From Prototheca cutis (Eukaryota > Chlorophyta > Trebouxiophyceae > Chlorellales > Chlorellaceae): 64,000 nucleotides of DNA. The notes under the pieces are model-generated. The model had not been told where the DNA came from and searched no databases. It worked only from the letters and a program-made list of their open reading frames with translations. The DNA lies in assembly GCA_002897115.2 (NCBI GenBank), contig BCIH01000005.1, forward strand, positions 788,683-852,682, in the 5' to 3' direction. Within the stretch, counting starts at the first letter, position 1. Every line of letters starts with the position of its first letter. The position numbers were made by a program, and so were the translations under genes. This document shows positions 1-64,000 of this stretch, one piece after another.

Positions 1-76
1 TTGTCCATCCCATTTGGGGTTATGTCACAGACCGTCTGGTTGGCGGTGGCGGGTGGGTGGCGGGGGGGGGGGGGGG

Positions 77-140
<64 letters not shown>

Positions 141-320
141 CTCAGCTCCCAATCCATCACTCCACTCCTGCTCGAAAACCCTCTGGAACGCAAACGAGGT
201 GTCGCGCACGCACTACGCCGAAAGGTCTGATGACCAGGCATTAAAGGCAGATCTCAATTATTTCCGATCACAGTGCAGCAAACATGACATAGACAGTCCA
301 GATCGCCAGGATCGGCGGAC
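1..320. other. Left edge with poly-G tract, no gene seen
   Basis: Almost pure G from about 61 to 139, followed by unremarkable sequence up to the first gene. The Gly-rich and Pro-rich reading frames that cross it are translations of the homopolymer and are not genes. The length of the tract is probably not reliable in a draft assembly. Confidence 0.8.
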
Positions 321-1536
321 ATGGGTAATGGGATAGCAGCCCGAATGCCGGCTGAGGGTCTCGGGACCTGGGCGGCCAGAGGTGGCGCCGTGATGGGCGG
401 GCATACGGTGTCGCTGCCCAGTTCACTGCGTCCATTACAGCGTTGCCGATGGCATCGAGCAACCCCGCGACACATGGCCAAATCAGCCGCTGGACTCACG
501 GAGCATGCTGCACGGCAGGCTGAATTTTTCCGGGACAAGACCCAGGACCTAGGCATCACACCCGCCGTGGAAGCCAAGCTGGAACGCATTGCAGGCATCA
601 TCCCAGACCTACCACCCGATCCCAGAGCCATCGACGTGGGCAGNGGCAATGGAGCCCTCATCCCCCACCTCCAGGAATGTTGCGGGGAGGACGCTTGGGC
701 ACGTGCAGTGGGGGGCCCTGACAGTGTGCCACGATCCCAATGGCACACCCTTCAACTCCGCAAAACTCCATTCCAATGTGCGCAGGCACGGGGCATCCAG
801 GACATATTGGCTGTGGATGTGTGCCCCGAGATGGTGCGAGAGCTGGAGACCCGGTTCGGCCCGCCGCCCGTGTTGGGCAATGTGCCAGCGGTCCGGACCT
901 GGGAGGGCGACTTTGAGCAGCTGCCACTGTACCAGGTAGGCAGAGGGAGTTGCTGAAGGTTGGGTCGCGGCATGGGTTGGTGCTCTGTTGTTTGGGCCAG
1001 GTCAGCAAGCCATTGTCGCAGAACAACTGACCTGCCCGCATGCCCGACCAAACGCAGGGTCCCGTGGACTTGGTGATCTTCAATGCCGTGTTTGGCAATT
1101 TCCCAGACCCGGGGGCGGCCCTGCTCAAGGCCTGTCAGTTGCTGCGACCAGGAGGGTACATCTGCATCAGCCACCCGCTCGGCAGAGCATGGCTGGAACG
1201 ATACAGGTAGTGCTGGCGCAGGAGTGTGTGTGATCAGCAGCAGAGCGGCTGGTGGAGACCAACTGAGGGGTTGGTCTTCCATTGTGGCTTGCAGGATGGC
1301 ATGGGAATGGGACAGAATTCCCATGATGCGCGACCGAGCATGACAGCTGTGTATACGCCAACACGGCAAGGACTCCCCCCTCCTACATCCACAGGGAAAA
1401 GGAGCCAGATATCGTACCACAGCTGCTCCCAGACGCTCGGCAGCTCAGGGATTTGACACATAACCTGCCGCTTGTCGTCCAAAAGTTTGTGGAAGAACGA
1501 GGGCTGTACTGCGCTGTTCTACAGGTTCAGACCTAG
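321..1536 (+). CDS. SAM-dependent methyltransferase (class I fold)
   Basis: Transfers a methyl group from S-adenosylmethionine to an unknown acceptor. Exons: 321-674, 786-935, 1058-1206, 1395-1536. Motif I is seen as AIDVGxGNGALIPHLQ (one unread base in the middle), the acidic end of beta-2 as DILAVDV, the motif IV/V region as DLVIFNAVFGNF, and then the typical post-motif LLRPGGYICISHPLGRAWL. The C-terminal exon (PLVVQKFVEERGLYCAVLQV) ends at TAG 1534-1536. The start at 321 gives an Arg/Ser-rich N-terminus that could be an organelle transit peptide; a later Met near 474 is also possible. The first intron (675-785) begins GAATGT rather than GT or GC although the flanking frame and family conservation demand its removal. 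Substrate unknown. Confidence 0.75.
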
Positions 1537-1729
1537 AAAGGGTTTCTTTTGGTTCGGTTTCATCATCGTGTGTGAACAGCATGGCGACAGCTGGGGGTGC
1601 TGGGACATGTGCACTGCATGGATGCCTGCATGCGCGAACACTGCTCTGGAGGACTTTTGTCTGTTTATTACACACCCCCATTTCATACGACGATGCACAT
1701 GGTGGCCCCACACACTTCCTCGAGAGCAG

Positions 1730-2824
1730 GTGCCGGAGCTGTATGCATTCAAGGGTGGGCCCCTGTACATCTGTGGCCGTGTCATCTCTGGCTTCGGCCG
1801 GGGATCCAGCAAGCTCGGGGTGCCGACTGCAAACTTGCCTCCGGAAGTTGTGCCGGCCAGCCTCCCTTCGGGAGTGTACTTTGGGTAAGTAAAGTTGCTG
1901 CCAAGGGTGGCTCCAGAGAGGCACGTGGCTGTGTCCTCGATGGCACTACCAGCCTGTTGCAGAGGTGTGGACTGGAACAAGAGTGCTTCCCATGGAACGA
2001 CCACCTTTCCATGCCAGGTCACCATCACATGTTGCTCCACAGGTGGGCCCGCGTCCAGCCAAAGGCTGGTTCTCCGGATGAGGACCGGGAAGTCCACCCC
2101 ATGGTCATGAATGTGGGCCGGAGACCCACCTTCAGGGACGCAGGTGCGTTCGACAGGGGTTGGGTAAAGGCATTATTTTGGCCAACAAGGCATGTATGCT
2201 GTCGTATACATTCCTGGAGCATTTAGGCGTCTTTAAACTTTGTGTCGGGCATCTGGTTCTCGCCAGAGAGGGGCAATAGGTGTCCCGCTCCCGGGGCATT
2301 TCTCGACTCCATCACTTTGATTCGGGCGCCCTGCCACAACCGGCCTGCACTATGGGCAAGGCTCACAGGGTTTCATTCATTGCACACTTTGTTGCATTCA
2401 ATCCCCTCCATTGCACATGCGCAGACCCGGAAGTGTCTGTGGAGGCTCACGTCGTCCACCCATTTGCGATGGAGTTTTATGGCCAGCCGATGCAGTTGGT
2501 GGTGCTGGGTTTCATGAGGTACGGCGTTATGGTGCTGTTCATGCACATAATGGGGATTTTTGCATGAACTGATGGCCCCGGATCGATGGAGTGTGGGAAG
2601 ATTTCTGACAGTGCTATGCAGCACCAATTTTGTCCGCGGCGTTCACCACCCAGCAGGGGTTTTCCTCCACTCCTCCTTGTTCACAACCAATCCGCAGGCC
2701 GGAGATGCAGTTTGAGGGACTTCCTGCTCTGCTTTCACAGATTATGAGAGATATCGGCATTGCAAAGGCGCAGTTGGGAGAACCCCGCCTTCAACGGTTC
2801 AAGCAAGATTCCTTTTTTGACTGA
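1730..2824 (+). CDS. RFK: Riboflavin kinase (flavokinase)
   Basis: Phosphorylates riboflavin with ATP to give FMN. Four exons are supported and keep phase: 1730-1884, 2043-2143, 2425-2518, 2698-2824 (159 codons including the stop). The flavokinase signature is clear: GPLYICGRVISGFGRGSSKLGVPTANL split over positions about 7-33, then VMNVGRRPTF, then VEAHVVHPFAMEFYGQ, then the C-terminal helix region ending QRFKQDSFFD. There is no FAD-synthetase domain and no HAD phosphatase domain fused to it in what is visible, so it is the stand-alone eukaryotic type. The 5' end is not fixed: an in-frame open stretch runs upstream of 1730 with Met codons around 1605, or a short upstream exon exists. It follows the methyltransferase stop (1536) on the same strand at close range. 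Confidence 0.85.
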
Positions 2825-3226
2825 ATTTAACATGCTCGTTCTCCTCGCGGTCAGTGGAAACGCGCGAAAGCCCCCCGGAAGCATGCCATAAGACTCTAGA
2901 ACGGCTAGCATTTTTTGAATGGAAGCTATCTGGTATGAAAACGGAAGATCACAGTCTGCGTCGGTGACTCCTTGGTCGCCCTTGGACAGTCGTGCGTGGG
3001 TCCCGCACGCATGAGGGGTTCCGGAGGAGAAACCACGTCGCCAAGGGCGACCTGCGCGTCGCATGCGCCTTACAGCACGGAAAACGTATTTAAAATGAAT
3101 AATGCAGGTTAAATATGCACACAACAGTACATCATAGCACAATTCTGTGTTTGTCGACTTTCTTGACCTTGGCGCTGGTGCGGCGAGATTCGAAAGGAGG
3201 GTATACACCTGTCCTGCCCGGTCGCC
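2825..3226. other. Intergenic
   Basis: About 400 bases between the riboflavin kinase stop and the ATG of the Cys-rich protein. It should hold the 3' UTR of one and the promoter of the other. No RNA gene, ORF or repeat is recognised. Confidence 0.6.
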
Positions 3227-4364
3227 ATGACCAAGATGCGGCTCCTGGCGGTCTTTGTTGTCTTGCCAGTGGTGTGGCACGCTGCGGCTGCAAGGGATAT
3301 GCTCCAGGCTTCCCTCATGGCTCCGTGCTACGTGCCCTCCAGTTGGTAAGCCGCGGAAAATGGTTTCGGAGGAATCACTTGATGCGAGAGCTTGCGAAAA
3401 GTCCGGGGTTCAAATCCTCGCAACTCCAACGCATTTGGACCTTCGACTGCAGCAATGCAGTGCACTTCCTTAGGGGTTGTGACGCAGTGGTAGCGTGTTC
3501 GCTTCGCATGAATTTCCTTTTTGGTTTTTTTCCTTTTTTTCCGACCACACCATCGTCTAAGGCACGAACTCGTGGCTGCCCTGCTGCAGGTATCCGCTCC
3601 AGAACTGCAGGTGAGGCTGGTGGGGCCACGAAGGTCTGACCACAGACTGACGGTATCCTGGATGTGGAATGACTCCCGTGCTCTTCCTGGACAACACTCC
3701 CCAGCAACCAATCCTATACTGCAGTCTGTCCATGAGTGATTCTGTCTGCATTCGCAAGTACGACGTGTATGCCACCCTGGCAGAGTGCTGCACAGCTGGA
3801 ACCGGCGCCTTCCCCGGCGGCTGCTCTCCCAGTGGTGCACAGTGCTGGGTGCCGGGATCGTACTACCCGACCCAGACCTGCCAGCTCAGCACCAACGCGA
3901 CGCAGTGCGCCCAGAACTGGGGCAAGGTCCGTGCTGCGGATTGCGTTCAATTTTTGGGAGACAGGGAGCTGCAATGGAATTTTGGGTCCCTGGGTAAGAG
4001 CCTTCCGGTGGCCGACGCACCATTGGAGCAAGGATTGGGAGGTGGCGGAGTCAGCTTTCTATGTGCTGCGCCAACATGCCATGCTCTCCAGCCCCTTTGG
4101 ATGGATGAGAAGGTCAACCTGCATTCCTCACCGATGCTGCAGTGGTCGACCAAGGAGGCATGCTGCACCACTGGCGCTGCCTTTGAGAAAGGGTGCACTG
4201 TGACGGGCAGCTGCTGGGCAGCTTCCAAGTGGTACCCGGAGCAGGCATGCTCCCAGACCGCCGACCAGGCCATCTGCCAGCGTGGCTGGGGCGCGTTTGC
4301 CTCACAGGACGCCTGCTGCCAGCCCAGTGCCGCCTTTTCTGATGGCTGCAAGTCCGTTGTGTGA
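3227..4364 (+). CDS. Small secreted Cys-rich repeat protein
   Basis: Unknown function, probably extracellular or wall-associated. Exons 3227-3345, 3590-3610, 3725-3926, 4143-4364 give 187 residues with consistent phases. Residues 1 to about 21 are a signal peptide (MTKMRLL, hydrophobic AVFVVLPVV, then AAAA). The rest is about two and a half copies of a Cys repeat with the pattern W/Y-YP-x-Q-x-C, then C-x-x-x-W-G, then A-x-CC-x-x-G-A-F-x-x-GC, then C-W. The repeats align across the exon joins (SSWYPLQNC, GSYYPTQTC, SKWYPEQAC), which supports the splice model including a 21-nt micro-exon. The repeat is reminiscent of Cys modules in algal secreted proteins but I cannot name a domain. Intron 1 (3346-3589) contains the permuted tRNA-Ala. 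Confidence 0.75.
3407..3417 (+). promoter_or_regulatory. Pol III B box (in the 3' half)
   Basis: GGTTCAAATCC matches the eukaryotic B-box consensus GGTTCGANTCC at all but one base. It lies upstream of the A box, the reverse of a normal tRNA gene, as expected from the permutation. Confidence 0.8.
3480..3490 (+). promoter_or_regulatory. Pol III A box (in the 5' half)
   Basis: TGACGCAGTGG resembles the A-box consensus TRGYNNARNNG and covers the D arm of the permuted tRNA. It lies 3' of the B box. Confidence 0.6.
3518..3540 (+). terminator. Pol III T-run terminators
   Basis: Three T runs (5, 7 and 7 T) begin 9 nt after the 5' half of the permuted tRNA ends. They are ideal RNA polymerase III stops on the coding strand. 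They support the idea that the unit is transcribed as its own short RNA with order 3' half - spacer - 5' half. Confidence 0.75.
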
Positions 4365-4867
4365 TCTGCCAGGCATGCTGTGATGCATCCGTTTGGCCAG
4401 TGGCCTGCTGATGACGAGGAGGGGACTTGACCCAACTTTGCTGAAAAAAATGATTGCCAATGCCTGCTGGTGTGTGAGAGGGAGAGTACAGTCATGCCAT
4501 CGTGACCCATTGAGATGTCCCTGACTGGAGTCGGGGAGATCATTCGCGAATTCCACCACATCTGGCCCCAAGCAAAGTCCACCGCCTCTTGCCCCTGTAA
4601 CAGCCATATATTCTTGAGCTGAAAACAGGAGAATCCTGCACGCAGATTGGGCCGACTCTGACAAAAAAATTGCCTGTCGGTGTTCGTTCCCAAAGTCGAA
4701 CGCCCCGCCCGGCCTTGCCTTCAAGCAATCAGTTGCCGGCGCCGTGTTATAATCATGCTGGGGCTGAGCACCGCTGAAATCCTGGTGATCCACTTCTCCC
4801 TCACAACCTTGCCAGAGTCGGCGCTCCGCAGCACCTTCCAACTGAGACAGATCTACAGACCAAGCGA
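4365..4867. other. Convergent intergenic region
   Basis: Lies between the Cys-rich gene (+) and the NDC1-like gene (-), so it holds two 3' ends. A TGTAA (about 4596), the common chlorophyte polyadenylation signal, is present on the plus strand. Nothing else is recognised. Confidence 0.5.
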
Positions 4868-7222
4868 TCACAAGAACGGCCGCAGCGCGCGCGCCGCGTC
4901 TTGCGACCACGGCGGTGACTGCAGCTTCCGGGCAGCTTCCTGCAACGCCGGTACCAGGTCGGCACCGTAGACGTCGGCCAGACCTGCGATGCTGGTGCCC
5001 ATCGCGTCCTGCGCCGCCCACACAGGAGCCAGCAGCGTGTTGAAAGCCCGCTCGTCGGTGTCCATTTGTACGTTGGGAGCTGTCGTTGAGGCAAAATGAC
5101 CACTTGCTCCTTCATTGGTGGTTCCGGCCTGGCACGTCCGTGACGACCGGCATGCGACGCCTTTGGATCCCAAATGCAAGAAACGAAGTAACTCGCACCA
5201 CCCGGCTTGTGAGCATGGAGAAGTGCCGGCATCCAATGCCAGGCGCTCTCGCCGTGCCAATTCGCAGGGCAGCGACGCAAGGCCCGCTGGCAGGGCTGAC
5301 ACCGCGCGCTCAAAGGCTGCCAGCGCTGAATTTAAGCGCAGCAGGGAGTGGAGGATTTCGCCCAGAGTCAGAGATCCCAGCTGCGTGACGCCCAGCGAAT
5401 CCTCCCGTGCGGCCGCGCGGCAAAACCCTGCCAGAGCTCGTGCGCACAGCGCAGCGGCGGCGAGTTTGCCGGTTTGAACTGCCGTGGTGTAAGCCCGCAC
5501 AGTCGCGGCATGGCCCTGGGCCCGAGGCGGAGCTGTCTTGCCCTGCCTGTCGGGCAGGGCGAGTGTCGAGGCATGCAGCGCGGGGATCCCGCCCGCCTGC
5601 ATGTCCCATGTCCGCCGTCGAAACTCCCCACCGCCGCTTGTCTTACAAACAGAGTTGGCCTGGCCTGATGCACTTGCAAGCACACCGCCGCCAGCAGCAC
5701 TGCGCCCGCTTGCTGAGGCTCCTGGCTGCAGAACGTCCAGCAGGGCAGACAACTGGTCCAGGCACGCACCGGCCACGGCCGCCCAGGCGCCCCCACTGTC
5801 GTCATGCCAGAGGAAAGCGCGAAAATTGGCCAGCTCGAGCGACGATGTGTCCGACAGGAACCGCAGCACCAGCCATGCCGCTACGTCCCCGTGTGCGCCG
5901 GCTGTCGCCCCGCAAACACCTGGCACGGGCGAGGGCCCGGACGTCCGAGCAGCAGCCATGGGCGCCGCCACAGCAGCACCCTGCCGCGGCACGGCCACCT
6001 CTTGCGTAAGATCACGCAGGCGGAGCGGTTCACGGAGCGTCACGCGTAGCAGCACCGCCGCTGTGACCCAGACTGCTATTGTCAGCGTTGCTGCAGCTGC
6101 CAGGGGCAGTAGANCCCCTGCCACTCCGGTGCCACTTTCGAGCAGCTCGGTCAGCAGTACCCTGTGGTCCAGAGCACCGGCCGTGACTGACCAGGACACC
6201 GCGATTGCCGCTGCACCAGCCAGGCAGGGGGCCGCCGCCCGTGCCAACTGCCCAGGCAGCTCCTGTTTGACCCTGGCCAGGCGAGGACGCCGCGCCGTGA
6301 GAGGTCGCACGGCCAGCAGTGACCTGTGCCATGGATGGGGAGAAAAAGGAGGATGGATTGGCAGCATTCAAGTTGTGCCCTCTGTGGTTCTGTTGTTCGT
6401 TGGCTGTGGTGGCGGTTGTTCTTGCTATGTTGTGGGAATACCGGAAAGCATGGGAACTGGCGGAAAACATGCTTCTGTGCGGCTTATGCTCATGTGCAGA
6501 GCAGCCCGCGCATATCATTCTCAGCTTGCTCCCCCAAAGCAGCCCAAAACAGCACCATCAACAAACGCTGGCAAAGCACCAAAAAACGCACGAGGTGGCA
6601 GAGTGGTTGAGGTAGGCCGTCGCCAAGGCCGCTGACCACACACCTGTAACGGAGTGGGAAGACAGATCGCAGTGTGAGGCCCCGACGCATGAACCCCAGC
6701 TGGCTGATAGACCAGTCACGACAGAAGCATGTCCATGAGTACCAGGAAGCAGGTCTCCAAACACTGGATCATACATGTCCCACACTACATTCATCAACTC
6801 AACACTCGTACACACAGCGCAACCCCCTTTCCCTGACCTGCAGCACGGAGCGAGGTGGCCCAGGGCAGCAGGAGAAGCCCTGCGGAGACAGCGAGCCCGG
6901 TCCACGCTGCTGTCCACTGCAGCGCCCCCGGCACGCTTGTGAATGGGCCCAACCAGCCTGCCAAGAAGACTGAAAGTCTGGGGGCCCATGGCACGGAGAT
7001 TATGGCCAGGGGGGCCGGGCGGGAGGACACCAGGGGCAGCTGGGACAGGAAGCCTAGAGGCCCTGCCAGGAGCACAAGCCATGCCGCACTGCAGGGCAGC
7101 ACTGGCGTGAACGTGAGCGCCAGAGGAACACTGAGGACCAGATGCCACAGGAAGGCAGCGCAGACACGCCATCGCAGCGCCTCAATGCCCAGGGCACCCC
7201 CGAGGATCCGGGACCCCGCCAT
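4868..7222 (-). CDS. NDC1: NDC1-like transmembrane nucleoporin
   Basis: Probably anchors nuclear pore complexes in the nuclear envelope. The first exon (6838-7222) starts MAGSRILGGALG and holds several hydrophobic spans (CAAFLWHLVLSVPLALTF, CSAAWLVLLAGPLGFL, LAIISVPWAPRL, WTGLAVSAGLLLL). A long last exon, roughly 4868-6323, starts SLLAVRPLTARRP, has two more spans (ARAAAPCLAGAAAIAVSW, LLPLAAAATLTIAVWV) and then a soluble helical C-terminal part. Its segment ALAGFCRAAAREDSLGVTQL followed by LGEILHSLLRLNSAL is the stretch that resembles plant Ndc1. One or more exons between 6324 and 6837 were not resolved. Stop at 4868-4870. The assignment rests on membrane topology plus that C-terminal segment, so it is moderate. 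It is divergent from the pseudouridine synthase. Confidence 0.55.
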
Positions 7223-7599
7223 GAGTCCAGATCCTAGCGCGGTCGGGATTCCTGGAGCACCTCAGCGCATGGCAGATCAGTGCCGATCACATGCACAGCA
7301 TTTACAACACATCAAACGAATAATGTGGTCAACACAGTGGGCTTCTGAGTGAAATGGGCCCTGTGGCCTCTCAGAATCATAGGGGAGGGGGGCAGTGTTC
7401 CAGGTTTTGATTGAGTAGATCGGCAACCCGGGGACCTTGGGCGCCATGTCGCAGCCGCCCCCACCGTGGGAAGGGAAGGTAAACGCAGACTGCAAGAGGC
7501 TCCCACCGCACCTTTTGCGACTTTACATTGCTTAGTCCGGCGAGAACCGGGCACAATGCTTCACCTGGAACGATGTATTCACCCTGCTGACTGTGCGGG
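7223..7599. promoter_or_regulatory. Divergent promoter region
   Basis: About 380 bases between the divergently transcribed NDC1-like and pseudouridine synthase genes. It must contain both promoters; no specific box was recognised. Confidence 0.4.
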
Positions 7600-9480
7600 A
7601 TGAGGGACGGGGTCCATCCCTCCCTCTCTCATCCCATCGCACCTCGAACCCATGGCATGCTTGCAGTGTCCTCTGGTTCTGGGATGGGTTCCTGTCGACC
7701 AAACACGGGCATTCGACACTTTGTGATCCCCCGCCCTCTATGCTCTCGGCAAGACATTGCTGTCTACGCTTCGCGCCCGGCCTCCCGCCGGGCGCAGCCA
7801 TCGCCATCACCTCCACACACCCCGGACGGCGGCCGTCAAGGGTCCACTCGCCTGAACAAGGTATGCGTCGTGCTGTGATGTGATTGGGGTGTTTGTTAGC
7901 TGACGAGACCCTGGCGGGGGGCCCCTGCTTCTGGTGGGCGAATACCCAGGCAACAGAAGGTTGCCTGGGTGGGAGCTGCTGCTCCTGCCTGGTGTCTCGT
8001 TTGCAACGTGTGCATTATCGTCCAGAAAGGTTTGCCATGGATCCCATCCCAGCGACCTTCTTACCACCCTCGGAACAGACCCTTGCCTGGGCTGGAGTGT
8101 GCTCTCGACGGGCGGCCGATGACCTGGTGCTGGAAGGCCAGGTCACCGTCAACGGAAACGTGGTTCGAGAGCCAGGCACCCGCGTTGACTTGTCGACCGA
8201 TACAGTGAGTTTTCTGAGTTTGTGTGCAGATCGGCGTGTACGCATGGCACCATGGTCCCGCTTGTGCGTCGTGTGGACGGGCCGGGGTTGACGTTGGGAG
8301 GCGCGGACGGCGCGTCTTGCTAACAGCTTCCTGGAGCTGCCCCCAATCTCAAAGAGCCGCTGCAACCTCATTCGATGCAACTGCCGACACTCAATCGTCC
8401 AGGTCATGGTCCGTGGCCACCCACTGTCTGCTGGCAGCCCCGCGCACCGCTTTTACTTTGCCGTGAACAAGCCCAAGGGCTACCTCTGCAGTAGCAGGGC
8501 CAGCGAGCTGGAAGGCGCGGGCCGGGGTGGCTCCGCCGACCGCCTCGTAATCTCCCTCCTGGATCCCTGGCTCTGCGAGTGGCGACAGCGTGCACCCAAG
8601 GTACTGATGGTGGTGGCGAGAAGAGCAGCTGCAGCGCACTGGGTGCATGTGCGCTCGGGCGTTTTCACATGGAAACCACTGAACACTGAACTCATTGCAC
8701 CTACCGCAAACCCGGCATGCAGGGCGTGATCCCACCGCGGTTGTTCACCGTCGGACGACTGGACGTGCAGTCGATCGGGCTTGTTTTTGTGACCAACNAC
8801 GGGGACTGGGCCCAAAGGCATGCTGGCGCTGTGTGGTGTTGGGGGAGTGCCGTATGTATCTTCCCGGGAAACCCTGCATGCCGACCGGCACCTGCCGAGG
8901 ATGTCACAGACACGAAATCCAATGCCGAGTGGGGGGCCCCCGGGCGCCACCTCTGCGGAGAAACCAGACGAGCAAATATTCGACTGAGGCAGACGCGGGT
9001 TGCATGGGGTTCCCGCTTTTTGTTGTTTGACGTGGCTTTTTTCTCCTGAGAGATGTTGCCCCCATCGTGCACGTGACCACCTGCCCCACCCTTCCTTCAA
9101 AACGCAGGGTGATGCACCCTTCCTCGGGCATCACTCGCGAGTATTCCGTGACGCTGCCCCGACGGCCGACGGCGGCCGAGCTGCGGCGGCTGGCCGCAGG
9201 ATTTGAACAACCCGACGGCACGAGGCTGGCCCCCCTGGCCGTATCCCTTGACCCCGGACCCCCCAGTGGCCGCAGCCGTGTCCGTCTGGTGCTCGGCGAA
9301 GGCCGCAATCATGAGGTCCGGCGGCTAGCCAGCAGCGCGGGCCTGCAAGTGCTGGCGCTGCGTCGCACGCGCGTGGGCGGCTACCGCCTGGATCCCCGCA
9401 TGCCGGTTGGATCATATGCTGTGCTGGAGCCCCGGGAAGTCCGGCGGGTCACAGACCTCGGGGCACAGCTCATGATCTGA
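7600..9480 (+). CDS. RsuA/RluB-type rRNA pseudouridine synthase
   Basis: Isomerises a uridine in rRNA, most likely in the chloroplast as for plant SVR1. Exon 1 (to 7860; start at 7600 or at a later Met near 7660-7690) has a basic, Ser/Pro-rich N-terminus like a transit peptide and ends STRLNK. It joins exon 2 (8079-8204) as RLNK-TLAWAGVCSRRAAD, the S4 RNA-binding domain. Exons 8403-8600 (FAVNKPKGYLCSS), 8723-8817 (LFTVGRLDVQSIGLVFVTN, the catalytic GRLD motif with its Asp) and 9108-9480 (VMHPSSGITREYSVTL, then GEGRNHEVRRL) complete the family pattern in order. Intron 4 (8818-9107) has a GC donor, needed to keep NxGDWAQR-VMHPSSG in frame. One unread base falls in the codon after FVTN (8798). 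Confidence 0.88.
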
Positions 9481-9828
9481 GACAATCATTGTCGAGACTC
9501 ATACATGAGAGGCCGATGAATGTCTTGCTGTTTTTCTTTAGTCACAACTGAGTGCTGCCCAACGATTTTGCTTCTAAACCCAACCTGGTAGTTGGTGATC
9601 AGGCAGACGGCCTCATCCCTCAAAGAACTTCACTCCAATGGGCGCCAGCTCGGCCTGTATCAGCCCTGTACCCAGTGTCACCATTGCACACAACTGTCAC
9701 CTGTACGGTGCAGGGTAAGAATGATGAAACCTTCTCGAGACTGGTCGACTCCCACCTGCACAGCAAGGGCATGTCTCCCAAACAAAATGCCTGTTGGACA
9801 GCATTCCCCTTGCCGCATCGCTTAGAGA

Positions 9829-10056
9829 ATGGGTTGGGTTCCTTCTTGGCAGCAGGGCAGGTCGTGCAGGGAGCAGACGCCCACGGTGGTGTGCCACGGG
9901 CTGCTGCGCTGCACCAACGAGGAGTGCCGGCCCCCGAAAGGCAAGTATCGTCTCTGGAACAGAGACTTGATGGCGTGTCTGAACATGAGGCACATCGTGG
10001 AGCACCTGCGGAAGACCGGCCAGTGGGCTCAGCGCTTCCAGCGCCCGCGCCAATGA
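9829..10056 (+). pseudogene. Fragment resembling TnpB/Fanzor C-terminal Zn-ribbon and NRD motif
   Basis: An open frame of 75 codons reads GLLRCTNEECRPP, then LWNRDLMACLNMRHIVEHL, then RFQR. The order Cys-pair, W-NRD-x-x-A-x-x-N-M/I-R is that of the Zn-ribbon and third RuvC Asp of TnpB, IS607/IS605-type and eukaryotic Fanzor nucleases. Only one clear Cys pair remains (RC..EEC), plus an upstream SC and VC. No N-terminal nuclease sequence is visible in any frame upstream to the pseudouridine synthase stop. I read it as a remnant of a mobile-element protein. The family call rests on motif memory and is tentative; a small host Zn protein is the alternative. Confidence 0.4.
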
Positions 10057-10500
10057 ACATCCATCCATTCTGAGGGGTTATAGCCTTTCCAACTGGGGTG
10101 GGAACCCCCGGGGCTCCTTCCCTTCCCCGGCAAGGGAAAGCAGCCTCGGAGGTGGTCCATCATTGAGGTGGTCCACCTTCCTATTGCCTTGCAGAGTGTG
10201 AAAATTTGCAACCGTCAGTGATGCCCAGCAACCCCCGGGGTGATGTGACGCTGTTGCTGGCTGAGCTGGTTGCATTATTTTTGCCCTGCATGGTACTGCC
10301 AAAATATCTTGCACCTCTCTCGAATCCTGTGAAACTCTAATCATCCAACAATGAGCAAGTGCGCAGTGTAGTGAACAACAAAGGCTCCTTAACCCCGGGG
10401 GGAGTAGCTCTGGGATGGGGTCCTCATATATACAGCACGCAGCACTGCTGCAAAGGGATGGTACAGGGCCAGCCACGGGCGAGTGGTGGTGTTCACTCAC

Positions 10501-11474
10501 TCAGTGCAGGGCCCCCGCCGGGGCCAAGGCACGAGATGACGGCACCTCCACCACGTCTGCGCCAGTGACTGTCTCTTCCTGCAAGTCGCCAGCTTCTTCC
10601 CAGCTTCCCTCACCCAGCAACGGCCCTTCTGCCAGCGCGTCCAGCACAGCCCTTGCGATGTCGGCGGGCTCGGCCATGGCGCCCATTCCAATGTCGCCGC
10701 AGGCGAGGCGCTTGGGGATGGGGTCCACCACCCGCATGCCCAGCTCCCGACACGCCGCCAGGTGGCGCGACGTAAAGGGGCTGTCCCACATGACCGTGTT
10801 CATTGCTGGCGCAATCTGCCAACAGATATTTTAGCGTGGACATGTCACCAAGTGTTCCGGTTCGTTAGGCAGGCTTCTTGATTGAATGATTGATTGAACC
10901 AGGTGCAGTGCACGACTGGGTTTAACACGCTACTCATCCACAAGGTGCACGGCCTCCCTGTGCAGGATTCAAACACGTGCGACCTTGGCCCACACATCAA
11001 AATAGCCAGACATAACCCCAAACGCTCACGTCGTACCAGGCATGGCTTCCGAAAGTCCCAGGCCCTGAGGACGCAGGTTACGAGGTTGTCACACAGACCC
11101 AGGGCTGCCTTTGCCAGGGTGTTTGCCGACAGTGGCGCAACGACCACCACATCCGCCCAGCGNCGGAGCTCAATGTGCAGGACAGGGTCCCCCACCCGGC
11201 CCCAGCGCCGCCACTCCCCCTCGTCATCCAGTGCCGGCCCGCAGCCTTGTGGAAGGCCGCCGGCGGCAGTTAAAAAATGAGCTGCCGACGGTGTGGCCGC
11301 CACGCGGACCTCGATGCCTGCGGCAAGCAGCGCGGCGGCAAGAGTGGCCGTCTTCACCGCCGCCACGCTGCCAGTGGCAGCCACCAATACGCGCGGCGGC
11401 CTGCTCATGGAAGCGTCCGGACGGCTTCCTGCCCCACCAGTGGCGCCAGCCGTGGCAAAATCACAGTCGGTCAT
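10501..11474 (-). CDS. HAL3: Phosphopantothenoylcysteine decarboxylase (HAL3/CoaC)
   Basis: FMN-dependent decarboxylase of coenzyme A synthesis. Exon 1 11474-11037 and exon 2 10815-10501, 250 residues, phase 0 at the join. After a 20-residue leader come VLVAATGSVAAVKTATLAAAL (flavoprotein fold start), then ADVVVVAPLSANTLAKAALGLCDNLVTCVLRAWD, and across the splice IAPAMNTVMWDSPFT (the PxMNxxMW substrate-binding motif), followed by DPIPKRLACGDIGMGAMAEP (the C-terminal ACGD/GxGAMAE segment with the active-site Cys). These are the defining motifs in the right order. One unread base at 11163. The ATG (11472-11474) is only 23 nt downstream of the CMC2 stop codon on the same strand, so the two may share a transcript. 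Confidence 0.92.
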
Positions 11475-11497
11475 GAGGCTCTCTCGGCAGAAGGGGC

Positions 11498-12217
11498 TCA
11501 GGAGGCCGGGGCGGGTTGCTCCTGCGTGTCCTGTCCGCACTCTGCACCAGCCCTCAGACGCACGCCGTACCCGGGAATGCGGCCGCTGGCGCCTAGCCGC
11601 CTCTCCAGGCGCTCGCGCTCTGCACGTGCACGCTCAAAGTTCTTCGCCCTGTGTGCGCGGTCGGAAGCAGTGGAGCAGGCGAGGAAGGGGAGTTGATGCC
11701 CATTTCATGGGCGCGACCGCGCAAGGCAGGAGAGAGTGCGGCGTTAGGTGTGCCCTCCACACACTGCCAACACTCCTGAGCCAGGCATGCATCATCAAAA
11801 CACATCACAGGGCGTGCAAGCCTTGCCAGCAAGGCCCACCCGGCCAGCCAACAGCCTGAGCACCCAACTTTTGTCTTACTCCCATCTCACCTGTTGTCCT
11901 GCTTCTCCTGCTTGAAGCAGGCGTTCAGGGCGACCTTGGTCTCGGTGCACACCCCCCCGAACTTTGCGATTGGGTTCTCCTCGTGGCACTTGTTCAGCGC
12001 GTCAATGATCTGCGGCCGAGGGACGGGCGGAGGAGCGCACTAAGCGACGGACGATACCCAGACACGGCCCGGCGACCTCGCGCAGCTCGGGGCACCACTT
12101 CACGCCCCATCAGCTCTTCACTGCAATGTAAAACCACCATATACATGTATTGCGCGCCCTCATGAGGCAGACCTCGGTACATGACGGGTGCTTGTTCTTG
12201 TAGAGCGGAGGGTGCAT
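11498..12217 (-). CDS. CMC2: COX assembly mitochondrial protein 2 (CMC2)
   Basis: Small twin-CX9C protein of the mitochondrial intermembrane space, needed for cytochrome c oxidase assembly. Exons 12217-12173, 12009-11891 and 11648-11498, 104 residues with consistent phases. It starts MHPPLYKNKHPSC-TE, then IIDALNKCHEENPIAKFGGVC and a second pair ending NACFKQEK, giving the C-x9-C / C-x9-C spacing. The C-terminal exon is an Arg/Glu-rich helix (ERARAERERLERRLG) and a longer hydrophilic tail than usual. The N-terminal MHPPL and HPSC are hallmarks of this family. Stop TGA at 11498-11500. Confidence 0.92.
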
Positions 12218-13508
12218 GGCCAGAAGCACCCGACTGTTCGGCACCAGCCTCGAGCCTGTGAAATCTCCTTGTTAGAATACACTGAATTTATGGAGTGTGA
12301 CCGTGTCAATAACCGCCCCATTTGCAGTGGGCGCTCNTGTCAGCAAGGAGACAGCAGCCATGACACATCCACCATCTCATCAAGGTGGATGGTGACGTGC
12401 GCGTTAAGTCACGGGCGCACTGCTTGTTGAGCGAATGACATCGAGAGGGAATGACGTTTGAAAGAGAAGCATTTCCATTTGGCTATTTCAATCCTGTATT
12501 CTCGGACCTATTGGTCTGGGATTCTGCGTTGCTGTCCAGCAGGAAGAACTGGGCTTCTGAACAACTCTCACAGCAGTGCCAGGTGGGAACTTGGTTCCTG
12601 CACTTTCTCATTGTTGTGGCGGAATGCCAGGCGATCTTTCCTGCATCTTGGCGTATTGCGCAATGGGTTCAATTCTGGTTCAGCGCGGGCCATAGGCGTG
12701 CGAGGAGACGTGACAAAGCTGAACGGCGACCAGTCCTGGTATGGCCTTGAGATTTGCCACCCACTTGCTTGGAGATGTCACCAGTAAGCACATGCCTGAG
12801 CGACTCGGAACGACCGCGACCTTGCAAAGCAAGCAGACTTCAACTACTCACAAGATTAAGCATAATCTCCATCATTTCTTCTTTTAAAAGAGATCCGGAC
12901 CGGTTTTCAGTATTTTGAGTCTGCAGCGTGATCCTGTTCGGCACGTGCACGACGCTCCCGGGCCGCCCATCCAAATGACTGAGCGGATTGCACGGAATGG
13001 AGTGGGCCTAAATTATATGACTCAGTAGATGTCAAAAAAGATGCGTGAAGTTTATGGCAACTGGCTGTTCTGCAGTTCTGGGCCCACGAGGTTCCTCAGC
13101 CGCAAGGGCTCCGGCGGCCACGGCGGCCAATTGTCCGGATCAATTTCCCACGTGCAGGTGCCGCTCGTCCGCGTCTCCACCCCATCATCCAACGAAACGG
13201 TGGGTCCTGTCAGGCCAGGATGGACCACAGACTATGTACTGTTATACGGCGCGCATATAGTAAAATCTCGAAAGTCCCACTGGAGTTGATTGAGGCAGCT
13301 GTACTCCCGAGAAGGCATGGGATCTGGGTCTACCCCGCGGCACAACATTTTCCACCGGACAAGCTGGTGGACATAAGAGGAGCACGCCGACGGTCGTCGC
13401 GTATCTTGTTCCGTCACCGCCTCCTCCATTCGCAAAACTGATATTGAATTTGGTTACGAAATGGCCCATAACTAAGATATTTCGTTGTGCTCCGGTCGCA
13501 GAACCACC
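12218..13508. other. Gene-poor interval
   Basis: About 1.3 kb without a recognisable gene. Open frames at 12451-12787 and 13029-13289 have no family signature and no clear splice partners. A single unread base is at 12339. It holds the promoter of CMC2 and of the wall protein. Confidence 0.4.
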
Positions 13509-16283
13509 ATGAACCTGCGGGCTGTACTGGTGCTTGGCGCTGTCCTGCTGCACACAGCGGTACGACAAAATGAGTGCGGCGAGCTCTGACCTTGAAGAAG
13601 CCAGAGTTGTCATGCAATGTTTGACAAGCATCACATCTCCCCATCTCACTCTCGCGGCGCAGGTGGCAAGCGGTTGTTCCTCCGCGTTCTTTGCCCTCCC
13701 CACAGCCAGGTACAACCCCTTCGGAACACTAGATCTAAGCAACTGGCGGCGGTGTTTGCGACCCGCAACCCGGTTTAGAGTGTTGCAACTATGATTGGAC
13801 TTCGCAGCAGCCCGATTTAGCACGTCGAACGAAACTGACTATGGCCTCACCGTCCCCATGCACAGGACCTCGTCCGGAGTCGTCCTCTTCACACCTGGCA
13901 GTGCCACGGCCCTATGCAAGTGAGCATCCGGGCTATCGAACAACTTTTTGGGGTTTTCATGGGCGCACGCGGCCCATGCGAACCCTCCTTGTCTGGCCTA
14001 GCATTTCCGACCATTCGGTCACCGTCTCTGTCCCCGTGTACTTTACAGGAAGAAGAGCTACGCCCGTGCTGGCAGCGTCAAGACTGCTGAGCTCAGCGCA
14101 CTGGGTCTTCCTGCCCACGCGTTCAGCCTGGTCACCCTCAGTGCCTGCCGCGGCTCCAGCTGCCAGGCCATCGTGGGCGTGGAGTGCGTGCCCAAGGGCC
14201 AGACGGCGTGCCGCGCCGATTCGCTGGGCAACATTGGCGCCAGCAATGTCGGCTGGGGCAACTTTGGCAAGGGCAATGTTGGCTACAAGAACATCGGCAA
14301 CAACAACATGGGCAACGAGAACTGGGGCTCCAACAACAAGGGCGTCGGCTTTGTCTGCAACGGAGGCCGCGGCATCCCCAGTGGGTGCACCGCCGCACAG
14401 CTCGTCACCTCTGACACCCTGGACCTGACGAAGATGCCGCCGCCCCCGCCGCCCCCCGCACGCCGCAGTCCTCCCCCGCCTGCGGCCAAGCCCTTTATCG
14501 TGCTGCAGAGCGCAGTGTGCGGCGTGGTGGAGGAGAACACCATGGAGTGCAATGCCATCATGCGCCTGTCCCGTGCACTGCCCGCCGGCGCCCGGGTGAC
14601 GCTGGTCTACCGTCTGGGCGGTGTGCTGCACACCGACACCTTTTCCCCTGACCCCGCGGCCACATACACCCGGGTGTCGGTGTTCCAGCACACCACTGCC
14701 ACCAGCGGCACCGCCGTGGTCAAGTACACCACCCGCGACGGTGCCGTGGTCAAGTCGGCGGAGCGGGCCGTGGTGGGAGACCCCATGGTCATCACCGATG
14801 CGGCGTGCGCCCGGCGCCCCGTCGGCTACGTCACCTGCACCTCTACCGTGCGGCTGGTGGCCTTGCCAAAGAAGGGAACCAACGTCACCGTGGTCTACGT
14901 CCTCGGGACCCAGGCCTTCTCCGTCAACTGGGCAGTCACCAGCCTGGTGTCCACGCACACATCGGTATTCAAGGGCGCGCAGCACAACTCGGGCTACGCT
15001 GAGGGCTACTTCATCGGCCACTCTGGCACCTCGTACCGCTCGTCCCGTGGGCTCGTGCGCGGCATCAACCATCTGCCGCCGCCGTCAGCCAACAAGCTGT
15101 CGCCGCCGCCGCCATCGCTGCCGTCGCCGCCACCCGAGGTCGCGCCCATCACCCTGAACGCCGCAATGTGCAAGCCCCCTGTGGGCAAGGACGTCGAGTG
15201 CACCACGATCGTGAGCCTGCGTGAGCTGCCGCCCAACAACGGCAACGTAACCGTGCGGTACATGTTTGGCTCGCTGGGGCTGACCGCCGCGCTGGAGGTA
15301 TTCAGCGCCTCATGGCGCCCTAAGACACTGACATCCACGTTTGTCACGTCTTTCCCCTCGGGGACAAACAAGGGCACTGCATCGGCGACCTTTGTCGGAA
15401 AGGACGGCAAGGTGTACGGATCCCTGAACTCTGGAGTCACAAACCACTTCCCCCCTCCCCCGGGCAACATCCACGGCCCGCCGCCGCCTCCCCCCAAGCG
15501 GTCCCCGCCCCCCCCGCCGACCAGGAGCCCACCGCCTCCCCCCAAGCGGTCCCCACCCCCGCCGCCGACCAGGAGCCCACCGCCTCCGCCCAAGCGGTCC
15601 CCGCCTCCGCCGCCGACCAGGAGCCCACCGCCTCCGCCCAAGCGGTCTCCGTCTCCGCCCCCGTCGAGCCCATCGCCGACCAGGAGCCCACCGCCGTCAA
15701 CGAGCCCGCCGCCGTCACCGAGCCCACCACCACCTCCAAGCCCACCTCCACCGCCGTCTCCGCCCCCTCCCGAGAGCCCACCCCCTCCCGANNNNNNNNN
15801 NNNNNNNNNNNNNNNNNNNNNNNNNNNNNNNNNNNNNNNNNNNNNNNNNNNNNNNNNNNNNNNNNNNNNNNNNNNNNNNNNNNNNNNNNNNNNNNNNNNN
15901 NNNNNNNNNNNNNNNNNNNNNNNNNNNNNNNNNNNNNNNNNNNNNNNNNNNCTCCCCCATCGCCGCCCCCTCCCCCATCGCCACCACCTCCCCCATCGCC
16001 ACCACCTTCTCCCCCGCCGCCTCCACCAGTGACCGAATGCTCGGCGCACACGAGCGGGCAACAACCGTCCAGTGATGGCGACTGCTTCTCAGGCTACCCT
16101 TACCTCTGCACCAAGTCGAGTTCGGTGTATGCCATGTGTGATGCCAACGGAGCGCAGTCGGCACCCACCTGCCCAAGTGACGGTTCGGAAGCAGCTTGGG
16201 GCCATTGCACGGCAGGCTCAGCCCAGCCAAACATCATTCTGTGCATGCAGGATGACACGATGTATGCATACTGCATTGCATAG
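13509..16283 (+). CDS. Pro-rich (HRGP-like) cell-wall protein with N-x-G repeats
   Basis: Predicted secreted wall or matrix glycoprotein. Exons 13509-13559, 13663-13709, 13866-13919, 14049-16283. Domains in order: signal peptide MNLRAVLVLGAVLLHTA; a short Cys-containing region; an N-x-G pentapeptide tract at 14227-14345 (NIGASNVGWGNFGKGNVG and on); three related beta-type repeats of about 90 residues separated by short PPPP hinges (each begins with an AxC, e.g. LQSAVC, ITDAAC, LNAAMC, and has a VTxVY or VTVRY strand); a long Pro block with PPPPKRS/PPPPPTRS units; and a Cys-rich C-terminal module of about 80 residues ending at 16283. The Pro block is cut by a 160-N gap, and the frame before and after the gap differs, so the gap length is wrong. 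Pherophorin-like in architecture, but the terminal domains are not obviously pherophorin domains. Confidence 0.75.
14227..14345 (+). repeat. N-x-G pentapeptide repeat tract
   Basis: Tandem five-residue units with Asn and Gly in register (N-I/V/F/M-G-x-x/x-x) over about 40 residues. The pattern is that of the pentapeptide repeats of mycobacterial PPE-MPTR proteins, which is unexpected in an algal wall protein. Confidence 0.75.
15478..15791 (+). repeat. 48-bp tandem repeat coding Pro-rich units
   Basis: About four copies of a 48-bp unit encoding PPPPKRSPPPPPTRSP, then degenerate SPPPPPSPPP sequence. Copies differ by C/G third-base changes. The array runs into the N gap. Confidence 0.85.
15792..15951. 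other. Assembly gap (160 N)
   Basis: Unread bases inside the Pro-rich array. Reading frames on the two sides do not agree, so the true length is not 160. Confidence 0.99.
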
Positions 16284-17332
16284 ACTGCAGTGCTCTGCAG
16301 GCAGGAGCTGCCGTTTCATAGGTCTGGCAATGCGCATCGCACAGCCCTTTGCACTGCATACCATTGCCAGCGAGGGGTTCGACCCACACTGGTTTGCTCC
16401 TCCACACGGGGGCACTGTCATCGACAGAAGACCCGCGAATGTCTGCCTTTCAGGGACCCTGCTCGGACATCTTTCATTGAGAAAACCTGGGCTCTGACTT
16501 TTCAGGTGCATGGCAAATGGCCCAGACGCCTGCCTCAGCATAGGTGTTGCCGCACCTCTGACAGATGCCAAGCTGTCTGCCATCTCCCACGCAATGCAAT
16601 ACATGATCAAGTCCGAGAACGAGGCATCCTCTGCAACGGCCTGAGCCCGTGATGCCTCCTTTTATTTTGTGAATGTCGCCCAGCTTTGTGGGCATGCAGG
16701 TGCGGAGGTGCTCTGCATGCCGGACCCTCTCCACCCCAATTGAAAGTGAGTTATTGGGACACAAATCCCATGTAAGAGTGAAATAAACAAGCTCCTGTCC
16801 ACACACTCGAGTCAAAAGTGCTCCTGAAATTGGATCTGGTGCCCGCTATCGCTCGTGTGCAGAAACCCGAGCCAAGGCGGAATGCACCAGCAATATGCTG
16901 GCAGGGCAGTACGGCAACCGACCCCCGCAGCGATGGAAGTTGGGGGCTGAGTTCCAGGCAGCACCTGTCACCCCAGTTCAAGAACCCGCCACTTTTTTGT
17001 CCCCAAATCTGTTTGACGGCACAGAAACACAAGAAAATGTGGTGTGCAATGCTCTGGACACCGTCGCTTCTGTGCGTCTGCCACCTTTTGGACACTGTAG
17101 TTTCCCTGACCCGAGCAATCCCCATGGCAGGGCCGTCCGTACATGGTCTAAGTCGTTACAAGATGTCAGTCTTCACTGGCTTCTCTCCTCTGCCTCGATC
17201 CAGCGCCTCGGCATGCCAAGAGTCGTGGCAGGGGAAAGGGCTGCGGCGGGCTCAGAGTCACAGCGCCTGCCACGTGGCCCGCGAGACAGATTGGTGACCC
17301 GCCCCGATGCTGGCACAAGCAGCACCGGCCGG
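16284..17332. other. Convergent intergenic region
   Basis: About 1 kb between the wall protein (+) and RPB5 (-). No ORF on either strand shows a family signature. Presumably 3' UTRs and spacer. Confidence 0.5.
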
Positions 17333-18577
17333 TCACACGCACAGGCGGTAGGTCACATAGCGACCGGCCGTCTCTGATGGCCGCACGATGCGGACGACAC
17401 CACCTCGCTGAACGCCATAGTACCTGGCCACGGGATCGTTGAACTGGATCCGTGGCAGCTGCGTCTCCTTGACCTGGGGGAGGATGTGGGGTGTGAGGGT
17501 TTAGTATGGGTGGGAGGAAAAGCTCATTGAGGGCAGGAGCGTCGCTCGGAACAGAGCCTCACCCTCGCTTTGCATGCATGCTTCTCGACCAACCAAAGCA
17601 GAAAGCCCCCGCGCCCGATGCCTCTCACCTTGTACCGCTCGAGGAGCGTCCGCTTCTCCTCCGCACTCAGAATGCGGTGCTCTGGGACCAGCACATGCTT
17701 GGTGATGTTGACCAGCAGCTCCTCCTCCTTGAACTGCAAAGGTTTTGTGTTTTGTTTGGTGGTTATTGTGACGGGGGTGCTGTTCTTAGGGGCAGGGCCA
17801 GGGGTGGCTGCTTGCTGGCTCGACTGTGTGTGGGGCCGCAGGATCCTCGTGATTTCCTGCACCTCCCACGATCCAGCATCTCCCGTCATCCACCTCACCA
17901 GCTCTATGATGTACTTGGGCTGCATCTCCTGGAGGCACTGCTTGGCAAACGGTGTCATGTTGGTTGCCACGACCATCACAGCCCGCTGCACCCCCTCACC
18001 CCGCATCCGCTCAGCCAAGACCTTGATCGTCTTCACGCCGACCTTGGCCTCTTCTGGGAAAAAGACAAACAGCTGCTCTGTCGGGTCGTCCTGCAGGCAC
18101 GCGTGTGTGTTGAAGCAAGCGGGGAGTTGGTTGTTGCGGACAGGGAGCGGCGAGCCCCTTTGGACCGGCCACCCACACATAGAGGCCAGCTTGGGATCTG
18201 GCAATCGAATACCAGCTCAGCTTCGTTGCAGCTTGGGAGCTGCATCTGACATCCTGCAACGATGCACCACCACAGGCACTCCTTCCCTCCAAAACAAAGC
18301 ACCGCTGCTGCGGATGCTTGCCTGCTTGGGAGCCAGGAGAGTCAGGTCGTCTTTCCGGGGCTCGTCGCCGTACTTGTCCCGGAACTGGTCCTTTGTCATA
18401 TCAAACTCCTCCTGAGAAGCACGGCATGTATTGTCATGTGATTCCTGGTCCTGTCCTGCAGTCGAGCAGCGGGCCCACACTGGCTGGGCCACCCACCTGT
18501 GTGATGAGGAAGCCTCTATCCCGCAGCATCTCCAGGCACGTCTTACGAATCCTGTACAATCTCGTGAGATTATCCAT
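17333..18577 (-). CDS. RPB5: RNA polymerase I/II/III shared subunit RPB5 (RPABC1)
   Basis: Common subunit of the three nuclear RNA polymerases, part of the lower jaw. Exons 18577-18497, 18411-18322, 18090-17899, 17733-17629, 17473-17333; the lengths sum to 202 residues, normal for the family. N-terminal jaw domain: [18 protein letters not shown], then [12 protein letters not shown]. Middle: [17 protein letters not shown] and [10 protein letters not shown]-terminal assembly domain: [14 protein letters not shown], then [13 protein letters not shown] and [19 protein letters not shown]. All are hallmark RPB5 stretches. Intron 2 has a GC donor (CAG|GCAAGC, donor at 18321), required by phase. Confidence 0.97.
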
Positions 18578-19058
18578 CTTAAAATTTCTGCCGTGCACCC
18601 GTTCCTACGAAACAACAAGCCAGCGAGGTGCCCGTTTCGTTAGTGCATGGCGAGGGCCCTGTCCAAAGCTTTCGGCACAAGGATGGCAGACATGCACGCA
18701 GCCGTTTCACGTTGGATTGTTATAGAAATATGTGCTCTGCCCAGACTGCGTCCAGGAGGGTGTACGTGCCGTGGAGGTGTCAACAGTGCAAAGGCTGGTC
18801 TGGTGTCGAGTCGCGCCCAGGAGATGTTCAATGATCCAACCGCGGTGGCTCACTGGGCAGCACTGGTTCCATTCCATACTCATTCGTCCCAGAAGGAAGG
18901 TGCACTCCGCGTCCTCTATGAAACGTACTGAGACCAGATCAACCCAGCAGTATAAACAATCCAAGGCATTTCATTCTCCTGCTTCCATGCTGTTCAACCC
19001 CATGGGATCCAGACTTGCACTGTTCCGCCAGCACGCCCGCGGCTGGGCGACCTTTTTT
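18578..19058. other. Intergenic
   Basis: Between the RPB5 start and the 3' end of the glycosyltransferase-like gene, both on the minus strand. No gene recognised. Confidence 0.5.
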
Positions 19059-19214
19059 TCAACCGCTTGACCACAGAAACTGGCGGAACAATTCTTTGGG
19101 ACAGGGGCACGCAGGTGTGCATTCATGCACACAGGAGGGCTGGGAAAGGATTGCGCCGAGGCATGGCATGCTTGGGCCACCGAACACCGATTGCACGCAG
19201 CACGAGTTGCGCCT

Positions 19215-21746
19215 TNAGCTCCCCCCAGCACCCACGGGCTTGGCCTGGCTGGCTGTGAGCCCCCGTGCTTCAGGGTCCAGCCCCGCCACCAGTGCCCAGG
19301 CCTCGGCGCCGAGCGTGCCACCTGGCGTGCCATCAGGGCCCCGTATGGGACTGGGTGCCGCGGCGCCGCAGAGCCAACGGGCGGCTTTCCCCTCAAACTG
19401 GCCCCGCCGCGCATAATGCTCCCACAGCGCCCGGGGCCCAGCATCGGCGGGCACTGCGTCTACGCCCACGATGCCGCGATAGTGCTCCGCATCAAAGCAG
19501 GCGCGGCCCTGCGCGAGGACCAGCGCGGTGCGCTGCGCGTCCGACAGCGCCGGCGCCGGGCAGACCCAGCCCGCACGCCGGGCCTGGAACAGCCCCACCA
19601 GCAGGTAATGGTCAAACATGGAAAAGCCGCACGTGCCCATGAAGCACGACTCGCGCAGCGCACCCATCGCAGGGTCCCGTGCATACGCCGTGTGGTCAAA
19701 GCAACCGTCCCTGGGCAGTTGGGCGTTGGAAGTGGTGGTTTTGTCGGGGTGTGGGTGTGTTGGGGGGGACACCACCCACCCAGGTACATCGCTCCATCCC
19801 AACCCACAGCCAGAAAGCACAGCGACGCACCCGCCGTGCAGCGTGCGCAACGGCACCGCCACTTCACCCCTGACGCTCCACTCCAGCTCCACCACGGGCA
19901 GCGGCGCCCCAGGTCGACCAAAGTACTCGTTCTCATCCACGGTGGGTGACCCCTGGTTTTGTTTATTGATTGATTATGTAATGGGAAAGGGGGGGCTGTC
20001 TGGATGGAGGGTTGCATCCCAGCCTGGTTCCCGCGGCCAGACGTGCTAGGGGGCCAGCCGCGATCCCGCAACTGTGCGCCTGGGCCCAGGCCATTGCTCG
20101 ACGCATTGTTTCCGGGAGAACGCATCCCATGAAAGAGCAGTGCAAGTTCGTGCACGTGGTGAGCTGCAGGGAAACAAACCTTCTTCTCCATCAACCCCAC
20201 ACCGCCCCGGGCTTACCATGCTCCAGTTGGCGTACTTGACCCCGGCCCGAAGCGCCCCATAGTTGTCTGCCTGTGCTGGGTGGATGGGCCAGAACATGAC
20301 CTCGTAGGGGCCCACCGTCGTGCCATCATACAGATTCTGACGGTCGGGTGGCAGCCTGCGCATTTGAAAGGAGGTGGTAGTTTTCAGCGGGTGTGGGTGC
20401 GGGTGCCGGGAGAGGAGGATGAGGGTGCCGGACACATCATTGGCCCGCATTCTCACCCCCCAAAACTACTTGCTTCCCAAGCACCCAAACGCATCCATTC
20501 CACGTCATAGCACCAACAACAACGCGCATACGCACCTGTCGTTGCACGCCCAGTTCTTCCGATCACGCCAGTCGACGCCCTGGTACCGGAGCATGAGGCA
20601 ATCCAGGGCGCGGCCCGCACCCAGCAGGGCTTGCGCGGCGGCCTTGTCGCCGTGCCATGCCTCGTCCCAGCCCCGCGCATGGCAGCCTGTGATGTTGGCG
20701 GCCCGGGAGATCAGCAGGCTCCAGCCCTCGGCGTCGACAGCCCAGGCCGCGCGCAGGACATGCGGCGCGTCGCGACCATCATTCGCGCTCAGATCGCCGT
20801 CTTTTGCAGCTGGTTCGCAGCTGATCATGCCGCCGACCATGGACACATTGCCCTGCAGTCGGTCCACGAATGCGCGCGTCCAGTGCAGGCGCGGCCGGAA
20901 GGCCGGAGGGACAAAGGGCCCCGCCACCGAGGAATCCACGACCACAAAATACTTGAATGTAGATTGATCAGGGAGCAGAGGCAGTGCCGCACCCAGCATG
21001 CCCCACGTGCCCTCCAGGCACGCCCCGGGCGCCAGCTCCACCCAGTCGGCCGACCGCGGCAGAGCCAGTTCGGGAGAATCCAGCGTGCGCCGCGCGCCGT
21101 GCGCCACCACCAGCCGCGTCGTCGTCCCATCGCCTTGCTGCAGCGCCAGCCGCGCAAACAGCGCCAGGTTGGCCGCGTGCTGCGCGCGCTCCGTCACAGC
21201 GTCAAGTTCATCGGCAAGAGATGCGCCTTCGCCCATCCCGTACGACATGCCGGTGCCTGCTCCTGTGGTACTATTGCCGGCGCTTCTAGTAGTCCTCGCT
21301 GCTGCATCAATATCAGCCTCCTCTTCTGGCGGTGGCACGTAGTGGCAGAGGTAGATGACCAAGGTGCCCTCCGCGGCCCGGGGCATGGCGGGCTGCAGCC
21401 GCTGCCGCAGCGGCGCGGGCGGCGGGGGGTCAGCAGCGATCGCGCCTCCGCCGATGGCGTCTGCCCCGGCGCCAAAAAACGCCGCAGCAGACTCGGTGCC
21501 GGCAGCCTCGGCCATCACGGCCGCGAGGCGCTCGCGGTCCTTGTGTCCCATGGCGTATCGTCGTGTGGCGTTGATGTCGACGTATGCCTGCCAGGGCTTG
21601 AACTTGCTGGGCACGATTCGGGGGGGCTTGGTCCACTCCATCAAAAAGTAGGCCAGGCCGAGCACCAAGCATGTCAGCAGCAGGCGGGGCCAGTGCCGCC
21701 GGGCCCAGGCCTGCGCGACCTGCGCCATGCCTCGCCCCTCACTCAT
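19215..21746 (-). CDS. Type II membrane protein, glycosyltransferase-like
   Basis: Probably a Golgi enzyme of unknown specificity. Exons 21746-20536, 20355-20217, 19952-19831, and from 19710 down, phases consistent. An N-terminal cytoplasmic stub is followed by one membrane anchor (LLLTCLVLGLAYFL, residues about 20-33) and a lumenal domain. The conserved block is YFVVVDSSVAGPFVPPAF, then MVGGMISCEP, then PHVLRAAWAVDAEGW, ITGCHARGWDEAW and LMLRYQGVDWRDRKNWACND. I recall this block from uncharacterised plant and algal glycosyltransferase-like proteins. Segments after exon 1 (YDGTTVGPYEVMFWP) continue that pattern. The C-terminus is ambiguous: an unread base makes codon TNA at 19215-19217, a stop if the base is A or G on the coding strand, otherwise the frame runs to 19059. 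Confidence 0.55.
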
Positions 21747-22244
21747 CAAAAGCGCTGTCGGGGATGGAAGGTCATGACAGATCCATGGGGTTGCTGGCAA
21801 CACCCGAGATCATGCCTTGAGGCTACCAGGCCGCTGGGAAGGGGGACCGGACGTTCAAGCGACAGACGACGTGCGAGACTTGTTCGTTGCAGGCGCACAG
21901 AAGCAGCCAGCGCTGCGCACATACACGTTAGCATCACCAGCAATATTCCCACTGTGCTGGTAAACCTTCCTATCTCTCCTGATCACCCGAGGGACCGAAG
22001 CTTGCCGCGTCGGCATGGAGATCGGGGAGAGTCCCTCAATGCCAGGGCTCTGCACGAATCCCGCAAGCGTCCTGCCTGCAGCGCACTGACCGAAAGCACT
22101 GCTGTGCAGCCCACGGGCAAGGAGAGAGGGCATCCGTGATGTTGGAATAATGCACAGTTTCTGTTAGTTACTTTAAAAGGATCTCGAGTGCAGAGAGGGC
22201 GCAGGGGCTGCGGCGGAAGGCGGTGCCCAGCTGGCCACCCGGCC
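21747..22244. promoter_or_regulatory. Divergent promoter region
   Basis: About 500 bases between the divergent glycosyltransferase-like and SYF1 genes. It should hold both promoters. No specific motif was identified. Confidence 0.4.
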
Positions 22245-25200
22245 ATGGCCCCTGCACGGCCCGCCAATGGGGTCACGGATGCGGGGGCGAACGGCATCGA
22301 CAGCCTCATACCAGATGGGACGGATCTGTTGTATGAGGAGGAGTTGCTGCGCAACCCCTACTCGCTCAAGATGTGGATACGGTACATTGATGCCAACAAG
22401 GCAGCTACCCTGCCCAAGCGGCGTCTCCTCTTCGAGCGGGCTCTGCAGAAGCTCCCCGGATCCTACAAGGTGCGGAGCGTTTGGTGGAACCCCTGACCAA
22501 GCATGCTGCGCAGTGCTGGGACCACGGGAGGGCGTTGTCTGGGGGGTGATGGGCTGGCGCCGGTGAAAACCAGGGGCCAAGGGCTGTGGGATGCTCTGGA
22601 AGCACGCACAGGCTGCTGCCCATCCACAGGGTTGTGCAATGCTGCACGGTTTCGATGCTTGTGCAGCAGTGGCAGTGCCCTGGCTGCATTGCTGTTTGCG
22701 GGATCCTACCTGTGGACAGGCAGCCACGTAGTCGAGACGGAGGATTGTGCAACATTGCTCCTGCCCCTCCCATGCCTTGCGCACTCCCTGTGGGACGGAC
22801 CACCCGCCTGCTCGCTTGCTATGCACCCGTATGCACACACAAACGCACGCAGCTCTGGCATGCGTACCTCGCGGAGCTGCGGATCAGCGTGCGAGATGCT
22901 GCGCCCGACAGCGTCGCGGTGGAGTCACTGAACAATGTGTACGAGCGGGCACTGGTGTCGATGCACAAGATGCCGCGCATCTGGCTGGACTACCTGGAAT
23001 TTCTTGTCGGCCAGCACTGGGTCACGCGGTGCCGCCGTGCCTTTGACCGGGCGCTGCAGGCGCTGCCCGTCACCCAGCACGCCCGCATCTGGCCTGTCTA
23101 CCTCAATTTCATCGGCCGACCTGGAATGCCCGAGGAGACCGCTGTCAGGGTGTGCACTGTTTGCTTGCTGATTGTTTGTGCATGTTTGTGGGTGGGTTTG
23201 TGTTCTGTATGGACTGGGTGCACCTAGTCGCGAGTCCTCAAGAGTGCCAGCACGCTTTTGAGTGAGGGCTCGTTCTCCCATACACGTTTTTGCACCCTGC
23301 ACAATCGGTGCCTGCGTTCAAAGGCCACTTGTTCCTTCCTCCACACACGCACACAATTGCAACTCCTGGCCCCCAACACCCACAGGTGTACCGTCGGTAC
23401 CTTCGGTTTGAGCCGACGCATGCGGAGGAGTTTATCGCCTACCTTCGGGGGCGGGGGCGGTGGGGCGAGGCAGCGGCCCGACTGGCCCCTCTGGTAAACG
23501 ACGAGACTTTCCGGTCGCTGGAGGGCAAGTCGCGGCACGCGCTGTGGCTGGAGCTGTGTGACATCATCACCCGCCACCCCGAGCAGTGCAAGGGCTTTGA
23601 CGTCGATGCCGTGCTGCGAGCTGGTATCCGGCGCTTTGACGCCGAGGTGGGCCGGCTCTGGGTTTCCCTGGCAAACTATTACAGCCGACGAGGGCTCTAT
23701 GAACGTGCCCGCGACGTTTTCGAGGAGGGCCTGACCTCGGGTACGTGTGCATTGCTTGCTGTTTGTGGGCAAGGGTTTAGTGGCTGGATCAATCGGTGGC
23801 TGGATGGGGTGGGGAATGGAGGCTGTTTACAGGTCGCGGCCATTTGTGCAAGGAAATGGCACCAACTTTCTTCTCTCATCACTCAACAACAACCAAAAAA
23901 ATGCTGCAGTGACGACGGTGAGCGACTTTACGCTGATTTACAACGTGCTGACCAAGTTTGAGGAGTCGTTCCTGGCCGCCAAACTGTCGATGGAGGACGA
24001 GGCCGAGAGCGGTGAGGCCGATGAAACCGGGGACGATTTCCTGCTGCATGATGCTGGGGACGACATTGACCTGCGACTGGCTCGACTGGATGCCCTGCTG
24101 GCGCGCCGGCCCGAGCTGCTGTCGGCGGTGCGGCTCCGTCAGAACCCTCACAACGTGGCCGAGTGGCACGCCCGTGCGCGGCTGTTCGTCTCGGACCCAG
24201 CTCGCCAGATCCAGGCCCTGACAGAAGCCGTGCGGACCGTGGACCCCGCGCGCGCAACGGGCAAGGTGCACGGCCTCTGGACGGCGCTCGCTCGGGTGTA
24301 CGAGACGCACGGCGACCTGGCAAACGCGCGGGCGGTGCTGCGGCGCGCGGCCCTGGCCCCGCATGCGTATGTGGATGACCTCGCGCAAGTGCACCTGGAG
24401 TGGGCGGAGATGGAGATGCGGCACGGGCACATGCGTCGGGCGCTGGAAGTCGTCCGCGCTGCCACGGAACGGCCTGCTCGTCCCCGTTCGCGCGAGGAGG
24501 AAGCCGGGCTGCCCGTGCAGGACCGCGTGTACCGCTCGCTGCGCCTGTGGCGTCTGCGCGCCGACCTGGAAGAAAGCTTGGAGGACGTGGCGGGGAGCCC
24601 CGAAAACACGCGAGCCGTGTACGACGCCATGCTCGAGCTCCGCATCGCCACGCCCCAAGTCATCCTGAACTACGCGGCATACCTCCAAGAGCGCGCCGGC
24701 TGGGAGGAATCGTTTGCTGTGTACGAGCGGGGCCTGGCCCTGTTCCGATACCCGCACGCTCGTGACGTCTGGCGCGCGTACCTGTCTGCGTTCACGGGGC
24801 GGTACCCGGGCAAGCACATCGAACGCACGCGCAACCTCTACCGCCAAGCCATCGAACAGGTGACTTGTTCATGTATTGTGTGGAATTTCGGCATCACTGG
24901 TTGGGGGTTGGGAACATCTTCGTATGATGATGGTATTCTATCGGACTACATCGTACCTACCAGCCCACCTCAAACCTGAAGGCCCCTGCCGAGGAGCGCA
25001 AACACTACTACCTGGAACTGGCACAACTGGAGGAGGCGCACGGCCTGGCCAGCAACGCGATGCGGGTGTACGAGGAGGCTGCCCGGGAGGTGCCCACGTC
25101 CGAGCGCCTTGCGGTGTACACGCTCTACGTCCAGCGCGCAAGGGAGTTTTACGGCGCGGACAAAGTGCGCGAGGCGTACGCGGCGGCGCTGGAGGCGCAG

Positions 25201-25839
25201 CCGCCACACGCCGTGCCGGACGCCGATGTGCTCGAACTGGGCGTGCGCTTTGCACGCTTTGAGGCCTCGCTGGGGGAGTGGGACCGCGCGCGGGCCGTCT
25301 TCGTGCACGTCGCCCCCCTGGCCGACCCCCGCGCGTCGCCAGGCTTTTGGCGTGACTGGGCCAGCTTCGAGACCAGCGGGCCCCACGGCAACGAGGAGAC
25401 GTTCCGCGAGATGATGCGCATTCAGCGCTCTGTCGCCGCGGCGTTTTCCCAGGCCCACTTCAACACAGGGTTTGCAGACGTCGTCGCCGCCGCCGCGCGC
25501 GGCGAGGGTACTGCCGCTGCAGTACCAGCGGACGACAGCATGCAGGCACTCGAAGCCGAGCTCGCCGCCGAGCAGGCCGCTGCTGCAGCAGCCCCAGGAA
25601 CAAAGGTCCCGGGCTTTGTCTCGGCGGGCGTCATCCAGCAAGGCGGCGACGACCAAGCTGCAGCCTCCGAGCAGCAGGCCGCCGCCGCCGAAAACCCAGA
25701 GGATATCGACATTGGCGATGAAGATGATGACGAGGGCGGTGAAGGAGACCCAGAGGGAGTGGAGCAAAAGGCGGTGCCCGATGCTGTGTTTGGCTCCCTG
25801 GCACCGCCGGCAAAGAAGACGCGCTACGGCGAAGCTTGA
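22245..25839 (+). CDS. SYF1: Pre-mRNA-splicing factor SYF1 (XAB2)
   Basis: HAT-repeat scaffold of the NineTeen/Prp19-associated spliceosome complex, also linked to transcription-coupled repair in animals. Exons 22245-22469, 22853-23149, 23386-23740, 23910-24859, 24982-25839, total 894 residues with all phases matching. HAT repeats run through the whole protein, recognisable by W-x-x-Y and A-R-x-V/I-Y/F units: LKMWIRYIDANKA, LWHAYLAELR, RIWLDYLEFL, RIWPVYLNFIG, RLWVSLANYYSRRG, VWRAYLSAF, FWRDWASFE. The C-terminus has the family's acidic patch and AVPDAVFGSLAPPAKK. The start fits the SYF1 opening DLLYEEELLRNPYSLKMWIRY. Confidence 0.96.
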
Positions 25840-26539
25840 GCCAGCGCGTGTGGGAACCGGCATGAGTTGAATTTGTCTGTTTGTACGTGCACGCACACTC
25901 ACGCCTATCAGATGGACGAGCTGGTGCTGCGTTTGGGCTGCTCCGGTCTCATGCATGCGAAAGGGCTTCTGTCCAGACAGGAGCCACTTGTGAGCAACAA
26001 CACCGGCTTGCTGCAAAGCTTCCTTCATTTCAGGTATTGCATGCGTTGATGAAGCGCATGCACAATGATGGAAAGCGGGAATGCACGTGTGCAAGCGCAA
26101 CAAGCGGAATGTGATCCGAGGGTTTGACCAGCGGGAGGAGGGACCCCAGAAACATGTAGCGGTCGGTTTCCTGGTCAGATCTGAGCCGAGATCAGAATCA
26201 TCGCGCGATCGAGGCACCAAGGGCGATCGTACAACTGAGCTGCTCTCGCTCAACCCCATCGCAGATTGATTTGACACAGCGTCAGCCGCAGGGCGTGGGA
26301 ACAGGACCCACCAGCGCCCAGAGCGAAACGGTCGCGACTCTCTCCGTAGTTCCGTCTGGGGTGTGCGACGCGCTCGCCTGCCCGCACTCTTAAACACCGA
26401 TCAGCGCAGTGGATTGGCATTATTCAACTGCATTTCGTACCGTGACCGGCCCGCAGCTGGCCGGAAGGAGTCGCCTGGCGAGCAAAGGATGCTCTATAAC
26501 CCCCTCGTGGTCACGCCCTGCTCCCGGTGACCAGCTCCC
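25840..26539. other. Intergenic
   Basis: About 700 bases between SYF1 and AP-1 mu. A few short open frames without family signature; no repeat or RNA gene recognised. Confidence 0.5.
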
Positions 26540-28499
26540 ATGTCGGCCGTGTCGGCGGTGTTCCTCCTGGACGCCAAGGGGAAGCCGGTCCTGTCTCGGG
26601 ATTACAGGTGAGATGGAGCGGGTGCAGACAGGATCCGCGGGCTATGAGCATGGGGATCATGAGGGGTTCTGTGTGCGCCAGGGCGTGGTGGCAACCTGCA
26701 CACAATCTCCCCCCCCCCCACTCCCCATTTTCAGGGGGGACATCCCTCTGAGGACGGTGGATAGCTTCATAACCAAACTGAATGAGATCGAGGAGACGGG
26801 GCGGGCGAGCCCCGTCATCGTGGACGACGGCATCGCCTACATCTTTGTCCAGTACTCTGATCTCTATGTGCTGGCGCTGGCACGTGCCAATGTCAATGCG
26901 GCCGCGGTGCTGGTATTCCTGCACAAGATTATCGAAATCTTCAAGCAGTACTTCACAGAGGTGCGCGTCTTCCTGTTCTAATTTTTGATCAAGGCTGGAT
27001 ACCAGTGCGGTTGCTGTTGATGGGGCCCTGTGCTGGATGGGTGTCTGCCTGTCCAGTGTTGCCTGCTGCCACGACTTCGGCGGCGTCCTCATTTCGCCAA
27101 AACAATACCGCTGCTGCAGCTTGAGGAGGAGTCCCTGCGTGACAACTTTGTGATTGCCTATGAGCTGCTCGATGAGGTGCGTGCGGCTTGCGTGGGTGGG
27201 CAGGCATCCTCCTAAAAGCAAAGGGGGCGGTGGAGGTGACTCCCTGTCTATTTGACTGCTTGCTTGTTTGCTTGTTGGCCTCTTACAAACAAAACCGGAA
27301 TTTCAGTCCCTGCCTTTGTGTCCAACAAGCCTCCATGAAAAGCAAGGAATACCAGTGCGTACCAAGCTCCATCCCATACTATGCATGCACCACAGGTAAT
27401 GGACCATGGCTATCCGCAGTTTACGGAGGGCCGGATCCTGTCCGAGTACATCAAGACGGACGCGTACAAGCTGGCGGTGCAGCCTCGGCCCCCCATGGCG
27501 GTGACGAATGCCGTCTCCTGGCGCAGTGAGGGTCTGGTGTACAAGAAGAACGAGGTGTTTTTGGACGTGGTGGAATCGGTCAACCTGCTGGTCAACTCCA
27601 ACGGCAGCCTGGTCCGCAGCGAGGTCGTTGGCGCGCTGCGCATGCGGGCCTACCTGTCTGGCATGCCCGAGTGCAAGTTGGGTCTCAACGACAAGGTTCT
27701 CTTTGAAGTCCAGGGACGATCGGGGCGGCAAAAGGCCGTTGATCTCGAAGACATCAAGTTCCACCAGTGCGTTCGCCTGGCGTCTTTTGAGCGCGACCGC
27801 ACCATTTCCTTCATCCCCCCCGACGGCGCGTTTGACCTGATGACGTACCGCTTGAGCCAAAACGTCAAGCCCCTGATCTGGGTGGAGTGCGCTGTGGAGC
27901 GGCACTCACGCTCGCGAACCGAGTACCTCGTCAAGGCGCGCTCGCAGTTCAAGGAGCGCAGCGCGGCGACGTCGGTGGAGATTGCGCTGCCCATCCCCTC
28001 GGACGCCATTTCCCCCACCTTCCGCACCAGCCAGGGCTCGGCCGTGTACGTGCCGGAGAAGGACGCACTGGTGTGGAAAATCAAAAACTTCCCGGGAGGG
28101 CGTGAGTTCCTCATGCGCTGCAAGTTTGGTCTTCCGAGCGTCGCGGCCGAGGACGAGTCCCAGGGACGCATGCCCCCGATCAGGGTCAAATTCGAAGTGC
28201 CCTACTTCACCGTGTCGGGCATCCAAGTCCGCTACCTCAAGGTCGTGGAGCGCTCGGGGTACCAGGCCCTGCCCTGGGTCAGGTACATCACCACCGCAGG
28301 TCCGAGCAGGATTTGGGGGGCTCTGGTTGAGGGGAGTTGGGATCGTGACGAACAGCTGCTTGGGGGGGAGTTTGATGTAGTTGCCACTTGCCGATGGCCG
28401 CTCAAATGCAGTCACACTCCAGCGCCCTGAAGCCCTCACCCGACGAAACCAACAGGGGATTATGAGATTCGGATTCAGGGCCCCAAGCCGACAGTGTGA
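26540..28499 (+). CDS. AP1M: AP-1 complex mu (medium) subunit
   Basis: Cargo-binding subunit of the clathrin adaptor at the trans-Golgi network and endosomes. Exons 26540-26607, 26735-26960, 27120-27176, 27396-28299, 28456-28499, total 432 residues. N-terminal longin-like domain: MSAVSAVFLLDAKGKPVLSRDYRG, then FVQYSDLYVLALARANVNAA, then LRDNFVIAYELLDEVMDHGYPQ. C-terminal mu homology domain: VTNAVSWRSEGLVYKKNEVF, LDVVESVNLLVNSNGS, and VERSGYQALPWVRYITTAGDYE. The RSEGLVYKKNEVFLDV and end LPWVRYIT match AP-1 rather than AP-2, AP-3 or AP-4 mu. The tail after DYEIRI is a few residues longer than the usual plant ending. Confidence 0.95.
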
Positions 28500-28828
28500 A
28501 AGCACTGCATTGGAGTTGTATGCTCATTTCCCGGGCTGTGTAAAGTCTTCTACTGCGAACTGTGATCATGCATGCGAGGAGAAAGCTCTTGGGATACCCC
28601 TCCAGACAGCCGTCGGCGAGAGTGGGATTTGAAACTCGTTCCCGAAAAAGCCCTGATGCCCAATTTTTGGGGTGGGCAGCGATCTCGGCACGGAAGACGA
28701 GCATGCCCTGCTCATAGCGATCACAGCGTTTCTTCAGAAAGTATTGTGTGCATGCTTTGCAGCGGCATGCAGACCCTGCGATGATCGGAACTGGAGGCGA
28801 TCCAGGCCTGGTCGATCACTTGCCGACC
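28500..28828. other. Intergenic
   Basis: About 330 bases between AP1M and SPT16, same strand. No gene seen. Confidence 0.5.
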
Positions 28829-30597
28829 ATGGCCTACTCCATAGACGCCGGGACCTTCTCCAAGCGTCTGCAGACGCTTCTGGATGATTGGAAGGTGGGG
28901 TGCATGGGGGTACGTGCGAATTTACTTGGCCCCTTTGAGGCACTGAGGGACGGGAGTGCGGATGGGAGAGGGGTTCCCATGGCCGCCGTGGCCTGCTGTG
29001 CGCCGTGGCTTGCTGTCCGCCTCGGGCCCTGTTGACAGCCGCTTCCGCACGTGTCGCAGGATGGCTCGGAATGGAATGGTGCCACGGCCCTGGCCATCGT
29101 GACGGGCCAGGCCACAGAGGAACTGCGGTACACCGCCTCCTCCAGCCTGCATCTCTGGCTGCTTGGGTATGAGTTCACCGACACGGTGATGGTGCTGACG
29201 CGCGGCGAGCTGCACGTCCTGGCCGGATCCAAGAAGACCGACCTGCTGGCCCCCCTGGAGGGTGCGGTGCGCGAGCTGGGACTCAAGCTCGAGCTCCACA
29301 CCAAGCCCCGCAAGGACGACGGCGCCGCACAGATGGAGGCGTTGCTTGCGGTGCTCCGGGCATCGGACTCCCACCCCGAAGCCGTAAAGATCGGCACGCT
29401 GCCCCGGGAAAGGCCGGCTGGCGCGACGGCAGGGGCCTGGCTCGCGGCGCTGTCTGCGTCGGGGCTGGCCATGGTCGATGCCGCACCAGCCCTGTCGCAT
29501 GCAATGGCAGTCAAGGACGAGGAAGAGATCAAAAACGTGAAAAAGGCCGCCTTCCTGGCGAGCGGCGCGATGACAAAGTTTATGATTCGTGAGATTGAGG
29601 GCGTGATTGACGACGAGCAAAACGTCAAGCACAGCAAGATTGCTGCCAAGACCGAGGACGTGATCCTCAACCCCGGCAAGATTGACATCAAGCTGCGTCA
29701 GGACTTTATTGACGTCGCATTCCCGCCCATCGTGCAGTCAGGCGGCGTGTACGATCCCAGGCTGTCGGCCGGCAGTGACGATCGGCCGCTGTCGTACGAC
29801 GTCATCGTGCTCCAGGTGGGCGCCCGGTACTCGAGCTACTGCGGTACCCTGGGCCGGACGCTGTTTGTCAACCCCTCCCCCGACCAGGAAGCGCAGTACC
29901 GTGCAGTGCAGGCCGCCCAGGCAGCCGCCGTCGCCGCACTGCGAGACGGCGAGCAGCTGTCAGCGGCGCACGCCGCAGCGGTAACTGCGCTGCGGGATGC
30001 CGGCAGGCCCGAACTGGCCGAGGCCCTGATTGGAAAGAACGTTGGCACGGCAATTGGCCTGGATCTCCGTGACTCGGCTGCAACACTGAGTGCGAGTGCC
30101 AACGGTACCGTTCGTGCGGGTACTACGTTCAACGTCTGCATCGCCGCCACGGGCCTCAAGCCTACAGCCAAGTCGGAAGACGGGAAGGAACCGGCCTCCT
30201 ACATGATTCTCCTGGCCGACACCGTCGTCATCCGCCCAGATGGCCAGACACCAGAGGTCGCCACGCAGGGGACCTCCAAAGACTGGGACGAAGTCGCCTA
30301 TTTTTTCAACGATGTGCGTTTGTGTGTGTGGGGGGGGGTGGTGATGAGAATTGCCGGTATTTTGACAATGCATGCAACGGCGGCAATCGATCGCTGATCC
30401 AGAATCCCTTTTTAGGCACCTAAAGCGCACGGAAAACACTCATGCAGGATTCCGAGGAGGGAGGCAAGTCCGAGGAGGCGTCCGAGGACGAGGTCAAGGA
30501 ACGGGCGCTCAAGCCAGTGGACGCCCGCGACCTGGCCGGCCGGCGGTCAGGCCGCACGGAACAAGTGGACTTTAAGCTCCGCGACGAAGAAAGGCAC

Positions 30598-30628
<31 letters not shown>

Positions 30629-32977
30629 GGGTCGGGAAGGTGCCTGTTGTTTACAGCTTGGGGTGGTACCGTTAGTTGGTCTGTACCACTGGATGGTGCT
30701 GCTGGACTAGATTCCTGCTGTTGAAATCATCAAAGTCGAAACGTAGAAGGCATCAAACTCCAAAAACATTTCGCAGGCGTCGGCAGCAGGAGAACCAGGA
30801 CGCGTTACTGGAGCGTGTTAATCAGGAGACGTTGAGCATGCTGACCAAGCAGGGCGGCGGCGGCTCTGCTACCGGAGGCACAGGGCGCAAGGTCAGCGAC
30901 ATTGTGGCATACCGTTCTCCCGCGGAGATAACGAGCAACGGCACGCTCCGTGTCCAAGTGGATCACAAGAAGGAGTGCGTGCTGGTTCCCATTTACGGGA
31001 TTCTGGTGCCCTTTCATGTGCTGACCATCAAGAACGCCACGCACAATCAGGACAACGAGCACGCGTACATCCGGATCAATTTTAATTACGGCGCGGGGTA
31101 CGAGCCCGGCACGCGGTTCCCAGGTGCCGCGTTTCTGAAAGAGCTGTCGTTCCGCAGCTCGGACGCCCGGCACGCGGCCAAAGTGGTGCAGGAGATCAAG
31201 ACGTTGCGGGCGCTGGTCCTTCAGCGGGACAAGGAGAAGGCCGAACGTGCCACGCTGGTCCAGCAGGAGCGCCTCGTGAAATCCAAGGGTCGAGTGTTTG
31301 CCCTGCCAGACGTCTGGATCCGGCCGGCCTTTGGCGGCAAGGGCCGCAAGATGGCTGGGACGCTGGAGGCGCACGCCAATGGGTTTCGGTACACCTCCCC
31401 TCGCGGGGAGGAGCTCGACGTCATGTACCGCAACATCAAGCACGCTTTCTTCCAGCCGGCGCAGAACGAGATGATTGCACTGGTGCACTTTCGCCTGATC
31501 AATCCCATCATGGTTGGCAAGAAGAAGACCCTGGATGTCCAGTTCTACACCGAAGTCATGGACAGCGTCCAAACCCTCGAAGCGGGGCGCCGCGCCACGT
31601 AAGCGTATCTGTGGAATTTTTATTTGTGCGTGGGCGTGTGCGTGGGCGTGTGTGTGCGCGCACGCGTGTGTGTGTGTGCGTGTGCGTGTGCGTGTTCAGC
31701 AAGGGGCCCCAACCTCAAGCAGACCAACTACCTACCAACCGACACATTCAGGCATGACCCTGACGAGATTGAGGATGAGCAGCGCGAGCGCGAGCGGCGC
31801 AACCAAGTGAACCAGCAGTTTTCGCAGTTTGCCAAGCGCGTGCAGGCGCAGGTCTGGGAGCGTGATTTCCCCGAGCTGGGCCTGGAGTTTGAGGTTCCGT
31901 TCCGCGAACTCGGGTTTGACGGCGTGCCCGCCCGTGCGACGTGCTTCATCATGCCAACGGTCAACTGCCTGGTGGAGTTGACCGAGATGCCGTTCACGGT
32001 CATCACCCTGGCCGAGGTCTGCGTGGTCAACCTGGAGCGCGTGGGGTTCAACCTCCGAAACTTTGACATGGTCATCGTGTGGAAGGACCTCGACCGTGAA
32101 CCGGCCCGGATCGATGCCGTGCAGTCTAAGAACCTCGACATCATCAAGGACTGGCTCACCTCAGTCGACATCAAATTCTACGAGTCCAAGGTCAACCTCA
32201 ACTGGAAAAACATCCTCAAGTCAATCAAAGAGGTATGTATGTATGTGTGTGTGTGTAGGGTTTGGGGGCTTGGGTTCAGGCCTCGGGCATTTGTTCATGT
32301 GTAGATGGTGCTGCATTTGAAGGACGCACTCATGCCCCACTCCAAACTTGGTTACGAAATTTCAACCATGAATCCACACATACACTTGACAGGACCCAGA
32401 GGGTTTCATTGAGAGCGGGGGCTGGAACTTCCTGGACACCTCCCAGACCGATTCAGAGGAGGAGGTGGAGGAGGAATCCGAGTTTTCACCAGAGTGCGTT
32501 GGAGTGTCAGTTGCTGACTGATTCTAGAGAGTGCGGGGGGGGGGATATGGCTTGTTCATGGGAAAGAGTGAGCCCCTGCATCATGAACCCACTTTGCAGT
32601 GATGATGAGGATGAGAGTGAGGATGAGGAGAGCAGTGATGACGAATCGCTTGTGGAATCTGACGAGGACGAAGGCAGCGAATTCGAAGACGAGGACGAGG
32701 AGGAAGGTGGGCTGGGCGGGAGGGGCGGTCCTGCCATTGCGTGTTTTGGTCCCGGCAAGGGATTCTGAACCTCTGGGACATTCAGTGTGCCTGTCTGGGT
32801 AGCTCATTTCTCCTCCAATGCATGCCCCGCCCCACAAAATACACAGGCATGTCCTGGGATGAGCTTGAACGGGAGGCTGCTCGGGAGGACCGGCACCGGG
32901 ACCTGTCCGAGGACGAGGAGCAGCCAAAAAAGCGGAAAGGAGGTGGCGGCGCCCCCCCCGTCAAGCGCAGGCGCTGA
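28829..32977 (+). CDS. SPT16: FACT complex subunit SPT16
   Basis: Histone chaperone subunit of FACT, working with SSRP1/POB3 on nucleosomes during transcription and replication. Exons 28829-28894, 29060-30313, 30448-30593, 30777-31598, 31752-32232, 32393-32493, 32600-32706, 32847-32977. Start chosen at MAYSIDAGTFSKRLQTL, the conserved opening. Domains in order: aminopeptidase-like NTD (LWLLGYEFTD; VKDEEEIKNVKKAAFL), catalytically dead creatinase-like region (YSSYCGTLGRTLFVNPS), dimerisation/PH-like middle (CVLVPIYGILVPFHVLTIKN; YIRINFNYG; FRYTSPRGEELDVMYRNIKH; RDFPELGLEFEVPFRELGF; WKNILKSIKEDPEGFIE) and an acidic C-tail ending in a basic KKRK...KRRR patch. The donor of intron 3 appears to be GC (GAAAG|GCACGT); a GT alternative 7 nt later also keeps frame. 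Confidence 0.97.
30613..30631 (+). repeat. Poly-G tract in SPT16 intron 3
   Basis: A run of about 19 G right after a GT-rich stretch at the 5' end of the intron. Length uncertain. Confidence 0.9.
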
Positions 32978-33536
32978 AATGGCACCAGGAGCGTGACCGT
33001 TGGTGCTGCCAATGCTGTGGCAAGGCCAGTTGTGGAAACGGCAAGATGTTCGCGTGCTCTTCCCCAGCAGCTGTGCAGTGATGTTACAGTGCAACGTTGT
33101 CACAGAGGGTCAGAAAAATGGGTCATTTCAGGTCTGGTCACCAAAGCAAATTGTCTTCTCGTCAGCCATAGAGATCTCGGGAGTCTGGCAACTGCCGCGA
33201 CAGGAAGCTGCTGCGCCTGGGGTGCAGGCCACTGTCCATGCTGCGAGCTGCCAGATCCAAAGGCAAGCCCTTCCAGCCAGCCGGGCCAGGTTGCCGGGAC
33301 AGCTCTGCAGAGGGTGGGGTAGGGCTGTTGATTGGCAGCGAATTCAAACAAGACTGTGAGGGATGGAAGACGATAAGAATAGCAACCATTCACAGGCAAA
33401 TGAGCTCCAGCACAGGGCTCAACAATTTTATGCACAATTCCGTGGATTCCATCCTTCCAAACGACCAGTCTCTCTGCACAACCCCGAACCCACCCCAGCA
33501 TCGCAGAGCTTCCACAGCCAGCCCCCCTTGTCTCAC
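32978..33536. other. Convergent intergenic / unresolved 3' exon
   Basis: Between SPT16 (+) and the last exon I can place of the unidentified minus-strand gene. The final exon or exons of that gene probably lie here but were not identified. Confidence 0.4.
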
Positions 33537-35340
33537 CCATGCTGCGCAGGATCCTGGTGCCGGGCCCTCCCCGCCGCGCACGCCACGATGCCGGCATGGC
33601 TGCTCGCGCCGCGACTTGATCTGACAGCAGTTGGACCGCGGCGTCCGCCTGGCGGGGACTGCCGGCGCCCAGCGCCTGCACTGCCGCTGTGGGCCCGAGC
33701 GCCGGTTCTGCCCGGTCTTGCATGAGGCTGGGGAAGGGCTGCTGGGCCCCGGACCGTTTGACCCTGGCCTCCTCCAGCACCAGCGGCGTGATGTGTGCCG
33801 AGGGCGGCAGGGAGAGCAAACCCACCATCCAGTCCCCCGAGGGATGGGCTGGGGGGGACCGGGGACGGCGCTCTGAGCTTGCGGGTGCCGACGCAGCGCC
33901 CTTGCCCGCCCTCGGCCGCTGGGGCGGCGGTGTCGCCAAGCTCGCCAACTCGCTTGTGCCCTGTGCGTGTTCATTCGCAAGGGGGCATGGGCAGTATCCA
34001 GGTTCAGCACATGATGTGAAATCCATCGCCTGCTGCTCCTCTGGTGGCCGTCGACAGCTTCACGCACAAGCGGAAAGGTGCTTGTCGAAAACAATATTCC
34101 CTTGACGCATCTAGACCCAACAAAACAGCCGAAGGCAACGCCTCCAACACCACCCACAGGAGCACCTCTTGGGGCCAAGATGGAATGGGGTGATCCAGGA
34201 TCCTGGCCAGGGCTGCCTCTGTCACGGCACCGGGCCGCTCGCCCACATAGTCGACGAGCTGTGTGGCACCACCAACCTGGACCCTGTGCTGTGTGTCCTG
34301 CGAGGCGCCTGCACTGGAGGGGCTTGTGGGCACTGCAGCCTCCCAACCATCGGCACTCCGGAAACGGATCATGTCAGCTGGGAGAATGGCCTCTGACAGT
34401 GGGGGCCCCGTCGACATGGCCAGCCTGTGGAAGAAAGGAAGCGAAACATTGGTGAAAGTTGGCTGCAGGCATTGTGTTTGATTTTTTGGACAGAGATCGA
34501 CCACTCGATCTGGGTTTGAGAATAACAGCGCTCCTAAACAGCCATCCTCATCGCTGCTGCCACCGTCCAGCTTCAAGCAAGTCCTGGCACTCAGCCCCTG
34601 CAGCCGCCCCCCCCCCAACCAGCCCTCAAGCTCATCAGCCCAACCCACCCTGTTTCAAATGGATCGAGCAGAGTCTGGAACAGCTGGGCCTGGGCACGGG
34701 CCTCCGGACAGAAGATGGCATGCATCAGTGGCGACATCGCCGCTGTTGTCGAGGGCCACTGTGCCGGAATGCGCTCCTGCAGTTGCTGGAATGGTCGGCA
34801 GGCTGGGCCGCATGCAGAGCCCAGGCAATGATACAATGCAACCACCCCAGCACAAATACACACCCTCGCCTGGACCAATTGTCAGGACCAACCGCCACCT
34901 GGCCAACTGCCTGGGCAGCAGCACCACCACATGCAGCCCATCCCACCACATGCAGCCCATCCCACCACACACACCTGGTCGTCGGGACTCTGCTTGATGG
35001 ACCTTTTTTGACGTGGAGTCTTGGACTGCGCAGGGGACCCGATCTGCACCTTGGCTGGTGCCGATGCATCGTCAAACACGTCAGCAACCAGTGCTGCAGC
35101 CAGGGGAGAAGCCCTGCTCTCTGGTGCGATTCTGGCTGCAGGGACCGGTCCATGGGGGGTAGGGAACGGCCAGGCATCGGTTGGGCCAATATCAGGTGCG
35201 GGTTGCACCAGCTTTTCAGGAGCCGCGCAGGTTTCTGTCTCGGTGTCGGCCATCATGGCTGTCATTTCCTTGATGGTGTGCAGGGCGAGATAGAGCCGTG
35301 CCCGTTCCTCCAACAGCAGTTTAAGGTGCTCCTTGGTCTC
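33537..35340 (-). CDS. Unidentified multi-exon protein
   Basis: No family recognised. Exons supported by splice consensus and open frame: 35340-34975 (ETKEHLKLLLEERARLYLAL, then a long Ala/Pro-rich stretch), 34785-34649 (LQERIPAQWPSTTAAMSPLM), 34424-34166 (PPLSEAILPADMIRFRSADG; LVDYVGERPGAVTEAALARI), 33960-33537 (Pro/Arg-rich, with GDWMVGLLSLPPSAHITPL and DAAVQLLSDQVAARAAM). First and last exons are missing: there is no convincing ATG exon upstream of 35340 and no stop found below 33537. It looks like a nuclear or scaffold protein with helical pieces in low-complexity linkers, which is inference only. All exons are on the minus strand, convergent with SPT16. Confidence 0.45.
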
Positions 35341-37133
35341 CTGTGGGTCAGCCGTGGACTGTTCGTGGCCGGCACGGGCTTGGAATCGTAACCGCAACAA
35401 CACACACCCTCATGCCCGGATTCTCTATCAAACAACCACCTCAAAGCACCTCATTTGCCACATCCTTTGCCGGATTGGACCGTTGGGAGCGCGGCTGCCT
35501 GCCGTCCTGACTGTGGTGACTTGACTGCTGCACCTGTCCGACTGGCTTCACGGGATCCTCGCAGCTGGGCTCTCCCAGAAAAGATTGAATCCCCTTGACA
35601 GAAAACTGAGCCCTTTGCATGCCCTGCAGGCGGGTGCGTGGAAATTGGAAAGGGGCATGATCTTACCAGGTGATCACGGGTGTGCATGGCACCTCTCCTT
35701 CCGTTCTGCCAAAATCCGACTGGGCCTGGCAAGCGCAGGCGTCCACACCACTTTTTTACCTGGACAGCGGGCTGTTTGGCAGTAATGGTGGTCCCAGTGC
35801 GGTGCCAAACCTGTCTGGGGCAGGTGGGATCAAAGGAGCCCAGGGTCGGCTTGGCACTGGCTGTTCTGTACTGCAGCGCCTTGCCGGGATTCCTGTGCGG
35901 CGGCCAAACAGAAATGGGATTTTCTGGCCATATGTCTCGCATGTCAGGCTTTCATACAGTAAAATCAGAGAGCCCTGGATCCCGTCCCGCAGGATTCTCA
36001 CTTTACAGAAAGCAGAAAGGTGCCGTCCTCGGACTCAACCACCATGAACTGGCATTGCAGCGGGACGGGGTTGCATGCGCCTGCGAGGATGGGATTTGGT
36101 AGATGAAAAGTGATATGTAGAGCATATTCTGGACCATGACAAGTGCGATCGACTGTGCATCTCCTCGGTACCTGTGGGAAGGAGGGAGACCTCGTGGTTT
36201 CCGGAGGCAGACTCCGAACCCACGCAGAGAAGGTCACCCTCCCCGGTGGACAGAGCTACCAGCGCCCTGACCGCCATTGCACAGTATTCAGTGCATAAAC
36301 ATCCTGATAAACTTTGGCAAGCTCATCGGGGAGAGACGAGTAGTAATGCGGCAAAGGCGCACGCGAGGCATGGACCCTCCGGATAGCTGTCGGCCTGGGC
36401 TATTGAAAATTTCTGTGCCCTGACGGATTTTTTTCGCCTCGCAGGGGTACGAGCCTGGTCGCCCTTCGAGCTATCTGATCTGATCTGTATGCATGAGTGC
36501 ACTCATGCATATGAAAGAAAAGGGAGATGGAATGTTGTTATCTCAACCAAGGGCCTGCAACTCGCATGTGGACGGGCCCTTCTGCGGCCTCGGCCAGGCA
36601 GGATGCGTAAATGCAATTTTGTCGAGTTGGTCATCTCGTGTGCACTCTTGAACTACAACCCAGCTTCATTGATGCTGTCTGGGAGAACAGAGACGTGGCT
36701 GTGGGCTGAGCGCGCACCTGTGGCGCATCTGCACAGCTGGTGTGGCCCTTCAGACCTGGATCTTCCCGTGATTCGGATTCCTGCTGAAAGAATATTCAAT
36801 CTTGGTATTGTTTCGAAGGTATTCGGGTCTGCGTGCACAGTATCGATGGAATCAGGGTGTGCTCTGTGCAACGCCCTGGCCTGGGCGCCACCCCACCCCC
36901 ACTCCCAAGAGGTCGGCAAATCGTAAAACAAGCAGTCCTTGCTTCGGCCCTCGGCACGCCTTGATGGTCGGCAATCCTCACAGTTTCAGATCGACCAGCC
37001 CGTGCCCAAGGACATTTATTATATAAAATACATAAAAATACATCTTCAGGTGGCGGCATCTGGCTCGGTACTGGACATCGCAGCCTGCGCAGTCCGTGTG
37101 CACAGACTCGCTACCTCGTGAGCCGTTGCCACC
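35341..37133. other. Gene-poor interval
   Basis: About 1.8 kb without a recognisable gene. It should hold the promoter and first exon of the minus-strand unknown gene and the promoter of the PB1-TPR gene. The only distinct structure is a perfect 24-bp palindrome at 36488-36511. Confidence 0.45.
36488..36511. repeat. Perfect 24-bp palindrome
   Basis: The left 12 bases (36488-36499, TATGCATGAGTG) are followed directly by their exact reverse complement (36500-36511). It could be a dimeric protein binding site or cruciform seed in the intergenic region; function unknown. Confidence 0.85.
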
Positions 37134-40056
37134 ATGGGCAAGAAAACGAGGAGCTCCCCTACGCCCACGGCTCCAAGCCCCGAGGTCAGAGAATGTGGCA
37201 TGCTGCGTGTTTACACTCGGGTTGTTGGGTCCAGCGCGCTGCTGGAGGGCTTCGCGAGGAATGGTCCAGAAAGGCGTGGTTGGGCGGAGGGGCCCACACG
37301 GATAGCAGGTCCCATCCCGTGGTTGGGCACCGCCTTTGCTGCTGCATGCATGCTGCACTATTTTAGCTGTGTGAATGGATGGCATGTACGCCGGCATCAC
37401 GCGTTGCGATGCGTGAACCCATGCTGTCGGAATTGGTGGAGCCTTGGTGGGCACCCTGGGGATCATGCATCATGGGGAGGGGATCCTTTGGGCCCCCATA
37501 CGCCACGGCGCGGTCAAAGCCACCGCCCACCATGATCATGCGGCCACCCCCCGCAGCCTGTGGACGCTGGTGCTCTGTCGAGCCTGAAGGAGGAGGCCAA
37601 CATTGCCTTTGCCAAGAAGAACTATGACGGTGCTCTGGAGATGTGGGACCGGGCTCTGAAGCTGGTCGGTGCTGACAGCCCCGACGCCGCTCTGCTGCAC
37701 TCCAACAAGGCTGCCTGCCACATGGTGAACCGGCGGTACAAGGAGGCAGTGTCCGAGTGCAACGTGGCGCTGCAGCTGCAGCCCAGCTTCTTCAAGGCCC
37801 TCGTCCGCCGCGGCAAGGCCTACGAGGGTATGGGCCAGCTCAAGAATGCCCTGTCCGATCTCCAAAAGGCTAACCGTCTGGACGCTGCCACTGAAGACAG
37901 CAAGGTGATTTGGTGTTAGGGGCTTTTTGTTGTGTGTGTGTGTGTGTGGGGGGGAGGGTTGCCCCGCATCGAAGAGGTGCTGCTCAGTGAGGATGGGAAT
38001 GGCTCTCCTCTGTTCTAGGAAGAGGGGTGACGTCCACCTCTGAAAAAGGACCAAACGCTCCCTCTAAAGAACAACGAACAAGCGAATAAACAAGAGAAGA
38101 ACCAATGCGAATCAATCTCCCAAAACAGGAGGCGGAGCGGAGGCTGCGTGACAAGATCTCTGGGAAGAAGCCCGCGGGTCTGGGTTCCGGCCTGGCCGCG
38201 AGGCAGCGTGGCACGGTTCCGGGCACTGGTCGCAGCGGCGCAGAGACTGCGGCCAGCCGCCAAGTGGCCTTCCCCACCAAGTTGTCGTTCGGCGACGACG
38301 TGCGCGCCATCCAATTGATCCCTGGCGTGACGTACCTCGAGCTGCTCGAGCATGCCCGCCAGGTGTTCCCGGCTGCCGCCCCCTTTGTCCTCAAGTACCA
38401 AGACAGGCACGTTTTGCTTTGTTTGGGAGGGACTGTTCGAAATATGACTGCCATGGAGGTTCCAGGTGAACACTTCTACTAGCCTCCCTCCTGGCCCCCC
38501 TGCAATACACACACACTCAAATACTTCCTCCCTCCGTAATCACCTTGCAGGGATGGGGACATGGTGACAATTGCTTCGCGCAACGACATCCAGCGTGCGA
38601 TGCAGGAGGTGGTGGAGACGGCAACAAAGTCCCTGGGCCCGCGGTCACAGGTCACGCCCGGCACGCTCCCGGCCATCCGCATCCAAGTCCAGCACGTCGA
38701 CAGCGAGGCACGTTGATGCCTAATGGGCTGCTTGTTGTGTTCTGGGAGGACATGCTATCCGGGACTGAACAATCCCTGCATACAAGCACGGCACTCCTGT
38801 GCCCCCCACGCACCCCTCCCTCCTCCCTGCCGCCACTAACCATGACAACGTCAACAACTAACAAAATGTTACAGGACGCGGTTCCCAAGGTTCCCGAGGA
38901 GGAGCTGGTGTACATGCAGCAGATGCTGGCACAGATGCAGAAGACACAGGCGGCTCGGTCGGCGGCAGCTGCGGAGGCAGCGGCTGCCAGCGGCGAGGCC
39001 GGCGGCGACGCGGCCCAGGCACCCGTGCAGGTTGACGAGTGGATTCTGAGTTTTGTGGACCTGTTCAAGGAGTACTGCGGCATTGACCCCGACCGTCCCC
39101 TGGAGGCCAGCGAGATTGGGAACGAAAAGCTTCAGGCCGGCTTCCAGGCGATGCTGCGTGAGGACCCCAAGGTTGACGAGCTGCTGGACGCTGCCATGTC
39201 CAAGTTTGAGGATCAGGTGTGCTTCGGCATGTACAACCAGGCCAGCGTGCACCAGTACCGCGGCGAATTCGCCATGCACCGCGCCGCCCGCGCGGGAGAG
39301 CCCGCGGCCTCGATCGCCGACGAGGTCAACCGCCACCTCGACGCGGCGGAGGCCATGTTTGACCGCGCCCTGGCCTACAAGCCGGCCTTCCTGGACGGCC
39401 TGCTGGGCAAGAGCGGCCTTGCCCAGGTCAGGGCCAAGCTGGCGGCCGGGTACCTGCTCGAACCCGCCCACACCCGCGATGACATCGCNGACCCCACCGA
39501 GCGGGCAACCGCCGAGGAGGCCGACGGCAAGGCCGCGCAAGCCCGTGCCTTTGCCCGTGTCACCCGCGAGTCTGCCCTCGCCGCCGACCCCTTCATGGAG
39601 CGCAGCTACGAGCTCGTGGCGGAAGCCCAGGCGCGCATGCCCGAGGACGAGGCGGCGCGGGAGCTCCGGCCCATGAAGCCCACCGCCGAGCAGGTGCCGG
39701 GCGACCCGGAGTCTGAAGTCGCACTGAAGGCCACCATGCTCATCAACGCCGGCAATGCCTGCTACGAGCACTCCATCCTCCGCGCTGCGGGGGGCCTGGA
39801 ATGGCGGCCGCTCGTCGAGCGGGCCACGGCCAAGTTTGTCGAGGCAGGCGCTCACCCGACCGACATCCGCAACGCACTCAAGAGCCACCCGCTGGCCGAG
39901 GAGCTCCAGGAGTTTATCACCACCCTGCCGGATCCGGATGCGGCCAAGGAAACCGAGGCTGCTGCCGCAGGGGAGGAAGAGCCCAAGGAGCAGGCCAAGG
40001 GCCTCCCTGCGCTGCCCGGCAAGGCTGCCAAGAAGAAGGAAACTGTCGAGGCATGA
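37134..40056 (+). CDS. PB1-TPR protein of the CLMP1/Phox type
   Basis: TPR co-chaperone-like protein; the Arabidopsis relative CLMP1 is needed for chloroplast separation and others are Hsp90 cochaperones. Exons 37134-37184, 37557-37904, 38129-38406, 38551-38707, 38875-40056, total 671 residues. It starts MGKKTRSSPTPTAPSPE. Three TPR units at residues about 20-130 (LKEEANIAFAKKNYDGALEM; ALLHSNKAACHMVNRRYKEA; FKALVRRGKAYEGMGQLKNA). The PB1 domain follows (VAFPTKLSFGDDVRAIQL; DGDMVTIASRNDIQRAMQE). The long C-terminal half has the family's second repeat region (WILSFVDLFKEYCGIDPDRP; VCFGMYNQASVH; LINAGNACYEHSIL) and a Lys/Glu tail. Introns 3 and 4 both have GCACGT donors (38407 and 38708), forced by frame. 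One unread base at 39489. Confidence 0.93.
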
Positions 40057-40514
40057 AGGAATATGAATGCTGCATGGGGACACCGCATGCCGGGCGGACA
40101 ATAAACCAGTGCTGTGCAGCTAATCTGGAGGTAGAAGAACAGCTGATGGTGCCCGGTTGGCCCCCCCAAAAGAAAAGGAAGAAACCTCCTCCCTGTCCAA
40201 AGTTGCCGACTGGCATGCTTTCCCAGCAGCCAGGTGATGCTGTTTGTGAGCGTCTGTTCACATCAATGACACACATGATGGGAGGACACAGGAATTTGCT
40301 TGTTCCTCCATGTGCAAACGGGATAGACTGGATGCCAGTCCATTGCACAGACCAGACCAGACCTTGTTCATTTGCTTTGGCGAGGAGGACCAGGAACTCA
40401 ATCGATCTGAACAAATGAAGACAGGGAGGGAGATTTCACCCCCCCCAACCCTCGATGCGCAGTAAAACAGTGTCCACCAACAAACCCTCCACTCAGCATC
40501 ATCATTCACCGTCA
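40057..40514. other. Convergent intergenic region
   Basis: 3' ends of the PB1-TPR gene (+) and aminopeptidase N (-). No gene seen. Confidence 0.6.
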
Positions 40515-41246
40515 TCACTCNGACCCACTAGGCAGTGCCTTGCTGACGAGTTCGTAGACATTTGCAGAGATGCCCTGGGCGCCGGCAACCCTGCGAAGCG
40601 CAGCGACCATGCGGCGGCCCCGTGCCGCGTCGTAGTCGCGCCAGTCGTTGAACGCGCCCACCATGCGCGAGGCGACCTGCGGGTTGATGGCGTCCACGCG
40701 CAGCACGGCCTCTGCCAGGAACTCGTAGCCCGAGCCGTCCGCGGCGTGGAAGTTGACGGGCGAGCGCGCATAGCCCAGGAACAGCGAGTAGCAGGTGTTG
40801 GGGTTGGAGAGCTTGACTGCGCCGTGGTCCAGCAACGCGCGCACTGCGCCCGTGTTGCCGGGAAGGTTGCTCCCCGCCTGGTCGGTGCGTGGTGAAGCGT
40901 GCGACGAATGGTTGGCAGGGGGGTTTCAAAGGGCTTGATTGACAAGTGCCGTCCAGCGTCACCCGGCTCAAGAAACNNNNNNNNNNNNNNNNNNNNNNNN
41001 NNNNNNNNNNNNNNNNNNNNNNNNNNNNNNNNNNNNNNNNNNNNNNNNNNNNNNNNNNNNNNNNNNNNNNNNNNNNGGCCCCCAAGAACAATCCCACCTG
41101 GATGGTGAGCCACTTGAGGAGGACGAGTGGCTCTTTCTCCCACTTGCGGTAAAACGCCTCCAGCGCCTCCCTGCGTACCTCCCCACCTGCTTGGGTTGTG
41201 GCTTGGCGGGCGGGGGCTTAAACATTGTCGCCTACATCTCCTTCCA

Positions 41247-41281
<35 letters not shown>

Positions 41282-44200
41282 GGACCAAAAAAAACACCCT
41301 GAGAACAGGCCAAAAAAAACGACGAACCTGCGCGATCCAATGCCGCCAGGGCCGCCATCTCATCAGTCATGTTTGTAGCGGTCTTGAACCGACGCACGGC
41401 ATCCGCGGTGACCGCGTCATCGCCCAGACGGGACAGGTATCCCAGCGCAGCGTTCTTCAGTGCACGCCGCCCGACCGCAGCGGCCGTAAATTGATACGGC
41501 ACATCGGTGCCATCGTCGCAGGCGGCCAGCGCGGCCTCCAGTTCAGGGCGAAGCGCCGCCGCCAGCCGTGCCGCAGTAGCCTCGCGCACCGCATGGAGCA
41601 GTACGGGGTCGACGCCCTGGAGCTCGCGCTGGAGCTCGGAGGCCTCGGGCAGCGCCAGCGCACATGCCAGGAACGCCCGATCCGCCGAATCGTCGGACAG
41701 CAACGACCGCAGCGCGTCGATGTGGGCTGAATCGATCACCGTGTCCACGGCGCGCTTGGCAGCACCCTTGGCATCGGCGGTACCGTTGGCATGGCTGCCG
41801 TTGGCTGCCTTGATGTCCTCCCCCTCCCCACAGCACATCTGGTAGGCTTGGACGAGGGCCTGGCGGGCCAGGGTCTGGCCGGCCTCCCACCGGCAAAAGG
41901 GGTCGTCGTCGTGCGCCAGGAGGAAGAGCAGGTCATCGCGCGTTTGACCCTGGACTTTAAGGCGCACGGGCGCGGAAAACCCACGCAGCACGCTGGCCAC
42001 GGGCCTTTCGGTGATGCCCTCAAACACCCACTCCTGCTGGGGGGCGTCCAGTCGCAGCACCGTTTCCGTTGTTGGTGGCGTCGACACGGTGGTGGCAGCG
42101 GTGCCGTTGGCCGCAGGTTCTGCGACGACGCCTCCGCTGCCGCCGCGGAGCCTGAGCGCCAGCCGACCGCCGTCGGGACCCAGGAGGGCCATGCGGATCG
42201 GGATCAGCACCGGTCCCTTGGTCGCCTGGCCTCTCGTCGCGGGCGTGGCCTGACTGGCAGCCAGCGTCAGCGTCGCGGCCTCCGCATCATGCCTCAGCTC
42301 CACAACCAGCTGGGGCGTCCCCGCCTGCGAGTACCAGGCCTCCATGGCCCCGCCGTCGGGCAGGAGCACGCCGTTGGCGTCGGCCATGGCGGCGCGGAAA
42401 TCGTCACACGTCACGGCCTGGCCGTCGTGCCGTGCAAAGTAGAGGTCCATGCCGCGCCGGAACCCGGCCTTGCCCAGCAGCGACTCGTACACGCGCACAA
42501 CCTCGGCCCCCTTTTCGTACACGGTCAATGTGTAAAAGTTGTCCATCTTGATCACCGCCTCGGGGCGGATGGGGTGCGCCTGGGGACCCGCGTCCTCGGA
42601 AAACTGCGCCGCCCGAAGCCGAACTGCGTCGGTGATGCGCTGCACGCCCCGACTGTTCATGTCGGCCGAAAACTCCTGGTCCCGGTACACGGTCAGCCCC
42701 TCCTTCAGCGTCAGCTGGAACCAGTCACGGCACGTCACGCGGTTGCCCGTCCAGTTGTGGAAATACTCGTGCCCAACCACACCTGATGACATCATTTGCA
42801 GGAATGGGACCGGGGGGGGGTGGTTGACTATGGTTGCAGAATGGTTGACTGGATGATGCTGGGGATTGGGCTGACAGCCTTGTGTCGGTTGGTTGCCCGA
42901 CCAAGGTCACCCAAACTCTCACCCAGGGGCCCATCAACTGATCCCCACCAGCCACCTCCCCCCCGACACATGACTAACAGACCCAAGCTCAAGTCGAGCC
43001 CTGTACCTTCGATGCGGCCAAAGTCGCCGTCAGTGGCGGTGTCAGGGGTCGCCAGCACGAGGCGCGAGTTGAACAGGTTGAGCGACTTGTTCTCCATGGC
43101 ACCCATGTTGAAATCATCCACTGCGACAATGTTAAACAGGTCCAGATCGTACTCCAGCCCAAAGGTGTCCTCATCCCACCTTTTGTAGAGGAAGGTGTGG
43201 GTCGGTGGCCGTGTTCAATCGGTGCGTGCACAAGCACATGATTGCTTTCCGGCACTGTTTGGCTGGTTGACATACGAGACTCCCCCTAAAAAAAGCACAC
43301 ACACACACACAGACACACAGAAACAAAAGAATAACAGGCAAACACAAAACACCGTAGACGCTGGACGCACTTCATTGCGCGCTTGAGCGACTGCATGGCA
43401 AAGTCCACCTTGCCGATGTTGTGAGCCTGCAAGGCATGGACTTGGGCAACGGGATGTCAGCTGGAGGCAGCGTCCGAGACCCGTTGCAGGCGCACACACA
43501 GCGCATCCAGATCCCGCCATTGCAAGCCCTGATCCGAACTGGGGCAGTAGAGAGGCCCTCCCCAACCCACTCCCCCTCCACACACACGCAAAAGCGCTGG
43601 CACTCCAACGCACATCCACGAAGATGCGCAGCGCGACGTCGCGGCCGGAAGCCGTGCGGAAGCTGTCCTCCTTGACCAGCAGGTTGCCAGCCACCAGGGC
43701 AAACAGGTAGCAGGGCTTGGCAAAAGGATCCTCCCACACGGCAAAGTGCCTGCTCATGGATAATTTGGAGATGTGTGGGGGGTGCGTGCATGATGGCAGT
43801 CGCAGCCACTGGCTGCAGCATCCCTCTGTCACGACACGAGCACATGATTCACTTGCCCAGGTCGCAGAGCAGCAGGCAGGACGGACATGCACACATGCAC
43901 ACACAAACGCCAAAGCCTCGCCTGCCGTCGGCCAGGTCGCCCTGTTCAATCAGGTTGCCGTTGCTGAGTAGGACCGGGTAGGAAGCCTTGTCGGCCGCCA
44001 CACGCGTGGTGTACCTGCATGGACGGGATCATGTCATCCTGAACATAAACTCATGTACTTGCCACGCGCAGCGATCCGGCAGGCTTGCCGGTCCCCACCC
44101 CAGACCTCCCTCCACGTCGGCAAGCCCGACAGCTACGAGTTCGTGCGGCACCAGGCCACATGCTCCTCCAACGCCATCACCACAGCCACAACCATGTCGC

Positions 44201-44926
44201 ACGTTGCCATGATGTCCGGGCGGTCCAGGAAATAGGTGATGTGACGGAAACCCTCCGCTTCGCACTGCACACAAGGGGTTGTCCAGGGAGCGATGGAGCA
44301 GGTATGTGGCACAACCAGACCCCCATCTTTTCCCATTGCTCGGAGGCAACGCCTGGCCGCAGGCTGATGTAGCCAGCCCAGGCCCCCCCCAAAAAAAGAG
44401 GCCATCCCACCTGCGAACAGAACATGCCGCCGCTCTTGAACACACCCTCCAGCGACGTATTCTCCTGAGGCTTGATCCGCGTCGTGATCTCCAGGTCCCA
44501 CTCGCCTGCAGGTGTGGGGAAGAAGAAGAGAGTGCAGTGCGATGTCAACGCGCTTGTCAATGGGATTCCGTCGGGCACTGATGCATCACAACTGGCAGCA
44601 TGCAATGCACTGCTCTCCACACTCCTCGGCGCTGCAGCCGGACCTTGGGGAATGGCATCGGCATGCAGCGTCAGCCCCTCCTCGGTGAGATCATACTGCT
44701 CCGGGGACAGCTGTCTGCTGTTCAATTGAATCCCCTCCAGCACCACGTCCTTGTGTCCTGCAGGGAAGCACAAGATGAGCATCGATTTGGTTCTAAACAG
44801 GCTGGGAGGGATGGGATGTCACAATGGCCAGGGGGACTTGACACCAGAGAGAGTGCCAGTCATTGCAATCCAGTGGCTCTCCGCTGCAAGAAAAAGGTAC
44901 AATGCCCATCACGCGCACTTCAAGGG

Positions 44927-44959
<33 letters not shown>

Positions 44960-45458
44960 AGTCTGCACCGTTCAAGAAGAGCGGAGTGGGGCTGGCGGCA
45001 CCGTGGTTGGGCACCAGGTGCAGCTTGCTCTTCACCATGCTGGAGTCCTCATGAAGGTCAAAGTCCAAGTGGACAGAAGGGATCAGGTAGGGCGTGGGCG
45101 CGTAATCCTAAGACATGGGTTGAGGGACANTCAAGTTCGGAAAGGGGGCCCATTCGCATCAGACATTTCGACAAGGAAGGGGCGTTAGTCACCTTGAGCA
45201 GGTCCCACTGGTGGACATAACTTCCCCAGACTTCCGCACCTTGCGCAGCCGCTCCACGGGATTGGTCGAGGCGGTCATGGTTGCGATGTCACTCGAAGAG
45301 CTCGCCGAGGGAGTCAGGGAACGAGCTGCCGCAGTGGCGTGCACTAGCCGGCAGGTCGCGAGTGGGAGCAGGCTCTGCACCCAGGGCCTTGTCGACGCGG
45401 TGCGGAGCGCACGAGAGTATGGACCTGCGAACTCGCCGAGGAAGCGCGCATGAGACAT
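40515..45458 (-). CDS. Aminopeptidase N (M1 family, PepN type), organelle-targeted
   Basis: Zinc exopeptidase removing N-terminal residues. Exon 1 (45458-45240) encodes a basic Ala/Ser/Arg-rich presequence and ends NPVERLRK, joining [18 protein letters not shown] (45107 down). Further exons carry [106 protein letters not shown] (the GAMEN substrate motif) and [20 protein letters not shown] (HExxH; the zinc-binding Glu is in [16 protein letters not shown]). The C-terminal helical domain ends at TGA 40515-40517. A 100-N gap (40977-41076) falls in or next to the last intron. One intron has a GC donor (GGCAG|GCGAGG at 43921). Bacterial-type PepN, as in plants. Confidence 0.94.
40977..41076. other. 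Assembly gap (100 N)
   Basis: Standard 100-N placeholder; exons on both sides join well (WLTIQ ... AGSNLPGN), so little or no coding sequence need be lost. Confidence 0.99.
41252..41280 (+). repeat. (CA)n microsatellite in a PepN intron
   Basis: A pure CA dinucleotide run of about 14 units; on the gene's strand it is a GT run close to the donor. A shorter CA run lies near 43298-43312 in another intron of the same gene. Confidence 0.9.
44927..44957 (+). repeat. Poly-C/poly-A tract in a PepN intron
   Basis: About 21 C followed by 10 A, just downstream (on the gene strand) of the exon ending LFLNG. Confidence 0.9.
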
Positions 45459-46305
45459 GCTGGATACAAGGGGGTTGTATCATGATGCAGCACCAGCCCT
45501 GCCAGCGAGAGACGTGCCAGCGCACGGGCTGCCATGCCCTCGCTCATGCGCCATTGCAGACAGTCGGGACCACGCATGCGATGCATTCCATGCACCATGG
45601 CTCCATGCACGTCTTCACATGATNCTGGCCGTTGTATTGCATGCAGTTTACCAGGGCTAGTCCCAGTCGCTTACCACCCTGCAATCGCGGAAGTGATCTC
45701 ACGAGGGAGCCCAATGCCTTTCCAAAGGTACAAGCTCCGTACATATGTTCTACACTTGTTACAGATTGCTGTCTCCAGCTAGAATCGCGTCGTGGAGATG
45801 GTCGCCCTGTTATGCACAGAGGTGCCGCGTGGAGCCCTTGCCCCGTGTGTTTGTGGGAGAAATTTTTTTGTGCAATGCTTGGGCCCGGGGAGGGGGTGGT
45901 CGTCTCATCAAGGCCGCAGAGAAGGGGAATCACGAAGGATTTTCGGGGGGTGATGGGATGAACAACTCAAAGGGAGGATGTCGGCAATTCTAGCTCTCAA
46001 CTTGGCAGACAGTTCTCATGGAGCATGTCGGACACGGCCTCTGCTTCGCTGAACACGCAGATGGACAGGGAGGAGAGCAGACCAAACCAGCACGTGTTGA
46101 ACAACAGCATCTCCTTCGCAGTCCCACACTCCTCCGTCGCCTCCTCACATCTGTGATAGGTTGTCAGGCAGGCTGGTTTGACGCAGTTTCAGGCTGAACG
46201 TCGTGGCCTGGCTTCGTCCTTCTCGACACTTTGCACTCACCATCCCGCCTGACAGTCAACTACCTCCCACCCCCCTCAAGAAACATATAGATAAAATTCT
46301 GGCCC
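45459..46305. other. Intergenic
   Basis: Upstream of aminopeptidase N and downstream of the small membrane protein gene (both minus). One unread base at 45624. No gene recognised. Confidence 0.5.
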
Positions 46306-46817
46306 TCACATCTGGGTTGCCATGGCCAGGTATCCCAGGCTGAGCCCGGACATGATTGCGCTGAGGATGGCGCAGCCCACCGCCGCCCACTGCGTCTTGG
46401 CGATCCGGTGCAGGGCACTGGCACGACTGCGTAGGGGGCCCGGGAACATGCAGTAGCCAGCGATGCCCAGGAAGCCGGCCGTGGCACCGGTGTAGTTTGA
46501 AACAAGGGACAGCAGCAGCGTTGCTGTGGAAGGGTGGAGGGAGAAGAGTGGTGGTGAGCGGTCACCCAGAGCCATGCTTGTTGCGGCGCACCACAATCAC
46601 TCCGGTTAAAAGGCAAAACCGCGGATACCCCTTGCTTTCCGCACCAATGGAACATCCTAGCCAGACGGTGCACAGCCCTTGGCAATCCTCCCAGGTCTCC
46701 AGGAGGTCGGGATCGCTCTGGACGACTTTGCTGGCCTGTCGGACCGGCCCGATCGAGTCAACAGCTTTGCTGGGTTGCCCATCCCCAAGGGGCTCTGCAG
46801 CAAAGACGCGCCGCGGA
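46306..46817 (-). CDS. Small membrane protein, family not recognised (5' end missing)
   Basis: The last exon (46523-46306) encodes TLLLSLVSNYTGATAGFLGI, then GPLRSRASALHRIAKTQWAA, then VGCAILSAIMSGLSLGYLAM and a stop: two membrane spans linked by a basic loop. An upstream exon (about 46817-46637) in matching phase reads EPLGDGQPSKAVDSIGPVRQ, then KVVQSDPDLLETWEDCQGLC; the join needs a GC donor (GAAA|GCAAGG). No in-frame Met is seen and a stop lies just 5' at about 46843, so at least one more 5' exon is missing. It could be an organelle inner-membrane protein, but no homologue is recognised. Confidence 0.4.
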
Positions 46818-46859
46818 AGCTCAGCAGCGGAGTGAATTCGATTTTAGAATACATTATGT

Positions 46860-48545
46860 TTACACAGCAGGTCAGACAATTCCATCGAGCCCCCTGTCAC
46901 GGACCGTAGCCCAGCTTCGCCTTGGGCACGTCGGGCCCGGCGGTGGTGTCCATTCGAGGCTAGGTATGATCCTGACGAACCGGTCAACTTCTAAGCCAGG
47001 TGTTATTTTGAAATTGCGGACGCGACCATTGCAATGTGTGAAGATGACGATCTGAGGGAGCAGGGCTCCCTGCTCGGGAATGTGTCGGCACGACCAGGGG
47101 AGCCCTGGGACCCCTCGTCCCTCGGTCGCCCACGGTCGCCCGCCCATGTGCCCTCGGGACCCAGACGGAAGTCGGGGCCACATCATACCGCGGCAGACCA
47201 TGATGGCGGCCACGGTGTCGTAAACCCAATTCAAGCAGCATCTACTCGTCCGTTGCACGTGCGTGGACCACGGTAGATGACAGGCCGCTCAGCAAGCACG
47301 TCAAGCGCAGGTCCCAAATGGTTCTAGAGCCGACGCTCACTACACGCAGACCCAAATCAGTGCAAAACTCCACATGTCCAACAATGGAAGCAGTGCAATG
47401 TAGCAATGTCTTGCTCCTGCAAAAGCAACGGCATGTCGGACGAGAGAGCTGGTGAGAGAGGCGTGGAATTTCGTCGACGAGGCGGAGGTTCTTATCCTGG
47501 GATGGGGTGACAGTGANGAAAGACGGGTCTGAACTCGACGTGAGTGCAGACCTTGAGCAATGCGCAGGGAGTTGAACAGAAAGATCCGCATGAGTCTGTG
47601 TGCGAGCTCAAGAGCTCGAATCGGAGTTACATGCCGGTGTTCTGCCCTGGCAAAGTTGATTCCCCCCAACCTTTCTTCTGGCTGTGGCAAAGTGCACGGT
47701 CTTGCAGACACTACGATCCTGGCTCCAATTCCAAGAGCATCCATAGAAAAAGTGGGTGGAATGAAAACATGCTCGCTCACGGCACTGCTGCCCTTCGCTG
47801 GCGTGGAATGAGCTGGGCTGAGTTGCCTGGTCCTGGGGCCACACACCCGAGCCAGAGTCTGCCACGGGTGAAGGTGCCTGTTTCCAGCGTGCGGGCTCTT
47901 AACATCTAAATGAGTCATGCAAATGTGGCTCTCATGCGACATGGCGAGTGGAGAGGGGTAGGATGGACGCCAGGCATGCCAGCGTCGACATCGCCGGCAG
48001 GATTACAGTCAGCGGACCTCAGGTCTCGTACACGTTTCAGACACACCTGCGAAACAACATGCGACCATCCTCATTCTTATTTCTGGCAGTCTTAAACGCG
48101 ATGGATGCCCACATGCAGCGGTTAGGGACCAGGAGTCACGCCGGNCTCATGCAAGGTGTGCCAGCCACGGAATCCCTTGCCTCCCTGTTTTTTCCTGTTT
48201 CCCCTGGTCACTGTTTCGGAGAACTGCTCAAACAGGCACCTGCAGTCAAGAAGCAGGGATTGGGCTATTCCAAATGTACGTTCATGACATTATATGCATT
48301 GTGGGCTGCCAAGAGCTTGGCAGGGTGCATGTTGTGGCCCAGCAGCAGTTGTGGGTGTGCCAGCCCGCTGAGGCAGCGGGACGAGTCAGACCACCTCGGA
48401 GGGATCGTAGGGTAATCAAATTATATTAAAGCCTTGCATGCTGCATTGGAGCACTAACGCCGCCTTATTTGCCTCAGCGATTCACTCCCGGGGTATTGCG
48501 AATTTGTGGGCTCGGTTTAACAAACCCTAACCCCGACACCCCGAC
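46860..48545. other. Gene-poor interval
   Basis: About 1.7 kb with no convincing gene on either strand. Unread bases at 47518 and 48145. It may contain the missing 5' exon of the small membrane protein and the promoter of the secreted protein. Confidence 0.4.
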
Positions 48546-49522
48546 ATGGGAGCTCTGCGGCGTAGTGCATTCGGGCTTCTGGGTTTGGTGTTGCTGTCAC
48601 TTCTAAGCCCCAATGTCGTGTCGGCGAGGTGGGTCGCACCACAGCAGTATTGGAGCATTGGGGGTGCTTCGGTGTGGCCGCATCCTTGGCGTCACCGGTG
48701 TCTGGGCGGGGCGCTTGACATGAAGACCTTGTGGGAAAGCCACTCGCCTCCCGGCTTGTTGTCGCAGGCACCTCCGGGCGACGGTCACGAGCTCATCGTC
48801 CTCATCAGGATCCAGCTCTGCAGCCTCGTCTTCGTCAAGTCTGACAGTCTCGAATGGCAAGTAGAACGGACGTGGCATGCTGCCTCCAGGCTGTGCTGCG
48901 GGCCTAGCGCACGAAGCCCTGATAGGGGGTACGAGCAGGGACGTTCCTTAACCCGACCGGGCTCGCGTGCGTTGTGCAGGTGCCGTGGAAATTGGTGGCA
49001 GCAGTGCTGCTGGAGCGAGTGGAGAAAACAGCAATGTAAGCCTATTGTCCCGAGTTTCACTTGGTGTCTGCAGGGACCCCGTGCTTTCGGGCGGCGGCGT
49101 ACGGTTTTACCCTCGCTGTTCGAACTGCGACCTTCGACACCGGCCATCCCTCGATGCAGGCACGGACGGACCTGAGCATGTCGAACAACAACTCCACGGC
49201 TCAAGTAGCCGCTAACACCGAAGGGATTGCCGTGGGTTCCCTGGCCGTGAGTCAATCCGCTGGTGGGTCCTTTGCCAATGACAACAGGCTCGCAATGAAC
49301 GTCGTCTCCGGCGTCCAGGTGCGATTGCTGAACAAGACGTCGTTTAGGGAACCGGAAGGTTTACAAAAGAAGTTTTTTGTGCTCGTAGGCTTGCTATCCG
49401 ATAGGTTTGCATGCTTTGGGCGTGCCTGCTGCCGTTTTCAGCAAGAATGCTCACCCAAGAGGCTGCCAATCAGCAGGCCATGGCCAACAAGCCCACATTA
49501 TGTTTTCCTCTCTGCTTCTTGA
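48546..49522 (+). CDS. Small secreted protein, family not recognised
   Basis: Exon 1 (48546-48628) encodes a clean signal peptide MGALRRSAFGLLGLVLLSLL ending around VVSA. Exon 2 (48980-49035) and exon 3 (49074-49318) keep phase: Trp/Cys-rich residues, then TPCFRAAAYGFTLAVRTATF, then a Ser/Asn/Ala-rich part (SMSNNNSTAQVAANTEGIAV; AVSQSAGGSFANDNRL). The 3' exon is uncertain: one acceptor gives a stop at 49522, others reach 49614. Exon 2 also reads AVEIGGSSAAGASGENSN in another frame, which would need a different upstream exon. Likely extracellular or wall-associated; function unknown. Confidence 0.5.
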
Positions 49523-49614
49523 CTGGCACTCCGACTCACGCACTGCAGGCGGTGGACCCGACTGAACTGAGTGCATCCTCGTCACACAATGTCACGACAG
49601 CACCGAGTCCTTGA

Positions 49615-50383
49615 GCGCAAGCTGTGGAGTCCGATCCCTGTCACCAGACCTTGTCCGCCAAGTCTGCAGAAGGGGCGGACTACAAGCAATAAGAAAGACA
49701 GGACTCTCTCGCACGTGGCTATTCCGTGAGCGATCTCAAACCCAACTACACCCTTGGAAGCAGCTGATATAAATGCGCATCAACGTGTGTTGATGGCTCT
49801 ACTCCCAAGCGCCGAGATCCCCCGGGCCAAGGCCACTTGAATGAACGAGGCCACTAACACTTCCAGCCCACTGCTTATTGCAAAGCTATTTGTCCATTTG
49901 TCTACCCGTAAGATGTGCTTTTTTCCCACAGTGCATGAGCTGCAGAAGCTTGTAACTGGCTGTGCTGTGCAAAGTCCAGGCGCCCAACATCTGCCAGTGA
50001 CGCCTGCCAGCTGGTGCGGCGTCCCAGCAAAAACCCCCCTGGCCCCTGATGAACCTGTTTGCCTCTTTCACAGAGCCCTATTTATCGGGAAATTGCCTCC
50101 AACCCCACCCTGCGATGCGCATCATGTAAATGCTTGGCCTGCCGCGTACTTTTCAGTCTGGAAAGGAAGCGTGGATTCGTAATTGGTGGTGCCTCTTGAT
50201 GGGACGTTGGTTCCGAGGAGACCTGATCGTCGAAACAGAGGCGATCCACAGCCTTGTCCGAACCCCCCGGGATAGTCCAATGTCGGTGCAATACGACATG
50301 AGTAAAGCTGGCTTTCAAGGCAATACCCATCTTCTTGTACTGATTTCGTACTGGAAGTGAGCCCTGGGTGAGATCCAGACGAG
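49615..50383. other. Intergenic
   Basis: About 770 bases between the secreted protein and the beta-galactosidase. No gene recognised. Confidence 0.5.
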
Positions 50384-53300
50384 ATGGAGAACGGCCAGAT
50401 CAGTGGCCGGACCTGGGAGGACCCCAGTGTTTTCGGCATCAACAGGCGCCGAGCACACGTCAAGTTGCGATCCTACAGTTCTCCCGAGTCTGTACTTTCC
50501 ACCTACGCACCACTGAACGAAAAGGAACTTAGCTCTCGGTGGCACAGCCTCAACGGCGAGGACTGGGACTTTGCGCTGTACGCCAGCCCGGACAGTGTGC
50601 CCAGGGCTGTGGAGGAGGGAGGCCAGGATCCCAACGACGGCTGGCACAAGGTGGGGCTCCTGGATTGATTGCATTTGCCTCCGTTGAGCAGGCAAGCTTA
50701 CTTGCCCAGTGATAACATGCATGAATTCATCTCATGGCTGATTAGGAACTTACCGCTGATCTCCGCTGGTCTCCCACCGTCCGTCCTCGGCGAGCAGATT
50801 ACAGTGCCGGGAAGCTGGGAACTGCAGGGCCATGGCGCACCGCAGTACCTCAACTTTGAGTACCCCTTTCCCATTGACCCGCCCTACGTCCCGGCCAACA
50901 ACCCCACAGGGGTCTACCGCCGCCGGTTTCCCAGCCCGCCCATGGAGGCCGGCGACTGGTGTGCAGGCCAGAATTGGGGCCGAGCGAGTTGTGCGGACCT
51001 GCTTGGACTGTATTCAGGCTGTTCAGCTCCTCCTTTGTAACAGCGTACATGAAGCACGACGTGTCCATAACAGTGCCCCCCCCCCAATGATTGATGAATG
51101 CAGTTGCACACTGGTGGTGGAGAGTGCGGATTCGGCTGTGTTTGCTTGGCTCAACAGCGAGCCGCTAGGCTATAGCCAGGACAGCCGACTCCCGGCGGAA
51201 TGGACCGTTTCCGCGGCGCTGGCACCCGCCGGCCAGACCAACACCCTGGTGCTCAAGGTGCTCAAGTGGAGCGACGGCAGCTACCTGGAGGATCAAGACA
51301 TGTGGCGCCTCCCTGGTCTGCACAGGTGGGTGTCGGGGGAGGACTGGTTTTCTGGATTGAGTCGGAGAGGGGGAGTTCTCTGCAGGGTGGAGGCAGTCTG
51401 CTTGAATTCCTCCTGCGCCCATCTCAGCAGCCCTCTTGAAGCATATGATGCATTGCAGGGATGTATACTTGCAGGTCAAGCCGGGTGCTCACATCCGTGA
51501 TTTTGCCGTGCGGACACCCATGACTTTTCAGCCCGACGACCAGAGTCTGCAAAGTGCCTGGTCGGTGCCACTGGGTGTTGCCTGCCTGGCCGAGTAGGGG
51601 TTGGTGTCTGGTTGCTTGGTCGTTGCACCCCCTGTGAATGTTGTGTATCCAGGCACTGTTCGTCTGAGCCCACCTTGCCAACATTCCTTTTTATCAATAA
51701 ACCAACAACCCACTCTGGCTAGGCTGGAAGTCGATGTGGATGTGGAGGCCCCCTTGCCAGCGGGTCAGGAGGCCAGCAACAACTTGCTCATCCGGCTGGA
51801 CCTGTGGCATCTCGAAAGCAGCGCGCTGGTCGGCACGAGCCATGTTCCTGAGCTGTCCAGGGTCTACGGCTCTGGACCCCTGGCCAGCGAGACTGTGTCC
51901 GTCGTACCCTGGTGGTCTGCCAGGGACGGCAGCCCGCTCGACCCCAAGGGAGTCGTGGGTTTCCAGGCAAAGGTGCACGCACGGGTGTCTGTTTCGGGCC
52001 AGCGCTTTTCAATCATATGGCCCATCCATTGAAGACATGCTCGACCATAACCCTCGCCACCATTTCTCTCCCAACTTTTGGGCAGTGGCGGGTGGACGCA
52101 AGCCAGCTGCATGGACCAGGGCGGCCGGCGGCGCTGTGGAGTGCAGAGGACCCAAACCTGTATGTCCTCGTCCTGAGCCTGGTCGACGGGGCTACTGAAA
52201 GGGTGCTGGAGTGTGAGGGCTGCCAGGTCGGTTTCCGCACGGCCTGTGTGCACGACAAACAACTGTTCCACAACGGCCGCCGAATCATGATCAAAGGTCT
52301 GTTGGAGACTGTGAGTGAGTACCATAATGCAGCATGTTGTTGTATTGGGTTTGTGCTGCTGAATCCACATCATCCATCCATCCAGTGGTCTGCCTTGTGG
52401 TCCACAGGCGCTGTGACGACAAGGGTTTGGAGCCACCCCAATTGCACCAAGTCCTCCACCCAACATTCCCCGACACAGGTGTCAACCGCCATGAGCATGA
52501 TGCCCAGCAGGGCAAGGTGGTGTCCTTTGCTTCCATGCTGGCCGATGCACAGTTGATGAAACGGTTGAATTTTAACGCGGTGCGCTGCTCGCACTACCCA
52601 AACCGGGATGCCTGGTACGAGGTCTGCGCCCTGGTCGGGCTCTTCGTCGTGGACGAAGCAAACTATGAAACACACGGCTTTGACCCGGGGCTGCGCCAGC
52701 CAGAGCTCAATCCCAGCGCCAGCCCAGCGTGGCTGGGTGCCATCCTCGGTGGGTGAAGGCTTTGTTGTGTTATTGCACCATGGCTTGGGCCACAGTAACT
52801 TTCTTATTTTATTTTATTTTATTTTATTTTATTTTATTTTATTTTATTTATCTTTTTGGGGGGGGAGGGGGAGGGGAGAGGGGGGGGTATAGAGGATGCA
52901 TTGGACTGACGCCATAGGAACCCCGGCTCATGGTGCGATGCGTGGCCACCAGGTGCAGCACACAACCCCACCGACCACCAACAACAGCGACCCCTTCATA
53001 TAGACCGCGGCGTGAGGATGTTTGAACGGGACAAGAACCACCCCGCCATCTTGATGTGGAGCTTGGGTAATGAGGCCGGCTATGGACCGGCCCACGTCGT
53101 CATGTCCAAGTACCTGAAAGACAGGGATCCCACAAGGCCGGTCAGTTCTGGGGAGAGGTTGGCGGAAGCCTGGGGATGGCTTAGCCAGGGATGTCTGGGT
53201 GTACCTGTAAAAAAGAAGCATGCTGTTCCCAAACTACTCTTGCAGATCCACTATGAGGGTGGGGGAAGCCGAACGGAAGCTACCGACGTCATCTGCCCCA

Positions 53301-56300
53301 TGTACGCCCGCGTGCACCAGATCAAGCGTCTGGCTGCCGACCCTGACGACCACCGGTCCGTCATCCTCTGTGAGTATGCCCACGCCATGGGCAACAGCAG
53401 CGGCAACATCCATGCCTATTGGCAGGCCTTTGATGAAGTGCCAGGGTTGCAGGTGCAGAGTGGAATGGGTGGGTAGGTTGTGCGCTGTTCTCTTCGATGG
53501 TACCAGTGATGTGATTCTTGTCNTGGTGCATCCCNTCCATGGCAATGCAGTGGGCATCTGCCGGGATGGTCGAGAGCCGTTTTTCAAGTGCAGTATCCAT
53601 AAGCCGAGAGCGGGTTCTCAAGCTCCAACCAGCCAACTCCCTCTCAACCGCAGGGCGGGTTTGTGTGGGATTGGGCCGACCAGGCTCTTGTCAAGCGGGA
53701 TGCTCAGACAGGGCACGAGTTTTGGGCATACGGCGGCGACTTTGGTGAAATGCATCATGATGCCCAGGTGTGCTGGTGGTGGGCGGGGGGAGTTTGGGGG
53801 GTCGGGGTTTGGAGGTTTGGGAGGTGCCTCAGGGCCATGCGGTCTGAGACACACAAGCAAGCCGCCGGCTGACAGTACATGCACCCAGCAAAGTCCTTCA
53901 CCAACCCCAACGAACAACCATGCAGTTTTGCCTGAATGGGATTGTGTGGCCAGATAGAACTCTGCACCCNGCGGCACTGGAGTTCAAGTACCTGCAACGG
54001 CCGTTGAGATACGAGGTCGCCTGTGAGCCTGGGGAGGACGTGCCCCACCTCAAACTCGGCTCCNGGCAGAGCTTTGCAGAGATGCGCGATTTGTCCCTAG
54101 AAGTGGCGGTCACATGCAGTGGTGCGTGTGTTTGAGGGCCCTGTTTCTGATCTGGATGGCTGAAAGGGAATGTTTGATTGCATCCCATGAAATTGAACAC
54201 CCGCCTCCCGCCCACCCATCCGCCTCCCCAACCCACACAGGCGCAATCTCCAGGACTCATAAAATCGATGTGGCTGGACCGGGCCAGCCGGCTCTCCCAC
54301 CAGGCAAACAGATCGCGGTCGACATCCCCTGCTGGAGCGAGATGTTGCAGGAACTTGCACCAGATCGGACATGCGCGGCTTGTGATGTCGAGGACAGCGC
54401 TTTCCTGAACGTCACAACTCGCTGCAAGCTGGCCTCTCTCTGGGCACCAGAGGCAGGCAGTGAAGGGCCGGGGAGAATGTGTTTTGGGCTTGTTTTTGGC
54501 ATCACCATGTGCCATTGCTATGTTGATTGAATCGTAACATGCGCTACCTGGTGATACCCCGGTATGCACCTGGATATACAAACCCCACTCACCAAATCCA
54601 TCACAGGGCCATGAGCTTCAGCACGACCAAGTCCCGCTGCCGGAACNGTTGAATGCTGCAGTCATGCAGCGCGTTATGGCGCCGAGTCATGACATGGAAC
54701 GCTCAAGCCCGAAACGAACAGACCTGGGCCTGCAGTATACTGTTTGTCCCCGCACGGGTGCACTGGTGTCGCTCCGGGCTTGTCCGGAAGGTTCCGAGTT
54801 GCTGTCGTGGCCACTCACTCCCTGCCTCTGCCGGGCGCCCACAGACAACGACCGGGGTGGGGCGTCCGGGACGAGCCATGCCGCACGCTGGAAGAAAGCG
54901 GGACTGGACCGGCTCGTCCCAGACCCAGGGTCACTGCACATCCACGGCTTGCCGGAGCCGGTAGCAGCTCCTGGTGGGCATTGTGCATCGCAGCCCATCA
55001 CCGTCAGCTACGTGCTCGTGCCAGAGCAGGGCACTGAAGGCTGTGAGGAAGCTGTCAAGGCCGTCGGTGTTGGCGAGGTGAGCTTTCCGGGGGGGTGAGT
55101 ATATTCTGGCAGCTTTGTTCTGCTCATAGCATGCAACCAAAAGAAGGGAAGGGGAGCGCGATTGTTGCTCACTTGCTGCAAAATCGCTCCGTGTGCAGAC
55201 GGGAGGGACTCACTGGATGTCCGAGCCTGCCGGCCCAGAGCAAGACGATGCGCATGCACAGCCTGAGAGTCTGGGAGAAGGGTCCTGCAGCGAGGCCAGT
55301 ACTGGAGCCAGGATCCCGGTGACTGCAGTCTACACCCGCTCCCATGATGACAGCTCCCTATTCATCGATTGGGAGATTGATGCACGGCAAGCGATGCCTG
55401 GCGGCGCCACCGGTGCAGCGTAAGCATTTTCAGTTGGGTCTGGCGGATTGCTGCAAGGCTGGTCTGCTTGTGGCAGTGGAGCGGGGTTGCCTGCGCTCTG
55501 GACATGGCCATGCCTTTGTCTGGACAGATCCAGGGAAGAAGGCCCCCGGGCGTCATCCACCTCCCATCTTCAGACAAGATCTTCCGGTCCTTGTGTCTCA
55601 AAACTGCAGGTCGCTTGCACGGGTTGGAGTGAGGCTTGGCGTGCCAAACAAGCTGCAGAACGTTCGCTGGTACGGCCGTGGTCCCCACGAGTGCTACCCC
55701 GACCGCAAGGCATCGGCATGGCTGGGTGTGCACAGCGCAGGCAGCGTGGCAGACCTCCACACCCCTTACATCTTTCCCAGTAAGTGAGCGGTATCGTTGT
55801 TGGAGTGGAGTGTTTTTGTTGTTGTTTTTTTTGGATGGCAGCACTGTGCTGACTGTCGTTTCGGGTGTGTGCGATTGGACAGCTATNGCCTGTGCATCCA
55901 TCTTACTGACACCTGGCCTCTTATGCTGCAACAACAACTACTCCTGCCTCCGGGATCAAACAAACCCAAAAAATAACCAGGCGAGAATGGCGGCCGGGCG
56001 GATGTGAGATGGGTGGAGCTGGTGGGCCCGGACGGTGGCCCGGCTCTGATTGCCAGTATCCGGGGTCACAGCATGCAGTTCTCGGCGAGTCCCTACAGCC
56101 TGGAAACCCTGGAATCCACCACGCACAACCACAAACTTGAGGCGCGTGGGTGTGCAGGGGATTCTTGGGAAGGCAAAGACTGCTACAGGTGCATGACAAT
56201 CTATGGATGGCAGTAGAATGCATTTCTGGAGCTGGGGGGAGTGACCTGGTTACCTGGGGCGTGCATGGGGTCTCTGATGGCCAATGGCATTGCCCCTTTT

Positions 56301-56648
56301 ATTTCTTGACAGGCTTCTGGCTGCACCCATGTCCATCTGGACTTTGCACACATGGGCTTGGGTGGTGATGACAGCTGGAGCCCATCTGGTGAGGGATGTT
56401 GTTGGAATGTGGTGAGAGAACAGTAAAGTGCATGCCCAGGGAGCGCACTTCGTGCTCCTGCATGATTGCAGCGCAATCGGCAGTGCCCTGCAAATGGGTG
56501 ACTGCATGCACGTCTGCCAATCCCATTGACCCTCCATGTACTTGCAAATGCAGTGCATCCTGAATATTTTGTCCGGCCTGGAGTCTACAAGTTCAGGCTG
56601 GTGCTCCAACCGAGAGACGAGGCTCATTCCGTCCAAGATGGTGTCTGA
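50384..56648 (+). CDS. LacZ-type beta-galactosidase (GH2)
   Basis: Hydrolyses terminal beta-galactosides. About 19 exons, among them 50384-50650, 50808-50958, 51104-51325, 51459-51560, 51723-51984, 52085-52296, 52479-52748, 53004-53140, 53246-53452, 53654-53767, 55199-55419, 55610-55789, 55981-56149, 56313-56388, 56554-56648. The N-terminus ([20 protein letters not shown]) resembles the plant GH2 protein At3g54440. Sugar-binding domain: [23 protein letters not shown] [15 protein letters not shown] barrel: [23 protein letters not shown] (acid/base Glu), [16 protein letters not shown] (nucleophile Glu). C-terminal beta-gal small-chain domain: [38 protein letters not shown]. Two or three joins (around 54120-54650 and 56150-56310) were not settled. 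No signal peptide seen. Confidence 0.93.
52805..52850 (+). repeat. (ATTTT)n microsatellite in a beta-galactosidase intron
   Basis: About nine tandem ATTTT units, followed by a G-rich stretch, in the intron between 52748 and 53004. Confidence 0.95.
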
Positions 56649-57198
56649 CTGTTGTTGATGCGGCGCTCTCTGCAAGCGCTCCACGTGCCCCGCTGCATGC
56701 CAGTGTGGAAGGCACAAGCTGTGAGCACCCACCGTCGGCTACACTAGAGTGCGGGTGAACCTCCCTTGTGGTGGTGCAGATCGTCAGTTCGTTTGGCCCT
56801 CGACAGGAATGCCTGCTGGTGGTTTGACCGTCGGGCACGCTTTGCACCTGAGTATCAGCAAGACGTTCTCGCTGACGCACAAGGGCAACAGCACAGCAGG
56901 CTGTGTTCAGGCGAGTGCAGCATGATAGTGGGCGCAAGCGCGTTTTCACGTGCCACCAAACGAAGGCATCATGGGATTTGGTGGGAATGACCNGCCATCG
57001 TCGATGTTCCGCACGCCGGACGAAAACCCCCATACGATACGATTTTTTTGAGCGGATCCCGGGAAGCATTTCGAAAAATTGTCTTTGCACAGGGATCCCT
57101 GCCCGCAACAGCGATTTGGCAAGCGGATCTGCAAAGTAGGCACGCGAGTCTTGCGTTTTTCGTCGGTTTGGGTTTGAGTAGTGCATCGAGGCCATCCG
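56649..57198. other. Intergenic
   Basis: Between beta-galactosidase and ORC2, same strand. One unread base at 56993. No gene recognised. Confidence 0.5.
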
Positions 57199-59119
57199 AT
57201 GCCACCTCGCAAGCGCCCAAAGCAGTCGGCAGCAGCTACCCAGGCCAGCCCAGTGGCAGCTGGCTCCCAGGACGACCGTGAGGTGTGGGGCCACCATTGC
57301 TGGCAGCCCATGCCTTGATCATGATGTTTATATAAATGCCTCGTCTTTACATCTCACACACGAATGCGCTTGCCTGCACTGCAGAAGCCGTTGCCGGTGG
57401 TGGTGCGCAAGGAGTGGGGCAAAACCCATCGGGACACCTACTTTGCGCACCCCAATGCCAGCGGCAGCAGCAGGACGGTCGCTGATCTCCAGATCCCAGG
57501 ACTGGGAGAAACCACGCTCCAGGACTATATCACCAGGGTGTGAACGGAGCATGCATTCATGTGTGGCACTGCATGTGTAATTGGGCTGGGACAGCTGTGC
57601 ATGGACGGGCTCAGTACCCCGCTCCAGCTGGCCCAGCGCACCATGTCTCTCGTGCCATGCAGCTGCCTGTGAGCCATGCCAAGGAAAAGGCAGTGCTGGC
57701 CAGCCAGCACGCAGCCCAGTTCCCCGAACTTTGGCAGCGATGGAGGTGCGGAGTTTGGGGTTTACAATGGGTCGTCGTCCGGCTGAAGATGACACTGTCC
57801 AATTTCCTTGGGAGTTCAAACAACGCACGTGCGCCCCATTCATCCGATCAGCTCCCATCCTCGCCCGCTCAACTCCAACAGGNCTGGGTATAGCTTGTTA
57901 TTTTATGGGTACGGCTCTAAGCGAGAGCTGCTGATGAAGCTGGGCAGAAGCTGGACTTCTGACGGCGCCTGCTTTTCTGTGGAGGGTCAGCAGCCGGGTC
58001 TGACGGCGCGCGACGTGCTGGTGTGGGCGGCGGCGGCCGCGCACGGGGCCAAGCCCGCGACATACCGTGCCTACTCTCCGGATGATCTGATGGAACTGCT
58101 GCGACGGCCTGGGGCTGCACGGGTGTACGTGCTGATCCACGGGATTGACGGGCCGGGTCTGCGCGACCCCGGCGCGCAGGCACAGCTGTCGCGTCTGGCC
58201 GCGCTGCCGAGGGTCCACCTGGCCGCCAGCGTGGATCACGTCAACGCCGCGCTGCTTTGGAGCCTGCAGGCACGGGACCGGTTTGCTTGGACCTGGGTGC
58301 ACACCCCGACGTTTGAGCCGCTCGCTAAAGAAGTGACCGCGGCGGGCATCGCACCGCTGCTGCTGGGGCGCAGGGAGGAAGGCGCGGCGCGCGGGGCGAG
58401 GGTCGTGCTGGCGTCCCTGTCCCGCAACGCCCGACAGGTGTTCCGTCTCCTGGCAACCTGCCAGCTGGCACCAGACGGAGAACACGGTATGTTTGGCCGT
58501 TGCTGATGGGGCCTGCTCCGACGATGGGACTGCTGGTTTATGCGCATGGACCTGCCACACTGCCTGCCCACCGACTCGCAACTGGCCAAAACACAGGCAT
58601 GAGCTTTGACAGGCTGTTCCAGCAATGCCGGGAGCAGTTTCTGGTTTCGAATGAGACGCTGCTTTCCTCGTTCCTCACTGAGTTTCGAGACCATGACCTC
58701 ATCCGGACCAAGTGAGTCTGTTTTGTCAGCGGGGTGGGCTGGAGGGGTGGGGGGATGCTCAGCATCCGTGGCCGGAAGCTTGTGGTGCAGAGCACATGCT
58801 CTGCGTGCTGAGCGTGCTGGTCGGTCCTGGTTGCTTCGACATCATACCTGTATGCTATGAAATGGGGATTGTGTGCATGCGAGGATCGCGGGCAGCATTC
58901 GCAATGCCGGGGCCAACAAGAGCATGGCCTTTTTTCAAAGGGGAAGAGGGGGCGTTCGACCCAGTCGCAGCTAGTTGGCGGGTGCCGCTGATTCTTCATC
59001 CGGTCCAAGTCACCCCCCGATCCCGTAGGCGCTCGCCAGAGGGCACCGACCTGCTGCAGCTGTGCTTTGCACCAGAGTCATTGCAGCAGCTTCTGGAGGA
59101 GATTGACCAGCTGGACTGA
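57199..59119 (+). CDS. ORC2: Origin recognition complex subunit 2
   Basis: Subunit of the replication-origin binding complex. Exons 57199-57282, 57385-57537, 57663-57745, 57882-58486, 58597-58711, 59029-59119; lengths sum to 376 residues with all phases matching. It starts MPPRKRPKQSAAATQASP. AAA+-like domain: YSLLFYGYGSKRELLMKLG (degenerate Walker A as usual in ORC2), VYVLIHGIDGPGLRDPGAQA, VHLAASVDHVNAALLW, FAWTWVHTPTFEPL. C-terminal winged helix: FQQCREQFLVSNETLLSSFL, TEFRDHDLIRTK, then LLQLCFAPESLQQLLEEI. These are diagnostic of ORC2. One unread base at 57883 just after an acceptor. It is convergent with the amine oxidase, 96 nt apart. Confidence 0.96.
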
Positions 59120-59215
59120 GCCCATAGTCACCCGATTGGACTGATGGTTGCGTTTGGAAGAGAAGTCCGATGAACTGGAGCAATATGTCGCCAGAGCGCC
59201 AGGGCATCCTCCTCC

Positions 59216-62200
59216 TCAGTTGAGGTAGACATAGTCTGCCTCGCCAGAGTAGTCTGGCACGCAGGTGCTGAATGCCGTGGCATCCTCTGCGTCTGCGTCA
59301 ATAGACTCCAGGCTGTCAAAATAGTTCCACGGCTGCAGTATGCGGGTTTGGGGGTGGACAAGACAACGATGATGGGGGATTTTGCATGCTCGTTTAACCC
59401 GTTTGCATGCACCCATCAGGTGGGCCGGCAGCGGGGCTTGTATTCCAGTGATCGTGAGCAGGGTTGCGGCACCCTTGCCACTCTCGTCCACCCACGCACC
59501 AACCGACCTTGATGAAGAAATTGGCACCAAAATTTGAAATGAGGGGCACGTCCTCTGAGCGTGGGACATGCTGCACCCCGATGGTCACCCAGGCCACCAA
59601 ATCCTGCATGACGATGCTGTCACCTGAAGGCATGGCAGAGGAATGGTAGCCGTGTGAAGGGGCAGGTCTTTATTGTCGGCGCAGCACACTGCCCATGGTG
59701 GTCATTGGGTGCCATGCTTTCAATTTAAAAAGCGCCCAATGAAGATCAGGCGCGCCTTTGCTAGGCAGGCAGGTGCTTGTGTTCTTGATGCAGGACTTTG
59801 GAGCCAGGCTTTCCGTGGAGACATCCTCTCTGAGGTAGTGGTCAAAGTCGACCACTGGCTCCCCAGGGTTTGAGAAGTCGAATCTGATAAATTTAGAGAG
59901 GTGTAAGAGGCGTTTTGAGATGGGCATGATGTATTGCAGGTGCAGGAGCTTGTGTGACAGCAGAATCAAACAGTCCCCCAAGGTGCAGGCTGGGCTACAT
60001 CATTTATCAACTAAGAACAAGCGTGCATGAACGCTTGATAGCCAGCAGCAGAAGAAGCACTATCTACTTCCCTTATCACTCACGTGGCATCGCTGTTCCG
60101 GACTTCAGAATCCTTGTGCTTGGTAACTGCCAACTGGTACTTGGTCCATGAAGCAGCTGAACCGAGGTGTTGCGGAGAGGTGGAATTGATCCCGGGAATA
60201 AATGTCCAGGCCATACAAGAGAATCAAGCACTGCAGGAGAGAGCAAGTTTGCCAGTCACGGCCCCAAGCGCACCTTTGGTCAGCGGGTGGGAGTCAGGAA
60301 GAAGCTGCAGGGTAGTGAGACCGGGCACGATGGCATACCCCCGCATCGATCCCCACCGGTTGGTTTTGTTCTCGTTGACAAACTGCCACACCTGGAAATT
60401 GGAGGAAAAACAAAGTTTGGGGCTGCCAATGAGGTGCAAGGTGTGCATGCAATGCAGGAAAGGCCGCAGTTGCGTGTGCCGACTAGCATGTAGAGACTGC
60501 ATTTTGCAGACCCTTGATTGCTTGTTTGGTCCTTCCCATGCATGTCCACACCGGCGAGGTAACCCAGGCAAAAGATTTTGCAAGAACCAACCGTGGGCCG
60601 ACTGGCGTTGACTTTGAGCCCCAGCTCAAATTCCCGGCGCTCGGTGGAGATGTACTTGAGGTAGGGCTGGTGCGCCCACTCGGGCATGCTCGCCTTTGGG
60701 TCAATCTCACGCAGCGCATCCTCGTAGGTTCCGACCTTGACCGTCTGTGTGTGGGAGTGCTTGGCTTGTGTTATTAGAGAGTGTTTTGCTTGGAGGAGGG
60801 GCCAGCATGTTGTGCACTTGAACATTCCCCCGGGGGAAGCCTCTGGCCAAGTGGCCAGGACACCTTGATGCATGCGCGCAGCGTATCGACCCAGGGACGG
60901 GGGTAGTTAATAGGTAGGCGGCAAAAACGCCGACAGCAGTTCGTGCAGTTCACACCCCTGCCTGCCCTACTCTTGACGACAACACGCGTACCTGGGTGAC
61001 AAAGGAGTTGTTGACCCCGGCAACATCCAGGTCTGCCTTCCAGCTGGACAGGTGATCATGGAGATTGGCAAAGACATATTTGTGCACGCGTGTGCCAAAG
61101 GGGGCGTTCCAGGCCGTCTGGCCGTTGGGGTCGTGAAACAGCGTGGACATGTAGCCTGCCATCGTTGTCCGAACCTCCACCGATGCATCCTGCTTGAACC
61201 TGTTGGAAGTTGGCAGGTAGCTGGGTGCCGGGTTGCGGGGGCCTGGGGAGGTGTGCGGGGACCTTGGTGGGCGTCAATGACACCCACGGCCAGACACCAG
61301 TCATCCCTGCCCTGACCCACAACAACCCAAGAATAACTGGGTCCCTCACACAAATCACTTGCCTGACATCAAACATGTAGTCGTAGTTTCCAATGGTGGA
61401 CACGCTGCGCACCACAAACTCGATTCCCCGGGCACCGTCTGCATGCATGCCGTGCAGATCCGCCGCATGCGTGTGGCGCCAGGCAGGCGTGTTCATGTCG
61501 TCCTCAAACATGCAAATGACGCCAGCCTGTGTAATTGAACCATACAAGCCGTAGTTCATCTCTGCGTGGCGGGGGTTTGTAGGTGCGGTACGAGTTTGAA
61601 GGATTGGTGTCACCTGTCAACGCTGACATCCAGTCCACTGTCGCCGTGCTGCAGCGAGCCTCACCCGTTGCCGCAACAAGAACCTATCTTCCCTTTTTCT
61701 CATTCGGCCCTTGCGTCCCCCCCCAAATCCAACACGCACCTGAGTCCAGGTAGACGGCGTTCCAGGGGCAGTCGTAGCCTTTTTTTAGGGGCCGGGAGTT
61801 GGTCCCCACGCCAAAGGCACTGTCCAGGTAGTAGGTCTGGCCGTCCCCTGAGAGCGGTGGATGACGTGGCGGTTGTCGGCAATTTGTTGAGGCCATTGCC
61901 AGCTCAGCAATGGCAGCGACAAGGAGGCCAGCTTGAACCCAGGCATGCCTGAGGCCCAGCTCCAAGCATGTCCACCAACCCTTGTCTTCTCTCACTCACC
62001 GCCATAGCCAGAGTACGCGACATACATGTCCTGATGGGATAACTCATACAAGATGCGCTGGCCCTTGTATGTCATGTCAAACAGCTGGGGACCCGTCTCG
62101 GCACGGTGCGTCACGTGGCCCTCCCACCCCTTCCACCGAAACCGCCGCCCGTTTGCTGNTTTTTTTGTGTTGTGGGTGTGGATGGGGACGAGTGGAAGCA

Positions 62201-64000
62201 GTGGACAGCAGCCCCTTGCACAAGGAGTTGTTCCGATGCCACCAGTTCAGCAACCTCCGGCAGAACAGATTGAAACCAAGCCATCACTCCGCACCGTCTG
62301 CTGTATCGATGCTGAATCTGATGCCCTTTGGCAAAAAGGGTCTGGGCGGCGGCTTGGCATCTGGCTTTGGAGGGTTCCGGGGGTTTGTGGTCGCCCACTG
62401 GAAATCGTAGTCCGGGTCTTCCCACTCTGATGCAAAGCACCTCTGTCCAAGAACCGCGTGGACAGGGAATGTCATGTAATCATCACCCCCACATTGCTTG
62501 TTTGCCTTCGTGACAGCTGTTGTCGGAACCTTGCAAGTCTATATATGGAGCCTGGGAAACAGGAGAACAGCAACACACCGTAGCATGCCCTCAATCAACT
62601 AGAGCAATGAGCCTCCAGGCCTACCTTGAGTTGCCCAGAGTGAAAAGCCTCGAGCAGTTGCTCGGCCGTCGCGAATGGTCCCTGCAAGCAGTACTCGTAG
62701 TCAAACCAAGTCCACTTGTCATTGTCAGGGTCTGCATACAGAGNAGGTAGTATNCTGCAGCTCATTTCTGGGTGCACATTGGCTGGGCAACGGGACCGTG
62801 GCTGGATCGTTCAATGACACTGCAGCTGCTGGCAAAGGGCGCCGCGGCGCGATTCGGAACCGGGACGGCCTNNAGTCATATGAGGCCCCAATTGCCGTTG
62901 CACCATGCAGAGTACTCTCAACAAACAAACACACCTGTGGCATTGATCTTGAAGGAGATTGGCAGGGGATGCAAGTATGCCTCATCGCCGCCGTTGGTCC
63001 TGGGAACGTACTGCCATTTGATAACTGAAATCCGGCCTTCAGTACTATTGTGTAAGAAAGGAAACTCCAGCCACGTCAGCCGGTGTGGGCCACAGACCGG
63101 TTCTGAGGACGGGTTGGGGGGGGGGGGGGGGTGGGGGGGGGGGGGGGGGGGGGGGGGGGGATTGGGAGGTGTGGCGCTGTAGGGAAACTGTTGGGACAGA
63201 TCAAGGATGACTAACCATGAACACAAAGAAGTCGATCCTGCATCCATATCCGCACCTGCACTGGGGGCTGGAGCATCCCCCGATGCAGCCTTGACCTCGG
63301 GCTGTTCTGTGAGGTTTTGCATTGATGAAGCGTAGCACTGGCCCCCGGTGATGTTGAGGAAAATGTCCTTGATGGCATGCGCCGCCTGATTGTCAGGAGG
63401 CGTGGTGGGGCTGAGTTGGGAATACCCTGGGCTGGCATGGGCAGTGCCACAGCAGGACATCTCTGTACCACCCCCGGATACCTCACACGCACCTTGCCCA
63501 CGGGGACATCGGACCAGCCTGACGAGATGTAGCCGTATGGGAATTTGTTGAATGGAATCTCTCCAGGCCTCTTGAGTTCTTGGATGGTCGTGCCCGGACC
63601 CACCGGGAGTGGGCCCACCTGCGTCATTAGGGCTGGACTTACTGACTCTGGGGCCACTGCAGGGGGCCCACGCATTTGTTCCAGAGTGCACACGTACTCC
63701 TGTTTGGTCAACCAAGTCCAGCGAGAGTCAGCCATGATCAGTCCTGTACCCACCTTGTACACCATAACGTCGCGGGGCAAGGCGGCCCCACGCAGGACGA
63801 TGGCCTTTGCATACTTCTGCGGCTTTGCGCCGGTACCATCCAGGTAGGCCAGTGCCTCCTGCTTGGGAGGATCTAGCGCGCTCAGGCTGTGGAAGACGTT
63901 GTCCGTGGGCTGTCCAGAACATAGAGGGAGTGGGAGAAGGGCGTGGAGGCAGGAAAGTAGGAAGAATCGCTCATGGGACCAGCACCAGCACCAGCACCAC
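59216..64000 (-). CDS. Copper amine oxidase (primary-amine oxidase), 5' end outside window
   Basis: Oxidises primary amines to aldehydes with release of hydrogen peroxide and ammonia, using copper and the TPQ cofactor. About 14 exons on the minus strand; the most upstream one placed is 63909-63754, and the gene continues past the right edge or into the last 90 bases. Segments in order: DNVFHSLSALDPPKQEALAY, EIPFNKFPYGYISSGWSDVP, EAYLHPLPISFKINATG, FLPKGIRFSIDTADG, RILYELSHQDMYVAYSGYG, YYLDSAFGVGTNSRPLKKGY, RGIEFVVRSVSTIGNYDYMF (NYD-Y, the Tyr converted to TPQ, near 61385), VHKYVFANLHDHLSSWKADL, TERREFELGLKV, KTNRWGSMRGYAIVPG, GEPVVDFDHYLREDVS, SIVMQDLVAWVTIGVQHVPR, ending VYLN at TGA 59216-59218. 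Unread bases at 62159, 62744, 62754 and 62872-62873. Confidence 0.88.
63116..63160 (+). repeat. Poly-G tract in an amine oxidase intron
   Basis: About 45 bases, nearly all G (one T), in an intron between the YLHPLPISF exon and the next upstream exon. On the gene strand it is poly-C. Length uncertain. Confidence 0.9.

Follow-up and report, generated by a model that had tools for sequence, protein, structure and literature searches.

A tRNA-Ala(CGC) gene with its halves in reversed order on one strand and a 44-nt spacer between them was identified at positions 3393-3508 (+) of the window, the whole stretch of 64,000 nucleotides of Prototheca cutis DNA analysed here. Judged from its sequence, this is very probably a working, circularly permuted nuclear gene of type II. 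The class of permuted tRNA genes is already known; the parts unexpected to a specialist are the genome-wide extent of permutation and the nesting of the window copy in an intron, itself predicted.

Layout of the window gene

The elements of the gene and its flanks, in DNA order, are:

3382..3392 (+), leader flank ATGCGAGAGCT, exact in the C4 twin too, able to pair with the anticodon loop (sequence comparison; fold)
3393..3428 (+), 3' half, nt 38-73 of tRNA-Ala(CGC), B box within, placed first (sequence; ARAGORN on joined halves; finder, 21/21 pairs)
3429..3472 (+), 44-nt intervening sequence, which in a circular intermediate would link nt 73 with nt 1 (sequence; finder)
3473..3508 (+), 5' half, nt 1-37, with the A box and the anticodon CGC at 3505-3507 (sequence; ARAGORN; finder)
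3518..3540 (+), T-runs at 3518-3522, 3525-3531 and 3534-3540, a likely Pol III terminator (sequence)

A permuted tRNA-Ala(CGC) broken in the anticodon loop had been proposed at this site in an original prediction, and that reading is supported. The coordinates and letters which it gave for both halves, with the 3' half first, were correct. It held that all four arms pair (7+4+5+5), and the structural finder returned 21 of 21 standard pairs, G-U counted. A rotated tRNA search had been asked for; ARAGORN, run on the joined halves (5' half followed by 3' half, 72 nt), called tRNA-Ala(cgc), a complete tRNA with the CGC anticodon, the invariant bases, the G3-U70 pair and the discriminator A73, all as predicted. 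The predicted break at 37/38 is present, in that the DNA order interrupts the tRNA sequence there, and the junction would be of the 37/38 type. The exact base is blurred by a TG that is repeated at the two junctions (CGCA/TG..., ...CT/TG), also correctly described beforehand, which makes the cut site ambiguous by up to 2 nt. The 44-nt spacer lies inside the published range of 1-74 nt (PMC3978253).

ARAGORN found no tRNA gene in the 64-kb window as written, and Rfam gave no match to it at gathering scores. Rfam matches of mascRNA-menRNA and tmRNA to the 3' half, covering the T-arm and acceptor part only, were below gathering scores and were rejected. To gauge chance, a first-order Markov model was fitted to the window; on both strands of 60 random sequences drawn from it (3.84 Mb) the finder made five matches, three with 18 pairs and two with 19, and never reached 20 or 21. 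The reversed window yielded no finder match. The sole other match in the window, at 13919 (18 pairs, 77-nt spacer), was dismissed as chance.

The predicted host gene

The permuted tRNA lies within a predicted protein-coding gene, the start of which is composed as follows:

3227..3345 (+), exon 1, predicted; signal-peptide-like start, ends ...CYVPSSW
3346..3589 (+), intron 1, predicted, 244 nt, GTAAGC...CTGCAG; holds the permuted tRNA on the same strand
3590..3610 (+), exon 2, predicted; YPLQNC
3725..3937 (+), exon 3, predicted; starts SLSMSDSVCIRKY...; end approximate

The three predicted exons read through as CYVPSSW-YPLQNC-SLSMSDSVC. Two homologues (P0121 and P0122) are unbroken over the join of exons 1 and 2 (PCYVPDSWYPIQTC and PCFVPTSWYPYQLC respectively), and because both run on across this join the permuted tRNA is placed in intron 1. 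The window copy is therefore predicted to be nested in an intron of a secreted-protein gene. The host protein (window 3227-4361, +) appears secreted and Cys-rich, and modules of the type CYVPSSWYPLQNC / CWVPGSYYPTQTC recur in it. Its homologues, two in all, are from an Auxenochlorella hybrid (57%) and Micractinium (49%), neither of which has a listed Pfam domain.

An aminopeptidase is also encoded in the window, for which 8000 candidates were scored and the best of the 120 matches listed reached up to 61%; its match to Chlorella variabilis was 56% over 93% of the query, and that to Auxenochlorella protothecoides 61% over 53%. Protein similarity suggests a chlorellacean alga of the Auxenochlorella lineage. 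A long reading frame rich in proline (SPPPPP) and containing a masked N run occupies window 14173-16032 (+), and the window holds 285 N in all. No match to rbcL was found in the 23-contig assembly.

Alanine tRNA genes and the C4 twin

The genome searched comprises 19,886,974 bases in 23 contigs, of which the window is C5:788683-852682. A 25-mer of the Ala 3' half, with up to two mismatches, was located at three genome sites, all three permuted:

C5, Ala(CGC) window copy, 44-nt spacer, without a TATA-like box
C4:1581477, second Ala(CGC) copy (the twin), 46-nt spacer, TATAAATAAA upstream
C3:778729, permuted Ala(TGC), 16-nt spacer

The RF00005 genome search, in which 63 of 246 first-look candidates were scored, returned 17 ordinary genes, none of them for Ala. 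The original prediction had called for a hunt for an ordinary Ala-CGC gene elsewhere, the presence of which, together with a lack of reads joining 3508 to 3393, would make the permuted copy a relic; that scenario is unsupported.

The halves of the window and C4 genes are identical (72/72), whereas their spacers share 39 of 46 aligned positions (Fisher p=0.001), as expected if selection keeps both copies. Homology between the two begins 11 nt before the 3' half, reaches into the T-run and is lost beyond, so that the leader and T-run of the twin are retained in the window copy and the upstream promoter was not copied. As the homology spans leader to terminator, the copied unit resembles a transcript, and this would account for the missing TATA box in the window copy. 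From this comparison we infer that the C4 gene may have been copied to the window through RNA.

Census of permuted and ordinary tRNA genes

The genome-wide census recovered 40 permuted genes with 27 anticodons and 18 ordinary genes with 11, and the two sets share no anticodon. Permuted genes thus made up 40 of the 58 tRNA genes found, each anticodon occurring in a single form; the counts are lower bounds, and the finder takes breaks at the anticodon loop (37/38) only.

Permuted: Ala AGC (three), CGC (two), TGC; Cys; Glu CTC (three); Gly GCC (four), CCC, TCC; His; Ile AAT (two), TAT; Leu TAA; Asn (two); Pro TGG; Gln CTG (two); Arg TCT, CCG, TCG; Ser TGA, GCT, CGA; Thr AGT (two), CGT; Val TAC, CAC (two); Trp; Tyr
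Ordinary (RF00005): Lys-CTT (two), Arg-ACG (two), Phe, Arg-CCT, iMet, Leu-CAG (three), Asp (three), Pro-AGG (two), Pro-CGG, Leu-CAA
Ordinary, intron-bearing: Leu-TAG (L071), identified by hand; labelled Phe by ARAGORN

The finder, which accepts only candidates broken in the anticodon loop with 18 or more pairs, was run on the retrieved loci and the window. It made 42 matches, of which 40 were retained as permuted genes, and all 40 are broken at 37/38 because the finder was built for that junction type alone. One match (L010; 18 pairs, 122-nt spacer), antisense across the iMet gene, was dismissed as chance. Three T-arm patterns gave 50, 24 and 154 matches, with 24, 13 and 104 in backwards-read controls; for the last of these patterns, 11 new sites (10 stretches) were examined from the 100 matches listed. 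The first non-Ala permuted gene (Ile, L021) was obtained with a DNA query, two Gln genes were found incidentally at other loci, and the start of the Trp 3' half (L059) was set by hand to the class-I form. The ordinary genes detected by RF00005 number at least 17, given the 63 of 246 candidates scored, and Leu-TAG was missed by this model. Eight expected anticodons, Gln-TTG, Glu-TTC, Lys-TTT, eMet, Ser-AGA, Thr-TGT, Val-AAC and Leu-AAG, turned up neither as permuted nor as ordinary genes, so the census is incomplete.

Bias towards either form was checked with patterns blind to it. The 50 matches of the form-blind T-arm pattern fell on permuted genes in 24 cases, on ordinary genes in nine and on an orphan Phe 3' fragment in one, with 16 left unassigned. 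A form-blind A-box pattern made 14 matches with up to two mismatches, against four in the control, and its nine exact matches were seven permuted and two ordinary genes. The A-box pattern TGGCGCAGTNGGNNAGCGC made 54 matches against 29 in the control, five with one mismatch and 49 with two; four of the one-mismatch sites were examined, and none held a tRNA. Site C10:345373 was examined and held no tRNA. All 14 multi-copy families were uniform in form (0 of 100,000 label shuffles), nine of them permuted. Spacers ranged from 9 to 80 nt over the 40 permuted genes, with exactly 9 nt in 11 and none below 9; the longest, in Ser-TGA (L068), surpasses the maximum of 74 nt given in PMC3978253.

The orphan tRNA-Phe 3' fragment, at C8:264197 (-) (L051), extends from the anticodon to nt 73 and differs by one base, by eye, from the working Phe gene. 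No 5' half was found for it in the 900 bases searched or, by eye, in the flanking stretch, and a permuted Glu-CTC gene has its T-arm ∼150 nt away from the T-arm of the fragment. The two permuted Val(CAC) genes, C10:106094 (+) and C10:116599 (-) (L056 and L057), are in opposite orientation ∼10 kb apart; their halves and 56 nt downstream are identical, while the spacers, 40 nt in each, match at a chance-like 24/47. Two permuted Gly(GCC) genes (L096, C13:122060-122670) lie ∼300 nt apart in the same orientation, and across the four Gly(GCC) copies the flank pair CAG(C/T)TT and GCTG is kept while the outer flanks differ.

Covariation and folding of the two halves

A covariance model in permuted order, trained on two Ala genes and seven rotated ordinary genes, detected 38 of the 40 genes at E<=1e-6; the two that did not reach this level were Gln (L011) and Leu-TAA (L090). 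In the alignment of 37 distinct genes, 97.7% of paired cells held standard pairs, compared with 57.7% when letters were dealt anew and 39.5-45.8% in a slid-partner control, percentages that are partly built in, the finder needing at least 18 pairs and the alignment being fitted to the structure. Cells changed on both sides numbered 297, against 82.4 in shuffles (0/500 as high), and the covariation score was 1.040 against 0.247 (0/500; 37 distinct rows). The number of pairs with any two-sided change, 19, showed no excess over shuffles (308/500).

In energy terms the cloverleaf is not the preferred fold. The linear precursor of the window gene had a z of -0.9 and was predicted to fold into a structure other than a cloverleaf, and in the joined, unmodified tRNA the cloverleaf was calculated to lie 5.2 kcal/mol above the minimum. 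A cloverleaf was found within 3 kcal/mol of the minimum in 21 of the 40 permuted genes.

Transcription and splicing signals

A TTTT within 30 nt downstream of the 5' half was present in all 40 permuted genes, against 7.4% of control windows, and downstream of all 17 ordinary genes; between the halves it occurred in one of the 40 (Arg-TCG) and was absent from the window gene. Matches to TATAWA (>=5/6, at -70..-20) were found in 18 of the 40 permuted genes, against 7.1% of controls, leaving 22 without; the contrast with ordinary genes (3/17, p=0.07) is only suggestive. No TATA-like box was detected at the window copy, the best match in -70..-20 being 3/6, and the C4 twin has a 6/6 match (TATAAATAAA). 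As the box is at the twin only, the C4 gene may supply most of the tRNA-Ala(CGC). Its absence from the window copy is not decisive, because some green algal cases in PMC3978253 show only an ambiguous AT-rich region.

The leader of the window gene can pair with the anticodon loop, which would constitute an hBH-type splice motif. Eukaryotic tRNA introns use a canonical register in which two flank nucleotides are left out and position -3 stands opposite position 32. Two options are available here: the canonical one, 3388-3390 with 3503-3505 (three pairs, G3390-U3503, A3389-U3504 and G3388-C3505), and an alternative, 3382-3386 with 3505-3509. The latter is the ATGCG/CGCAT helix of the original prediction, which does appear in the predicted minimum-energy fold, but the register supported over the 40 genes is the canonical one. 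Flank-loop pairing in that register, the best of nine tested, averaged 3.00/5, against 2.37/5 in gene-swapped combinations (p=5e-5; one gene per each of 27 anticodons), and the -3:32 pair alone gave p=0.0013. The duplex of each flank with its own anticodon loop and trailer was calculated at -6.5 kcal/mol, compared with about -4.4 when swapped (p=5e-5; one gene per anticodon). When a single best register with a full 4-bp helix was sought blindly, the result fell short of significance (p=0.31).

Catalytic domains resembling Sen2 and Sen34, named by their best PDB chains, are encoded in the genome, as is RtcB, with four collinear matches.

Discussion

The sequence of the window Ala(CGC) gene, its pairing, its flank register and its T-run were observed, along with Sen2-like, Sen34-like and RtcB genes; an ordinary Ala gene did not turn up in the searches made. 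By analogy with Cyanidioschyzon and the green algae, the gene would be expected to be transcribed and its RNA to form a circle, undergo end processing and be charged, and a processing pathway for algal permuted genes has been described (PMC3978253, sections 5 and 6). One transcript would carry leader, 3' half, spacer, 5' half and trailer in that order. Pairing of 39-43 with 27-31 in the anticodon stem and of 66-72 with 1-7 in the acceptor stem would bring the halves together, and the Sen2/Sen34 endonuclease, guided by the pairing of leader and anticodon loop, would cut at the borders of leader and nt 38 and of nt 37 and trailer. RtcB would then ligate 37 to 38; the 44-nt spacer would close the resulting circle and be removed by RNase P and tRNase Z before CCA addition.

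The halves might instead be a chance arrangement, or remnants of two tandem ordinary tRNA genes with no function in permuted form. One proposed source of permuted genes is a tandem duplication in which the outer halves are lost (PMC3978253, section 10), and the orphan Phe 3' fragment at C8:264197 is one half standing alone. However, the Markov sequences gave no match with 20 or more pairs, the genome holds 40 intact permuted genes, the searches made revealed no ordinary Ala gene, and the halves covary; this explanation is considered highly improbable.

A duplicate of the C4 gene that is silent or barely expressed, carried in the intron while C4 does the work, would fit the clear TATAAATAAA at C4 and its lack of a counterpart at the window copy, homology that leaves the promoter behind, and the position inside a predicted intron. 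It is nevertheless unlikely, the halves having stayed identical at 72 of 72 positions though seven of 46 spacer columns differ (p=0.001), leader and T-run having been kept, and 22 of the 40 permuted genes likewise having no TATAWA match of >=5/6. The location on the same strand in the predicted 244-nt intron 1, again with no TATA-like box, would also suit a tRNA processed from the intron of the host Pol II pre-mRNA instead of from a Pol III unit of its own. Against this, the intron contains a Pol III-like T-run just past the 5' half, as in the other 39 genes, and such an origin is also judged unlikely. The favoured reading is that the window copy is a working permuted gene. A wider view, in which permutation is the main form of tRNA gene in this genome and the window copy arose from a C4 precursor by RNA-mediated copying, landed in an intron and still functions, is advanced tentatively as possible but somewhat doubtful.

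The existence of permuted tRNA genes and of their circular intermediate is established, and a 2014 review counted 34 such genes in seven organisms, with a maximum of 11 per organism; its table includes Ala(TGC) and lacks Ala(CGC) (PMC3978253). The relatives named in the original prediction (Cyanidioschyzon, prasinophytes and nucleomorphs) were apt, and the closest published case found is the trebouxiophyte Auxenochlorella. In strain UTEX 250-A of this chlorellacean alga (Plant Cell 2025) the tRNAscan-SE set was incomplete and genes with reversed halves were then detected (PMC12636532; preprint PMC12633428). It is a different species, its proteins 57-61% identical to those here, and its gene list stands in Supplementary Fig. 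S1. No mostly permuted genome was found described in the open-licence literature, although that figure could hold one.

The genes of Ostreococcus, Micromonas and the Bigelowiella nucleomorph (Maruyama et al., 2010) are also of the green lineage, nearly all broken at 37/38, with a short spacer and an hBH-type splice motif, but they number two to six per genome with none for Ala, compared with 40 genes and 27 anticodons here (PMC3978253). The Amorphochlora nucleomorph has two permuted Ser genes (PMC4494063). Cyanidioschyzon merolae (Soma et al., 2007) shares the reversed halves and the downstream T-stretch, and an upstream TATA-like element in most cases, where some green algae have the ambiguous AT-rich region; the circular intermediate has been demonstrated in C. 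merolae (PMC3978253). In that alga 11 of 43 genes are permuted, at several junction positions, with Ala(TGC) at 59/60 (PMC3978253), in contrast to 37/38 in all 40 genes here, the sole type sought. In PMC13353863 the subject appears only as a citation of Soma 2007.

The 2014 review leaves unsettled both the origin of permuted genes and their transcription from reversed A and B boxes (PMC3978253, sections 5 and 10). If permutation is indeed the main form of tRNA gene here, Pol III must commonly act on A and B boxes in reverse order. At least 40 permuted genes in a 20-Mb genome, with nine permuted multi-copy families, provide natural contrasts for splice-motif rules and spacer limits, and the Ala(CGC) twins, with and without a TATA-like box, offer one for promoter dependence and RNA-mediated copying. 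Standard tRNA annotation can overlook many tRNAs in such algae.
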